Below, one piece after another: positions 1 through 55,703 of a stretch of DNA of 55,703 nt (its first letter is position 1; every line of letters begins with the position of its first letter). The position numbers and the translations under genes are program-made. This DNA is from an uncultured Verrucomicrobia subdivision 3 bacterium (GTDB lineage Bacteria > Verrucomicrobiota > Verrucomicrobiia > Limisphaerales > UBA8199). The notes beneath the pieces are model-generated. The model did no database searches. It was not told the origin of the DNA and was given only the letters and a program-made list of their open reading frames with translations. Location of the stretch: contig CAIWMU010000192.1 in NCBI GenBank assembly GCA_903913865.1, positions 1-55,703 on the forward strand, written 5' to 3'.

Positions 1-273
1 GTCCAAAACGTTGCTTTCGGTGCCTGAAATGTTCAAAATCATGCACCGGAGTATGGAAAAGGAGCCGGCGATTGTCCCGTCAAATCTCATACCCACTCGT
101 CCCATGTTCATCATCCTCTTCCCAGATGAATCGGCCCTGAGTGTGAGGCCGACGACGCCATAGCCGCCCAGGAGAAGATCCAGGGGCGTCTTTTCACCGA
201 AAAGCAGAAGGCGGTCTTTCGCGCGCGCGGCGAGCACCGCTTCAACCTCCCCGACGGCTCCCGTTGGGGTGAT
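1..273. other. Left edge: no intact gene; remnant coding for HsdM N-terminal side
   Basis: From about position 130 the reading frame of the downstream hsdM is open and its translation (for example QEKIQGRLFTEKQKAVF) continues the HsdM-type sequence upstream of the GTG at 274. The frame is closed by TGA at 127-129 and contains no ATG, GTG or TTG between 130 and 273. The other two frames before 130 do not give anything that looks like HsdM. The real N-terminal domain is therefore missing, shifted out of frame, or replaced. The window edge prevents a decision. Confidence 0.5.
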
Positions 274-2007
274 GTGAAGACCGCTTCCACCAACCTCGGT
301 GAGGTTCTCACCACGGCCATGCGTGCCGTTGCCAACGCCAACGACGAGCTGCGCGGCGTGTTCACCGTGGATTGGAACCAGCCGGCGCCCGACGGCAGCG
401 GCAAGCCCCTCATCCCGAACGAGGTCGTGCACGCCCTCATCCAGCACTTCGACGAGCACGACCTCTCCAATGCGAGCGTCCCGGCGGACATCCTCGGCCG
501 GGCTTACGAATACCTCATCAAACAATTCGCCGACGATGCTGGCGCCAAGGCCGGTGAATTCTTCACCCCGCCGCTCGTCGTGGACACCCTCGTTTGGATT
601 CTCGAGCCGCAGCCCGGCGACTCCATCTACGATCCCACTTCCGGCAGCCTCGGCATGTTGATCCACTCCGCCGATTACCTGGTCGAGCATGGCCACCATC
701 CGACCGCCGCCACCTACTTCGCCCAGGAAATGAATTGGGGCAACGCCGCCATCGGCAAAATCAACTCCGTCCTCCACGGCCTTGAGGCAAAAATCGAGGC
801 CGGCCGCAGCACCATCACCGACCCCGCCTTTACCGAAAACGGCTCCGTCAAAAAGTTCTCCCTCGTCCTCGCCAATTTCCCCTTCTCCGACGAATTCTGG
901 TGGTTGAAACCCGAGCAGCAGACGGACGATAAGAAAAAGAAGGATAAACTGAAAAAGGAAACCTTTAGCAAGGAGGGCTACAAAGACTCCTACGGCCGCT
1001 TCGGTCGCGGCACACCCTTCCGCGCTCCGCCTGCGGGCTACGGTGACTACGCCTTCATCCTCCACATCCTCGCCTCCCTCACAGACGACGGCCGTGCCGG
1101 CATCGTCTGTCCCCAGGGCGTCCTCTTTCGCGGCCAGCCCGAGGTCGAAGAGGAGACCGGCGAGTTTGATGATGACGGCAATGCCATCGTCAGACGCCGC
1201 AAGGCCGACGACGAGCACATCATCCGCAAGTCCCTACTCGATGCCCATCTTGTTGATGCTATCATCTCCCTTCCTCTGAACGTCTTCTACGGCGCCACCG
1301 TCCCCGCCTGCCTGGTTATCCTCCGCAAGCAGCGCCCCAAGGCCCGCCGCGACCAGGTCCTCATGGTTTACGCCGCCCGTCACTACCGTGAGCTCTCTGC
1401 CCAAAACGAACTCCGCCCGCAGGACGTCATGCGGATACTCGTTCACTACCACGCCTACGGCGAGGCCGGTAAAGTCCCTAAGCTGGTCAAGGAGCTCAGC
1501 GCCCGCATTCGCAAACAAATTGACCTGCGCGAAGAGGATGAAGTCGGTCGCTTTGAAGCCGAGTACAAACCTCACATCGACAAACTGACTGCCCTTCCCA
1601 CTGAAGTTTCTGAGGCTAAAAGGGCGGCCATCGCCTCCGTGGTCACCAACCTCGAAAGGCAACGTGAGAAAATCAACGCGAAAATCGCCGAGCGCGACGA
1701 AAAAATCGCCGAAGCCCGCCGCCGCGCCAGCGACGACCGCCGCGACGTGCAGGCCGTCGGCACAGAATTGGCGTCCCTATACGCCGACGCCGATAAGCTC
1801 CTCAAACACGTCCGCGTGGTGGAGTTGGAAGAAATTGCCGAGAACGAGTTTAACCTCAACATCCCCCGCTTTGTGGACACCTTCGAACCAGAACCGCGTG
1901 TTGAAATAAAGGACGCCCTCAAGGCGCTTGGCGACGCGGAGACCGAACTCGCACGCGCACAAAAGCAACTTTCCACCATGCTCAAAACCATCGGGTATGA
2001 AGACTGA
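274..2007 (+). CDS. hsdM: Type I restriction-modification DNA methyltransferase subunit HsdM (N-terminally incomplete)
   Basis: HsdM transfers a methyl group from S-adenosylmethionine to adenine in the site chosen by HsdS, and is part of both the methylase (M2S) and restriction (R2M2S) complexes. From the GTG at 274 the protein has 577 residues. Visible motifs are GEFFTPP (94-100), the SAM-binding motif I DPTSGSLG (120-127) and the catalytic motif NFPF (201-204), an N-P-P-F variant. The last 150 residues are charged and likely helical, as in HsdM tails that contact HsdS. Coding similarity extends upstream to about 130 without a start codon, so the N-terminal helical domain is at least partly missing. 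The start at 274 is only the first available codon. It overlaps hsdS by 11 bases. Confidence 0.88.
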   Translation: MKTASTNLGEVLTTAMRAVANANDELRGVFTVDWNQPAPDGSGKPLIPNEVVHALIQHFDEHDLSNASVPADILGRAYEYLIKQFADDAGAKAGEFFTPPLVVDTLVWILEPQPGDSIYDPTSGSLGMLIHSADYLVEHGHHPTAATYFAQEMNWGNAAIGKINSVLHGLEAKIEAGRSTITDPAFTENGSVKKFSLVLANFPFSDEFWWLKPEQQTDDKKKKDKLKKETFSKEGYKDSYGRFGRGTPFRAPPAGYGDYAFILHILASLTDDGRAGIVCPQGVLFRGQPEVEEETGEFDDDGNAIVRRRKADDEHIIRKSLLDAHLVDAIISLPLNVFYGATVPACLVILRKQRPKARRDQVLMVYAARHYRELSAQNELRPQDVMRILVHYHAYGEAGKVPKLVKELSARIRKQIDLREEDEVGRFEAEYKPHIDKLTALPTEVSEAKRAAIASVVTNLERQREKINAKIAERDEKIAEARRRASDDRRDVQAVGTELASLYADADKLLKHVRVVELEEIAENEFNLNIPRFVDTFEPEPRVEIKDALKALGDAETELARAQKQLSTMLKTIGYED

Positions 2008-3289
2008 ACCGCGCCCGAAAATGCTTCGTTGGGCGCACTTGCCGGAGTGCGAGGCACCCGTGGCCGGGTGGCACGTCAGGAATTTCTCGGAGGTCGCCCA
2101 AGTAATCGCTGGACAATCGCCGCCATCGGAAACCTACAATAACAATTCCGAAGGCCTTCCCTTCCTTCAAGGCAACGCCGACTTTTCGAACAAATACCCC
2201 TCCCCAAGCGTCTGGTGCAGTTCGCCAGCCAAGACCGCCCAAGTTGGCGACACGCTCATCAGCGTTCGTGCGCCTGTTGGGGAAGTTAATCTCGCCGATC
2301 GAGATTACGCTATCGGTCGCGGGCTCGCGGCAATCCGCGCGACCGACTCAAACGCCGGTTTCATTTACCACGCCTTGCAGCGTTGGCGCTGGTGCCTTCA
2401 ACGGGTTGCTCAAGGCACAACCTTCGACGCCGTTACAGCGCGCCACTTTTCTCAACTCCATGTTGCCGTGCCGTCCGACCCCGCTGAACATGCCGCCATC
2501 GCCCGCCTCCTCGACACCTTGGACACTGCTCTGCAGCGCACCCGCTCTGCTACCGCCCGAGCACGAGAACTCGACCATTCCCTCCTCCACGACCTGCTCG
2601 AGAAAGGGCTTGGTCCAAACCGCAACGGCAAGAGGAGGTGGCCCGCCCACTGGAATCCCCGCCGCCTGGATGACCTCGCAGAAGTCGGCTCCGGCGTCAC
2701 GCTCGGTAAAGATGTTTCCGGCTTCAAGAACGTTGAGCTGCCCTACCTCCGCGTCGCCAACGTCCAGGACGGCCATCTCGATCTATCGGAAATCAAGACC
2801 GTGCGCGTCCGCGTTGACGAAGCTCCGAATTTCCGTCTCGAAACCGACGACGTGCTGATGACCGAAGGAGGCGACCTCGATAAACTCGGACGAGGCACCA
2901 TCTGGGAAGGCCAGATTCCTGATTGCCTCCACCAGAACCACATCTTCCGCATTCGTGCCAACCGGAAGCTTTTGATTCCGAAGTTCTTCGCCCTGGTCGT
3001 TGAATCGGATATTGCCAAACGCTACTTCAACCGCGTTGCCAAGCGCACCACCAATTTAGCCTCGACCAACAAGACCCAGGTTCGCGCCTTCACGTTCCCC
3101 CTGCCGCCAACCCTGGACGAGCAGCGCCAAATTTCCGACATCATGAAAGCCGCCAAAGCCAAGATCGCCGCACTAGTCGAAGAGGAAAAAGCTTTGGCTG
3201 AACTTAAGAAATCCCTCGCTCACGATCTCCTCACCGGCCTCGTCCGCATCCCCATAAACACCAAAACCCACCATGACACCCCAAGTTGA
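1997..3289 (+). CDS. hsdS: Type I restriction-modification specificity subunit HsdS
   Basis: HsdS recognises the two halves of the bipartite target sequence and holds the methylase and nuclease subunits. The 430-residue protein shows the usual two target-recognition domains: the first starts near GWHVRNFSEVAQVIAG and the second near WPAHWNPRRLDDLAEVGSG. Each ends in a helical spacer; the second has LDEQRQISDIMKAAKAKI followed by a heptad-like helix ending in LAHDLLTGLVRI. The ATG at 1997 overlaps the end of hsdM (stop 2005-2007), which suggests translational coupling; an ATG at 2021 is an alternative. The open frame extends upstream inside hsdM but that part does not resemble HsdS. The recognition sequence cannot be read from the protein by eye. 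Confidence 0.9.
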   Translation: MKTEPRPKMLRWAHLPECEAPVAGWHVRNFSEVAQVIAGQSPPSETYNNNSEGLPFLQGNADFSNKYPSPSVWCSSPAKTAQVGDTLISVRAPVGEVNLADRDYAIGRGLAAIRATDSNAGFIYHALQRWRWCLQRVAQGTTFDAVTARHFSQLHVAVPSDPAEHAAIARLLDTLDTALQRTRSATARARELDHSLLHDLLEKGLGPNRNGKRRWPAHWNPRRLDDLAEVGSGVTLGKDVSGFKNVELPYLRVANVQDGHLDLSEIKTVRVRVDEAPNFRLETDDVLMTEGGDLDKLGRGTIWEGQIPDCLHQNHIFRIRANRKLLIPKFFALVVESDIAKRYFNRVAKRTTNLASTNKTQVRAFTFPLPPTLDEQRQISDIMKAAKAKIAALVEEEKALAELKKSLAHDLLTGLVRIPINTKTHHDTPS

Positions 3290-4766
3290 CATTTCCAAAC
3301 TGAGCTTTGGTGCGCCCGCAGCTGAGCGCGATATTAACCAAGGGCTAATACACTACTTCGTTGAATCCGACACCTTCGCCCAGTTGGTAAAGCGCACCAA
3401 AACCCTCATCCTTGGTAACCGTGGCGCGGGGAAAAGCGCCCTTTTCAAGGTCTTTGCAGACCGCGAACGGAAAAAGGGGAGCTTGGTTTTGGAGCTCGCA
3501 CCCGAAAATTACTCCTATGAAATACTTTCGCAGCAAATGGCAAAGGAAGCCGAAGGGGCATGGAGAAAGCAAGGCGCCTACGCCGCAGCCTGGAAGTACC
3601 TTATCTACGTACTGGTCATGAAAGAGATCACGAGCTCCGGTCCAAAGCTCAAATCCGGGAGCGCAGCCGTGGTTTACAATTACTTGCGTGATACTTTCAA
3701 AGGTGAGCAGACCAACCCCATCGGCCTCCTCATATCGTACCTAAAACGCATGGAGGGCATAAAGATCGGCCCTTATGAAGCCAGCGTGAAAACGAAACAG
3801 CTAACTGGCCTTTACCACTTGGAGGAAATTAACGATCTCATCCCAGCAATCAACGAACTTTCCGAAAAGCGCGCCGTGGCTGTCATGATTGACGAACTTG
3901 ACCGCGGGTGGGACGCATCCGAAGATGCTAAAGCCTTCGTAGCTGGACTGGTCCAAGCTGCTCTCTCCATAAACGACAAACACAAGAACCTCTGTATCTT
4001 CGTCTCCTTGCGCAGAGAGCTCTATGACAGCATCCCCTCTCTCTACGAGGACGCACAGAAATACCGCGACGTCATGGAAACCGTCCGATGGGATGAGGAA
4101 AGCCTGCTTTCCCTGGCCGCCAAACGCATCCGCCATACGGCTCCAGAGACCACCAATTTGCCCGACCGCGATTGCTGGAACAGCGTGTTCGCCGAAACCC
4201 TACAGTACCGCAAGAGCAACTCCTTCAACTATATTGTGGATCGCACGCTTTACCGACCCCGCGAAATAATTCAGTTCTGCACCGCCACTCTGGACGAAAC
4301 CCGCAACACACGCTCACTGCCCCCCATCGACTACCACGTCATCAGCCACTGTGAAGTAACCTACTCGACAGAGCGCACCAAGGACATCGCCGCGGAGTAC
4401 CGATTCCAATACCCCGGCCTGCAAAGCATTTTCGAAGCTTTCAGAGGCAAGGGGTATTCATGGTCCCGGAAGGAACTCGACACTCTCTTTCTCCAAATGA
4501 GCCTCGGTGAGATCAAGCTGGACAAACTGGCCACATGGGCTGCCGGCCAAGAACCTGAGTTTTTCATGGACATTCTCTGGCGCGTCGGCTTCCTGCGGGC
4601 CCTTGCGGTCGGGGGTGTCAAGGCCTTGCGCAGGAGCGGCAGCCAGCACCTCGGGCCGCATCAAATTGACACCCTTAGTCTCCACAATATCGAAAGATTC
4701 ACGGTCCATCAGATGTTCCGGGCCGGCCTCGGGATGAAAGAGATCAAGGAGGCCCGAGATGATTAA
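3273..4766 (+). CDS. P-loop ATPase (Sll1717-like) within the hsd operon
   Basis: This 497-residue protein has a clear Walker A motif GNRGAGKS (48-55) and a Walker B-like stretch VAVMIDELD (202-210), as in STAND/AAA-type ATPases. A later segment, FNYIVDRTLYRPREIIQFC, resembles the P-loop ATPases of the Sll1717 family; I recall this from family sequences and have not searched. No nuclease motif or membrane segment is evident. The ATG at 3273 lies inside the end of hsdS (17-base overlap), and the stop is only 6 bases before hsdR, so it is cotranscribed with restriction genes. A regulatory, sensing or effector role in phage defence is an inference from position. Its base composition looks less GC-rich by eye than the flanking hsd genes, suggesting it joined the operon separately. 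Confidence 0.72.
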   Translation: MTPQVDISKLSFGAPAAERDINQGLIHYFVESDTFAQLVKRTKTLILGNRGAGKSALFKVFADRERKKGSLVLELAPENYSYEILSQQMAKEAEGAWRKQGAYAAAWKYLIYVLVMKEITSSGPKLKSGSAAVVYNYLRDTFKGEQTNPIGLLISYLKRMEGIKIGPYEASVKTKQLTGLYHLEEINDLIPAINELSEKRAVAVMIDELDRGWDASEDAKAFVAGLVQAALSINDKHKNLCIFVSLRRELYDSIPSLYEDAQKYRDVMETVRWDEESLLSLAAKRIRHTAPETTNLPDRDCWNSVFAETLQYRKSNSFNYIVDRTLYRPREIIQFCTATLDETRNTRSLPPIDYHVISHCEVTYSTERTKDIAAEYRFQYPGLQSIFEAFRGKGYSWSRKELDTLFLQMSLGEIKLDKLATWAAGQEPEFFMDILWRVGFLRALAVGGVKALRRSGSQHLGPHQIDTLSLHNIERFTVHQMFRAGLGMKEIKEARDD

Positions 4767-4772
4767 CCCCCT

Positions 4773-6098
4773 ATGAGCGAAGCCGCCTACGTCGAAATGC
4801 CCGTCATCAACTGGATGTGCGGCGAACAACCCACGCCATACCGCACCGGCGGCGCCGGCGGTGGCGGGGCCGGGTCCGGCCTGGGCTGGACCTACCGCGA
4901 CGAAGCGGCGATGGCCGCCTTTGACCGCCCGCTGGAGGACCCGCTGGTCGAGAAGATCCTCATCGCCCGACTCAAGGCCATTAACCCCGAGGTCAAAACC
5001 GACGCCCAGGCAAAGCTGGCGGTCAACGCCCTGCGCAAAACCATGTCCCACCCGGACAAACTCACCGCCAACCGCCAGACCCTTGACCTCCTGCGCGATG
5101 GCGCAAAGGTGGCTCTCAATCCCGGCGAGGTCACTCGAACGGTCCAGTTCATTGAATTCGACCCTGCACGGCAGAACCAGAACGACTTCACTGCCACGAA
5201 CCAATACCACGTTCAGGGCATGAAACAATGCCGCGAGGACACCGTCATGCTCATCAACGGCATCCCCCTGGTCATCGCCGAATACAAGAGCTACCTTGCC
5301 AGCGGCAAGGACTGGCGCGAGGCTGTCCACCAGTTGCACCGCTACCAGCGCCAGGCGCCGTTCATGCTCACCCCCAACGTCTTCTGCATCGCTGCCGATG
5401 AGGAGGAATTCCGCTACGGCACCATCCTTTTTCACGACGCGAGCAAGGAAGATGTCGAAATCCACATGGATAATTGGGGCCGATGGCTCAGCCTTTACCC
5501 GGACGTGAAAGGCTGGTGGAACACGCCCGCTGCCGAGAACCCGGACGATCCCCTCGAAACCCCGGTCAAGGGCCTGCTCCGCCTCAAGCCCTGTCACGTC
5601 CTCGATTTCCTCCAGCACTTCGTCGTGTTCGAGACCAAGAAGGGCAACACGGTCAAGAAGGTCGCCCGCTACCAGCAGTTCGAGGCCGCCAACGAGTTGG
5701 TCGCGCGCACCGTCTCGCTCATCGGCCAGCCCGTCCAGCCTCAGGAGCGCACCGGGCTGGTCTGGCATACCCAGGGCTCCGGCAAGTCCATCACCATCAT
5801 CAGCGCTGCCTATAAACTCCGCCGCCATCCAGCCCTCAACAACCCCACGGTCCTGATCATCGTTGACCGCCGGGACTTGAAAACGCAGATCAGCGACGAC
5901 TTCGAAGCGTGTGATTATCCCAACATCGAAAAGGCCCTCGGGGTTCAGGACCTGAAGCAGAAGCTCCGCACCGGCTGGCGAGGTACCTTGGTGACCACCA
6001 TCCAGAGCTTCCAGCAAATGGAGGACCTTGACCCAATTGATCGGGACGACATCATTTGTCTGGTGGATGAGTGCCACCGCACCCAGAAAGGTAAATAG
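4773..6098 (+). CDS. hsdR: Type I restriction enzyme HsdR, N-terminal fragment of a split gene
   Basis: HsdR is the ATP-driven translocase and nuclease of type I systems. This 441-residue fragment carries the nuclease domain, with D156 and E170-x-K172 (in EDTVMLINGIPLVIAEYK) forming the D...ExK site. It then has Walker A QGSGKS near residues 334-339 and the motif II box DECH (432-435). It stops seven residues later at TAG 6096-6098, where intact HsdR would run on to the TGTP motif. The continuation is in another frame from 6101. Together the two parts give 1066 residues, a normal HsdR length, so this is one gene broken by an indel of net +2 or -1 bases, or a sequencing/assembly error. Alone, this piece lacks half the motor. 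Confidence 0.88.
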   Translation: MSEAAYVEMPVINWMCGEQPTPYRTGGAGGGGAGSGLGWTYRDEAAMAAFDRPLEDPLVEKILIARLKAINPEVKTDAQAKLAVNALRKTMSHPDKLTANRQTLDLLRDGAKVALNPGEVTRTVQFIEFDPARQNQNDFTATNQYHVQGMKQCREDTVMLINGIPLVIAEYKSYLASGKDWREAVHQLHRYQRQAPFMLTPNVFCIAADEEEFRYGTILFHDASKEDVEIHMDNWGRWLSLYPDVKGWWNTPAAENPDDPLETPVKGLLRLKPCHVLDFLQHFVVFETKKGNTVKKVARYQQFEAANELVARTVSLIGQPVQPQERTGLVWHTQGSGKSITIISAAYKLRRHPALNNPTVLIIVDRRDLKTQISDDFEACDYPNIEKALGVQDLKQKLRTGWRGTLVTTIQSFQQMEDLDPIDRDDIICLVDECHRTQKGK

Positions 6099-6100
6099 CT

Positions 6101-7978
6101 ATGCCCGGAGACAGTTACGCCCTCACAATGCGCGCGAAGCTGCCCAAAGCGTTCCGTTTCGGCTTCACCGGCACGCCCATTGACAAGGCGATGCAGAACA
6201 CGCATCGCGACTTCGGCCCCATCAAAGACGGCGAGCAGGAACGTTATATCAGCTATTACGGCATCCGCCGTGCCATCAAAGATGGAGCCACCCTCGAGGT
6301 CCATTACATTCGAGATAAGGTCCCCTTCAACGTGGACGAAAAGGCGCTCAACATCGGCTTCGAGAAGATGTGCGAAGAAATGGAGCTCGAGGACGAGGAG
6401 GCAAAGGACCTCATCCAGCGCCAGAAATCCAGTTGGAAGGAACTCGCCCGCGACCCGCGCCGCATCGACCTCCTGCTAGATAAGATGCTTAAGCATTTCC
6501 TCGAACATCCCGATCCGAATGGCTTCAAGGCCCAGCTGGTTGCGGTGGACCGCAAAGCCTGTGCACTGTACAAGATGGCTCTGGACGCGAAAATCAAGGA
6601 GTGGACCCAGAAGCCGGATTACAAGGAACATGGCCTGCACCCCGACTGGACCGAGGTCATCATTTCCGCCGCCCAAAACAGCGAGCCGGATATTGCCCGC
6701 TTTGAATACGAGAAATCCAAGCAGGACGACCTCATTGACTATTTCAAGCTCACCCCCACCCAATGGGAAGCTTGTAACAAGGAACGGTTCGGCGACGACC
6801 GTTCCAAGTGGCGGCCACCGTTGAAAATCCTGATCGTCTGTGACCGCCTCCTCACCGGGTTCGACGCCCCGGTCGAGCAGGTCATGTACCTCGATAAGCC
6901 GCTCCGCGATCATAATCTCCTTCAGGCCATCGCGCGGACAAACCGCCCGCTCCCCAGCATGAAGAAGCGCACCGGGGTCGTCGTAGACTACTTCGGCGCG
7001 TTCGACAAACTCGAAAAGGCCCTCAACTTCGATGAAAATGTCAGCGAGGAGTCCCTGATCGACTGGGATGCCCTCCGGGGGACGATCCCGGGCGCTGTGT
7101 CCTTGTGCATGGAGTCGTTCAAGGGCGTAACGATTGCCGACACCCGTGAATGCCTGCTCGCCGCCCTCCGTGGCCTCCGCGAAGCAGAGGCCGCCAAGCG
7201 CTTTGAACAGAATTTCAAAAGCCTCGAGCGCCTCTGGGAGGCCGTCTCTCCCGACCCGTGTCTGTACGACTATCGCCAGCAGTACAATTGGCTCTGCTCC
7301 ATCTATGTCGCCTACCGCCGCCGCCTGCGCGGCAGCCGCAACACCTACGGCGAGCTCGCCGCCAAGACCCGAAAGCTCATCCAGGAAAATACGACCTTCA
7401 TGCAGATCGCCGACTCCCTGCCGGTGTTCAAGATCGATGAGAATTACATCAACCGCCTCGACGACCTCCCTTCAGCATCGGATAAAGCTGCCGCCCTCGA
7501 AGCCGCTCTAACGGCCGAGCTATCCGAGGATGATCCTGGCTTCATCTACCGCCTCCTCGGGGAGCGGCTCCAAAGGCTCAAGGAGCGTAAGGATGCCAAT
7601 GATACCGCCGCCGCTGAGAGGCTTCGTGAGCTGGAGGCCATTGCCGCCGAAAAGCTCAAACTTAAACAGGAACCCCAACGCCTCAATTTGATCCGCCCGG
7701 GCGAGCATGCCCTGTTCACCGTTTTGCGCACGCACTCCAAATCCGTCGAGGAAAACTACGTCGCCGACTGCGCCCGCAAAATGGTCGCCCACCTCCGCGC
7801 TAGCGGAGTGCTCTCGCCGGGCTGGAGTAACTCCAAGGGCGGACTCATGCGCGTCGAGCAATCCCTCCTCGCCGAGTCATGGAACGTCGCTTATGCCGAC
7901 TTGGGCTTTGATCCCGAGAACTACGAACCGCCATTCCTCAAGCTGGCAGTGGCCGAACTCGCCAAATCCGACACCTGA
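6101..7978 (+). CDS. hsdR: Type I restriction enzyme HsdR, C-terminal fragment of a split gene
   Basis: This 625-residue open frame continues HsdR from just after motif II. It starts at an ATG two bases after the stop of the N-terminal part and contains motif III as GFTGTPID (about residues 21-28). It also has the second RecA-like lobe with LIVCDRLLTGFDAPVEQVMY and LLQAIARTNRP (motifs V and VI), followed by the helical C-terminal region that binds the methylase. The junction shows no strong ribosome-binding site and no obvious slippery heptamer, so independent translation or programmed frameshifting is not supported. Without a fused N-terminal half it has neither Walker A nor the nuclease site. 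The stop codon overlaps the next gene (TGATG at 7976-7980). Confidence 0.87.
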   Translation: MPGDSYALTMRAKLPKAFRFGFTGTPIDKAMQNTHRDFGPIKDGEQERYISYYGIRRAIKDGATLEVHYIRDKVPFNVDEKALNIGFEKMCEEMELEDEEAKDLIQRQKSSWKELARDPRRIDLLLDKMLKHFLEHPDPNGFKAQLVAVDRKACALYKMALDAKIKEWTQKPDYKEHGLHPDWTEVIISAAQNSEPDIARFEYEKSKQDDLIDYFKLTPTQWEACNKERFGDDRSKWRPPLKILIVCDRLLTGFDAPVEQVMYLDKPLRDHNLLQAIARTNRPLPSMKKRTGVVVDYFGAFDKLEKALNFDENVSEESLIDWDALRGTIPGAVSLCMESFKGVTIADTRECLLAALRGLREAEAAKRFEQNFKSLERLWEAVSPDPCLYDYRQQYNWLCSIYVAYRRRLRGSRNTYGELAAKTRKLIQENTTFMQIADSLPVFKIDENYINRLDDLPSASDKAAALEAALTAELSEDDPGFIYRLLGERLQRLKERKDANDTAAAERLRELEAIAAEKLKLKQEPQRLNLIRPGEHALFTVLRTHSKSVEENYVADCARKMVAHLRASGVLSPGWSNSKGGLMRVEQSLLAESWNVAYADLGFDPENYEPPFLKLAVAELAKSDT

Positions 7979-8715
7979 TGCGAGCCGCCGACACCAGCAC
8001 CATCCAGCTATCGGACCGGAAGGTTGAGTACCAGGTCAAGGCCTCAAGGACTGCGAAGAAACTCCGTATCCGTGTCGGACCGCATGGCGTCCAGGTCGTC
8101 CGCCCGGCTGCCCGGCCAGTTGACGACATCCCTCCTTTCCTCCGACGGAACGAGGACTGGCTTCTTCGGGAGCTCGCTCGTGCCGATACTCTCCAGCCAG
8201 CGCTCAAACGTCGGAAACACCGCGACAGCACCATCAGCTTTCGCGGCAGCAACACCCCCGTGCGTGTTGCCCGCTCCGTCTCCAAGCGGGGCCAAAACAA
8301 GGTCGCCTTCGAAAATGGCGAAATTCTCATCACCCAGCCTGCGGGCTCGCGCACGCCGCCGGCGCGCAGCCTTGAGAACTGGCTCCGAAAGCAAGCCCGG
8401 GCGGCCATTCAAGCCCAGCTTCAAGCCGTTCTGCCGCGCGTCCGGCGCTCCCCCGGCAAATTGTACGTGATGGACCAGCGTACCAAGTGGGGTAACTGTT
8501 CCGCTCTGGGAAACCTCTCTTTCAACTGGCGCCTCATCATGGCCCCCGATTTTGTTCTGCGCTACCTCGTCACGCACGAGGCGGTCCATCTAGCCATCCC
8601 GGACCACTCGCAAAAATTCTGGCTCACTGTCCAAAGTCTCTGCTCCGAGACCGAGCGCGCCCGCCAATGGCTCGTCGCCCAAGCCCACCGGCTTCTGACG
8701 CCGCTGCCCTTTTGA
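7978..8715 (+). CDS. YgjP-like (DUF45/M48-type) zinc metallopeptidase
   Basis: This 245-residue protein has the zinc-binding HExxH motif as HEAVH (H200, E201, H204), inside YLVTHEAVHLAIPDHSQKFW, where a third ligand would be the later histidine. It also has the family hallmark KWGNCSALGNLSFNWRL, known from YgjP/SprT-like metallopeptidases. The N-terminal third is basic and without a signal peptide, so it is cytoplasmic. Peptidases of this kind are frequent passengers in type I restriction loci; what they cut there is not known to me. The ATG overlaps the hsdR stop by one base, and the next gene starts 19 bases downstream. It may regulate turnover of HsdR or another partner, but that is inference from location. 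Confidence 0.85.
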   Translation: MRAADTSTIQLSDRKVEYQVKASRTAKKLRIRVGPHGVQVVRPAARPVDDIPPFLRRNEDWLLRELARADTLQPALKRRKHRDSTISFRGSNTPVRVARSVSKRGQNKVAFENGEILITQPAGSRTPPARSLENWLRKQARAAIQAQLQAVLPRVRRSPGKLYVMDQRTKWGNCSALGNLSFNWRLIMAPDFVLRYLVTHEAVHLAIPDHSQKFWLTVQSLCSETERARQWLVAQAHRLLTPLPF

Positions 8716-8734
8716 ACAAGTGCCAAAACCACAC

Positions 8735-10501
8735 ATGGGAACCACAGCAAATTTCTCAGTTGATCCTCGTTTAGCCTCCGTTCTTGGCGAGAATTACAAT
8801 TCCAGCGAGCGTGCCCTGCGGGAATTGGTTGACAATGCTTGGGACGCGGAGGCCAGGGTGGTCAGAATCACCCTTCCAGATATTTTGACGGAAGGGCCAA
8901 TCGTCATTGCTGACGACGGCAGCGGCATGAAGGAACAGGAGTTGCGCCAAGAATATCTGAAGATCGCGAGCCCACGCTTCAAGCGCAAAGGTGAGAAGAC
9001 TCCCAACCTTCAGCGAACGGTCAAGGGTCGCAGGGGCATTGGCAAGTTTGCAGGCCTCATACTTGCCGAGAACATGGAGGTGGTCACCAAGGCCCATGGC
9101 ATAGAAACGTGCTTGCTCATTTCGAAAGCCGCCCTGTTGGGCACCGGAAAGGACATCGAACAGATTCCTCTCCCCATCGCTGTAATTAACTGCGAAGCCA
9201 AAGAACACGGTACGACGGTTACCCTTAGGGTGTTGAATCAGAATCTGAATTATCCAAAAGCCGAAAGACTTCGGGAAATTCTCGCCTACGATTTTGGACG
9301 GGAGGCCGATTTTCAGATTTTCATCAATGGTGTGCGCGTGCTTCGACACGATGTCCAAGGAACGACGTTCACGAAGGTCTACAACCTCTCAAATGGCAAG
9401 AAGGCGACCGCGACATACACCATCGCTGAGAAGCCTGTGCCTGGCCGCAGGGCTGGCCTAATCCTTCGCGTTGGCGAAAAAACGGTTGGACGGCCTCACC
9501 ACTGGGGATTGGAGCATGACGAGCAACTCAGTGACCGGCTCCGCAACAGGGCGGTTGGTGAGGTACAGGTGGACGCCGATGCGATCGAGTTAACTGCGGC
9601 AGGCGGCGACGTGATTGAAAGCGACAAGGCCTTGGAGGAATTGACAGGTCTTATTCAGCAGGATGTGAAGGCCAGTCTGGGTGGAATTCACGCCAACGAG
9701 GTAAAGCTGGCGAAGGGCCGATGGACTCAGTTGATGAACCGGCGTCTGGAAGCCGTCCCCGAACACCGCCGTGCGATCATTGAAGAACGACTCGAAAGAC
9801 TCATTTCTCGTTCGTACCAAGAAGGCGAAAATGAGGAGAGGATTACCGTTCTTGTTGGGTTGGTCATCGACGCGCTTGAAATGGATGAGTACTGGAAGGT
9901 GTGTCGTGAGATCGAGACCGCCGAGAAGGTGGACGTTTTCCATTTCGCCGAGGCCCTCGACAAATTTGGTCTGACAGATCTCGCGTTCATCGCGCAGCAG
10001 ACGAAGCGCCGCACCGAATTCCTCGACTATCTCGATAAATTGATCGCCGATCCGAAAACCACGGAGAAACAGATGCACCTGGCGTTGCAAAACAGCCTGT
10101 GGGTTTTTGGCACGGAATACAGCCTCATGGCCAGCAACCGTCAGCTGCGTAGCATAGTTGAGAGTTATACGCAGCAGAGCTTCGCAGGTGCCGATGGCGC
10201 GGACCGTCCCGACCTGCTCCTTGCGGCCAACGTGGAAAATAGGCACCTCTTGGCGGAGTTCAAACGGCCCTCCACTGTTGTGGGTAGGGATGCTGAAGCT
10301 CAGGCAAAAAAATACGCCGACACGCTGACGGGCAGGCTTGGGATCGAGTTTGAGATTTTCATTGTGGGAGGCGAGGTGGACCCGAAACTCCAACAGGAAT
10401 ACACTGGCAAACGCACCCATTTCCTCTCCTACAGCGCTATCAACGCCCGTGCGCGTAATCAACTCGAGTGGCTACTAAAGCAACTCAATCAGAAACCATA
10501 A
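8735..10501 (+). CDS. GHKL ATPase fused to a Shedu-like PD-(D/E)XK nuclease domain
   Basis: The N-terminal part (residues 1 to about 200) is a GHKL/HSP90-like ATPase. It has the N box ALRELVDNAWDAE (E30, D33, N34), the G1 box ADDGSGM (60-65) and the G2 box GRRGIGKFAG (98-107). A helical middle region follows. The C-terminal part has LQNSLWVFGTEYS and then RPDLLL...LLAEFKRPS, giving D493 and E508-x-K510 spaced as in PD-(D/E)XK nucleases. This arrangement recalls the DUF4263 domain of the Shedu defence protein SduA. The product would be a 588-residue cytoplasmic ATP-gated nuclease. ATG 8735 is preferred because MGTTANFSVDPRLASVLGE looks like a natural family start; GTG 8720 is possible. It is the last gene of the defence operon and looks intact. 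Confidence 0.8.
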   Translation: MGTTANFSVDPRLASVLGENYNSSERALRELVDNAWDAEARVVRITLPDILTEGPIVIADDGSGMKEQELRQEYLKIASPRFKRKGEKTPNLQRTVKGRRGIGKFAGLILAENMEVVTKAHGIETCLLISKAALLGTGKDIEQIPLPIAVINCEAKEHGTTVTLRVLNQNLNYPKAERLREILAYDFGREADFQIFINGVRVLRHDVQGTTFTKVYNLSNGKKATATYTIAEKPVPGRRAGLILRVGEKTVGRPHHWGLEHDEQLSDRLRNRAVGEVQVDADAIELTAAGGDVIESDKALEELTGLIQQDVKASLGGIHANEVKLAKGRWTQLMNRRLEAVPEHRRAIIEERLERLISRSYQEGENEERITVLVGLVIDALEMDEYWKVCREIETAEKVDVFHFAEALDKFGLTDLAFIAQQTKRRTEFLDYLDKLIADPKTTEKQMHLALQNSLWVFGTEYSLMASNRQLRSIVESYTQQSFAGADGADRPDLLLAANVENRHLLAEFKRPSTVVGRDAEAQAKKYADTLTGRLGIEFEIFIVGGEVDPKLQQEYTGKRTHFLSYSAINARARNQLEWLLKQLNQKP

Positions 10502-10508
10502 CTGAGAG

Positions 10509-10525
10509 CGTGAAACAGATTCACG
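10509..10525 (+). terminator. Weak hairpin after the defence operon
   Basis: A 6-bp inverted repeat (CGTGAA / TTCACG, loop ACAGA) lies 8 bases after the last defence gene. No T tract follows, so intrinsic termination is only possible. Confidence 0.25.
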
Positions 10526-10653
10526 AATAATCAGAATCGCAGCTTCGGCCGTCTCCATACTGGGGCGCCTGAGGGAGGTTGCCACATGGACAAGGCAATC
10601 CCACCTCCAAAGGTTCGAAAGGCGTAGCGCAGGGACGCATTGGTCCCCACAGT

Positions 10654-12087
10654 TTACTCCACCGGCTCAAGCCGCACCACTTTATCCGGCTTGTTCAGGA
10701 CGATGTAGAGGTAGCCGTCCGGGCCGGTGGCGGTTTGGCGGATGCGCCCGATTCCCCGGAACAGCAATTCCTGATGCACCACCTTGTGGTCATCAATGAC
10801 GAGGCGGCGATACTCCTCCTGCGCGAGAGAGGTCACAAACAGGTTGTTGCGCCAGTTGGGGAATTTATCGCCCGTGTAAAAATTGATGCCGCACACGGCG
10901 ATGGACGGGGTCCAGTGGGTCACCGGCTGCTCAAGGCCCTCCCCTGCGGTGCCTTTGCCCATGGGTGTCCCATCATAGTTCATGCCAAGGGTGATCAGCG
11001 GCCAGCCGTAATTCAGCCCCTTGCGGATCCAGTTCAGTTCATCCCCGCCGCGCGGGCCGTGCTCGGACTCCCAGATGTCGCCGGTGACGGGATGACGGGC
11101 CAAACCCTGCGGGTTGCGATTGCCGAAGCACCAGATGGAGGGGATCGCATTGGACCGGCCGACGAACGGGTTGTCGGAGGGGATGCGGCCATCCTCAAAC
11201 AGACGGTGGATCTTGCCATTGGGACGGGTCAGATCCTGGGCATCGGCCCCCATGCCGCGCTCCCCGATACCGAAGAAGATGTGTCCTGAATTGTCAAAAA
11301 CCAGTCTGGAGCCAAAATGGACAGCCGTGCTGCGGTAGGTCGAGAGCGGCGCCTTGAAGATGGTCTGCTCGTCCACCCATTGCCCATCGCGTATTCTGCC
11401 CCGGACAACGGCTGTCATGCCGACATTCTCCCCGGCGGCATTGGTGGCGCCATCGGAGAAAACCAGGTAAAGCCAGCCGTTTGTCTGATAGCCGGGGTGC
11501 GGGATGGCCTCCATCAACCCGCCCTGGCCGATGGTGCGGAATTTGGGCAGTCCCTGGACGGGGGGAGTCTGAAGATTGCCCTTGTCGAAGATATGCAGGT
11601 TGCCCGGCAATTCCGGGATCAGCATCCGCCCATCCGGCAGGAAGGCTACGGACCACGGGGTCGAAAGGCCGTCCACGACCGTGCGGGCACGGAATTTGTG
11701 CTCCTCGCTGGTGACGATCTGGTCGCTCACCGGTTTGGCATAAGTGGTCTGCTTGCGTTTGGCCTCGGTGACTTTCTCCCGGATGTAAACCACAAGGGAG
11801 TGGATTTCACCCTCATTCAGCATCCCCTTCCACGGCGGCATGCCGTTTGCCTCAACCCCGTTGCGGATCACGTTCTCGAGGCTGGCGTCGTCACCCCCGT
11901 GCTTCCAGACCCCATCCAGAAGGGTCTTTGCCTGGCCGCCCTGCATCTGGTCGCCATGGCAGCCCGCGCAGTTGTCCTTGAACAGGCGGCTGACTTCGCG
12001 GTCGGCAGCACCGGAGGTGTGCGTGGCGCACAGCAGCAGCGCAATCATCAGAAAGCGGATCGTGAACCAATTCAAAGACAGTCTCAT
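10654..12087 (-). CDS. Secreted cytochrome c / PQQ-dependent sugar dehydrogenase (YliI-like) fusion
   Basis: The 477-residue protein has a signal peptide (MRLSLNWFTIRFLMIALLL, cleavage near residue 28). A class I cytochrome c domain follows, with haem motif CAGCH (40-44) and probable axial Met83 in NGMPPW. The remainder is a six-bladed propeller of the soluble glucose/aldose sugar dehydrogenase family, with GNRNPQGLA and EHGPRGGDELN, segments that surround PQQ and calcium in this family. It should oxidise aldose sugars in the periplasm and pass electrons to its own haem and then to the respiratory chain. It is the last gene of a minus-strand run, 92 bases after the DUF4230 gene, so it may have its own promoter. 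Confidence 0.88.
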   Translation of the reverse strand: MRLSLNWFTIRFLMIALLLCATHTSGAADREVSRLFKDNCAGCHGDQMQGGQAKTLLDGVWKHGGDDASLENVIRNGVEANGMPPWKGMLNEGEIHSLVVYIREKVTEAKRKQTTYAKPVSDQIVTSEEHKFRARTVVDGLSTPWSVAFLPDGRMLIPELPGNLHIFDKGNLQTPPVQGLPKFRTIGQGGLMEAIPHPGYQTNGWLYLVFSDGATNAAGENVGMTAVVRGRIRDGQWVDEQTIFKAPLSTYRSTAVHFGSRLVFDNSGHIFFGIGERGMGADAQDLTRPNGKIHRLFEDGRIPSDNPFVGRSNAIPSIWCFGNRNPQGLARHPVTGDIWESEHGPRGGDELNWIRKGLNYGWPLITLGMNYDGTPMGKGTAGEGLEQPVTHWTPSIAVCGINFYTGDKFPNWRNNLFVTSLAQEEYRRLVIDDHKVVHQELLFRGIGRIRQTATGPDGYLYIVLNKPDKVVRLEPVE

Positions 12088-12156
12088 AAGGCGAATAACC
12101 TGTACTATGATCGGCGGCTGTCAACCTGCAGCCTGGTCGGCAGGACTCGGGGGACT

Positions 12157-12176
12157 CCCGGGCAAAGTCTGCCGGG
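12157..12176 (-). terminator. GC-rich hairpin between the DUF4230 and dehydrogenase genes
   Basis: CCCGGGCA at 12157-12164 pairs with TGCCGGG at 12170-12176, leaving one bulged G and a 5-base loop. It lies just downstream of the DUF4230 stop on the minus strand. There is no clear T run. Confidence 0.3.
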
Positions 12177-12179
12177 CCC

Positions 12180-12773
12180 CTATTTCGCCTCGAATTGCAC
12201 CTGCTGAAATCCCACCTGCCGGAGAAGGTTCTCAAGTTGCAGCCGGGCCCGTTTGTCTGCCTCTTTCAGGATCCCCCCGAACCGGGCTGAGCGGCGGATG
12301 TCATCCACCGCATTCTGCCGGGCTGTCTGCTCCAGATCCTTGTCGAAACTCCGGAGGATGCCGGTCGTTCTCTCGATGACGCGGGTTTGCGAATCATCCA
12401 GGTAGGCATCCAGAATCCTGGCCGGTGGGAGACGGACCTTGATCGACTTCCCTGAGATCGTGATGTCGTTGGGGCCTATGGCGCTGAGATCGAGGCCCGC
12501 GTTCACCCTTCCGCTGGCAACCATCAACACCCGGCTCTCCCCTAGAACGGCGATCCACTTCACGTCGTCCAGCACGATCACCTTCTCCATCACATACTGC
12601 ACAGTCACCAATTCGGAGAGGGTCCTCACCTGCTGCACAACCGTCGGGAGGTTGAACATTTGGGGACCTTGAATGGCCGCGAGCAACTGCCGGGCGAAAA
12701 AGCCAAGAAAGACGCCGGTCACCAGGACGAAGGCCGTGAGCACCAGTAAAACGGCCATGACACTTTTGCGCAT
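12180..12773 (-). CDS. DUF4230 membrane-anchored protein
   Basis: This 197-residue protein starts MRKSVMAVLLVLTAFVLVTG, one N-terminal membrane helix, followed by an extracytoplasmic domain. The segment TVQYVMEKVIVLDD and the later ISGKSIKVRLPPARILDAYLDD fit the DUF4230 family, whose biochemical role is unknown to me. The C-terminal third (RVIERTTGILRSFDKDLEQ onward) is helical and charged. The ATG at 12773 is chosen because the membrane helix follows directly; the frame is open to 12854 but the extra 27 residues look non-natural. It lies downstream of the histidine kinase gene in the same direction, with about 84 bases between. Confidence 0.72.
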   Translation of the reverse strand: MRKSVMAVLLVLTAFVLVTGVFLGFFARQLLAAIQGPQMFNLPTVVQQVRTLSELVTVQYVMEKVIVLDDVKWIAVLGESRVLMVASGRVNAGLDLSAIGPNDITISGKSIKVRLPPARILDAYLDDSQTRVIERTTGILRSFDKDLEQTARQNAVDDIRRSARFGGILKEADKRARLQLENLLRQVGFQQVQFEAK

Positions 12774-12857
12774 AGATGATTTTAACGTCGATTGAGGGGG
12801 TGCCAAAGAAAAATCAAAGGGAAACCCGTGTTGGCACCGGGCGTTTGGGTGCAACTG

Positions 12858-14123
12858 TCAAAAGTGAGGACTGACCCCTTTATCAGCGAGGAGACGCGGT
12901 TTGCGCTCGTGGAGCGGGATCCAGATGCGGAAGAGGGTGCCTTTGTCGATGTGGCTTTCCACTTCGATGCGGCCTCCATGGGCTCGAACGATGCGCTGGA
13001 CGATCATCAGCCCCAGGCCGGATCCCTTCTTCTTTGTGGTGAAAAAGGGCTCAAAGATCCGGTTCATCTTTTCCTCAGGAATGCCACTGCCGGTGTCTGC
13101 CACGGCGACCCAGATCCCATCACTCGCCTCCCAGGTCCGGAGGGTGAGCACCCCGCCACGGGTCATGGCATGCATGGCGTTCTTGACGAGGTTGACCAGA
13201 ACTTGCTGGATTTGATTGGGATCAATCGGCACTGTTGGTAATCGATTGTCGATCTTGAGCTTTACCGTGATCCCTCGGTTGTCCAGTTCCGGGAGCAGCA
13301 GGGCCTGGGTCTTTTTGACCACATCGTTCAGGCTGGCGAGCTGGAGTTGGGGGGCCATTGGGCGGATGGCCTGGAGAAACTGGGTGATTGTGTAGTCCAG
13401 CCGGTTGATCTCACCCTTGGCTACGGCCAGATACTGGTGGAGTTTTCGTGCGACGTCGGTATCGGTGGTGTCAAGTGGATCGGCTGCGGGCGCAAGCTTT
13501 GTGCGGGCTCGCGCGGGGTTACTTTGGGGTTTGGGGAAGGGCTGGCTGAGCTTCTTCAATTCCCGCTCCATCAGCTGCAGGTGGATGTGAAGGGCGTTGA
13601 GGGGGTTGCCCAGCTCGTGAGCCATGCTGGCGGCCAGCAGGGTAAGTGCTTGTACCCGTTCACTTTCAATGGCTTCGAAGGTTTGCTGTCGAGCCTCGGT
13701 GGCGTCGTGCAGAATCAGAGCCACGCCGGTGCTGCCGGCGGCCTCCCCATCGAGAGGGGCGGCATAGAGGCGCAGGAACCGTTGGCGTGGGTAATGGATC
13801 TCAAATTCATGACGCACGATGCCTCTGCCTCCTGCGGTATCGAATTTGACAATCTTTTCCCAATCCAATTCCGGGAAGATCTCGGTGACCGGCTGACCCT
13901 CTATGTTGGGCTGAAGACCAAGGAGCTTGGTGACTGCCTGATTGATATAGAGGACGCGGGCACCTTCATCCACGACGATCACGCCATCTTCGATGGTGTT
14001 AAAGAGGGTCTCGAGAAACTGTCGCTCCCTAGCCAACCTTTGGACGACGGTCTGGAGGCCCTCGGTATCAAGCCGACCAATGCGGCCGAGCACTTTGTCC
14101 AGAAAATTGCTCTTTGGTGCCAT
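12858..14123 (-). CDS. Soluble PAS-domain sensor histidine kinase
   Basis: The 421-residue protein has no membrane segment. After an N-terminal helix comes a PAS domain (about 36-145; FLETLFNTIEDGVIVVDEGA). The HisKA domain has H169 in LAASMAHELGNPLNALHIHL, and the HATPase domain has the N box NLVKNAMHAM, G1 ADTGSGIPEE, F box IFEPFFTTKKKG and G2 GSGLGLMIVQRI. It should autophosphorylate at H169 and pass phosphate to a response regulator, but no regulator gene is in the window. An Ala/Pro-rich stretch is inserted between the HisKA helices (KPQSNPARARTKLAPAAD). The gene starts 12 bases after corA, suggesting cotranscription and perhaps a link to divalent-cation or envelope sensing; that link is inference. 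Confidence 0.9.
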   Translation of the reverse strand: MAPKSNFLDKVLGRIGRLDTEGLQTVVQRLARERQFLETLFNTIEDGVIVVDEGARVLYINQAVTKLLGLQPNIEGQPVTEIFPELDWEKIVKFDTAGGRGIVRHEFEIHYPRQRFLRLYAAPLDGEAAGSTGVALILHDATEARQQTFEAIESERVQALTLLAASMAHELGNPLNALHIHLQLMERELKKLSQPFPKPQSNPARARTKLAPAADPLDTTDTDVARKLHQYLAVAKGEINRLDYTITQFLQAIRPMAPQLQLASLNDVVKKTQALLLPELDNRGITVKLKIDNRLPTVPIDPNQIQQVLVNLVKNAMHAMTRGGVLTLRTWEASDGIWVAVADTGSGIPEEKMNRIFEPFFTTKKKGSGLGLMIVQRIVRAHGGRIEVESHIDKGTLFRIWIPLHERKPRLLADKGVSPHF

Positions 14124-14135
14124 GGGCGGGGTTGG

Positions 14136-15134
14136 TTAGAACCACTTTTTGCGCTTAAAATACCAATAGGTTGCCACTGTGGATCCGACCATGGTCGCTC
14201 CCGCAACCCAATATCCGTGCTTCCAACTCAGTTCTGGCATGTCGTGGAAGTTCATCCCATACCAGGTGCCGACCATCATCAGAGGCGTTGTGATGACGGT
14301 GATCATGGTGAGGAGTTTGACCACCTCGCCCGTCTGGTTGGAGGACATGTTGAGGTAAACCTGCAAAATGCCGGTGAGCGAATCGGTGTAAGCCTGGGCC
14401 AGTTCCGAAATCCGGAACAGGTCGTCATAGACATCCCGATAATAGGGCACCATGTGGGGGCGGATGAGGTGGAACTCCCCACGGGTGAATCGGGCGAGGA
14501 CTTCCCGTTGCGGCCCAATGATTTGGCGCAGGTGCAGCACCTCCTTCTTGGCCGCAAGGATCTTGTTCATGGTGTGTTTGGAGGGATCCGTCAGGGCCTC
14601 CTGCTCCAGTTCACCGATCTCAAGGGAAAGCTCGTCCAGGGCTGGTTTGTAGTTTTCGACGATGGCATCCAGCAGGGTGTGGGCAACGCGGTCCGGTGCT
14701 TTCCCTATGTGTGTGTTGGTCTTCGTGGCGCGTTCCTCAGTCTGTGTAACGCTGCGCAGGGGGCCATCGTGGTAGGTAACCAGAAAGTTCTTGCCGAGAA
14801 AAAAGTTCAACTCGCTGGTATCGAAGACGCCGTCCTTGCGGCTGTAATCGACGGCGTGGATGACCATGAACAGGTAGGAAGTGAAGAGGTCATCCTCCCT
14901 GGGCGAGTATTCCTCAACCTTCGGACTGGAACTGGCCATCACGCAGTCTTCGATGGAAAGGGGGTGGAAGTGGAAGACATCCTCAAGCACGAATTTGCTC
15001 TCTTCGGGAGTTGGATTCTCGAGATCCACCCAAAGGAACAAATTGGTGTCGGACAGCAAGGTTGGCATCAGGAACATCTCGATGTCCTTGCTGTGCAGAC
15101 GACCCTGGGTTGTAAACACCAATGATCGAATCAT
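14136..15134 (-). CDS. corA: CorA-family magnesium/divalent cation transporter
   Basis: CorA forms a pentameric inner-membrane channel for Mg2+ (and Co2+/Ni2+). This 332-residue protein has the signature GMN in VGTWYGMNFHDMPELS between two C-terminal membrane helices, and ends with a basic tail (YFKRKKWF). The long N-terminal region has the expected alpha/beta cytoplasmic domain (LSIEDCVM, VHAVDYSRK) and the stalk helix. The frame is open upstream to 15239, but MIRSLVFTTQGRL at 15134 is the natural-looking start. It is the first gene of the minus-strand group with the histidine kinase, and is divergent from the exosortase gene. Confidence 0.9.
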   Translation of the reverse strand: MIRSLVFTTQGRLHSKDIEMFLMPTLLSDTNLFLWVDLENPTPEESKFVLEDVFHFHPLSIEDCVMASSSPKVEEYSPREDDLFTSYLFMVIHAVDYSRKDGVFDTSELNFFLGKNFLVTYHDGPLRSVTQTEERATKTNTHIGKAPDRVAHTLLDAIVENYKPALDELSLEIGELEQEALTDPSKHTMNKILAAKKEVLHLRQIIGPQREVLARFTRGEFHLIRPHMVPYYRDVYDDLFRISELAQAYTDSLTGILQVYLNMSSNQTGEVVKLLTMITVITTPLMMVGTWYGMNFHDMPELSWKHGYWVAGATMVGSTVATYWYFKRKKWF

Positions 15135-15288
15135 TCGTTGTCCCGGTTCTGTTGCGGGTATGGCGAGGTTAACCGCTGAGTCCCCGATGGCAAGCAGGAA
15201 GCCGGGGGGAATTGGCTTGCCGGGCAGTTTGATGTGCATTCAGGTGGATTAGCGGGTTTCGGTGATTTGTTGCGGGTGCCCTTTTTGT

Positions 15289-15317
15289 TTGAGTGGGTTT
15301 GGCAGATTTTGTATCAA
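15289..15317 (+). promoter_or_regulatory. Possible sigma70-type promoter for the exosortase operon
   Basis: TTGAGT (15289-15294) and TATCAA (15312-15317) are spaced by 17 bases, with four of six consensus matches each, 20 bases before the ATG at 15338. It lies in the divergent corA/exosortase interval. If real, it excludes the upstream GTG at 15293 as start. Confidence 0.35.
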
Positions 15318-15337
15318 ATGGTCTTGAGTTTGTAAGA

Positions 15338-16357
15338 ATGCAAATATCCCCCGATGTTGGGATCCTGGAGGAGTTCAGGATCAAGTTCACGGACGCCTGG
15401 TCAAGGCTGCCGAACCGGGGATTTTTCCTTGGGTTGCTGGCTGTTTGGATTCTGCTGTTCCATTTGTATGGGAATTCCGTCCAGGGATACATCAAGACGG
15501 ATTCGCTTTTTGCCTGGCTCTCGAATGCCTACAACCCGGTGGATGAGCATGCCATTGCGGAGGATGCGCACGGGAATCTGATCCCTTTTCTCGTTCTCGG
15601 TCTGCTTTTCTGGAAGCGGGACAGCCTGCTGGAGGTTCCGCTTCGGACCTGGTGGCCGGCTCTTCTGCTGGTTGCACTTTCACTGTTCATTCACGTCGTC
15701 GGCTATGCGGTGCAGCAGACGCGCGTGTCCGCTATGGGCTTTTTCTTTGGAATCTACGCATTGACCGGTCTGGCCTGGGGGCCGGGTTGGATGATCCGGA
15801 GTTTCTTTCCGTTTTTCCTGTTCGCCTTTTCGGTGCCTCTCGGATCCCTGGCTGAGACCATTAGTTTCCCGCTGCGCATACTAGTCTGCCAACTAGTGGA
15901 AGGTATCTCGCACTATGTCCTGGCGATTGACCTTGTGCGGGAGGGAACCCAGCTCAAGAACACGGTGGAGCATTATCAGTATGAGGTGGCGGCGGCCTGC
16001 AGTGGAATCCGGAGCCTGATGGCCACGGTTCTTTTGGGGCTGGTGTATTCATTTGTGGCCTTCTCCGTCTGGTGGAAGCGTCTGTTTGTGATTTTCATGG
16101 CCTTCCCGTTTGCAGTTTTGGGTAACCTGCTTCGGATGTTGATGATTGTGATCGCTGCGGAGCTGGGGGGTCAGTCTTTCGGGAACAAGGTGCATGACAG
16201 CACCTGGTTCAGCATGGTTCCGTATATTCCTGCCATCTTCGGTCTCTTCTTCATGGGGCGATGGCTCGGGGAGAACGAGGTTCCCCGAAAGGACGCACCT
16301 GTTCCAAAGCAGTCCACCGAAACGCCGGTGGCAGCAACAGAAAAGGAGGCCTTGTGA
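15338..16357 (+). CDS. Exosortase (EpsH/XrtA-like membrane transpeptidase)
   Basis: Exosortases are multi-pass inner-membrane cysteine enzymes that cut C-terminal PEP-CTERM-type sorting tags of exported proteins, usually in exopolysaccharide producers. This 339-residue protein has about eight hydrophobic helices. The catalytic residues are C221 (in VAAACSGIRSLM), R266 (in LGNLLRMLMI) and H286 (in KVHDSTWF). The C-terminal tail is hydrophilic (VPKQSTETPVAATEKEAL). ATG 15338 is preferred over GTG 15293. The gene overlaps the following EpsI-type gene by 4 bases (GTGA). No protein in this window has a recognisable PEP-CTERM tail, so the substrates are elsewhere or use another signal. Confidence 0.9.
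   Translation: MQISPDVGILEEFRIKFTDAWSRLPNRGFFLGLLAVWILLFHLYGNSVQGYIKTDSLFAWLSNAYNPVDEHAIAEDAHGNLIPFLVLGLLFWKRDSLLEVPLRTWWPALLLVALSLFIHVVGYAVQQTRVSAMGFFFGIYALTGLAWGPGWMIRSFFPFFLFAFSVPLGSLAETISFPLRILVCQLVEGISHYVLAIDLVREGTQLKNTVEHYQYEVAAACSGIRSLMATVLLGLVYSFVAFSVWWKRLFVIFMAFPFAVLGNLLRMLMIVIAAELGGQSFGNKVHDSTWFSMVPYIPAIFGLFFMGRWLGENEVPRKDAPVPKQSTETPVAATEKEAL
16344..16349 (+). promoter_or_regulatory. Strong ribosome-binding site fixing the GTG start of the EpsI-type gene
   Basis: AGGAGG ends 4 bases before GTG 16354, inside the end of the exosortase gene. It supports this GTG rather than the longer open frame beginning at 16261. Confidence 0.65.
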
Positions 16358-17091
16358 ACCGGCAAAATTGGATTCTGGCGGTTGTGGTCTGTCTCCTGAT
16401 TGTCGGCGCTGGAGGGATGATGGCGAGAATCAAATCGAGCCAGAAGCTTGGGGCTCCAGGTGTCAGGACAACAGCGATCGTGGGGAGCAACAGGCTGAAG
16501 GTGGAAGTTCCCGCTGGTATTTCTGGCTATACCTCAGAGTGGATGGATGTGGATGACCTGACCCGGCAAAGCCTTCCCAAGGACACGAGCTTTGGTCAGC
16601 GGCGTTACACCGGGTCGGATGGGTTTGAGACAGTCGCCAACGTCGTCCTGATGGGTGGAGATCGTAGCAGCCTGCACAAACCGCAGTTTTGCCTGACGGG
16701 TCAGGGGTGGGTTATCGATAACGATGCCTCTTCAGCCGATGTTTTGCCGATTACAGAGGGTGGTTCATACAATTTGCCCGTGGTCAAGCTGGTGGCCACC
16801 AAGGAGTTGAATCAAAACGGGCAGCGCGTGAAATATCGGGGCCTTTATGTTTATTGGTATGTGGCAGACGGGGTTGTCAGTGCCAGCACCACCGGGTTGC
16901 AGCGGATGTGGTGGATGGCCACGGACCTCCTGCGCACGGGTGTTCTGCAGCGTTGGGCGTATGTGAGCTATTTTTCCGTCTGCCAACCCGGTCAGGAGGA
17001 AGCCACGTTCGAGCGGATGAAGTCCTTGATCAAGGTGACGGTTCCAAAGTTTCAAAATCCACCCAAGGAAGCCCAGGTTGCCGGGAGGTGA
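16354..17091 (+). CDS. EpsI-type exosortase-associated protein (DUF3485-like)
   Basis: The 245-residue product begins with a membrane helix (WILAVVVCLLIVGAGGMMA) and has a periplasmic domain. The pattern LHKPQFCLTGQGW is the hallmark of the EpsI/DUF3485 family, where the H-x-P-x-x-C segment is conserved. The later VYWYVADG and MWWMATDLL are also typical. EpsI-like proteins accompany exosortases, either as separate genes or fused, and are needed for exopolysaccharide or sorting function in some species; their reaction is not known. Start is GTG 16354, within the exosortase stop (4-base overlap) and with an AGGAGG in front. Confidence 0.85.
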   Translation: MNRQNWILAVVVCLLIVGAGGMMARIKSSQKLGAPGVRTTAIVGSNRLKVEVPAGISGYTSEWMDVDDLTRQSLPKDTSFGQRRYTGSDGFETVANVVLMGGDRSSLHKPQFCLTGQGWVIDNDASSADVLPITEGGSYNLPVVKLVATKELNQNGQRVKYRGLYVYWYVADGVVSASTTGLQRMWWMATDLLRTGVLQRWAYVSYFSVCQPGQEEATFERMKSLIKVTVPKFQNPPKEAQVAGR

Positions 17092-17180
17092 TTTGACTTG
17101 CGGGAGATGTGTTAAGAATTCACACTCTCGTGCGTTGATGCTGCAATCGGGTGTAAGGGCAGGTGTGCCCCGTGTTTTAC

Positions 17181-17186
17181 TATAAT
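17181..17186 (+). promoter_or_regulatory. Perfect -10 hexamer upstream of the sugar transferase gene
   Basis: TATAAT lies 25 bases before ATG 17212 in a 120-base gap. The expected -35 position is a poor match, so it is only a candidate promoter; a TTGACT further up (17093-17098) lacks a good -10 partner. Confidence 0.3.
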
Positions 17187-17211
17187 TGTGATGATTGTGG
17201 AAAAGCTCTAA

Positions 17212-18603
17212 ATGCTTAGGAGAGACAGAGTTATACGCATGCAAATCCATGAACTCATGGATGCCTGCATCTTTGCGATTGCCTTCTGGCTGTCTTATAG
17301 CCTGCGTGCGGATCCCGGATTGGTTAGTTTTTTCAATTTGCCACCTGTCCAGCCTTTTGAAAAGTATGTCTGGCTCTATCTGGTGATCATCCCGCTTGGC
17401 CCGATGGTTTTGGAGGCACAGGGCTTTTACAACAGGCCGATGCTGTGCAATCGCGGGCTGACAATGTGGATGCTGTTCAAGGGATGTGGTCTGGCGACCC
17501 TTGGGCTGATCGTTTCCCTGTTTCTCTTCCGCTCTGAAGTGGCCCGGTGGGTTATTCTTTGGTTTGGAGCCATCAGCTTTTGTCTGATCTTGATCAAAGA
17601 GGAAATGCTGGCACTGACTTTCAAGACCAAGCTTGCCCAATCCCAATACCGTCGCCGGTTCGTTCTGGTCGGGTCGGATGAGGAGACGGACCGGGTGCGG
17701 GCCAGACTCAAGGCCCACCAATACAGTGGGATAGAGATTGTGGGGGAGTTCAGCCTCGGGAAACATCCGGTTGAGAAGCTGGTGGATCTGCTGCACGAGC
17801 ACTCGGTTTACGGGATCATTCTGACATCCCGCCATACCTTTCTGGAAAACATCGAAGCGGCGATCCATGCGTGCGAATTGGAGGGGGTGGAGGTATGGCT
17901 GGTGGCGGATTTGTTCCGGACGCAGATTTCCCGAACCAGCGTGGATGAATTTTGCGGCCAGCCCGTTCTGGTATTCCGGTCCGCTCCGGAGGCCTCCTGG
18001 CAGGGCATTGTGAAGCAGATGATCGACCTGCTTGGAGCCCTTTTCCTCCTGATTGTCTCGGGGATTCCGCTGCTGGTAATCGCTCTACTGATCAAAATCA
18101 CCTCCCCGGGGCCGGTTCTCTTCAGGCAACAGAGGTCTGGATTGAACGGGAAGCCGTTCACGATTTACAAGTTCAGAACCATGGTCAGCAATGCCGAGCA
18201 GGTGAAGCATGAGCTGGCGTCGATGAACGAGATGACAGGGCCGGTCTTCAAAGTGACGAACGATCCACGGGTGACGCGGCTGGGGAAACTTCTCAGGAAG
18301 TTCAGCTTGGATGAGTTCCCCCAACTGCTGAATGTGTTGCGGGGGGAAATGAGTCTGGTCGGGCCGCGGCCGCTTCCCGTGGATGAGACGAAGCAGTTTA
18401 ATGATCTGGCCCATCGGCGGCGGTTGAGTGTGAAGCCAGGGCTGACCTGCCTGTGGCAGATCAGCGGACGGAGCAACCTGACAGACTTCAAAGAGTGGGT
18501 CCGGTTGGATCTGCAATACATTGACAACTGGTCCATCTGGCTGGATTTGAGTATTTTGATCCGAACGATCCCTGTCGTCCTCTTCGGTTCCGGTGCCAAG
18601 TAG
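17212..18603 (+). CDS. Exopolysaccharide polyprenyl glycosylphosphotransferase (undecaprenyl-phosphate sugar transferase)
   Basis: This enzyme starts exopolysaccharide units by moving a sugar-1-phosphate from a UDP-sugar to undecaprenyl phosphate at the inner membrane. The 463-residue protein has four to five N-terminal membrane helices (1 to about 140) and a middle nucleotide-binding-like domain ([16 protein letters not shown]). Another membrane helix follows ([19 protein letters not shown]), then the C-terminal bacterial sugar transferase domain with [31 protein letters not shown] and [15 protein letters not shown]. These are the family's catalytic and substrate motifs. The sugar, glucose or galactose, cannot be told. 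ATG 17212 or ATG 17239 may be the start. It lies between the exosortase pair and a UXS-like gene, fitting one biosynthetic locus. Confidence 0.9.
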
Positions 18604-18644
18604 GATTGCGGCCATCTCGGAGGCTGGAGGGAGGGGTGTGTGCG

Positions 18645-19640
18645 GTGAATCTCGATGAACCTATGAAGACCAAGAAACCAACCAAGGCAGCAAAATTCAC
18701 AACCCGGCAACCACGGAGTGTCGTGACCGGGGCGGCAGGCTTTCTGGGCTCACACTTAACCGATTTACTGCTTTCCAAGGGACATTTCGTAATCGGTATC
18801 GATAACTTTGTCACGGGATCGGTCGATAACATCGCTCATCTGGGGGGTAACCCGAGCTTCAAGTTCATCCAGCAGGATGTGACGGAGTTCATCTTTTTGG
18901 AGGGGCCGGTGGATTACGTCTGGCACTTTGCCTCCCCGGCGAGCCCGATAGACTACCTCGAGTTACCCATTCAGACATTGAAGGTTGGCTCTCTGGGGAC
19001 CCACAAGGCCCTGGGTTTGGCAAAGTTAAAGGAGGCCCGGTTTCTGATCGCCTCAACATCCGAGATTTATGGGGATCCGCTGGTGCACCCGCAACGGGAG
19101 GATTACTGGGGCAATGTGAACACGATTGGCCCCCGGGGTTGCTATGACGAGGCGAAGCGCTTTGCGGAGGCGTTGACGATGGCCTACCACCGTGAGCACA
19201 AGGTGGAGACCCGGATTGTCAGGATTTTTAACACCTATGGCCCCCGGATGCGGCTGCATGATGGGCGGGTGGTCCCGGCCTTTATCAGTCAGGCACTCCG
19301 GAATCAGGCAATCACGGTCTTTGGGGACGGGAAGCAGACACGAAGCTTTTGTTACGTCTCGGATCTGATCGAAGGGATCTACCGGCTGATGATGTCGGAC
19401 GGCGCTGAACCGGTGAACATTGGCAATCCGACCGAGATGACGATGCTGGAGTTTGCACAGGAAATCATCAAAGCGACGGGTTCAAAAAGCCGCGTCGTCC
19501 ACAAAGCGCTGCCGCAGGACGATCCCAAGCAGCGGAAGCCGGACATAGGGCGCGCCAGGAAGCTTCTGGGCTGGGAGCCTAAGGTTTCGCTGACGGAGGG
19601 CCTGGTGAGAACGATAGAGTACTTCAGGAGCAAAATCTGA
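18645..19640 (+). CDS. UDP-glucuronate decarboxylase-like NAD-dependent epimerase/dehydratase
   Basis: The protein (331 residues from GTG 18645) is an extended short-chain dehydrogenase of the UXS type. It has the NAD-binding motif GAAGFLGSH and the [12 protein letters not shown] segment typical of UDP-xylose synthases. The catalytic pair is in [10 protein letters not shown] and YDEAKRFAE (YxxxK), with [10 protein letters not shown] and [12 protein letters not shown] later. It probably converts UDP-glucuronate to UDP-xylose for the exopolysaccharide made with the upstream transferase; a related nucleotide-sugar epimerase is the alternative. GTG 18645 has a purine-rich GAGGGG about 8 bases ahead; ATG 18663 is also possible. 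Its stop is followed by a hairpin that could end the operon. Confidence 0.87.
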
Positions 19641-19647
19641 GAAGGCA

Positions 19648-19674
19648 CCGGGAAAAGCGGAGGGCGCTTCCCGG
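19648..19674 (+). terminator. Hairpin after the exopolysaccharide genes
   Basis: CCGGGAA...GCG on the left pairs with CGCTTCCCGG on the right, leaving two bulged A's and a 5-base loop. It lies 8 bases after the epimerase stop. No T tract follows, so it may act with a factor or not at all. Confidence 0.4.
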
Positions 19675-19815
19675 GATGGCTGGAGGGGGGGTGTTGTGGT
19701 GGGGATTTCCAAATTATTTTGGTTTTCTATTTGACCATGCGGGGAGATTTATGTAACTCCCTAGGTCTGCCCCGTGGGGCGGAAAAATTTTTGTGGCGTA
19801 TAGCCCGGACAGTCA

Positions 19816-21777
19816 ATGCTGAACACCAAGTCATTTCTGGCGGTCGATTTTGGGGCAGGTAGCCTCAAATTCGCCGAATTTGAACTCAACGAGTCAGGCG
19901 GTCTCCGCCTGAAGCAGTATGGGCTCAAATCTTTGGGCGCTCAGGGGGCGCAGGAAACGGCCCGTGAGGCTGTGGTGCAGAAGGCTTTACAGGAAGTCCT
20001 GACGCAGGCCGCTTCCAAAGCCAGGAACGTGAACGTTTGCGCTCCGGGGTTCCACGTTTTCTCAAAATTCGTAAAGCTCCCGCCGGTTGAGAGCGGAAAA
20101 GTCAACCAGATCATCCAATACGAGGCTCAGCAGAACGTCCCCTTCCCGCTTGCAGAGGTTGTTTGGGATTACCAAATTCTGGGCACCACCGCGGGTGGCG
20201 AGTTGGAGGTTCTGCTGGTCGCAATCAAGTCGGACATTGTCGAGGGACTGTTTCGTGCCGCAGAGACTGCAGGGCTTCGTTTGCAGGTGGCAGATGTTTC
20301 CGCAGCCGCCCTCTGCAATTCCTTCCGCTATAATTATCCCGATCTGGAAGATTGCACGATGCTTCTGGATATCGGTGCCAAGACGAGCAACCTGCTCTTC
20401 TTCGAGAAGGGGAAGGTCTTCGCCCGAAGCATCAACCTCGGGGCAAATTCCATCACTCAGGATTTCGCCAACGAGAGCAAGCTCAAGTTTGATGCGGCTG
20501 AGAAGCTGAAGATCGATGAGGGCTTCGTCAGCCTCGGTGGCGCGTATGAGGAGCCGGAGAATGCGCATCAGGCCGCCATTTCCAAGATAGCCCGCAATTT
20601 CATGACCAAACTGCATATTCAGGTCAATCAGACCATGCAGTTCTATCGGGGTCAGCAGGGGGGCAGTGCTCCTGTCCGTCTTTTCCTCTCGGGTGGGGCG
20701 TCGATCATGCCCTACACCGCGCAGTTCTTTGCTGAAAAGCTGAATGTGCCGGTTGAATATTTCAACCCGCTCCGGAATGTGCAGATCGATCCCTCCATCA
20801 ATCTGGAGGAGTTGGCGCGCGTCGCTCACTCTCTTGGCGAGGTCGTCGGGTTGGGATTGCGCAATCTTGCCACATGCCCGGTGGAGTTGAACCTCATGCC
20901 CGCGAGCACGCTCAAGTGGCAGAGCTTCAACCAAAAGAAACCCTATTTCATCGCTACCGTGTTCAGCCTTGTGCTGGTCGTGGCGGCTATGGGTCTCCTG
21001 TTTGACAAGCTCGCCGGTGTGAACAACGCCGAATTGGAGAAGGCCACTGCCGAAGTCGCCCCGCAGCAGCAGAAATCGGAAACCTTCAAGCGTGTTTACG
21101 GCGATCTTCAGAAAACCCGCAAGGATGTCGACCAGTTCGTCGGCTGGGTGCAGGCGCGCTACTACTGGGCGGATGTTCTGGGAGAAGTCCGGCAGGTGCT
21201 GATCCGCTCCGAGGCTGCAACGCGGGGCAAGGTCCGCAGGGAAGCCGGGATTTGGATAGACCAGCTCCAAACGACAGAGGGCAGGGCTGATGGGGATCCG
21301 GCTAACGGCTTTGCTCCGGCCGGTGCTGAGGCTCGTCCATCGTCACCTTCCGTCGGTGTGTCCGGCGGGATGTCGGCAGCTGAATCTGAAATGTTCCGCA
21401 GGCGGTATGGTCTCGGGCCCGGAGGCAGGGGCGCAGCCGAGCCTCCTCCCGCAGCTGCCGCTCCGGCGCCTGAACCGGCTCAACCGGCGGCGGATGGTTC
21501 GACCCCGGCTGACGGGGCGACAGCGGGTGCTGCCGGCGGTGCGATGACCGTGGGAACCAATGGTGTGATCGCGATCACTTTCAGGGCTGTGAGCCTTTCC
21601 AGCACAAAGGCGGATGCGAATACACAGCTTGCCTTCACCGTGTTGAAAGAGCTTCAGGCATCCCCGATGTTTGACGAAAAGGCCACACAGTTTTCCGGGA
21701 ACATTGGTGCTGACGAGCCGCCCGGGACCTTCACCTTCAAAGTGAACGCCAAATTAAAGAACCCGCCCAAACTTTAG
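19816..21777 (+). CDS. pilM: PilM-PilN fusion, Amuc_1101 family pilus-complex ATPase-fold protein
   Basis: Residues 1 to about 370 are PilM, an actin/FtsA-like cytoplasmic protein of type IV pilus complexes. It has FLAVDFGAGSLKFAEFEL, the QNVPFPLAEVVWDY segment, MLLDIGAKTSNLLFF (phosphate loop) and LFLSGGASIMPY. After VELNLMPAS, a sequence seen at the start of PilN, comes one membrane helix (YFIATVFSLVLVVAAMGLLF). A periplasmic PilN-like domain of about 240 residues follows, interrupted by a Pro/Ala/Gly-rich linker that holds RRRYGLGPGGRG. PilM and PilN are separate proteins in most type IV pilus systems, so the fusion at 653 residues is unusual and typical of the Akkermansia-type assembly. 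It is first of four tightly packed genes (1 to 33 base gaps). Confidence 0.88.
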   Translation: MLNTKSFLAVDFGAGSLKFAEFELNESGGLRLKQYGLKSLGAQGAQETAREAVVQKALQEVLTQAASKARNVNVCAPGFHVFSKFVKLPPVESGKVNQIIQYEAQQNVPFPLAEVVWDYQILGTTAGGELEVLLVAIKSDIVEGLFRAAETAGLRLQVADVSAAALCNSFRYNYPDLEDCTMLLDIGAKTSNLLFFEKGKVFARSINLGANSITQDFANESKLKFDAAEKLKIDEGFVSLGGAYEEPENAHQAAISKIARNFMTKLHIQVNQTMQFYRGQQGGSAPVRLFLSGGASIMPYTAQFFAEKLNVPVEYFNPLRNVQIDPSINLEELARVAHSLGEVVGLGLRNLATCPVELNLMPASTLKWQSFNQKKPYFIATVFSLVLVVAAMGLLFDKLAGVNNAELEKATAEVAPQQQKSETFKRVYGDLQKTRKDVDQFVGWVQARYYWADVLGEVRQVLIRSEAATRGKVRREAGIWIDQLQTTEGRADGDPANGFAPAGAEARPSSPSVGVSGGMSAAESEMFRRRYGLGPGGRGAAEPPPAAAAPAPEPAQPAADGSTPADGATAGAAGGAMTVGTNGVIAITFRAVSLSSTKADANTQLAFTVLKELQASPMFDEKATQFSGNIGADEPPGTFTFKVNAKLKNPPKL

Positions 21778-21778
21778 T

Positions 21779-22954
21779 ATGGATTGGATTAAACGAAATC
21801 TCTTTTTCCTGATCGGTGGCGTGGTCGCGCTGGCGCTGATGGGTCTGGCTGGCTTCTACCTTTACTCGAAGTGGAGCCTGAACGGGGAGGTCATTGAAAA
21901 GCTGAACGCACAATATGCGGAATTGAAGCGTCTCAGCTCCGAGAATCCCCATCCCGGCTATGGTAAGACGGATAATATTCAGATCGCCAAAGAGCAGCAA
22001 CAGCAGCTCAGGGCTCTCCAGAAGAAGACCAGGGAGCAGTTCAATTCCATTCCCGCGATTCCTGCCTCGGACAAAGTGACGAGCGAAGAGTTCTCCTCCT
22101 CGCTGCGCAGGACGATCGATCAACTTCAGCGGGTTGCCACGAATTCCAGTGTGATTCTTCCGCAGGCTTACAGTTTCTCGTTTGAAGCCCAAAAGCCACG
22201 GATGACCTTCGCGGCGGGAAGTCTGGAGCCGCTGTCACGGCAGCTGGGTGAAGTGAAGGCCATCTGTGACATTCTGTTTGCCGCAAAAGTGAATTCGCTG
22301 GACAACCTCAGGCGTGAGCGTGTGTCACCGGATGACTCCTCAGGTCCGGTGACCGATTATCTTGAAAAGAAGTCCGTGACCAACGAGCTGGCGATTCTGA
22401 GCCCGTATGAGGTCACGTTCAGATGTTTCAGTGCCGAGCTGGCTTCAGTGCTGAGCGGGTTTGGAGCCTCCTCATGCGGGATTGTGGTGAAGTCGCTCAA
22501 TGTCGATCCCGCACCGGCGAGTGCTGAGCCGGATCCTTCCGGGCAGCCTGGTCCGGTCACAACATTTTTTCCTGTTCAAGGCGCTACGGGCTTTGCCCCA
22601 AGGGGTGAGGGAGCTGGTCGTGGTGGCATGGATAATGCCATGGCAAGCCGCTACGGCATTCGACCGGGTGCTGGACGTGGAATGGGTGGCCCTGGCGGTC
22701 CCGGAGGCGGGGTCGGGGTTCAATTGCGGGGACCAGTCGCTCCTCCACCCCCTCAAGCGTACACCCCACAGCCAGGTGCAAATGCAGCGCCGGGCGCAGT
22801 CGCTCCCGGCAAGGGAGGTTTGCAAACCGTTCTTGATGAGAAGCAGCTCAAGGTCACGGTTTACCTCGACGTCGTAAAACTGCTTCCGCCAAAGAAGGGA
22901 GAGGCACCGGCCCCTGCTGCCGCTCCTGCTCCAGCACCAACTCCAGCCCCCTAA
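21779..22954 (+). CDS. Amuc_1100 family pilus-like membrane protein
   Basis: This 391-residue protein has one N-terminal membrane helix (LFFLIGGVVALALMGLAGFY). A coiled-coil-prone region follows (30-130), then an alpha/beta domain containing SLEPLSRQLGEVKAICDIL and SPYEVTFRCFSAELASVLS. In layout it matches Amuc_1100 of Akkermansia, a PilO-like component known as a host-signalling protein there. Here the C-terminal third is a long Gly/Pro/Ala-rich tail with MASRYGIRPGAGRG, a motif also present in the linker of the upstream PilM-PilN protein, and ends PAPAAAPAPAPTPAP. It begins one base after that gene. It probably sits between PilM-PilN and the secretin in the periplasm; no human-host role should be assumed for this organism. 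Confidence 0.8.
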   Translation: MDWIKRNLFFLIGGVVALALMGLAGFYLYSKWSLNGEVIEKLNAQYAELKRLSSENPHPGYGKTDNIQIAKEQQQQLRALQKKTREQFNSIPAIPASDKVTSEEFSSSLRRTIDQLQRVATNSSVILPQAYSFSFEAQKPRMTFAAGSLEPLSRQLGEVKAICDILFAAKVNSLDNLRRERVSPDDSSGPVTDYLEKKSVTNELAILSPYEVTFRCFSAELASVLSGFGASSCGIVVKSLNVDPAPASAEPDPSGQPGPVTTFFPVQGATGFAPRGEGAGRGGMDNAMASRYGIRPGAGRGMGGPGGPGGGVGVQLRGPVAPPPPQAYTPQPGANAAPGAVAPGKGGLQTVLDEKQLKVTVYLDVVKLLPPKKGEAPAPAAAPAPAPTPAP

Positions 22955-22960
22955 GACGAG

Positions 22961-23755
22961 ATGGATTTTCTTAAAAAACATTACGAAAAGCTGATTCTTG
23001 GACTTGTGCTCGTGGGCCTTGCCGGAGCGGCTGGGTATCTGCCAATCAAGGTCAACGCGGACCGCCAGGCTGCGGAGCAGGAAAGAACAACTTTGACCCA
23101 GCCGAAGGTCAAGGAGTTGACCAATCTGGATCTGTCGCTGCCGGATTCCGCACTAAAGCGCGTGGCGGCTGCAACGGCTTTGGACTTTTCATCACCGAAC
23201 AAGGTTTTCAACCCGATGCCGTGGCAGAAGGCTGCGGATGGCCAGATCATTCCTGGAACCAAGGTCGGCCCATCGGCCGCCGTGGTTACGAACCTTAACG
23301 CGCTTTATCTGCGGCTGACTCTGGACTCCGTTTCAGTCACGGACGGAGGTTGCCGCTATGTGATCGGCGTTCAGAAGGAGGCTGCGGCAAACGCCGCGCA
23401 AAGGGCCAAGAAGCAGACCTACGCCTCCCTGAACACGAAGAGTGATGTGTTCACGCTGGTGGAAGTCAAGGGTAAGGCCGAAGACCCGACACAGCTGGTA
23501 TTGGAATTGAACGACACCGGCGAGCGGGTCGGCATCTCCAAGGAAAAGGGTTTTTCACGTGCCGATGGCTACACAGTAGATCTCCGTTACGAGCCGGAAA
23601 AGAAGGTTTGGACTGGCAAGCGGGTAGGCGCAGCCGTAAGTTTTAATGGCGAGGAGTATAATATCGTTGCCATCAATCAAAATGAAATTGTATTGTCCGC
23701 GAAGTCGAACCAGAAGAAATGGACAATCAAAGCGAATCCAAACGCCGGATCTTGA
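22961..23755 (+). CDS. Amuc_1099 family pilus-like system protein
   Basis: This 264-residue protein starts MDFLKKHYEKLILGLVLVG, a short cytoplasmic stretch plus one membrane helix, and then a periplasmic domain. A helical segment (RQAAEQERTTLTQPKVKEL) leads to a beta-rich C-terminal part with VGAAVSFNGEEYNIVAINQ, reminiscent of PilP-type lipoprotein folds that connect the inner-membrane pilus platform to the secretin. It matches the Amuc_1099 family by gene order and N-terminus; this is recalled, not searched. It starts 6 bases after the Amuc_1100-like gene and ends 33 bases before the secretin. Confidence 0.78.
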   Translation: MDFLKKHYEKLILGLVLVGLAGAAGYLPIKVNADRQAAEQERTTLTQPKVKELTNLDLSLPDSALKRVAAATALDFSSPNKVFNPMPWQKAADGQIIPGTKVGPSAAVVTNLNALYLRLTLDSVSVTDGGCRYVIGVQKEAAANAAQRAKKQTYASLNTKSDVFTLVEVKGKAEDPTQLVLELNDTGERVGISKEKGFSRADGYTVDLRYEPEKKVWTGKRVGAAVSFNGEEYNIVAINQNEIVLSAKSNQKKWTIKANPNAGS

Positions 23756-23788
23756 ACTGAGTTGAGCTTTTAGAACTCCACCGAACCC

Positions 23789-26533
23789 ATGATTAAAGCA
23801 GCTATTCTTCAATTAGGACTTTGTGTCTTGATCGCCGCCCCGCTGGTGAGCCGGGCGCAGGTGCCGGCCCAGGATACGGCCGTCAGCGAAGCCGTATACC
23901 GTCAGGCCAACCGCATCAAGCTACGCCAAAAGTTGACAGACGCCCTCGTGGCGCAACAGCGGCGTGACCTCCCCACGGCAGCCAAGCTCTACGATGATGC
24001 CTGGGTGCTGGTGCAGGGCATTGGTGCGGGGGTGGAGGCCGAGGCAACCCAGACGAAAGAGGGACTGTCCACGGTGCGTATGGAGCTTGCACGTGCAGCA
24101 CAGAACGCCGGGAACCCGCGCGAAGCCAAGCTTCAGGTCGACGACATTCTCCGGGTAAATCCGCAGAACAAGGCGGCGCAGGATTTTCGCAAGGGCAACG
24201 ACAAGATTCTGGCTCAGAAGCGCACGCACATGCCGACGGAGGAGGTGCAGAATAGTCTGGTTGGGATTCGCGAGGAAAAGGGCAAGGCGGCCATCGCTGT
24301 TCAGGACGCGCGGGTGCTGCTTGAAACAGGCAAACTGGATCTGGCTGAAGCCAAACTTAAGGAGGCCATCAAGGAAGATCCCCAATATCAGGCTGCGTAT
24401 TACTACATGAACCTGGTTCGGGAGGCGAGATTCAACGAGGCTTTGAACAAGCGGGACATTGCCTCGCGTCAGAGTCTCGTGGAGATCGAACAGGCCTGGG
24501 CCACACCCCCCAAGCGGGATCAGTTGCCGGTTCCGAATCCTTACTCAAGAACAAACCTGATTTTCACAAGCAAGGGCCGTCAGGCGATCCACAGCAAGCT
24601 TGACAGGATTCGTCTCGACAGCGTGAAGTATGATGGCCTTCCTCTGGGTGAGGTCATCACCATGCTTAACGATGAAGCCAAGCGTCGGGATCCAGAAAAG
24701 AGGGGTATCAATTTCCTTATCAACCCCAATGCAGACACACCCGTTCAGGCTCAATTCGGAGGTGCTCCCGGCGGGATCGACCCCGCAACTGGGCAGCCAA
24801 TCCCGGGGGGAGCCGCCCCCGCCGAAGCGGTGGACCTGACGGCCATCTCAATCAAGATCAATCCCGCCCTGACGGATATCCGGCTGGCAGACGTCCTCGA
24901 CGCGATTACCAAGGTGGCCGAGAAGCCCATTAAGTTCTCCATAGAGGACTATGCCATCGTTTTCTCACTAAAGGGTGCCGATGTCGCACCTCTTCACACC
25001 AGAATCATAAAGGTTGATCCGAATACCTTCGTTCAAGGTTTGGAGAGCGTTGTTGGATTCCCGTTTGGCTCCTCCAGTAGCAGCGGCGGCGGTGGCGGCG
25101 GCAGCAGCGGTGGTGGTGGTGGCGGCGGTGGCGGTGGCGGTGGCAGCCAGGGCGGTAGCCAGGGTGGTGGTGGTGGCGGCGGCAGCACATTGGTCCCGCG
25201 CGTGAGCGTAGCCGGTGGTGGAGTAGGCGGCGGTGGCCAGGGCGGCGGCGGCGGCGGTGGTCAGGGCGGCGGTGGCGGTGGTGGTGGCGGCGGTGTGACT
25301 GCTGTGACCCGCACCAACGATATGTCGGCGGTTCAGGCCTCTGTGCGCCAGTTCTTCCTTACCATGGGCTTGGATCTCAATCCGCCGAAGAGCATTTTCT
25401 TCAACGACCGTGAAGGTTCCTTGGTGGTTCGCGCAACCCTTCAGGATCTCGATACCATCGAGACCGCCGTTCAGGTGCTGAACATCGCACCGCCTCAGGT
25501 GAACGTGAAGGCCAAGTTCATCGAGGTGTCACAGAATGACAATCGTGCTCTTGGGTTTGATTGGTATTTGGGCAATGTGATGGCCAGGAACAACTCCATG
25601 GCGGTTTCAGGCGGAACCGCCCCATCCTTCGCCGGAGCTGGCAGTGCGGCGAACCCCCAGGGCTTCTTCCCGGGAACTTCTCCATTCACAACAATCGCCC
25701 CATCCGGATCGGACCAGTTGGTGACCTCCGGACTGCGGAACACGCTTAATGCTCCTGCCGTGACCACGGTTAGCGGTATTTTGACCGACCCTCAGTTCCG
25801 CGTGGTAATCAAGGCTCTGGAGCAACGCGAGGGTGTTGACCTCCTGAACGAATCCTCAGTGACAACCCTCAGCGGTCGTCAAACTCAGATTCAGGTTGTG
25901 GACATGATTACAATCGTGAGCGGAACCAGCCTTAACCAAACCTCGACCGGCGGCGGTGGTGGTGGCGGAACAACAACTGGCGGAGGCGGTGGCAATGGTG
26001 CGATCGGCTCATCGATCAACTATCCCACGGAAACGCAGCCGATCGGACCGACGCTCGACGTCATCCCCTACGTCTCTGCCGATGGCTTCACGATCCAGAT
26101 GACGATCATCCCGACGATCACTGAATTCCTCGGCTACGATGATCCGGGTGCATTTGTTCCGCAGGCCCAGTCGGCAAGCGGTGGCTCAGGCGCTGGCGTT
26201 CCGATCCGCGCACAGCTTCCTCTGCCGCACTTCCGGTTGCGCCAGGTGACGACATCGGCGATTGTCTGGGATGGTCAGACGATTGTTCTGGGTGGTTTGA
26301 TTACGGAGGATGTCACCAAGCTGAAGGACAAGGTGCCGCTTCTCGGCGACCTGCCCCTCGTTGGTCGGTTGTTCCGTAGCGAGTCCAGCTCGACGAAGAA
26401 GAAAAACCTGATGATCTTCGTGACGCCGACAATCATCGACCCGTCTGGAAACCGTCAACATAGCGAAGATGAGATGCCATTTGCGGCCAGCAGCATTCCG
26501 ATGCAAAAGCCTGTGGCCCCGGCGGTGAAGTAG
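23789..26533 (+). CDS. Amuc_1098 family secretin (type IV pilus-like outer-membrane channel)
   Basis: The 914-residue protein has a signal peptide (AAILQLGLCVLIAAPLVSRA) and a TPR-like helical region (about 30-220, with RDLPTAAKLYDDAW and KLDLAEAKLKEAIKEDPQY). N-domains follow, the second with TLQDLDTIETAVQVLNIAPP, and then the secretin barrel. The barrel ends with KDKVPLLGDLPLVGRLFRSE and KKKNLMIFVTPTIIDPSG, the strongest secretin signature. Between the N-domains, residues about 430-505 are almost pure glycine with some Ser/Gln, and a second Gly-rich loop lies inside the barrel. The channel would let a pilus or exported proteins cross the outer membrane. Genes downstream code for large exported proteins in the same direction, which may be its substrates (inference). 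Confidence 0.9.
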   Translation: MIKAAILQLGLCVLIAAPLVSRAQVPAQDTAVSEAVYRQANRIKLRQKLTDALVAQQRRDLPTAAKLYDDAWVLVQGIGAGVEAEATQTKEGLSTVRMELARAAQNAGNPREAKLQVDDILRVNPQNKAAQDFRKGNDKILAQKRTHMPTEEVQNSLVGIREEKGKAAIAVQDARVLLETGKLDLAEAKLKEAIKEDPQYQAAYYYMNLVREARFNEALNKRDIASRQSLVEIEQAWATPPKRDQLPVPNPYSRTNLIFTSKGRQAIHSKLDRIRLDSVKYDGLPLGEVITMLNDEAKRRDPEKRGINFLINPNADTPVQAQFGGAPGGIDPATGQPIPGGAAPAEAVDLTAISIKINPALTDIRLADVLDAITKVAEKPIKFSIEDYAIVFSLKGADVAPLHTRIIKVDPNTFVQGLESVVGFPFGSSSSSGGGGGGSSGGGGGGGGGGGGSQGGSQGGGGGGGSTLVPRVSVAGGGVGGGGQGGGGGGGQGGGGGGGGGGVTAVTRTNDMSAVQASVRQFFLTMGLDLNPPKSIFFNDREGSLVVRATLQDLDTIETAVQVLNIAPPQVNVKAKFIEVSQNDNRALGFDWYLGNVMARNNSMAVSGGTAPSFAGAGSAANPQGFFPGTSPFTTIAPSGSDQLVTSGLRNTLNAPAVTTVSGILTDPQFRVVIKALEQREGVDLLNESSVTTLSGRQTQIQVVDMITIVSGTSLNQTSTGGGGGGGTTTGGGGGNGAIGSSINYPTETQPIGPTLDVIPYVSADGFTIQMTIIPTITEFLGYDDPGAFVPQAQSASGGSGAGVPIRAQLPLPHFRLRQVTTSAIVWDGQTIVLGGLITEDVTKLKDKVPLLGDLPLVGRLFRSESSSTKKKNLMIFVTPTIIDPSGNRQHSEDEMPFAASSIPMQKPVAPAVK
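25082..25298 (+). repeat. Glycine-codon low-complexity tract in the secretin gene
   Basis: This stretch consists mostly of GGC/GGT codons with occasional AGC and CAG, coding for two long glycine runs separated by STLVPRVSVAGGG. It is imperfect, not a CRISPR array, and likely changes length by replication slippage. A shorter tract lies at 25950-26002. Confidence 0.85.
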
Positions 26534-26572
26534 GAACCAAGCAAGGCACACGTGATGCAGTGCACTTACAGG

Positions 26573-26592
26573 ACACGGGCCACAGTCCGTGT
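26573..26592 (+). terminator. Small hairpin between secretin and exported protein genes
   Basis: ACACGG (26573-26578) pairs with CCGTGT (26587-26592) with an 8-base loop, 40 bases after the secretin stop. No T tract follows; it may attenuate rather than stop transcription. Confidence 0.25.
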
Positions 26593-26638
26593 TGCGACGA
26601 GGTTGGTGCAGATCGCGCGGAAGTCAAACGGATGTAAC

Positions 26639-28585
26639 ATGATGAACCTTATGTCATTGTCCTTTAGGGCTCAAAAGCACCTTGCACTCTGGGTGCTTGC
26701 GCTGGGTATTCCGGCGTTTCAAACCGCCCAGGCGACGTTTGTCCCTCAGGCGACAAACTACGCCATCACCGAGCCGCTGGTAGGAGATCAGGCCCACCCG
26801 TCCCTTGCACTCGGTGCAGGTGGAGGGTTTCTGGTCTGGGAGGACAACAGGACAGATGGATCCGGTTCGGGGATCAGCGCGATTGCGCTGGACGCAGGAT
26901 TCTCAAAAGTGTTCAGCACCTTTCGGATCAACGCTGACGGGGTAGGGGATCAGGTGATGCCCAAGGCGAGTCTTCTCAAAGCCGGAGGGGCAGTCTTTAC
27001 ATGGCTCGGAGGCCGTCCGGAAGCCCGTCAGGTTTACGCCAGGTTCATGAGCAAGGACAACACATGGAGCACCGGGGACGTGAGGGTAGCCGGGAATACC
27101 AATCGGGCCAAGGCTGGCGCTGTCGTGACAACTCTCAACAACAGCAATGTTGTGGTTGTTTGGGCCAGTTTTAATCAGGTCTCCAGCAACAGCATGGCCG
27201 ACATCTACGGTCAGGTTCTCACCCCATCAGGTCAGAAGGTCGGTGCTGAATTTCAAATCAACCAATTTGCGAAATACAATCAGCGGGCCCCTGCAGTAGC
27301 CGCCTTGAAAAACGGTGGATTTGCCGTGGCGTGGGTATCTGAGCAACAAAGGGTTGAGATCGGCAGCCCAAGCCCGGTTCCGCAGCCCTCGGCAAATTTG
27401 ATGCCCAGCGTCGATATTTACGCCAGGCTTTATACAAGTGCGGGTGTGGCTTCAGGGTCTGAGTTTCTTGTAAACACCGACAACGCCATTTGTTCCGAAC
27501 CGCAGCTCGCGGCAGGGGACAGCGGTTTTCTTGCCGTCTGGTCCGAGAAGCACCCACTTCGGTTGACGAACGGTTGGGACATCGCCGCACGGTCCTATTC
27601 CAGTGCAGGTGTGGGCGGGGTTGTGAGTCGCTTGAACGCCTTCCTTCCCAGAGATCAATTCAGTCCGAGCATCGCGGCTGCCGGCAGCGAATATTTCGCA
27701 GTGTGGACCAGTATGGGTCAGGATGGTTCGCGTGAAGGGACTTTCGGTCGCATTATTGCGGCGGATGGGGCGCCTGAGGGCGATGAGATTTCTGTCAACA
27801 CAACGGTTGTCAGCCAGCAGATGCACCCCGTTGTAGGGTCAGATGGAACAAAGTTCGTTGCAGCCTGGAGCAGTTTCACCGGGGTAGCCAACAGCTTCGA
27901 CTTGTTTGCACAGCGGTATGCACAGGTGCTTGAACCCTTGGCCGCGATGAACGCTCCGTTCGTCTATGTGCCGTTCAATGTGAGCGCCGGGGCTTACCAG
28001 ACAGCGGTCCAGGTTTCATGGGCCGTTCAGGCGGGCCTTCCAGTGGACCACTACGAGGTTTACGTGGATGGATCAGCAACTCCGTCCGTTACGACCACCA
28101 CAAATATCTGGATTGCAACAGGGCTGACTGCTGGATCGACGCACACCTTTCAAGTGGCCTACGTCGCAAATGACCAAAGGCGGTCCCCACTTTCAGCCGC
28201 TTCGAGTGCGACTCTCTGGAATGGGTTTAACTGGGGTGGAATTCCCTTCGAGTGGATGTCCACCTACTATGGTGCTGACACTGCAAACTGGCCTGCCGCC
28301 GGCTCCAAAGTTGGTGGAACGGGTCCAACTCTGGCTAGCATTTTCCTGAGCGGGGCGAATCCACTGCTGGCCACCACGTGGCTCAAAGTGCGCATCACGC
28401 ATAGCGCTCAAGGACCGTTTCTTAACTGGAATCCACAGGCTGGTTTGGTTTACCAGCCCCAAACATCGACCAATCTGGTTAATTGGGCGAATCTCGGAGG
28501 GCCGCGCTTCGCAGCCGGTGCCGCCGATTCCATGCTCGTTGGCGGCAACCGTGCCGCCTATTACCGTGTTTTGCGCTTGCGCTAA
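26639..28585 (+). CDS. Exported protein: predicted seven-bladed propeller, Fn3 domain and C-terminal surface module
   Basis: From ATG 26639 the protein has 648 residues and a signal peptide (HLALWVLALGIPAFQTAQA). I count seven repeats of about 60 residues between nucleotides 26780 and 27930. Each has a core like GGFLVWEDNR, GGFAVAWVSEQ or KFVAAWSSF, then a D-I-Y-x-Q/R strand and a G-x-E-x-x-V/I-N end, so a seven-bladed beta propeller is likely. A fibronectin type III domain follows (VQVSWAVQAGLPVDHYEVYV), then a region with YGADTANWPAAGS. The last 55 residues (YQPQTSTNLVNWANLG ... AAYYRVLRLR) resemble the tails of three other proteins downstream. No enzyme site is visible. It starts 105 bases after the secretin gene. 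ATG 26642 would serve equally. Confidence 0.75.
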   Translation: MMNLMSLSFRAQKHLALWVLALGIPAFQTAQATFVPQATNYAITEPLVGDQAHPSLALGAGGGFLVWEDNRTDGSGSGISAIALDAGFSKVFSTFRINADGVGDQVMPKASLLKAGGAVFTWLGGRPEARQVYARFMSKDNTWSTGDVRVAGNTNRAKAGAVVTTLNNSNVVVVWASFNQVSSNSMADIYGQVLTPSGQKVGAEFQINQFAKYNQRAPAVAALKNGGFAVAWVSEQQRVEIGSPSPVPQPSANLMPSVDIYARLYTSAGVASGSEFLVNTDNAICSEPQLAAGDSGFLAVWSEKHPLRLTNGWDIAARSYSSAGVGGVVSRLNAFLPRDQFSPSIAAAGSEYFAVWTSMGQDGSREGTFGRIIAADGAPEGDEISVNTTVVSQQMHPVVGSDGTKFVAAWSSFTGVANSFDLFAQRYAQVLEPLAAMNAPFVYVPFNVSAGAYQTAVQVSWAVQAGLPVDHYEVYVDGSATPSVTTTTNIWIATGLTAGSTHTFQVAYVANDQRRSPLSAASSATLWNGFNWGGIPFEWMSTYYGADTANWPAAGSKVGGTGPTLASIFLSGANPLLATTWLKVRITHSAQGPFLNWNPQAGLVYQPQTSTNLVNWANLGGPRFAAGAADSMLVGGNRAAYYRVLRLR

Positions 28586-28596
28586 TCTGGCTCCCT

Positions 28597-30831
28597 ATGT
28601 TGCGATTACTAAAGAAATCTTGGTGGGCAATTCTTCTGGCCGTAGGACTCCAGTCGGCGTCCGGCTTTGCACTGCTAGGCATCCGCGAAGCGTATCAGGT
28701 CGATTCACTCACCTACCTGCTGGGCTTCTCAGACCAGGCCAAGAATATCGATCAGGGCTTTCGGTGGAGCGTACCGACGAACTATTACACCTTTGATCCT
28801 ACGTTCGTCTCCTACTTTGGATCCAACGGAATGTGGTCTGTGGAGCAGGGTATTGCCGTTCTGAACGCTTTGACGAATGTCTCCAGTTACAGCGCCGGGC
28901 TGGAAGAGTTCCCTCTTGAGGAGATCAGGGTAAACATGACTGCGCAGGCGCTTGGGCTTTTTGATATCAAGTCCACGACTCTGGAGATGATGCTTGAGAA
29001 TCTTGGGTTGGGGGATCCCGAGCGTTTCGCTTGGACTCTTCGGAGTCGCACCCTTCTTGGCGGGGCACAATGTCCCAACTTTCTGTATGGCGTGATCCAG
29101 CGGAATTTTGACCCAATAACAGCCGCTCCATCCTCCTATGTGAACGGGAATCTATATTCCTATGTGATTGTTGAGGGATGTCCAACGGTTGATCGGGGGG
29201 ACGCTTTTGAAATCACGGTGGATCGCTCCTCCGCTCTTGGGTCTGCGGTCGCGACTCCCAAGTTCATGTTTGGAGATGAGTCTTATTGGGGTTATTACCA
29301 CACGGGGCTTACGCGGGATGACATGGGTGGACTTCGTTGGCTTTACCGGACGAACAACCTGATCGCTTCACAGGCGGGGCCAAACACGCTGACCTACTCG
29401 ACAAATTCAACGACTCCCCAGCTGCTGTTCACATCGAACCTCACCATGCTGGCAAATCAAGCGCTGACAAACAACGCTGGGGCGCTTCAGGCCCTTTATC
29501 CCAACCTTGTAATACTGAGCACGACCAACATGTTCACAAACATTTGGACGACGAACTACACCGCCTATTTTACGAATTATGCGTTGGATCCGGTTGGAAC
29601 CCTGCCGCATATCGCCTTTGAAACGAATTACGATTTCAGCATTCAGACCTACTACTACCACGTTTTTGGGAACCTCTTCAGCATCACCAATCAGCCCGGT
29701 GGTTACACGGCGGTACCCATTGTGACTCTCGGTGCTCAAACCGGCAACAGATACATCACGGTGATGACAACCTCTGTCACCAACAAGCCGTTTTCACCTG
29801 TGGGAACCGTGGTAACCAACACAAGCTTCAAGACATATCTGACGAATGGCATTTTGGGGGAATATTTCATCTCCCCGACCAATTCCTGTGCCATCAATAT
29901 TCTGGCCCTTCAGGCAAGTTTGACGAACCGCTACACCAATGTTCTGGTGAGTGCGACCAACACGCCCGTCATCACCAACCCGAACCTGCCCGCCGGTAAC
30001 ACGAACCAGTTCACGTTTGATCAATCACTGATCGAATACAGCACCAACCATGCCTTTGTCATCAGTCCTGTCGTATGCGAAACCAACAGTGTTGCGGTGC
30101 GTCAGGGTATAGAGAAGGTGAGCTATGTTCGGAGGGATTACGACTCGCTCCTCAACCGGTTTTTCTTCCCGGTTACGAACTACTACACACTCTATGCGGT
30201 GACAAACAACCAGATCGTTCCACAGAAAGTCCAGCGTGTGGTTACGCAGCCCGATTTCCTGTTCGATGCAGATGATCTGACGACTGTCGGTGCCCCCTTC
30301 ATCCATGTGACTGTCTCCAGGCAGAGTCCGAATTTTGTGGTTGCGACAAATGCAAGCTTCGGTGGCGGTCTAACCGGCCCTGGCACCATCGAGCCGACAG
30401 TGAACTTCACCTTCAACAAGGTTGGTCCCCTCTACCTAAACTTTGGCCCGGGCAGTGAAGTGGACAAACAGCTTACTTACCTTTGGGGATCCTACGACGG
30501 AACCACGAACGCACCGACCGTCTATCCGATTGGAACCAGCATCTTCGATGTTGAAAACATGGCACTTCTAACCGTCGCGAACACAACCCTAGCGGTTGGG
30601 GCTGTAAACAGCACCTATGGCGAGCAACTGCGGGTTCTTGGAGGCACGCCACCCTATGTTTGGGCCCTCAGAGACGATTCGGCAGGTTTGCCCCCTGGAT
30701 TATCTCTTCAAGCTGATGGATCCATCACCGGGACACCCACTCAGGATGGCGTTTACGATTTCGTGGTGCGGTTGACTGACGCGGGGGCGCGATACGTTGA
30801 CAGGGCCTTTACCTTGCAAATCAATCCGTAG
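28597..30831 (+). CDS. Exported Thr/Asn-rich protein with C-terminal Ig-like (He_PIG-type) domain
   Basis: The 744-residue protein has a signal peptide (KKSWWAILLAVGLQSASGFA). The N-terminal third contains LTRDDMGGLRWLYR, which resembles the C-terminal end of metzincin peptidase domains, but no HExxH motif exists, so catalysis is not supported. The middle is rich in T-N pairs (TNMFTNIWTTNYTAYFTNYA) and shares NYTAYFTN and NQIVPQKVQRVV-like segments with the 3155-residue protein. The C-terminal 75 residues (GGTPPYVWALRDDSAGLPPG ... ITGTPTQDGVYDFVVRL) form a bacterial Ig-like domain of the He_PIG type. It starts 11 bases after the previous gene. Unlike its neighbours it lacks the YYRVR-type tail. 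Function unknown; surface exposure is inferred. Confidence 0.72.
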   Translation: MLRLLKKSWWAILLAVGLQSASGFALLGIREAYQVDSLTYLLGFSDQAKNIDQGFRWSVPTNYYTFDPTFVSYFGSNGMWSVEQGIAVLNALTNVSSYSAGLEEFPLEEIRVNMTAQALGLFDIKSTTLEMMLENLGLGDPERFAWTLRSRTLLGGAQCPNFLYGVIQRNFDPITAAPSSYVNGNLYSYVIVEGCPTVDRGDAFEITVDRSSALGSAVATPKFMFGDESYWGYYHTGLTRDDMGGLRWLYRTNNLIASQAGPNTLTYSTNSTTPQLLFTSNLTMLANQALTNNAGALQALYPNLVILSTTNMFTNIWTTNYTAYFTNYALDPVGTLPHIAFETNYDFSIQTYYYHVFGNLFSITNQPGGYTAVPIVTLGAQTGNRYITVMTTSVTNKPFSPVGTVVTNTSFKTYLTNGILGEYFISPTNSCAINILALQASLTNRYTNVLVSATNTPVITNPNLPAGNTNQFTFDQSLIEYSTNHAFVISPVVCETNSVAVRQGIEKVSYVRRDYDSLLNRFFFPVTNYYTLYAVTNNQIVPQKVQRVVTQPDFLFDADDLTTVGAPFIHVTVSRQSPNFVVATNASFGGGLTGPGTIEPTVNFTFNKVGPLYLNFGPGSEVDKQLTYLWGSYDGTTNAPTVYPIGTSIFDVENMALLTVANTTLAVGAVNSTYGEQLRVLGGTPPYVWALRDDSAGLPPGLSLQADGSITGTPTQDGVYDFVVRLTDAGARYVDRAFTLQINP

Positions 30832-30867
30832 CGGAGAAGCCGGGATGGACAACATGGAGCGCGCAAC

Positions 30868-33816
30868 GTGAGCAAAAGATTTATGAAATGTCTGTTAGCC
30901 TTGAGCTTGTCGGCGGGCCTTCTTGCCGTGACGGCGATGGCACAACCGTCCGATACCTATATCAACTACGGGCAAGCGCAGGTTCCGCCGCTTAGCCCGA
31001 GTTCCCTTCAGATTGATGCAGTCAACTTCATCAATGAGGGTCCGTTTGTTTGGGTGAACACAAATTTCACCATGAACGCACAATTATGGGAGCCGTCCAA
31101 TACCCGTAATTTCATTAACAACAACACCATGGTTGGGATGCCTGGACTGCGATTTGACTGCGCACCATCCTCCAGTGGGGTGCGGACGCCTGCCGAGAGC
31201 TTCCAGAACAATGGTTCCATAACGGTGGACAGCGATAATGCCACCTTTTTCGGCTTCAACAGGTTTCTGTTCCAAGGCGGGGTTCCGCAACTGAAAGTCC
31301 TTGCGAACAATATTGCCAGCCCAGGCACCATCAGTTTGGGGTTGGACACAGTGGCCACCTTCACAGGGGGTAACGTGGACTTCAGTGGTGGGCACATCAC
31401 CATGGCAACCACCGGGACGAACGTGTTTGCGAACACTTTCTTCTTCAATCAGGGATATTTCGATGGGTATTGGGGCTTGGACACTAATTCCAATCCAGCG
31501 GGCTTCTTCAATTCGAATCCCCCCATGACTCCCTCACATCTTGTGACGAACAGAACCTACCTTCGCTCCTTTGAGCAACTGGTTGGGAATAATTCGCTTA
31601 CTTATTATGACGAGTTCTTCGACAACACCGGGTCGAACCGTTTTGTTCGGGCAGTTGTGGTCATTAACACGAACACAGATGTATCTCTAAACGTCGTTTT
31701 CCCGCCCGCCCAATTCAGTCCGTTCTGGGACATCATTGTCGAGTGGCAGATGGTTGCCAAAAATCAGCTCTCAACGTCTACAAACTACATGTATCTGGCC
31801 GATTCGTTTGGTGGAACCACCAACTTCGGTCTGTTCTGGAACGGGTTCACCAGTGCCTTCGCCACCTACATACCGCAGAACTATGATTTCCTCATCGGAG
31901 GACCGTTCAATTTCGGGCAAAAGGCTTCCCCGCAGATTCTGCCGCGCAACTTGCTCAACAGCAATGGTTCAGCGGCACAATATGCCGCCTATCAGGCTAT
32001 CTTCAATTCGAGCGCTCAAATTCTGGCCGACGTCGTTGGGCAGGATGTCACAAATGAGTCCTCCAGAATTGAGATCAACGCCACCAAATATCTTGATCTG
32101 ACCGACTCGACCATTGCGAGTGCGAGCTATCTTAAGATACAGGCCACCAACCATTTCGCAGGCAGTACCGGTGCAAGCATCAGTTCACCCTGGTGCGATC
32201 TCAATTTGCGGATCACCAACGGGACTTTTACAGTCACGAACCTGCTTAAGCCAACTGTGACCAAGCCGGAAGGAACTGTTGAGCTGTTCAGCTCCCGCTG
32301 GACCAACAACGCTGCCGGACTGACGAACTCGTATCATGTGCTCTTCGTTCAGTCACGCATCACAACGGAGTCGCCTAGCCGGATTCAAGATCTTACCCTT
32401 AGGGTTACGAATAGTCTCGGTGGTGCGGACAACCTCATTATTAACGACACGCTCAACATCACTCGAAATCTGTTGTTGGACGCCAGCCGGATCACAGTGG
32501 CCACCAATGATTCCGAGGCTGTTTTGCCTGCAGGGGCACTGAACTGTTTGAGCAGCAGTGTGATTTGGCCCACGGTTACTCCAAGGCTTCAGTATTTCAC
32601 GAATCAGGGCACGGTGACCTCGGTGAGCACCATGCTCTTTGGCGGTCAGAGGAGTTCCCCTTACTACACAAGTAATTTCACCCAGCCCTATTGGCAGTTC
32701 ATCAACTACGGGGGAATCACCAACTCGGCAACGCTCATTTCCGCGACCAACGTTCTTAGCATTGGCAACGTGCTGGCCAGGAATGGCAATGTGGAGTTGA
32801 GGGACAACCTTTCAGCCATCCTGACCAACGGTGGCTTTTATGCGCCTCTGGGGTCCATCAAGTTCGAGAGTGGATCACTAGTGGCGAGTAATCAGGCCTT
32901 GATCGCTGGCGTCGCGCTGAGCTTCACCATCACCAATCTTCTGGATGACGGCTCGCTTGCAGGGTCGGTAGAAACCATCACAAACAAGAACCTGTGGACT
33001 GCAGGCGGCGGCGGACTCAGCCTCAACCGTCTGCCTGTCCGCGCCAGCCTTCTTGGGACGACGATCAGTGACAAGACGGTGGTCACCGGACAGCGGGTTC
33101 CGATTAAGTGGGCTGGAAAAGATGTAGGAGCGACCTCAGCTGGATTCGCTGCGAATGCGGGAGTGGGCAAGCTGATTCTTGATGGAACTACGAACTCAAT
33201 CTTTCAATTCACGGCCCCTGCTGCGGGATCTGCTATTTACATCGATTCACTCGAGCTCAAAAACTGGACGGCGGAGAATCGGGACGCGAGTGGCAACTTC
33301 AAGGGACTGTCTGCCGATGCCAACATCAAGATCTACTACGGTCAGGCGATTGCCAATGGTGTCTCGATTGCTGAGAAACTGGATGGAAAGAACGGAGGCC
33401 GGTTTGTGTGGGTCAGCACCTACAACACGGGCTTTTATTCCTCCACGAATGTAGTTTATCCTGATGGATCCACCAACAAGCTGAACACCGCCTTGGTTAC
33501 GAGTTGCGCTCTGGACACCGACCAGGATGGTATTTTGAACTGCCAGGATTCCTCGCCGGTTCCTGTTCTGAGCCCGAAGGGTCTTAATCTGGCTGTTAAC
33601 TATGCGGCACAGCCTTCGCCCAAGGCTCTCGTCTCCTGGACGACCGTTCCCTATTCGATCAACTACCTCCTTACTTCCCTTTCTGCCACAGGGACGAACT
33701 GGACCGTGGTTACCAATTTCATTCAGGGCGCCAATGGTGGGCGCGTAATTGTTGCCGATCCAATTCAACCGAAAGCTGCGCCCCGTTACTACCGGGTTCG
33801 GGTGGACGGGCCTTAG
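30868..33816 (+). CDS. Large exported beta-rich protein with TSP3-like repeat and C-terminal surface module
   Basis: The 982-residue protein starts at GTG 30868 and has a signal peptide (CLLALSLSAGLLAVTAMA). Most of its length is beta-strand-like with many N-G-x-I and F-x-N-x-G turns (FQNNGSITVDSDNATFFG, YFTNQGTVTSVSTMLFGG), suggesting a parallel beta-helix; I do not recognise a named family. Near the end, DTDQDGILNCQDSSP is a thrombospondin type 3-like calcium-binding repeat. It is followed by a module ending in NWTVVTNF ... PRYYRVRVDGP, similar to the tails of its neighbours. It begins 36 bases after the previous gene and is probably cotranscribed. A structural or adhesive surface role is inferred only from composition. 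Confidence 0.68.
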   Translation: MSKRFMKCLLALSLSAGLLAVTAMAQPSDTYINYGQAQVPPLSPSSLQIDAVNFINEGPFVWVNTNFTMNAQLWEPSNTRNFINNNTMVGMPGLRFDCAPSSSGVRTPAESFQNNGSITVDSDNATFFGFNRFLFQGGVPQLKVLANNIASPGTISLGLDTVATFTGGNVDFSGGHITMATTGTNVFANTFFFNQGYFDGYWGLDTNSNPAGFFNSNPPMTPSHLVTNRTYLRSFEQLVGNNSLTYYDEFFDNTGSNRFVRAVVVINTNTDVSLNVVFPPAQFSPFWDIIVEWQMVAKNQLSTSTNYMYLADSFGGTTNFGLFWNGFTSAFATYIPQNYDFLIGGPFNFGQKASPQILPRNLLNSNGSAAQYAAYQAIFNSSAQILADVVGQDVTNESSRIEINATKYLDLTDSTIASASYLKIQATNHFAGSTGASISSPWCDLNLRITNGTFTVTNLLKPTVTKPEGTVELFSSRWTNNAAGLTNSYHVLFVQSRITTESPSRIQDLTLRVTNSLGGADNLIINDTLNITRNLLLDASRITVATNDSEAVLPAGALNCLSSSVIWPTVTPRLQYFTNQGTVTSVSTMLFGGQRSSPYYTSNFTQPYWQFINYGGITNSATLISATNVLSIGNVLARNGNVELRDNLSAILTNGGFYAPLGSIKFESGSLVASNQALIAGVALSFTITNLLDDGSLAGSVETITNKNLWTAGGGGLSLNRLPVRASLLGTTISDKTVVTGQRVPIKWAGKDVGATSAGFAANAGVGKLILDGTTNSIFQFTAPAAGSAIYIDSLELKNWTAENRDASGNFKGLSADANIKIYYGQAIANGVSIAEKLDGKNGGRFVWVSTYNTGFYSSTNVVYPDGSTNKLNTALVTSCALDTDQDGILNCQDSSPVPVLSPKGLNLAVNYAAQPSPKALVSWTTVPYSINYLLTSLSATGTNWTVVTNFIQGANGGRVIVADPIQPKAAPRYYRVRVDGP

Positions 33817-33864
33817 GAATCATTGCGCCACGGTGTGGTGTTTTTGAAATTGGGGTGTCTTTTT

Positions 33865-33908
33865 GCGGGGTGGTCATGCTGGCCGCCCCGCGGAGTTGAG
33901 TGGGCGGC
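33865..33908 (+). terminator. Competing GC-rich hairpins before the giant gene
   Basis: GCGGGG (33865-33870) can pair with CCCCGC (33886-33891), and GCCGCCC (33882-33888) can pair with GGGCGGC (33902-33908). The two stems overlap and exclude each other. They sit in a 123-base gap and could be a terminator or a folded leader. Confidence 0.3.
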
Positions 33909-33939
33909 GTGTTTGGACAGGAATTTCTGTAGGTGAGCT

Positions 33940-36900
33940 ATGCTTAGAAAACAAATCAGTGACTTTGTGGGCGGCAGAACGGGCATCATCGGAACAGCGA
34001 TGATGCTTCTGGCGCTCTTAGTGGCACCAGCACAGGCCCAGGTGGCAACCAACCCGCCGCCGAACGATAACTTTGCCAGCGCGCTGGTTCTTGCAGGTGA
34101 CACAGGCGTGGTCCCCGGGGATAACACAGCGGGAACGCTCCAGATTGGAGAGTCGAACATCGTCGCACTTGCGCCCGTGGGGGCGTCCATCTGGTATAGC
34201 TGGACCGCGACAAACGACGGGACCTACACTTTCGATACTTCGTCCAGCCTTATTGACACCGTGCTGGGTGTTTATACTGGAACGGCCGTGGACGCACTGA
34301 CCGAGGTTGGAGCCAACGATGATTTCGGCGGGACCTTCCAGAGCAGCGTAACGTTTGACGCGGTCAGTGGAACGACCTACTACCTCGGTATTTATGGTTG
34401 GGATTACGCGATGTTCGGACTCGACGTGCAGATGGGAAAAGTCTTTTTGCACTGGGCTCCGGGCGGCGGTCGTCAGGCTGTTGCAAAGGCAGGTGACTTC
34501 CACTTCACACGCACCACTTTCCCGATCAGCGAGTTTGATTCGTTCCCTGCTCAGGAGTCGAACATGGATTACCGCCCGGCACGGGTGACTGTTACCCGTT
34601 CAGGCGGCTCGGCTGGCAAGGTTTATGTCGGCTATTCGATCACCAACGGATTCTACACCAACCAGCTTATTCTGGACATCTTTGGAACGAACATCTCCCT
34701 TGCCAACAAGCAAAAGGAGCTTTACACGAATTACCTGGTCGCCACGCGAATGCAGACGTATTCGTTCAACAGGTATGTGTATTTGGAGACCAACTACACG
34801 GCGTTTTTTACGAACGTGATCGGCGGAGCAACCAATGGTGGGGCCTATGTTGTCGCACCCACGCTGGTGAACACCAACTTCAGCTATGATGTAACCAATG
34901 CGGTCGGGGCGGTGGACAAGTATGATGTCTTCTATTACCAGGCTAATTCACAGGAGATTGTTCCCTCCGCGATCCCCCGCGATCCCCTGAAGCCAGGTGG
35001 CATTTGGGATTACCGTGCGGCGTCGAACGCGATTGTCTTCAACGACTTCCAGATGAGTGCAGACATCAATCCGATCTTCACACAGCATCGGATGTCGTTT
35101 GGCCCGGCGGCAAAACCCCTGGTTAACCCCCTCGTCTACATCACGCTGACCGAGGCGACGCTGGACCCCCTTGAATCTAACGATATCTCCCCCCCGACGA
35201 TCAGCCAGAGTGAGGGTCTGTTGAACATTCTAAATGCGCGCGTACTTCCGAGCATGGGGATGATTGGTACCAACGTCTTCAATTTCGAGAGATCCACGAT
35301 TGAGTGCACGGAGAGCGTTCGCAACACAGGGGTAGCGCTCATTCACGTCAGCAGGGCTAGTGCGGACAGTTCCTCCGCCACATCCGTCCCTTACCGGATT
35401 GATTACCTCTACCCCTATGACAACGATCACAACATGTTTGATCTGCAGAGGTTTGAATTTGCCCTTCAGGCAGGGTCGGAGTATGCGACTCCTGACAAAC
35501 CCAGCCGGAAGTTCGGGCCGAATTCCGACTTCACATCGGTGACTGGAACGGTTGATTTTCCCGCGTTTGTTGACGATGCAATTATCTCGATTCCGATCGT
35601 GGATGACAACTTGGTTGAGTTTAACGAGGACTTGCTGGTTCAATTGTATTTCCCCGACCCCCAACCGACTGACAAGTGGCTCGGGAATGTTCGCACCTGC
35701 GTCCTTACCATTGAGTATGATGAAGAGCCGGCTGGTGCGCTCGACAGGTTGCACAACAGGGACAGTTTCTCGGACACAACCCCTCCCTACAATGCCTACC
35801 CTGGTGCAAACAGCACGGTTTACTCCGTCGTTGTCCAACAGGATGGGAACACCTTGCTCGCTGGGGATTTCACGTCTTTGAATACAATTGCCCGGAACAG
35901 AATTGCCCGGATGAAGCCCGATGGGCAGATCGATCTCGGCTTCGCTCCTGGGGACGGGGCAGATCAGGTGATTACCTGCATGCAACTGGACAACCAGGGA
36001 AGAATCCTGATTGGTGGTGCCTTTTCAGCCTACAACAGGACAACTCGGAACGGGATTGCGCGGCTGATGAATAACGGAAGCCTTGACCTTAGCTTTAAGC
36101 CCGGGTTGGGCGCCAACGACCGTGTTTGGGCCGTTGCACACGCTGTCGATGGGAGCATTTACATCGCTGGTGATTTTACAATGGTGAATGGAACCAATCG
36201 TAACCATATCGCACGTCTTCTGGCAGACGGTTCCCTCGACTCCACCTTCAACCCCGGTTTCGGCACCGATGGATCAGTTTACAGCGTTGCGGCAGGAAGC
36301 GACGGTCGGGTTGTGATTGGCGGCCAGTTCAACCAATATGGTGGAGTCGCCCGTAGTTGCATCGCACGGCTGAACGGTGACGGCTCGCTTGACGAGAGCT
36401 TCAATCCCCGCAGCGGTGCGGGCGGGGCCTATCCAGCCGTTTTTGCTGTTGCCCTACAGGGCACCAAGGTGTTGGTGGGTGGTATCTTCAATACGATGTA
36501 TGGGATCGGACGCAACAACATCGCTCGCCTGGCCCAAGATGGTTCGCTCGACTTGACATTTGATCCCGGAACCGGAACCGATAATGGTGTCTTCAGCCTC
36601 TTGGCGCAGGTCGACAACAAGATTCTTATCGGTGGTAATTTCACCTCCTACAATGGGACCAGACGGGTTGGCCTTGCCAGGGTATATTCCGACGGCATTC
36701 TGGACACCACCTTTTTGGACACAGCCTACAATCATTTTGCCGGTGTCCCGACCGCTTATTGGAATCCATTCGCCGAGCCCAAGAATTACATTTACAGCAT
36801 GTCCCTGCAGCCTGACGGCAAGGTCATGATCGGTGGAAGTTTTGAGAGTGTCGGTGGTGGTTGGAGCCGCGATGACATGCACCCACGCCGGAACGTGGCT

Positions 36901-39900
36901 CGTCTCCTCGGTGGCGAAACACCTGGACCCGGCAATATTGAGCTTGCTGACACTGAATACTCCGCCGATATCCCGCCGGTGACCGGATCCCCGAACCCTA
37001 AGTTCATCACGATGAACCGGCTGAATGGAAATCTTGGACCGGCATCGGTTACCATCGCCCCCGTCGTATCAGATACCGGCGCCGGCATCGCGCAGGCTGA
37101 TGTTGACTACTCGTTTGATTCAGGCAAATACGGCGATCCGACGTGGACAGTGACCTACCCGTATCCCACCTGGCAGTTAAGTGATGGCACCTGGGGTCAG
37201 AACAACGGCTACAGCGACACGGTTAACCCCAATTACATCCAGACAGTTCCAGAAAATGATGTTTACGTGGACATCCTTTCCAGCACGAACAAGGGAAACC
37301 GTCAGGTGGTCTTCAAATTGAGCACCCCCCGGTCGTCCTTCCAGTTAGGCGGGGAGGAGATTCCTCTGGGCGTCGCTCTGGGGCGCACCACAGCCCAGCT
37401 CACCATGCTCGATGGAACCCGCTCGCCCGGCATGCTGACCTTTGTGTCGACGAACTATATCGTCAACGAAGGGACTAACGCCTATATCACCGTCATCCGT
37501 ACCAACGGCGTTGATAATCGCATCACTGTTCAATACGCCACGGCGAATTTGGGTGCGACCAATGGGGTCCACTATACGGGCATAACCAACGCTCTTGTTT
37601 TCAACGCCGGCGTCACAAGCCAGACCTTCACCGTTGCGACAAAGAACCGCACACAGGTTGAAAAGACCCAGACAGTCCTTCTGCGCCTGTTCAACCCATC
37701 GGCTGGAGTCGGGTTGGGAGTTTCCAATGCCGTTCTCACCATCGTGGACAAGGATGTTGCTGGAGGTTACGCGGAATTGACTGCAACCAGCTATGTGACA
37801 AACGAGGCGTCTGTGGCGGCCATCGTCGGGGTCACTCGCCTTGGGAGCAGTGCGGGCTCCCTCTCAGTTGACTTCTCCACGGCCAACGGGAATGCACATG
37901 CAGGCGTGAACTATACGGCGGTGAGCACCAACCTCATCTGGCCGAATGGTGATGTCGGGCCGAAGTTCATCGCGATTCCCCTGATTAGGGATCAGGTTTA
38001 TCAGGACACAAACTTTCTCTCTGTGAACCTGCGGATCACCAACCCCAAATTGAACGGGAATCTGAGTCCGGTTTCGCTGGGACTCAAGACGAACGCTGTT
38101 TTGACGATTGTTAATGCCGACTTCAGGGGTCAGTTGGCATTCGGATTGCCGGTTTACACAGCCAATGAGAACGGCGGACCTGCCATAGTGACAGTCAACC
38201 GGACTGGCGGCAGTGCTGAGGCGGTTTCAGTGAATTATAGCACCAGCCCTGGAACTGCCTTCCCTGGAATTGACTACATCTCGACGAACGGGACATTGTT
38301 CTTTGCGCCCGGGGAAGTCAGCAAGAGCTTCGCCGTCGGCTTGATCGACAACATCATTCAGGATCCTGCCGATCGGTTCATAACCCTCAGCCTTAGCGTG
38401 CCGTCGGTTACCAACCTGATCAGCAAGGCGACTGCGATCATTTCCCTCGTTGACGATGAGAGCCTCAACCAACCGCCGGGCGGCTATGATAACACTGCAG
38501 ACTTGAACCTCGGTGCCGATGGCAACGTCTACGCCCTTGCCTTGCAGCCCGATGGACGAATTCTTCTGGGTGGTGAATTTGGCCGGGTGAATGACACAGT
38601 TAGAAGCAGGATTGCGCGGCTTTTCCCCGATGGTTCTTTGGACACCAAGTTTGGTGGCTTCGAAGCAACCAGTGGTGCCAATGACAAGATTCAAACCATC
38701 ACGGTTCAGGGAGATGGACGGATTTTGATCGGCGGTTCGTTCACCGTGGTGAATGGAGTGCCCCGTAATTATGTAGGCCGCTTGAACTACGACGGCTCGA
38801 CAGATTCGACGTTCAATCCCGGAGCCGGTCCTGAGAACGCCGTGCTCGCCTCGGGAGAAGCCATGGTGGGTGGTCAGCGCAAGCTACTCCTTGGTGGATC
38901 TTTCCTGACCTACAACGGCAATCCGAGGAACTACCTTGTCCGGTTGAATGATGACGGTTCGATTGACACTGGTTTCAACCGCAACATCAATCCGAACGGT
39001 AGCGTTCATGCGATTCTGGCGCTGGTTGATGGAAGTGCGATCATTGCGGGTGATTTCACGACGGTCAGCGGCGTTGCCCGCAGCCGAATCGCGAGGATCA
39101 CGCCTGACGGCAGCCTTGACCTGACCTTTGACCCCGGAACCGGTGCGGATGATTCCGTCCGGAGCCTCGCCCTGCAGGCGGATGGTAAAATTCTGGTGGG
39201 CGGATCGTTCACAACCCTCAGCGGTGTTGCAGCGAGCAAAGTTGGACGCCTTCTGGTTAACGGGTCTGTTGATCCGACCTTCAATACTTCCGGCGGCGCA
39301 AACGACGTTGTGAGCACCATTGCGGTTCAGGGCGATACGAGGATCCTCCTCGGAGGTCAATTCACCGCCTGCAACGGAGTTGTTCGTCAGCGCCTGACCC
39401 GTTTGAATAATGACGGATCGGTTGACACGACCATCAACTTTGGGGCGGGGGCCGACAGCTTCATCGCCTCGATGCTGCTGCAGCCGGACGGCAAAATCCT
39501 CATCGGCGGCGGGTTTACAACCTGGGATGGCCGGACGGCGAGCCACATCGCCAGAGTTTTTGGTGGCAGCATCACAGGTTCGGGGACGATCGAGTTTACG
39601 GAAACGCAATATGTTGTTGGAGAGAGCGTCACGAATGCCTATGTCACCGTGCGCCGCCGCGGAGGCACAAGCGGCACAGCATCCGGGCCTAATGTCTCGA
39701 TTCAACTGAGCACCTCAAACGGGACAGCAATTGCCGGATCCAACTACACCTCCGTGGCGACGAACATCATCTTCCCGCCGGGGGAGGTACTGAGGACAGT
39801 CATGATACCGGTGGTGCGTGACTTTGCCATCACTCCGGACCTGACAGTCAATTTGACCCTGTCCAGCCCGCTGCCGTCCACTCCTGAAGGGCCTCAGCTG

Positions 39901-42900
39901 GGGAACATTTCGGCGTCGACGCTTTTTGTGCTGAATGACGATTCCGCGGTGAGTTTCTCGTCTGCCGCATACCAGCGCAATGAGAACGCGCTTGAAGGAT
40001 CTGTCACAATCCCGATCAACCGGGTTGGGAGCAGCAGAGGGGTGGCCACCGTTCAGTTTCTGACGACGACCAACGGAACAGCCCTGGCTGGAACGAACTA
40101 TAGTCCTATCGCCGAGCAAGTGACGTTCAAGGACGGCGAGACCAATGCCTATGTGTATATTCCGCTGATTTACGATTCGGCCGCCCGCGGGAATGTAACC
40201 GTGACGATGGAGCTGACCAACGCCTTCAACGCGCTGCTGTTCAGTCCCTCCTCCTCGACGCTGACCATTGTGGATGTGGATCGCATGCCGGGCCAGCTGG
40301 CATTCGGCCAGACGAACTTCCTCGCAAGCGAGGGGGCTGGTTATGCCCAGGTTACGATCATTCGGACGAATGGACGGTCCGGAACCGTCTCTGTGAACTT
40401 CAGCACAGCCGGTGGAACTGCGGCGCCTAATGCGAAATACGGGGTCACGAATGGCACCCTTGTCTTCTCTGACGGTGAGATCTCCAAGACAATTGGAATC
40501 CCGATCTTCCAAAACCTGACGGTCGAAGGTAACCAATACTTCGAGGTGACCCTGTCGAATCCGACGGGTGGATCCGCGATTCTAGGGAATCAGGTGGTTC
40601 CGGTCACCATTTTGGATGACGACGTTGGAGTGGCGTTCTCCAGTCCGATCTATATCGCGCCGGAGTCTGCCGGAATTGCCACGCTTACTTTAACGCGTGT
40701 GGGGACCAATGGGGTTACCACCGTTGATTATGCCACGACGAATTCCACCGCCATGGCCGGGACGAACTACATGGCAACCACCGGGACACTGAGCTTTACG
40801 AACGGGGAAACGATCAAGACCTTCTCGATCAACCTGCTGCGGGACCCGAGGGTAACAGGTGATCTGTCGTTCAACGTCAACTTGCTGAACCCGTCAACCC
40901 CTGCCCAGCTGTATGCCCCGAGCAGCGCGACTGTGGTTGTTCTGGACGCTGATCCGGGTGTTGCCTTCACCAATTCAGCCTTCGGCGTTTACAAGAGCGG
41001 CACGAATGTGCTGATCAGTGTTTACCGGACCAACGCGAACACCGGTGATATTGCGGTGCGGTATAACACCTACGATCTGACAGCGAGTGCGGGTGTGGAT
41101 TATGTTGCGACCAGTGGTCTGCTGACCTTCAGCAACGGTGTGGCCCTGCAGTCGTTCAACGTTCCGATCATCAACAACAGGTTGGTGCAGTCTGACGTCA
41201 CCTTTGGCGTGAGGTTGTTCAGCCCGACCCTCGGGGCCCAGATCCTTGATCCAGGCTTCGCCACTATCACCATCACCAACGACCTGTCTGGGGTCGCCTT
41301 CTCCAGCACCGTTTACAATGTGGTTGAAAATGGCGTGAGTGCCACCGTCGCTGTCCTGCGCAGTGGCTACACTAACAGCATCGTTTCCATTGATTATGCC
41401 ACGACGGACGGGACGGCCCATGCTGGCACAGACTATCAGTTCGTGCGGGGAACGCTGGTATTCACCAATGGCGAAACCACCAAATCATTCAGTGTGCAGG
41501 TGATCGACAACAACGTCCTAGGTGGTGACAGGAACCTCCTGCTCAACCTTTCAAATCCGGATGGGAACGTTTTGATGAGCGATCCGAGTGCTGCTGTCGT
41601 TAACATTCTGGAGAACGACGGAAGCCTGGTTGTTCCCTCAGGATCAGCACTGGTTGCCGAGAGCGGCACACCCAATGGATTGATCGAGACGAATGAGACG
41701 GTTAGCGTGCTGTTTGGCCTCCGGAACGCCTCTGGCACCAACACAGCCAACCTTGTCGCCACCCTCCTCGTGACCAACGGGGTGGTGAGTCCGAGTGCGC
41801 CCCAGAATTATGGAGCCCTTACGGTCCGTGGACCTTCGGCCTCCCGTCAGTTCAGCTTCACAGCCGCAGGAACGAACGGCCAGACCATCGCCGCGACCTT
41901 CAAACTGGTCGATGGAGACGCAACCAATTATGTCTCGTTCCCGTTTGCCCTGGGCCGGGTGGTGAACAGCTACTCCAATGGAACCTCCATTGTGATCAAC
42001 GACAAGACCAACGCTACACCGTATCCGGCTACCATAACGGTTAACGGCCTGGCAGGATTGGTCACGAAAGCGACCGTCACCCTAACAAACTTCATTCACA
42101 CAGCGCCGGGGGATGTGAGCATTCTGCTGGTCTCCCCGACAGGTCAGAAATCTTATCTGATGTCCAAGGCCGGGGGGAACAACCAGGTGCGTGGGGCAAC
42201 CCTCACCTTTGACGACGATGCGGCGCTAAAAGTTCCGCAGACCCAAATTGTGAGTGGACTCTACAAGCCCACATCCTACGCACTGGCAACACCGCCGTTC
42301 ACAGTGCCGGTGCCTCCGGCGCCTTATGCCACGAACCTTGCCGTATTCAACGGGTTCAACCCGAACGGCAACTGGTCGTTGTATGTTATTGACGACAGCC
42401 AGCTGGACACGGGCTCGATTTCCAATGGTTGGTCCCTGAACCTGACTACCGGGGGGCCGGTACCGCCCGCAGCGGATCTGGGACTGGTGCTCACGGCCTC
42501 GACCAACGTGGTGGTGGCTTCCAGCAACATCACCTACACCCTGTCTTTGACCAATTATGGCCCATCAACCGCCAGCAACGTCATTGTGAGCGACACACTC
42601 CCGATGGGCGGTGTCTATCTGACCGGTTCGGCGACGAAAGGTTCTGCAGTTACGAATGCTGAGGGCCTCCTTATCTGGACTGTTGGGACCATGGTTAAGG
42701 ACAGCGGAGCGAGTCTGACCTTTACGGCTCAAGCCACCCTGCCTGGCACGGTGACCAACTCAGCAGTCGTCTCCGGTCTCACCAGAGACCCGAATCCGGA
42801 TGATGATTATGTGCAGGCCATAGCAACAGTTCGCTCGCCCACCGCCGATCTGGAGATTGGCCTTGCGGGCAGACCAAGCCCGATCGGTGTGGGTGGTCAG

Positions 42901-43407
42901 CTTACCTACCTGATTGGTGTCACAAATCATGGACCCGCAACAGCAACAGGGGTGCGAGTTTCCGTGGTTCTACCGGCTGACTCTGTGGTATCCTCCACAA
43001 CACCTGCAGGTTACACGCTTGCGGGCAGTCTGCTGACCTTCACGAATCTGGCTCCAATTCCAAGCGGCAGCGTTGCAAGTCTGGTGGTCGTTGTAAAACC
43101 GCTGGCTGTTGGTCTCATCAGCTGCAGCGCAGTCTGCTCGTCGAGTCTGGTTGATCCGTTGAAGGGTAACAACAGTGCCTCTGTGAAGAGCCTTGTTGAG
43201 CCGTTGACGATGACCCTGGGCAGGAGCGCAAACGGGATTGTGATTACATGGCCTGCCGGGAATTTCATTCTGGAATCGACCCCCGACCTGTCGTCGGCGG
43301 TATGGACCCCTGTCAGCGCACCGCAACCGGCCGATGCCAACGGTGGAGGCTCGGTCACCCTGCCCACGACGCAGGAGAGCCTATTCTTCCGCCTGCGGGC
43401 CCAGTAA
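33940..43407 (+). CDS. Giant exported protein (3155 aa): delta-60 propellers, Calx-beta repeats, P-domain, DUF11
   Basis: After a signal peptide (MMLLALLVAPAQAQ) comes a pre-peptidase-like domain (PNDNFASALVLAGDT ... YYLGIYGW), a region shared with the 28597 protein, and a Calx-beta-like stretch. Seven delta-60 repeats lie at about residues 624-990, each with a core such as GRILIGGAF plus a D-G-S-L-D end. Three clear Calx-beta repeats (1155-1510) are followed by seven more delta-60 repeats (1528-1875) and six more Calx-beta repeats (1880-2560; for example VAFSSPIYIAPESAGIATLT). A CARDB/P-domain module (2562-2838), two DUF11 repeats and a tail ending ESLFFRLRAQ complete it. Calx-beta domains bind calcium in known cases. 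It is likely a cell-surface adhesin or matrix protein; no catalytic site seen. One uninterrupted frame of 9.5 kb. Confidence 0.85.
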   Translation: MLRKQISDFVGGRTGIIGTAMMLLALLVAPAQAQVATNPPPNDNFASALVLAGDTGVVPGDNTAGTLQIGESNIVALAPVGASIWYSWTATNDGTYTFDTSSSLIDTVLGVYTGTAVDALTEVGANDDFGGTFQSSVTFDAVSGTTYYLGIYGWDYAMFGLDVQMGKVFLHWAPGGGRQAVAKAGDFHFTRTTFPISEFDSFPAQESNMDYRPARVTVTRSGGSAGKVYVGYSITNGFYTNQLILDIFGTNISLANKQKELYTNYLVATRMQTYSFNRYVYLETNYTAFFTNVIGGATNGGAYVVAPTLVNTNFSYDVTNAVGAVDKYDVFYYQANSQEIVPSAIPRDPLKPGGIWDYRAASNAIVFNDFQMSADINPIFTQHRMSFGPAAKPLVNPLVYITLTEATLDPLESNDISPPTISQSEGLLNILNARVLPSMGMIGTNVFNFERSTIECTESVRNTGVALIHVSRASADSSSATSVPYRIDYLYPYDNDHNMFDLQRFEFALQAGSEYATPDKPSRKFGPNSDFTSVTGTVDFPAFVDDAIISIPIVDDNLVEFNEDLLVQLYFPDPQPTDKWLGNVRTCVLTIEYDEEPAGALDRLHNRDSFSDTTPPYNAYPGANSTVYSVVVQQDGNTLLAGDFTSLNTIARNRIARMKPDGQIDLGFAPGDGADQVITCMQLDNQGRILIGGAFSAYNRTTRNGIARLMNNGSLDLSFKPGLGANDRVWAVAHAVDGSIYIAGDFTMVNGTNRNHIARLLADGSLDSTFNPGFGTDGSVYSVAAGSDGRVVIGGQFNQYGGVARSCIARLNGDGSLDESFNPRSGAGGAYPAVFAVALQGTKVLVGGIFNTMYGIGRNNIARLAQDGSLDLTFDPGTGTDNGVFSLLAQVDNKILIGGNFTSYNGTRRVGLARVYSDGILDTTFLDTAYNHFAGVPTAYWNPFAEPKNYIYSMSLQPDGKVMIGGSFESVGGGWSRDDMHPRRNVARLLGGETPGPGNIELADTEYSADIPPVTGSPNPKFITMNRLNGNLGPASVTIAPVVSDTGAGIAQADVDYSFDSGKYGDPTWTVTYPYPTWQLSDGTWGQNNGYSDTVNPNYIQTVPENDVYVDILSSTNKGNRQVVFKLSTPRSSFQLGGEEIPLGVALGRTTAQLTMLDGTRSPGMLTFVSTNYIVNEGTNAYITVIRTNGVDNRITVQYATANLGATNGVHYTGITNALVFNAGVTSQTFTVATKNRTQVEKTQTVLLRLFNPSAGVGLGVSNAVLTIVDKDVAGGYAELTATSYVTNEASVAAIVGVTRLGSSAGSLSVDFSTANGNAHAGVNYTAVSTNLIWPNGDVGPKFIAIPLIRDQVYQDTNFLSVNLRITNPKLNGNLSPVSLGLKTNAVLTIVNADFRGQLAFGLPVYTANENGGPAIVTVNRTGGSAEAVSVNYSTSPGTAFPGIDYISTNGTLFFAPGEVSKSFAVGLIDNIIQDPADRFITLSLSVPSVTNLISKATAIISLVDDESLNQPPGGYDNTADLNLGADGNVYALALQPDGRILLGGEFGRVNDTVRSRIARLFPDGSLDTKFGGFEATSGANDKIQTITVQGDGRILIGGSFTVVNGVPRNYVGRLNYDGSTDSTFNPGAGPENAVLASGEAMVGGQRKLLLGGSFLTYNGNPRNYLVRLNDDGSIDTGFNRNINPNGSVHAILALVDGSAIIAGDFTTVSGVARSRIARITPDGSLDLTFDPGTGADDSVRSLALQADGKILVGGSFTTLSGVAASKVGRLLVNGSVDPTFNTSGGANDVVSTIAVQGDTRILLGGQFTACNGVVRQRLTRLNNDGSVDTTINFGAGADSFIASMLLQPDGKILIGGGFTTWDGRTASHIARVFGGSITGSGTIEFTETQYVVGESVTNAYVTVRRRGGTSGTASGPNVSIQLSTSNGTAIAGSNYTSVATNIIFPPGEVLRTVMIPVVRDFAITPDLTVNLTLSSPLPSTPEGPQLGNISASTLFVLNDDSAVSFSSAAYQRNENALEGSVTIPINRVGSSRGVATVQFLTTTNGTALAGTNYSPIAEQVTFKDGETNAYVYIPLIYDSAARGNVTVTMELTNAFNALLFSPSSSTLTIVDVDRMPGQLAFGQTNFLASEGAGYAQVTIIRTNGRSGTVSVNFSTAGGTAAPNAKYGVTNGTLVFSDGEISKTIGIPIFQNLTVEGNQYFEVTLSNPTGGSAILGNQVVPVTILDDDVGVAFSSPIYIAPESAGIATLTLTRVGTNGVTTVDYATTNSTAMAGTNYMATTGTLSFTNGETIKTFSINLLRDPRVTGDLSFNVNLLNPSTPAQLYAPSSATVVVLDADPGVAFTNSAFGVYKSGTNVLISVYRTNANTGDIAVRYNTYDLTASAGVDYVATSGLLTFSNGVALQSFNVPIINNRLVQSDVTFGVRLFSPTLGAQILDPGFATITITNDLSGVAFSSTVYNVVENGVSATVAVLRSGYTNSIVSIDYATTDGTAHAGTDYQFVRGTLVFTNGETTKSFSVQVIDNNVLGGDRNLLLNLSNPDGNVLMSDPSAAVVNILENDGSLVVPSGSALVAESGTPNGLIETNETVSVLFGLRNASGTNTANLVATLLVTNGVVSPSAPQNYGALTVRGPSASRQFSFTAAGTNGQTIAATFKLVDGDATNYVSFPFALGRVVNSYSNGTSIVINDKTNATPYPATITVNGLAGLVTKATVTLTNFIHTAPGDVSILLVSPTGQKSYLMSKAGGNNQVRGATLTFDDDAALKVPQTQIVSGLYKPTSYALATPPFTVPVPPAPYATNLAVFNGFNPNGNWSLYVIDDSQLDTGSISNGWSLNLTTGGPVPPAADLGLVLTASTNVVVASSNITYTLSLTNYGPSTASNVIVSDTLPMGGVYLTGSATKGSAVTNAEGLLIWTVGTMVKDSGASLTFTAQATLPGTVTNSAVVSGLTRDPNPDDDYVQAIATVRSPTADLEIGLAGRPSPIGVGGQLTYLIGVTNHGPATATGVRVSVVLPADSVVSSTTPAGYTLAGSLLTFTNLAPIPSGSVASLVVVVKPLAVGLISCSAVCSSSLVDPLKGNNSASVKSLVEPLTMTLGRSANGIVITWPAGNFILESTPDLSSAVWTPVSAPQPADANGGGSVTLPTTQESLFFRLRAQ
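35811..36915 (+). repeat. Delta-60 repeat block 1 (seven repeats)
   Basis: Seven repeats of about 50-60 codons, with cores NTLLAGDF, GRILIGGAF, GSIYIAGDF, GRVVIGGQF, TKVLVGGIF, NKILIGGNF and GKVMIGGSF. The count suits a closed seven-bladed propeller. Confidence 0.8.
38521..39566 (+). repeat. Delta-60 repeat block 2 (seven repeats)
   Basis: Seven repeats with cores GRILLGGEF, GRILIGGSF, RKLLLGGSF, GSAIIAGDF, GKILVGGSF, TRILLGGQF and GKILIGGGF, about 1.6 kb after the first block and separated from it by Calx-beta repeats. Confidence 0.8.
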
Positions 43408-43449
43408 GCCGCGTCGAACGACTTGAGTAGAGTAAAAAGAACATCGGTT

Positions 43450-46400
43450 ATGAAGCTTCTCATTGATAGAAATTCGATCAGGCGCAGCTGGCTTGCGCGC
43501 CTGCTGCAAGTCACCGCATTGTGCGTGGCGTTTTGTTCAGCAGGGTTGCTGAATTTGATCGCCGCACCATTCGACCAGCAGATTGGATTCACCCAACCGG
43601 ATGGCACCCGACTCCAATTGCACGGCAAGGGGGACGAGTTCTCCGCTGTGTTTGAGACGCTGGACGGTTACACTGTTGTCTTCGATCAGGCTCAGAAGGC
43701 CTACTGCTTTGCTGAGCGGAATGCGAATGGACAGCTCGTTTCCACCGGCGTCCAGGCCCAGCGCGGCAATCCCGTTGCCCTTGGATTGGCGAAGAACCTG
43801 CGGATGAGTGCTGAAGCGAGAAAGGCGATGGTCGTTGAGCGCTACCGTCAGTGGGACCAGCAAACGCAGAACAGTCAGCGGTGGTCTCTTCTCAAGGAAA
43901 ATGCACGTGCCTACAATGAGGGACTGAGCAAGGGGGAGCAGTTTTCTCCTCCTCCGTTTACCACAGTGGGAACCAAGGCGGGTTTGACCATCCTTGTCGA
44001 TTTTTCTGACGATGTTGCAACGATTCCACAGGCAGAGATCATCAACTATGCCAACGGAGACAACTATACGGGTTTCGGGAACAACGGCTCCGTGAAAAAG
44101 TATTACCAGGATGTTTCTGGCGGCAAATTGACCTACACGAACGTTGTGACGGTTTACATTCGGGCTCCCAAGGCCAAAACCGTCTATAACGACGTGTCAC
44201 TGGACGCAGGGACATGCGGCAACACGCTTCTCAAGGACGTTATCGACACGATGAAGGCCCTGCCTAACTACGCTACCACGATTGCACCCACCTTTGATGC
44301 GTTGACCACGGACAACAACAACTACGTCGTTGCCTGTAACGTGTTTTTTGCCGGTGCGAACAGTGGTGTCTGGCCGATGGGTCTCTGGCCTCACTCCAGC
44401 TCCCTCTATCAGGTTGGGGCACAGGATTTGGAATCAAATGGGAAGAAGGTTTTCAGATACCAAATCACAGACATTAGCTCCCGGTTGACCATCGGTACGT
44501 TTTGCCATGAAAACGGTCACATGCTCTGCGGGTATCCCGACCTGTATGACTACGAGTATGATTCCGCCGGCGGGGCTGGAGATTATTGCTTGATGGGCAG
44601 TGGGGCTGGGGACGTGAATCCGGCTCAGATTTGTGCCTATCTCAAGCGTGCATCCGGTTGGGCGACCACGGTGGATGTGGGTGCAAATTCGGCCCTCACG
44701 GGTGTTTTGACAGCCCCGCGCGGAACCAACTTCAATACCTTTTACCGGTTTGAGAAACCCGGCACTCCCACGGAATATTACCTGATGGAAAACCGTCAGA
44801 AGACCGGCCGGGATTCCGCGATTTCGGGCAGCGGCATTGCGCTTTGGCATGTTGACGAATTGGGTGATCGTGACAACCAAAGTCTGGCGTATAACGGTTC
44901 CCACGCGAACTACGAATTGACTCTCGTCCAAGCGGACAACCAGTGGCATCTGCAGAGGGGAATGAATAACGGGGATGCCAATGATCTCTATTACGAGGAA
45001 AACGGCTCTTCCGGTTATCAGAATGAGTTCAGCGATAGTTCCGCCCCCAGTGCCCGGTGGTGGGATGGTGCCAATTCCGGTGTCTTCTTTGCGGAGTTTT
45101 CACCCAGAGCCTCCACGATGACCGTGAAGATCGGCTACGGTTTGTCGATGAAGGTTTCCTCGACCTATTTCCTGGATGCGAACGCCAACCACCTGATTGA
45201 TTTCAACGAGTGTTCCGACCTCTATGTCGTTCTGACAAACACCAGCATGATCGGGGTGACCAACTTGTCAGCGATTCTCGCCACGACGACACCCGGTGTG
45301 TTGATCGCGAGCAGCAGTTCGGGCTATCCCAATGTGGCGGGCGGCAATCTGGCAACGAATCTGGTCGCATTCAAAGTCAGCACCGCGCCGACCTTTAACT
45401 GCGGTCAACCGATAGAATTCCAACTATTCCTCAAATCTGAGGCCGCTTCCGCGACAAACAGCTTCACGATGCAGACCGGAACCCCCGGCATGCCGGTTCG
45501 CTTTGAGAGCCTGGCTCCAGTGGCCATTCCTGACAATTCGGAGACCAACTCCACGATTGCGGTGACGAATATCAGCTTCGCGGTCAACAAGGTGTCGGTT
45601 GGTGTTTACATCACCCATACCTATGACGCCGACCTGCAGCTTCAGTTGATTTCTCCTGATGGTGTCACTAACACCCTTTCCCGATTCCGCGGGAATGGAG
45701 GTCAGAACTACGGCCTTGCATGCTCCCCGGACTCGCGCCGCACGATCTTCGACGATGCAGCACCGACGGCGATTGGCAGCGGTGTGGCCCCCTTCCTCGG
45801 ATTCTACAAGCCTGAGCAGCCGCTCTCGATTTTCAACGGGAAATCCGGCACAAACGTGAACGGCATCTGGAAGCTGCGCGTGCTGGATGCTTCCAGATTT
45901 GATTTCGGCCGGATTCAATGCTGGTCACTGGACATCACACCGACGATATGCACCGACGGTCTGGGTGAGTGCCCGGGATCCGATCTCGCAGTCGGGATCA
46001 CAGCCGCGCCTGAGCCGGTGATGGTGGGTCAGACCCTGATTTACACCCTCTCGGTCACAAACCGCGGTCCGAGCTCAGCCAAGAATGTCACGGTCAGCCA
46101 GTTGCTCCCGGGCAGTGTCCTTTATCAATCGGCCACCTCCTCCCAGGGTGGCAGCTCCGTTGCGGGGAACGTGCTAACCTGCAATCTTGGCCAGATGGCC
46201 GCCGGTGGCAGGGCAACCGTCAATGTGACGGTTCTTCCGACTACAGCCGGGTTGATCACCGCTTCCGCCACGGTCTCCTCAGAGCAGCCTGATTTCGACC
46301 TGTTCAACAACACCGCAGTGTTCATCTCCAATGTGAATCCGCCGACATCCGACCTTGCAGTCGGTCTGGCCTCGGCCCCGGTTTCCACCGTTTTGGGAAG

Positions 46401-49400
46401 CCCGGTTGTTTACACCGTGTCGGTGACGAACAAGGGCCCGAGCACCGCCTCGGGGGTGGTTGTGACGAACAGCTTCTTCCCCGGAGTGGTCATCACCTCA
46501 TCCGGAGTTTCGCAAGGTGCATCCTTCGTTGGAAGCAACATGGTGGTTTGCAGCTTCGGCGGTCTGGCCAGTGGCGCCCGCGCGACGGCAAGTTTTACAG
46601 TTCAGCCCCTCGTTGAAGGGACCATCTCGGTGGTGGCTCAGGGAAGTGCCAACCAGTATGACCCTGTTATCGCGAACAACACAGCCAGGATCCTCACGGC
46701 CGTCGGGCCATCCTCCGACCTGAGCGTTTCCATCGTGGCAAGTCAGAATCCTGTGGTGACCCGGAGCAATCTGACGCTCGATGTCACCGTGACCAATGGC
46801 GGTCCCAGCCTGAGCTCCGCTGTGATGTTGAATACCGTTCTGCCTCCGAGCTTCACGCTTGTAGGGGTTACCAACAGTCAGGGGAGCTCAACCTCCACCA
46901 ACGGCAGCATTTTGACGAAGCTCGGGACGATTCTTAGCGGCGGCACGGCCACCGTCTGGATCAACGTGACGCCTTTTGCGAATGGGACAAATTCCGTGGT
47001 TGCCTCCGTGGCGGGTAGCCAGCCGGATCCCAATTCCGGCAACAATGCGGTATCGTTGCCGATCGTCGTGGCTCCGCCGTTCATTAACATCGTGGCCGCC
47101 GGGTCTGCACTGACAGCCGAGAGCTACGCTCCCGCCAATGGCTCGATCGACAATGGAGAGACAGTGACCGCAGTCCTGCGCCTTCGCAATGGGGGCAACG
47201 TGACCGCGACCAACATCACCGCGACGTTGCTGATGACCAACGGAATTTCCGCCCCCACACTTCCGACCCCGCGTGACTACCCAACCCTCATGGCTGGTGG
47301 GTTCTCCGAGGGTCAACCGTTTACCTTCACCGCTTCCGGAACCACCTCCGTGGTGGCCGTGTTGCGGATTTCGCAGGGAGGGGTTTTCGTGACGAACCTG
47401 AGCTTCACCTTCACGCTCCCGTCGATCAAGTCGTTTGCGAATACGCAGAGGATTGTGATCAACGACAACAGCGGTGCAGCCCCTTATCCTTCGACGATCA
47501 ATGTGAGTGGTGTCAGCGGTGTGGTTGGGAAGGTGGCGGTCAGCCTCGCAGGTTTCACGCACACTTTCCCGCAGGACGTTGACGTTCTTCTCGTAGGGCC
47601 CAGCGGTCAGAAGGTGATTTTGATGTCCGGTGCCGGTCAGGGGGAACTAGCTAATTCAACGCTAACCTTTGATGATTCGGCGGCAGCGGCACTTCCCGAC
47701 GCGGGCTCTCAAATCGTGGCGGGGACATGGCGCCCGGGTAATTACCTACCGGCTGCAAACCTACCGGCCCCTGCACCGGCGAATCCTTACGGATCATCTC
47801 TGGCAGTGTTCAATAACGGGAACGCCAATGGGATCTGGAAGCTGTTTGTTGCCGATCACACGGCGGGTGATGTGGGCGAGATCACGGGTGGATGGAGTCT
47901 GGCGATCAGCCTCCTCACGCCGGTGAATCAGGTTTCCGATCTGGCCGTTAGTGGCACAGCCAGTGAAGCCAGCACCGTGGCCGGTGGCAGGCTGACATAC
48001 CAGTTTACAGTGACGAATGGAGGCCCGAATCCGGCTTCTGAAGTAGCATTCACGAATGTTCTTCCGGTCGGCGTGACCCTCGTTACCAACGCGGTCTCCC
48101 AAGGAAGTCTTGCGGTGCAGGGCCAAACCTTGCTTGGCAACCTCGGTTCCCTGGCAGTCGGGGCGAGCGCGAGGGTGTCGCTCACCGTGTCTCCTTCCGC
48201 AGCCGTTGCCGGATTGATCACCAACAGCGTGTCCGTTTCCTCACCTGAGAACGACCTGAACCTCCTGAACAATGCGGCTGCGATCATCACAGCCGTGACG
48301 CTCCCGAGTGCGGATTTGGCGGTCGGTCAGGCGGCCAGCTCCAATCCTATCATCACGACGAGCAATGTGATCTTTACGGTCTCCATCACGAACAATGGGC
48401 CTGATACTGCTCTCGAATCGGTTGTCACGGACGTTCTGCCGGTCGGCTTGACTGTCACCTCCATCTCGGGAAGCCAGGGCAGCAGCTGGGAGAACACCGG
48501 GACCTCTATCGTCTGGACACTTGGATCCCTTGCATCCGGAGCTACTGCGACGCTGACCATCGAAGGTAATGCTGCTGATCAGGGCTTGCTTACAAATCTG
48601 GTATCCGCGGCGACCGTCTCCATTGATGCTGCTCAGGCCAATAATTCCACCTCACTTGAGTTGGCGGTTGTCGGGCCCACGCCTCAGATTGTCACCTCCG
48701 GGGCACTGCTCATTTCCGAGAGCGGTCCGGTGAACGGCACGGTGGACCCCGGTGAGACTGTCACGGTTGCGCTCGGCTTGAAGAATGTTGGGTCGGCTCC
48801 GACAGCGGGTAGCGTGGTTGCAAGCGTCGTGAATGGCGGGGGCATCACCTCCCAAAGCGAACCCCAGGATTATGGTGTTCTCGGACTGAACGGTCAGACC
48901 GTATCCAAGCCGTTCACCTTCACTGCGGATTCGAATGGTGTCACCGAGGTTGTGGCGACCCTCGCCTTGACCGATGGAACCAACGCCGCAGGGAGCGTTT
49001 CCTACACGTTCCTCCTGCCTTCGAAGCACTCGTTTGCAACCACAGCCACAGCCACGATTCCGGATCACGGGACCGCCTCTGTGTATCCGATCTCACTTTC
49101 TGTCACCGGGCTGGTTGGCATGGTGGACAAGGTCCGGGTGACCGTGAGCGGAGTCAGCCACAGTTTCCCGAATGACCTGAACCTTCTTTTGGTTGGTCCT
49201 CAAGGCAACTCCGTGCTGCTGATGTCGCACACGGGCGGTGGACATGCCGTGACGAATCTGAACCTCACCTTTGATGGCGCGGCTAGCGACAAGATGCCCA
49301 AGTCGGCCACACTCCGGTCCGGAACGTATCTCCCCACCCGTTACGATACCGATGTGGTGTTCCTGCCTCCTGCTCCGGCGACCCCCTACGGTCTCGGACT

Positions 49401-50121
49401 CGACACTTTGAACGGCACCGATCCGAATGGAGTCTGGTCGCTGTTCGTGCTGGATGATTCCAAGGGTGATTCGGGCAGCATCTCAGGCGGCTACGCGCTG
49501 GAAATCACCACTATTCAAACGGTGAACCCGATTGCGGATCTCGGCGTGACCATGGTCAGCGGTCCGGAGATCGCCTTCGTGGGCGGCTTTGTGACCAACG
49601 TTGTGACTGTCGTCAATAACGGCCCCTCTACGGCCGTGGATGTGGTCGCTGTAAACACTCTTGCGGCTGGTGTGAACTACATTTCTGCCAGCGCTTCGCA
49701 AGGGACAGTGGCTGGAACGAACGAGGCCTCGGTGGTTGCGCTGCTCGGCAGCATCGCTTCGGGCGCTTCCGCGACAGTTGAGATTGTCACTGCTCCTTTC
49801 CTGGGTGGGGACGTTCGGAGTTGGGCGAGCGTTTCCTCCGCCAATATCGATCTAAGCCCGGGCAATAATGGAGCCCAAACGGTGGTTGTTGTTTATGCGG
49901 CGGTTGACTCCACCCTGACAGGGGCTGTGGTTAATGGTCAATTCGAGCTGGAAGTCACCGCGCAGGCGAGTTTGACCTACCGCATCGAAGCTTCAACCGA
50001 TCTGGTGAACTGGACGGTCATTCATACCACGGTCGCCCCGCTGTCCGGCATCATCAAGTTCTCGGACCCGGTTGTTGAAGGCGCGGGACAGAAATTCTAT
50101 CGGTCGGTCCGGGGTAACTAG
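43450..50121 (+). CDS. Giant exported M6-family metalloprotease (2223 aa) with P-domains and DUF11 repeats
   Basis: From ATG 43450 the protein has a signal peptide (LLQVTALCVAFCSAGLLNLI), a propeptide-like region and an M6 (immune inhibitor A-like) peptidase domain. The zinc site is H353-E354-x-x-H357 in FCHENGHMLCGYPDLYDYE, with the family's GYPDLYD and later GIALWHVDE. Downstream come a first P-domain (45540-45950), three DUF11 repeats and a CARDB-like/P-domain module (47077-47915). Two more DUF11 repeats, a second such module (48682-49518) and a sixth DUF11 follow, and the tail ends DLVNWTVI ... KFYRSVRGN. P-domains often stabilise or target proteases. It should be a secreted or surface-bound zinc protease degrading proteins outside the cell. 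It starts 42 bases after the 3155-residue gene, with which it shares modules. Confidence 0.87.
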   Translation: MKLLIDRNSIRRSWLARLLQVTALCVAFCSAGLLNLIAAPFDQQIGFTQPDGTRLQLHGKGDEFSAVFETLDGYTVVFDQAQKAYCFAERNANGQLVSTGVQAQRGNPVALGLAKNLRMSAEARKAMVVERYRQWDQQTQNSQRWSLLKENARAYNEGLSKGEQFSPPPFTTVGTKAGLTILVDFSDDVATIPQAEIINYANGDNYTGFGNNGSVKKYYQDVSGGKLTYTNVVTVYIRAPKAKTVYNDVSLDAGTCGNTLLKDVIDTMKALPNYATTIAPTFDALTTDNNNYVVACNVFFAGANSGVWPMGLWPHSSSLYQVGAQDLESNGKKVFRYQITDISSRLTIGTFCHENGHMLCGYPDLYDYEYDSAGGAGDYCLMGSGAGDVNPAQICAYLKRASGWATTVDVGANSALTGVLTAPRGTNFNTFYRFEKPGTPTEYYLMENRQKTGRDSAISGSGIALWHVDELGDRDNQSLAYNGSHANYELTLVQADNQWHLQRGMNNGDANDLYYEENGSSGYQNEFSDSSAPSARWWDGANSGVFFAEFSPRASTMTVKIGYGLSMKVSSTYFLDANANHLIDFNECSDLYVVLTNTSMIGVTNLSAILATTTPGVLIASSSSGYPNVAGGNLATNLVAFKVSTAPTFNCGQPIEFQLFLKSEAASATNSFTMQTGTPGMPVRFESLAPVAIPDNSETNSTIAVTNISFAVNKVSVGVYITHTYDADLQLQLISPDGVTNTLSRFRGNGGQNYGLACSPDSRRTIFDDAAPTAIGSGVAPFLGFYKPEQPLSIFNGKSGTNVNGIWKLRVLDASRFDFGRIQCWSLDITPTICTDGLGECPGSDLAVGITAAPEPVMVGQTLIYTLSVTNRGPSSAKNVTVSQLLPGSVLYQSATSSQGGSSVAGNVLTCNLGQMAAGGRATVNVTVLPTTAGLITASATVSSEQPDFDLFNNTAVFISNVNPPTSDLAVGLASAPVSTVLGSPVVYTVSVTNKGPSTASGVVVTNSFFPGVVITSSGVSQGASFVGSNMVVCSFGGLASGARATASFTVQPLVEGTISVVAQGSANQYDPVIANNTARILTAVGPSSDLSVSIVASQNPVVTRSNLTLDVTVTNGGPSLSSAVMLNTVLPPSFTLVGVTNSQGSSTSTNGSILTKLGTILSGGTATVWINVTPFANGTNSVVASVAGSQPDPNSGNNAVSLPIVVAPPFINIVAAGSALTAESYAPANGSIDNGETVTAVLRLRNGGNVTATNITATLLMTNGISAPTLPTPRDYPTLMAGGFSEGQPFTFTASGTTSVVAVLRISQGGVFVTNLSFTFTLPSIKSFANTQRIVINDNSGAAPYPSTINVSGVSGVVGKVAVSLAGFTHTFPQDVDVLLVGPSGQKVILMSGAGQGELANSTLTFDDSAAAALPDAGSQIVAGTWRPGNYLPAANLPAPAPANPYGSSLAVFNNGNANGIWKLFVADHTAGDVGEITGGWSLAISLLTPVNQVSDLAVSGTASEASTVAGGRLTYQFTVTNGGPNPASEVAFTNVLPVGVTLVTNAVSQGSLAVQGQTLLGNLGSLAVGASARVSLTVSPSAAVAGLITNSVSVSSPENDLNLLNNAAAIITAVTLPSADLAVGQAASSNPIITTSNVIFTVSITNNGPDTALESVVTDVLPVGLTVTSISGSQGSSWENTGTSIVWTLGSLASGATATLTIEGNAADQGLLTNLVSAATVSIDAAQANNSTSLELAVVGPTPQIVTSGALLISESGPVNGTVDPGETVTVALGLKNVGSAPTAGSVVASVVNGGGITSQSEPQDYGVLGLNGQTVSKPFTFTADSNGVTEVVATLALTDGTNAAGSVSYTFLLPSKHSFATTATATIPDHGTASVYPISLSVTGLVGMVDKVRVTVSGVSHSFPNDLNLLLVGPQGNSVLLMSHTGGGHAVTNLNLTFDGAASDKMPKSATLRSGTYLPTRYDTDVVFLPPAPATPYGLGLDTLNGTDPNGVWSLFVLDDSKGDSGSISGGYALEITTIQTVNPIADLGVTMVSGPEIAFVGGFVTNVVTVVNNGPSTAVDVVAVNTLAAGVNYISASASQGTVAGTNEASVVALLGSIASGASATVEIVTAPFLGGDVRSWASVSSANIDLSPGNNGAQTVVVVYAAVDSTLTGAVVNGQFELEVTAQASLTYRIEASTDLVNWTVIHTTVAPLSGIIKFSDPVVEGAGQKFYRSVRGN

Positions 50122-50142
50122 AAGTAACCCCTCATCCGGACC
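50106..50142 (+). terminator. Hairpin spanning the protease stop codon and the coaE leader
   Basis: GGTCCGG (50106-50112) pairs with CCGGACC (50136-50142), with an inner GGGT/ACCC pairing across the stop codon TAG. The right arm ends 3 bases before the coaE ATG (50146). It could terminate the long upstream transcript or mask the coaE start; no T tract is present. Confidence 0.4.
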
Positions 50143-50145
50143 CGC

Positions 50146-50733
50146 ATGAAGGTCCTTGGTTTAACGGGCGGCATTGGAATGGGCAAATCCACTGCCGCCC
50201 GTTGCTTTTTGCATCGGGGTGTCCGGGTGGTGGATACCGATGATCTTGCCAGGGAGCTGGTTGAGCCGGGACAGCAGGCGCTGGAGGAGATTCGACTGAG
50301 TTTCGGCGCGGGGGTGCTGGATGGGGAGGGTCGCCTGATTCGTGCCGCGCTTGCCAGGCTTGTGTTTCAGGATGATGCAGCGCGAGGGAGGCTGGAGGGG
50401 ATTTTGCATCCACGCATCCGTTCACGGTGGCTGGAGTTGCTGGGAGTGTGGCGCGGGGAGGGGGCGAGCCACGCCTGCGTCGTGATTCCATTGCTCTTTG
50501 AGACCGGGGCTGAGAAGGATTTGGATGAAGTGGTTTGCGTTGCGTGCACGGAGAGGACGCAAGCGGTGCGTCTTGCCGCTCGCGGGTGGTCGGTCGAGCA
50601 GGTTCGGGGGCGCGTGGGGGCGCAGCTTCCCCTTGTAGACAAGATCGCGCGATCCAGGCATGTGCTCTGGAATGAAGGGCCCCTGGAGGTGCTGGGGGCG
50701 CAGGTGGGCCGGGTGTTGGGGCGTATTCAGTAA
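50146..50733 (+). CDS. coaE: Dephospho-CoA kinase
   Basis: CoaE phosphorylates the 3'-hydroxyl of dephospho-CoA with ATP, the last step of coenzyme A synthesis in the cytoplasm. The 195-residue protein has the P-loop GLTGGIGMGKST (5-16) and the family segments VVDTDDLARELVEPG and LEGILHPRIR. It also has VVIPLLFETGAEKDLDEVV, where the substrate sits, and a lid region with RLAARGWSVEQVRGR. Length is normal. It lies 24 bases after the giant protease and 53 before hisI, all on the plus strand, but it has no functional link to the exported proteins. Confidence 0.93.
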   Translation: MKVLGLTGGIGMGKSTAARCFLHRGVRVVDTDDLARELVEPGQQALEEIRLSFGAGVLDGEGRLIRAALARLVFQDDAARGRLEGILHPRIRSRWLELLGVWRGEGASHACVVIPLLFETGAEKDLDEVVCVACTERTQAVRLAARGWSVEQVRGRVGAQLPLVDKIARSRHVLWNEGPLEVLGAQVGRVLGRIQ

Positions 50734-50786
50734 AAACGTGCGGGCGAAACCCTCTTGCGTTAATGTGCCCGTGAAGGTGAATTGAT

Positions 50787-51176
50787 ATGAGTTTTTACGA
50801 CAACCTTAAATTTGATGGGCAGGGCCTGATTCCAGCCATTGTGCAGGAGCAGAAAAGCGGCCGGGTGCTGATGATGGCCTGGATGAACCGGGCGTCGCTT
50901 GAGAAGACGATCGAGACCGGCAGGACACACTTTTGGAGCCGTTCGCGGAAGCAGTTCTGGATGAAGGGGGAGTCCAGCGGCCACACGCAGACCGTGAAAG
51001 ATCTGGCATTTGATTGTGATGGGGACACCCTTTTGATCCAGGTGGAGCAGGTGGGTGCTTCGTGCCACGAGGGCTACCAATCCTGCTTCTACCGATCCAT
51101 CAAGGGGTCCGGGGCGGAATTTCAGATCACTGAGGCTCAATTACAGACGCCGGAAGAGATTTACGGAAAGAAATGA
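50787..51176 (+). CDS. hisI: Phosphoribosyl-AMP cyclohydrolase
   Basis: HisI opens the purine ring of phosphoribosyl-AMP, the third step of histidine synthesis, using zinc. The 129-residue protein is a stand-alone cyclohydrolase without the HisE pyrophosphatase domain. It shows the conserved [34 protein letters not shown] and the metal motif [14 protein letters not shown]. The zinc-binding C-terminal pattern [14 protein letters not shown] follows. ATG 50787 has an AAGGTGA-type site about 8 bases ahead. No other histidine gene is in the window. Confidence 0.93.
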
Positions 51177-51200
51177 TCGTGTGCCGGTCTCTGGTGACAT

Positions 51201-51221
51201 CCCCTGCGCCTGAGGCAGGGG
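51201..51221 (+). terminator. Strong hairpin between hisI and trpE
   Basis: CCCCTGC pairs perfectly with GCAGGGG around a 7-base loop. It lies 25 bases after hisI and 44 before trpE. There is no T run and no Trp-rich leader peptide, so it may be a terminator of hisI rather than a classical trp attenuator. Confidence 0.45.
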
Positions 51222-51264
51222 TTCGTCGATCGAAGAGCCCGAACCTTTAAGCCAAACACTATTC

Positions 51265-52797
51265 ATGTACGCACCCACGCTGGAACAATTTCGAGCCATG
51301 GCCGGGAAGGGCAACCTGATCCCGGTCACCCGCACGCTGCTGGCGGATATAGAAACGCCGCTTTCGGCCTATCGCAAGATCCGGGGATTTGGCGAGGCTT
51401 TCCTGTTCGAGTCCGTGGAGGGTGGCGAGCACTTGGGGCGCTATTCCTTCGTTGGCTGCAATCCACGCTCCGTGATCCGGCAGACGGGCAAGCGGGTGGA
51501 TGTGATCGAGGAGGGTAAAGTCACCGAGACCTACACGGTGGAGCCACCGGAGATCCGTGGAGAGGCACGTCCCATTGGGGTCGTTAAGGACGGATTGGAA
51601 GTCGTCGAGAAGGTCATGGGCCGGTATCATCCGGTCACGGTGCCCGGGCTGGCCCGGTTCACCGGTGGCGCGGTTGGATTCATCGGCTATGAATTCATCC
51701 ACGATGTGGAGCCGGTGGTTCCCAGACCACCGCGGGATGATCTACGCACACCGGTGATGTATTTCATCGTGGCGGACCAGCTTCTGGTTTTTGATCGTGT
51801 GGCGCAGACACTCACGGTTCTGGTTAATGCCTTTCTGGAAGGGTTTACTGTGGAGGATGCCTATGAGGAGGCCACTGCGGAGATTGAGCGGCTCGTATCA
51901 TTGCTCGAGCAGCCGGCGGAGCATCATCCCGTCACCCTCCCTGCGGAGGTTCCGCCGATTCCGTTTGTCTCGAACCTGACCCGTGAGCAGTTCATGGCGA
52001 ACGTCGAGAAATCGAAGAAGTATATCAGATCGGGGGACATCATCCAGATTGTCGGCTCGCAGCGATTTTCCGTCCCGGTTGAGGCCAGTCCTTTGGATGT
52101 TTACCGGGCCGCGAGGTCGATCAATCCCTCCCCCTACATGTTCCTGATGGAGCTGGAAGGGTTCTCCCTTGTGGGTGCCTCGCCTGAGATCCATGTGCGG
52201 TGCGAGGATCGGAAGGTGGAGATCCGTCCCATTGCCGGGACACGGCGGCGGGGGGCCTCACCGGAGGAGGACAAGGCGCTGGAGGAGGAATTGCTGGCGG
52301 ATCCGAAGGAGAGGGCCGAGCATGTGATGCTGGTGGATCTGGCGAGGAACGATCTGGGGCGCGTCTGTGATTACGGGTCGGTGCGGGTGAAGGATTTGAT
52401 GATCATCGAGCGCTACAGCCACGTGATGCACATTGTGTCGCAGGTGGAGGGGCAGCTTTCCGGGGGGCAGACACCCTACGATCTGATGCGGGCCACCTTC
52501 CCGGCCGGGACACTGAGCGGGGCGCCGAAAATCCGGGCCATGCAGATCATCTCCGAGCTGGAGCAGACCGCGCGCGGCCCTTATGGCGGCTGCGTCGGGT
52601 ATTTCTCGTTCAACGGGAATCTGGATTGCTGCATCACCATTCGCACGGCGCTTCTGAAGGATGGCAAAGCCCACGTGCAGGCCGGGGGCGGCTGGGTGAA
52701 CGACTCCACCCCGGAGGCGGAGTATCAGGAGACAGTGAACAAGGCCAAGGCGATGCTGAAAGCGGTCGCCCTGGCTGAGCAATTCCGGGTGCGCTGA
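51265..52797 (+). CDS. trpE: Anthranilate synthase component I
   Basis: TrpE makes anthranilate from chorismate, with ammonia supplied by TrpG, the first committed step of tryptophan synthesis. The 510-residue protein has the N-terminal regulatory region FLFESVEGGEHLGRYSFVG, corresponding to the LLES-type tryptophan-feedback site. It also has the chorismate-binding catalytic signatures IVGSQRFSVPVEASPLDVYR, PIAGTRRRGASPEED, LVDLARNDLGRVC and FPAGTLSGAPKIRAM, then PYGGCVGYFSFNGNLD. No glutaminase domain is fused and trpG is not in the window. The last bases border the convergent lipoprotein operon with no gap. Confidence 0.94.
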   Translation: MYAPTLEQFRAMAGKGNLIPVTRTLLADIETPLSAYRKIRGFGEAFLFESVEGGEHLGRYSFVGCNPRSVIRQTGKRVDVIEEGKVTETYTVEPPEIRGEARPIGVVKDGLEVVEKVMGRYHPVTVPGLARFTGGAVGFIGYEFIHDVEPVVPRPPRDDLRTPVMYFIVADQLLVFDRVAQTLTVLVNAFLEGFTVEDAYEEATAEIERLVSLLEQPAEHHPVTLPAEVPPIPFVSNLTREQFMANVEKSKKYIRSGDIIQIVGSQRFSVPVEASPLDVYRAARSINPSPYMFLMELEGFSLVGASPEIHVRCEDRKVEIRPIAGTRRRGASPEEDKALEEELLADPKERAEHVMLVDLARNDLGRVCDYGSVRVKDLMIIERYSHVMHIVSQVEGQLSGGQTPYDLMRATFPAGTLSGAPKIRAMQIISELEQTARGPYGGCVGYFSFNGNLDCCITIRTALLKDGKAHVQAGGGWVNDSTPEAEYQETVNKAKAMLKAVALAEQFRVR

Positions 52798-53205
52798 TCA
52801 ACGGGCCTCGCGGACCCTGATGGTGTAGCGCTGGGCCTTGTCGTTGGCTGAAGTGAAGGTCACACCCTCCTGGGCGTTCTCGTCCAGGAACAGGTTGCGG
52901 AAGGGGGTTTCCTCAACCACAAATCCCTGACCGTCCTTGAACACGCAGTTGATCTGCACCTGAAGGCGGCGGTTTTCCCGGTTGCGCACATTGGCGGTCA
53001 CCTGGAGCCGGCCATCCTGCTGGCGGACACCCTGGATTCCCGCGTGGGTGATGGAGCGCTGCGCGCCCCGGTCCAGAAGGACAAAGGCGGAACTGTCCTC
53101 CAGGTTGTGGGTGTTGGTGTTCAGCGGGAGATAGGCCCCCTCGTGGCTTTTGCAACCCGAGGCCAGGGCGGCCGCGGCAACGAACAGAAGGAGATACTTT
53201 TTCAT
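52798..53205 (-). CDS. YcfL-like lipoprotein (DUF1425 family)
   Basis: This 135-residue protein has a lipoprotein signal, MKKYLLLFVAAAALASGC, with Cys18 as the lipidated residue, followed by a small beta-sandwich domain (LQVTANVRNRENRRLQVQIN). Such YcfL/DUF1425 proteins lie next to lpoB in enteric bacteria. It is the last of three minus-strand genes; its ATG overlaps the stop of the COG3014 gene by 3 bases within ATGA. Convergent with trpE, whose stop is directly adjacent. Confidence 0.78.
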   Translation of the reverse strand: MKKYLLLFVAAAALASGCKSHEGAYLPLNTNTHNLEDSSAFVLLDRGAQRSITHAGIQGVRQQDGRLQVTANVRNRENRRLQVQINCVFKDGQGFVVEETPFRNLFLDENAQEGVTFTSANDKAQRYTIRVREAR

Positions 53206-54428
53206 AGATTGAGAGGCGTGGAGGACTGGTCGCTGATGAACAGGACCTTGTCCTTTCCGGCGGCGACGTCAAAGGAGATTTGCTTGGTCAGGTTCGGAAT
53301 AGGACTGCCCGATGTGCTCAGGAATGTGGCGGTCAATGTGTGCCTGCCCGGGGAGAGCTGCAGGTTCATAAAGGTGAGATATTGCGGCAGGTTGTCCCAG
53401 GCGCGTATGTCCGCATCGGGCATGGTGGCGGCGGAGACGACCTTGCTGATGACCCCCGCCAGGGCGATGCCCAGCCCCACCTCCTGGGTGGTGCGGTCAT
53501 GGCTCACAAGCGCGGTGCCGAGGCCGCCAATCAGGGCCACATTGCCCGCCACGTCCGTTGCGGATTTGAAGACGGCCTTCCTTCCCAGAATGTGATCCAT
53601 CACGCGCCCGCCCCGGGTGGTGGCCTGAAACCCCACGTCATCCGTGGGAGCGGCCGGGATGGTGAAGGTGTCAAACGTCAGTTGAACCGACTTAACGGGG
53701 GAGGGAGCCGTTGTGATGCGCAGTTCCTCGGCGTATTCGCCGGTGGCGGTCTTGCCCGGACCTGGCCCGAACTCGATGAACACGAGGACGTTGGCCCGGG
53801 TGTTGTATGGGGGCAGGGTAATGCCTTTTGCGGAGGCTTGGGCCCGTTTCAGGGCATCCGAGCCATCGCCACCGAGCTTTGCGGAGGCCAGGCCGTCCAG
53901 ATAATCGGCCAGCACCCAGTCGCCGGAGTAAACTTTTTCCTCGGTGTCGCTGTCGGCCAGCTGTGCGGAGCGGAAGCAGGCGCGGGCATTGTCCGGTTCG
54001 CCATTCCTCCAGTAGAGCATGCCCCGGTAGATGTAGGCCATGGATCGCTCGTAGGGCTCCCCTATGAAGGTCTTTTTGGCTTCCTTGCGGAAGTAGCCCC
54101 TGGATTTCTTCGCCGAGTCATCGTTGCCGAACACACTTCCGATGCGCAGGAGGGCGTCGTCCAGAATCGTCTTGGACTGGGCAAAATCTCCACGGCGCAT
54201 GTAGGCCAGTGCGGTGCGATACTGCCACAACACCTTGTCGCGGGCGGGACCGTTCGCAATGGCATTGGGGCCGTCGATCAGCAGATTGCCGGTGATCTGG
54301 ACTGAGGGCTTCTTCTCGGCCGTGGCGCAACTTGTGGCAGCCAGTGCCAGGGCACAAAAGCCCAGCGCGAGCAGCCGCCTGCCATTTTGCCGTGAGTGGC
54401 CCGCCGAAATGTTACCGGTAGGCGGCAT
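53202..54428 (-). CDS. COG3014 family lipoprotein
   Basis: The 408-residue product starts at ATG 54428, inside the end of lpoB (17-base overlap), and has a lipobox LAATSC. It has TPR-like helical repeats (AYMRRGDFAQSKTILDDALL, YIYRGMLYWRNGEPDNARA), then a beta-rich domain (ANVLVFIEFGPGPGKTATGE). A hydrophobic glycine-rich stretch (NVALIGGLGTALVSHD) and a PEGA-like end complete it. This order matches the COG3014 family, found beside lpoB and ycfL in several Gram-negative groups; the function is not established. Attachment to the outer membrane is likely. Confidence 0.8.
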   Translation of the reverse strand: MPPTGNISAGHSRQNGRRLLALGFCALALAATSCATAEKKPSVQITGNLLIDGPNAIANGPARDKVLWQYRTALAYMRRGDFAQSKTILDDALLRIGSVFGNDDSAKKSRGYFRKEAKKTFIGEPYERSMAYIYRGMLYWRNGEPDNARACFRSAQLADSDTEEKVYSGDWVLADYLDGLASAKLGGDGSDALKRAQASAKGITLPPYNTRANVLVFIEFGPGPGKTATGEYAEELRITTAPSPVKSVQLTFDTFTIPAAPTDDVGFQATTRGGRVMDHILGRKAVFKSATDVAGNVALIGGLGTALVSHDRTTQEVGLGIALAGVISKVVSAATMPDADIRAWDNLPQYLTFMNLQLSPGRHTLTATFLSTSGSPIPNLTKQISFDVAAGKDKVLFISDQSSTPLNL

Positions 54429-55041
54429 CTTCGAGTCCCTGTTTTTTGATCTCAGCATGGTCTTCCCAGATGATGTCGGTGGTCCGGGCATCAATCAGCT
54501 GGAAGGTGTAGAGCACATAGTCACTGGTGCCGGCCTTCGTCCGGGTGGTCATCCCCTCCAGTTTGCCGGTCAGGAAAAAGTCGGCGCCCTTGAACTCCTG
54601 CACGTTCGGGTCCGTGGTGGAGGTGACCTGTCCGGATTGTTTCATCTGGCGCTCCTTTTCCAGGGCGGCCATCCGTTCGCGGGCCAGGAAGAGCACCTTG
54701 CCCCGGGCTTTGGTGTTCAATTCAGCCCGGATGCGGCTCAGGAAGATGTCCTTGTTGATGGGGAACCGGGTTTCATTAATCACAGGGTCGAGGACCACAC
54801 GGGGGGTCCCCTGCGCGTTGGCGATTTGGGGGGTGGAAAGAATGCTCCGGGCCATCTTGTCCGTCACCATCACCATGTCCTGGGATTCCACCCCCGTGCC
54901 GGCCACGAACCCGCGCTCATCGGGCCGCATCTCCGTGACGGGCACACCGGAGGGGTTTCGGACGCCGGAGGAGGCGCAACCGGAGAGGAACCCGGCAATG
55001 GCCAGGGCTGAGATCGGAATGAAGTAACGGGTCAGTTTCAT
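54412..55041 (-). CDS. lpoB: LpoB-like penicillin-binding protein activator lipoprotein
   Basis: LpoB is an outer-membrane lipoprotein that reaches through the periplasm and activates the bifunctional peptidoglycan synthase PBP1B in enterics. This 209-residue homologue has a lipobox LSGC (Cys22), a short disordered linker and the LpoB fold. The latter has VVLDPVINETRFPINKDIFL, FLARERMAALEKERQMK, FKGADFFLTGKLEGMTTR and YTFQLIDARTTDIIWEDHAE. It is the first gene of a three-gene lipoprotein operon. Whether the partner synthase is a PBP1B type here is unknown. Confidence 0.87.
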   Translation of the reverse strand: MKLTRYFIPISALAIAGFLSGCASSGVRNPSGVPVTEMRPDERGFVAGTGVESQDMVMVTDKMARSILSTPQIANAQGTPRVVLDPVINETRFPINKDIFLSRIRAELNTKARGKVLFLARERMAALEKERQMKQSGQVTSTTDPNVQEFKGADFFLTGKLEGMTTRTKAGTSDYVLYTFQLIDARTTDIIWEDHAEIKKQGLEDAAYR

Positions 55042-55185
55042 GGGTGGATATGGTATGAATGGTTCGACAACACGATGGATGTTGCAAATGTGGATGGGGA
55101 CCGGGCGTCAGGGCCGGGAACCGCCTGACAAATCCCCTGCACAGGGGCAAAAGAAGGGCAGGGAGGTGCCAATAACGCGTTCATG

Positions 55186-55212
55186 CCCACGCTTCAGGTG
55201 GGTCCCACGCTT
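55186..55212. repeat. Short direct repeat CCCACGCTT
   Basis: CCCACGCTT occurs at 55186-55194 and 55204-55212, separated by GGTG-containing sequence that can pair with the first copy (CCCAC/GTGGG). Confidence 0.55.
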
Positions 55213-55478
55213 TCCCGGCAGCCATGCGGTTCTTAGTTCCATGCAGATCTTTGACGGGGAGCGCCGCAATTTATTCGGTTTGGCGCGCCCACACGGTTCA
55301 TACTATGCCTTAAAGGAGCCGTTTCGGCAACGCGCAAAAGGTGGTCGGTCCGAAGCGGAAATGGAACAGAAGCAAACGAAGAGAACAAAGAGCTTTACGG
55401 GTCTCGTTACCTTGGTTGGCTTCTGTGAAGTGAGATTGCCCCGCTTTCCCATCGCGCCAAAGGCACACCCTATGAGAG

Positions 55479-55497
55479 CCCAGGCCACCGGCCTGGG
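55479..55497. repeat. Perfect 8-bp hairpin CCCAGGCC/GGCCTGGG
   Basis: CCCAGGCC pairs with GGCCTGGG around a 3-base loop. It sits upstream of the larger inverted repeat and may be part of one folded element. Confidence 0.65.
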
Positions 55498-55520
55498 TAT
55501 CGGGCATAATAATAGATCCA

Positions 55521-55587
55521 AAGGGCTGAAGGCCCGACATATCCCTCCCCCAGGAATCCACCGGATGATGCCGGGCCTTCAGCCCTT
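55521..55587. repeat. Perfect 16-bp inverted repeat with 35-base spacer
   Basis: AAGGGCTGAAGGCCCG (55521-55536) is exactly complementary in reverse to CGGGCCTTCAGCCCTT (55572-55587). This is too long to be chance in 700 bases, and likely a repeat-family or structured RNA element. Confidence 0.85.
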
Positions 55588-55609
55588 GAATCGTTTCAAT
55601 GTCCCGTTT

Positions 55610-55628
55610 CCTGGGGCTGGACCCCAGG
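55610..55628. repeat. Perfect 7-bp hairpin CCTGGGG/CCCCAGG
   Basis: CCTGGGG pairs with CCCCAGG around CTGGA, 22 bases after the 16-bp inverted repeat. It is the third stem of the same region. Confidence 0.6.
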
Positions 55629-55703
55629 CTGGGTGCGTCTGGGAGCGCACTTGAACAGGAGGGTGGAAGTCCCTCTTTAGCGGTGCTTCCCGCTAATAAC
55701 TGA

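Follow-up and report, generated by a model that had tools for sequence, protein, structure and literature searches.

The window, by which we mean the whole 55,703-nucleotide stretch of DNA that was analysed, begins at the first base of its contig and carries in its first part six genes in a row on one strand: hsdM, hsdS, a gene for an Sll1717-family ATPase, hsdR, a YgjP-like gene and a gene for a protein that joins a GHKL ATPase domain to a Shedu-like nuclease domain (GHKL-Shedu). The hsdM gene (130-2007, + strand; N6_Mtase, E = 6e-71) lies near the contig edge and lacks its N-terminal part, the best methylase profile being entered at profile position 97 by residue 4 of the ORF counted from 274. 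Its reading frame meets a stop at 127-129, and because this stop precedes the edge, the contig edge alone is no explanation for the truncation. The hsdS gene for the specificity subunit (1928-3289, +; Methylase_S and Specificity_I) probably starts later than 1928, a position that sits within hsdM, and is separated from hsdR by the gene for the Sll1717-family P-loop ATPase (3273-4766, +; NF047389, E = 9e-80). The hsdR gene (4773-7978, +; TIGR00348) consists of two ORFs in different frames (4773-6098 and 6101-7978), which are contiguous on TIGR00348 (14-387 and 388-666); the break at about 6096-6101 falls inside the SWI2/SNF2 domain in this assembly and may be either an assembly error or a real interruption. 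The gene for a YgjP-like metallopeptidase (7978-8715, +; Pfam YgjP-like, E = 3e-44) ends 19 bases before the ATG of the GHKL-Shedu gene at 8735. A preliminary description of the locus had noted that hsdM and hsdR do not look intact while the GHKL-Shedu gene does, and this holds for the present assembly. Farther along the window (15293-19640), genes for an EpsH exosortase, a DUF3485 protein, a sugar transferase and an epimerase stand in a row and make up an exosortase/exopolysaccharide cluster.

The GHKL-Shedu (paraMORC3) gene, recognised from its ORF, HMM matches and orthologues, occupies 8735-10501 (+) and encodes 588 amino acids from the ATG. An alternative GTG start at 8720 would give 593 amino acids (ORF 8720-10501, +); we adopted the 588-residue version because the alignment of the relatives begins at about the ATG. 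A scan of 7800-10800 for a promoter or terminator of its own gave no more than shuffled sequence did. The gene may be co-transcribed with the type I operon without needing that operon.

A GHKL domain and a Shedu-type nuclease domain in one protein

The N-terminal part of the protein holds a GHKL (HATPase_c_3) domain at about residues 30-166 (8822-9232, +), identified by HMM (Pfam, E = 5.3e-25), motifs and fold matches. The GHKL boxes read earlier from the sequence are exact when counted from ATG 8735 (ELVDN at 30-34, DDGSGM at 60 and GRRGIG at 98), and the motif residues are E30/D33/N34, D60-G62-G64, R99-G101-G103 and G159-T160. In the AlphaFold2 model of the whole protein (mean pLDDT 76) this domain is followed by probable S5/transducer-like strands at about residues 209-279 (9359-9571, +), assigned from secondary structure, and by a helical middle region at about residues 298-438 (9626-10048, +), in which confidence is low at 385-415; the HMM search of the window protein matched no S5 model. 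Structure searches placed the whole model nearest to MORC2, MORC3, MORC4 and Hsp90 over residues 1-316, with the MORC2 alignments of VIA-align reaching from residues 7 or 8 to 316-319 at an rmsd of about 10.7. The best 50 matches of each of these listings were all GHKL proteins, with no Shedu among them. The 13 matches of a PDB sequence search were GHKL proteins and two N-glycosylase/DNA lyase rows (E about 0.5, residues 352-474), and the best 60 matches of a second such search were all GHKL proteins; no Shedu chain was among the matches listed in either.

Because the matches listed for the whole model were GHKL proteins with no Shedu among them, the C-terminal part was modelled and searched separately (169 residues, mean pLDDT 87). 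The PD-(D/E)XK fold foreseen for this part was borne out by VIA-align, which placed the model nearest to Shedu: its top match was the Bacillus cereus Shedu nuclease (8ti9; Z 12.8, rmsd 2.5, 140 residues), and the alignment with E. coli SduA (8ps4) gave Z 10.2 with an rmsd of 3.5 over 145 residues, EndoMS (Z 10.9) and N.BspD6I (Z 9.2) scoring in a similar range. Plain Foldseek gave nothing significant for the same model (no match at E ≤ 0.001, BbvCI being best at E 0.0029), and Shedu was absent among its best 50 matches.

Pfam SduA_C matches the window protein weakly (E = 0.041, 14.5 bits against a cut-off of 27), and the PADLOC SduA model PDLC00401 matches residues 416-471, which contain LWVFGTEY, at E = 7.8e-8. 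All nine sequences of an alignment that we call A1 matched both HATPase_c_3 and SduA_C at E ≤ 1 (best SduA_C E = 3.1e-6), and eight of the nine matched PDLC00401 at E ≤ 0.01; since these relatives score better, the C-terminal domain is identified more securely at the level of the family than in the window protein alone. From HMM matches, fold and conservation, we place a Shedu-type PD-(D/E)XK nuclease domain at 10064-10492 (+), with E444, D493, E508, K510 and Q523 as its key positions; the site residues named at the outset, RPD with D493 and E508-F-K510, were found exactly as given. The claim that a GHKL ATPase is joined here to a Shedu-like PD-(D/E)XK nuclease thus stands, on the HATPase_c_3 and 8ti9 matches given above.

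Conservation and distribution of the relatives

Conservation was followed across 22 aligned sequences: the window protein, sequences from eight verrucomicrobial loci, four plasmid loci and four viral contigs, and five distant sequences (20-23% identity), an E. coli phage ParaMORC3 among them. E30, N34, D60, G62, G64, G101, G103, D493, E508 and K510 are identical in all 22, so that the three putative catalytic residues first picked out in the window protein alone prove constant among the homologues. E444, Q523 and R99 are each kept in 21 of the 22, and D33 is an aspartate in the window protein and its 16 closer relatives (36-72% identical to it), 17 sequences in all, the five distant ones having A or S. 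We infer that E444 corresponds to the first E of the E-D-ExK motif described for paraMORC3 in 2008. The protein of E. coli phage PhiR44_1 that is annotated as ParaMORC3 (L048) is 22.6% identical to the window protein over residues 21-532 of the latter (E = 1.6e-18, 15 sequences searched). Left out of the alignment were L037, in which the frame breaks before the motif, L053, which matches residues 3-122 only, and L005, L006 and L007 as interrupted or shortened. The latter three, of which L005 and L006 are interrupted and L007 is without an internal part, are decayed or misassembled copies of the gene.

The gene is sporadic in genomes. At E ≤ 1e-60, GHKL-Shedu was found in 3 of 387 genomes of the phylum, the window's own included, and the other 61 of the 64 phylum genomes with a match gave weaker ones, mostly to the GHKL part alone; within one family it was found in 5 of 250 genomes. 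A match was also present in 41 plasmid records, proteobacterial plasmids among them, and on viral contigs. Because the orthologues lie on plasmids and viral contigs and are scattered among genomes, this distribution fits a mobile defence gene.

Six of the 41 plasmid records were examined, five of them close relatives (38-44%) and one distant (L042). The window hsd genes had no tblastn match in the five close ones. No R-M gene was present among the annotated neighbours in L037, where annotation is incomplete, and in the unannotated plasmids L040 and L041 tblastn gave no hsd match with either the window set or the neighbour set of queries, a search in which an R-M gene of another kind may have escaped notice; a Pfam scan of one downstream gene in L041 found no match. 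On two rhizobial plasmids (L038, 7015-9543, and L039, 7019-9547) the orthologue points away from a DEAD/DEAH helicase gene that is 2529 bases long in both, and the genes farther out differ, as far as the incomplete annotation shows; helicase and orthologue are a possible two-gene unit.

Restriction-modification genes near other copies

Eight verrucomicrobial copies, the window's included, share at least 59% identity and come with 3 kb or more of sequence upstream; the upstream DNA is shorter in L005 (0.4 kb), L073 (1.7 kb) and L006 (2.0 kb), which stand outside this set. An R-M modification gene lies upstream on the same strand and within 8 kb in six of the eight (five of seven without the window), a figure that covers the loci of this gene only. 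The modification gene is of type I in the window and in L002, where GHKL-Shedu ends a different type I operon and its start overlaps the stop of the preceding gene, and it is Eco57I/type IIG-like in the other four. Between this methylase and GHKL-Shedu lies an SMC/AriA-like ATPase gene in L003 (region 4574-9990), a shorter SMC/AriA-like relative with an IS630-type transposase and a weak HEPN match in L043 (2248-9842), a Drt4 reverse transcriptase gene in L071 (1-3016; the methylase is partial, at the contig start) and an AbiU-like gene in L072 (10059-19774, reverse strand). tblastn with the named queries detected no R-M gene upstream in L004 and L007. The SMC-like ATPases of L003 and L043 are 67% identical over residues 1-387, and these two loci may stem from one arrangement, since this gene is common to both. 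The directly upstream gene, on the other hand, differs in all six R-M-linked copies (YgjP, a 260-residue protein, the SMC-like ATPase, the weak HEPN match, Drt4 and the AbiU-like gene), and for this reason the neighbourhoods, read from gene order, fit a common tendency to settle in defence islands better than they fit a fixed partnership.

A possible reading of the six linked copies is that GHKL-Shedu serves as a modification-aware accessory nuclease for any resident R-M system and has been selected for the tails of R-M operons in Verrucomicrobiota. The retention of an SMC-like ATPase gene in between at both L003 and L043 would agree with this, as would the description of paraMORCs as found mainly in RM operons (Iyer et al., PMC2292703). 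We nevertheless consider it quite improbable, as the modification genes belong to two types unrelated to each other, the six different upstream genes are what a defence island would give, and the five close plasmid relatives lack a match to the window hsd genes. Moreover, the Eco57I-like gene was detected at E ≤ 1e-100 in 15 of the 250 genomes surveyed in one family and shared a contig with GHKL-Shedu in two of these (G375 and G451), whereas in the remaining 13 no GHKL-Shedu was found at E ≤ 1e-60; G458, where the contig ends within the methylase gene, is not in this survey listing.

The preliminary description pointed to a gated effector at the end of the type I restriction operon. Such a dedicated component, with HsdMSR and YgjP marking or sensing foreign DNA and GHKL-Shedu acting as an ATP-gated back-up nuclease, would be in keeping with the position of the gene on the same strand just behind the YgjP-like gene and with the L002 copy at the end of another type I operon. 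It finds no support in the comparison with other loci and is in our opinion very unlikely. Seven proteins of the window operon were compared by tblastn with 17 loci and then with three more, making 20 other loci, and HsdR, YgjP and the Sll1717 ATPase had no match in any of them; HsdM was matched only in L002 (22.7%) and L046 (27.4%), and HsdS only in L002 (25.4%). For the viral-contig loci L049-L052 the comparison was restricted to the neighbour set, in which YgjP came from the window and the rest from other loci. On this tblastn comparison, the YgjP-like gene is a neighbour and no shared partner of GHKL-Shedu. The C-terminal half of HsdR was matched in at least 201 of the 387 phylum genomes at E ≤ 1e-3 (up to three candidates scored per genome), and of the three genomes with a GHKL-Shedu gene at E ≤ 1e-60, in which adjacency was judged, only the window's own has the two side by side: in G375 some 356 kb separate the gene from the HsdR match on the same contig, and G045 has no HsdR match in this survey, which may have passed over weaker linkages elsewhere. 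The broken appearance of the R and M genes next to an intact GHKL-Shedu gene also speaks against a dedicated component.

That the protein is an orphan type II restriction enzyme of the BbrUII/HgiDII type (which has a GHKL N-terminus) whose methylase partner was lost is least credible of all, since the matches to NF050001 (E = 1.4e-37; strongest within the GHKL part, over no more than residues 21-213 in GTG numbering) and to PADLOC REase_II (E = 3.7e-17, residues 8-168) come with an NF050001 score of 129.6 bits against a cut-off of 550 and with a C-terminal fold nearest to Shedu.

Relation to paraMORC3 and type I-D Shedu proteins

The gene is best explained as a member of the paraMORC3/GHKL-Shedu group (Shedu type I-D according to the classification that PMC12137116 cites), that is, as a self-contained predicted anti-phage DNA nuclease, a reading to which we give a probability of roughly 0.87. 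It is a probable defence gene and one that probably travels singly. In the mechanism that we propose, ATP binding would pair two GHKL domains, and the dimer would close on DNA like the clamps of MORC, Hsp90 or MutL; ATP turnover would then position or release the C-terminal Shedu nuclease, which would cut invading DNA with D493, E508 and K510 as its catalytic site. The gene would have come to lie behind the type I operon through defence-island shuffling. A functional link to modification is possible, given that six of the eight copies, or five of seven when the window is set aside, have an R-M modification gene upstream. It could even be that the verrucomicrobial GHKL-Shedu genes are kept behind unrelated R-M operons because their products read host methylation or enzyme-made DNA ends and serve as a generic, ATP-clamped second cutter, an idea that we hold to be unlikely.

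The combination of GHKL and Shedu domains is already known, and the suggestion of a new kind of effector is not supported in view of the paraMORC3 proteins described in 2008 (PMC2292703) and of VcSduA and Shedu type I-D in 2025 (PMC12137116). ParaMORC3 proteins were defined by a GHKL domain, an S5 domain and a C-terminal RE-fold domain with E-D-ExK, a subset being standalone without conserved neighbours, and the main hosts named are proteobacteria and bacteroidetes (Iyer, Abhiman and Aravind, 2008; PMC2292703). VcSduA, a GHKL plus DUF4263 protein from the VSP-II WASA of Vibrio cholerae, protects against phage, an effect that was similar and robust at all MOIs tested and was lost in the E27A and K557A mutants (PMC12137116). 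The same report presents a dimer model in which the GHKL domain is proposed to control the nuclease, and places proteins organised like VcSduA, earlier annotated as paraMORC3, in Shedu type I-D (PMC12137116). E. coli SduA binds DNA ends by an N-terminal clamp, and the variety of domains found at the N-terminus may determine specificity (PMC12904381); the GHKL part would by analogy be one such module. Our analysis adds Verrucomicrobiota to the hosts of the GHKL-Shedu class, which was validated recently, and reveals no new kind of system; the 17 close sequences provide a set for studying the control that a GHKL clamp exerts over a Shedu nuclease.

Over residues 1-316 the window protein is like MORC2, MORC3 and MORC4 in having a GHKL domain and the domain that follows it, and unlike them in that MORC proteins are eukaryotic. 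To our knowledge, MORC2, MORC3 and MORC4 carry no such nuclease domain. While the N-terminal part resembles MORC and Hsp90, the likeness to Shedu is drawn from the nuclease domain alone, whose predicted fold is that of the Bacillus cereus and E. coli Shedu proteins (8ti9 and 8ps4). With paraMORC3 the protein has in common the GHKL domain, probably an S5-like module, the C-terminal RE-fold with E-D-ExK, the sporadic distribution and the standalone occurrence of a subset, and it differs from the 2008 hosts in that the window subgroup lives in Verrucomicrobiota and on proteobacterial plasmids. Like VcSduA, it is the product of a single gene and combines a GHKL N-terminus with conserved motifs, a middle region and a C-terminal PD-(D/E)XK domain that is probably of the DUF4263 kind; the host phylum is different, and the distance from the GHKL glutamate to the catalytic lysine is 480 residues here and 530 in VcSduA, going by the published residue numbers. 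Compared in this way, by description and published residue numbers, the window protein has the architecture of the GHKL-Shedu/type I-D class, in which the S5 domain and the Pfam SduA_C assignment are the less certain features.
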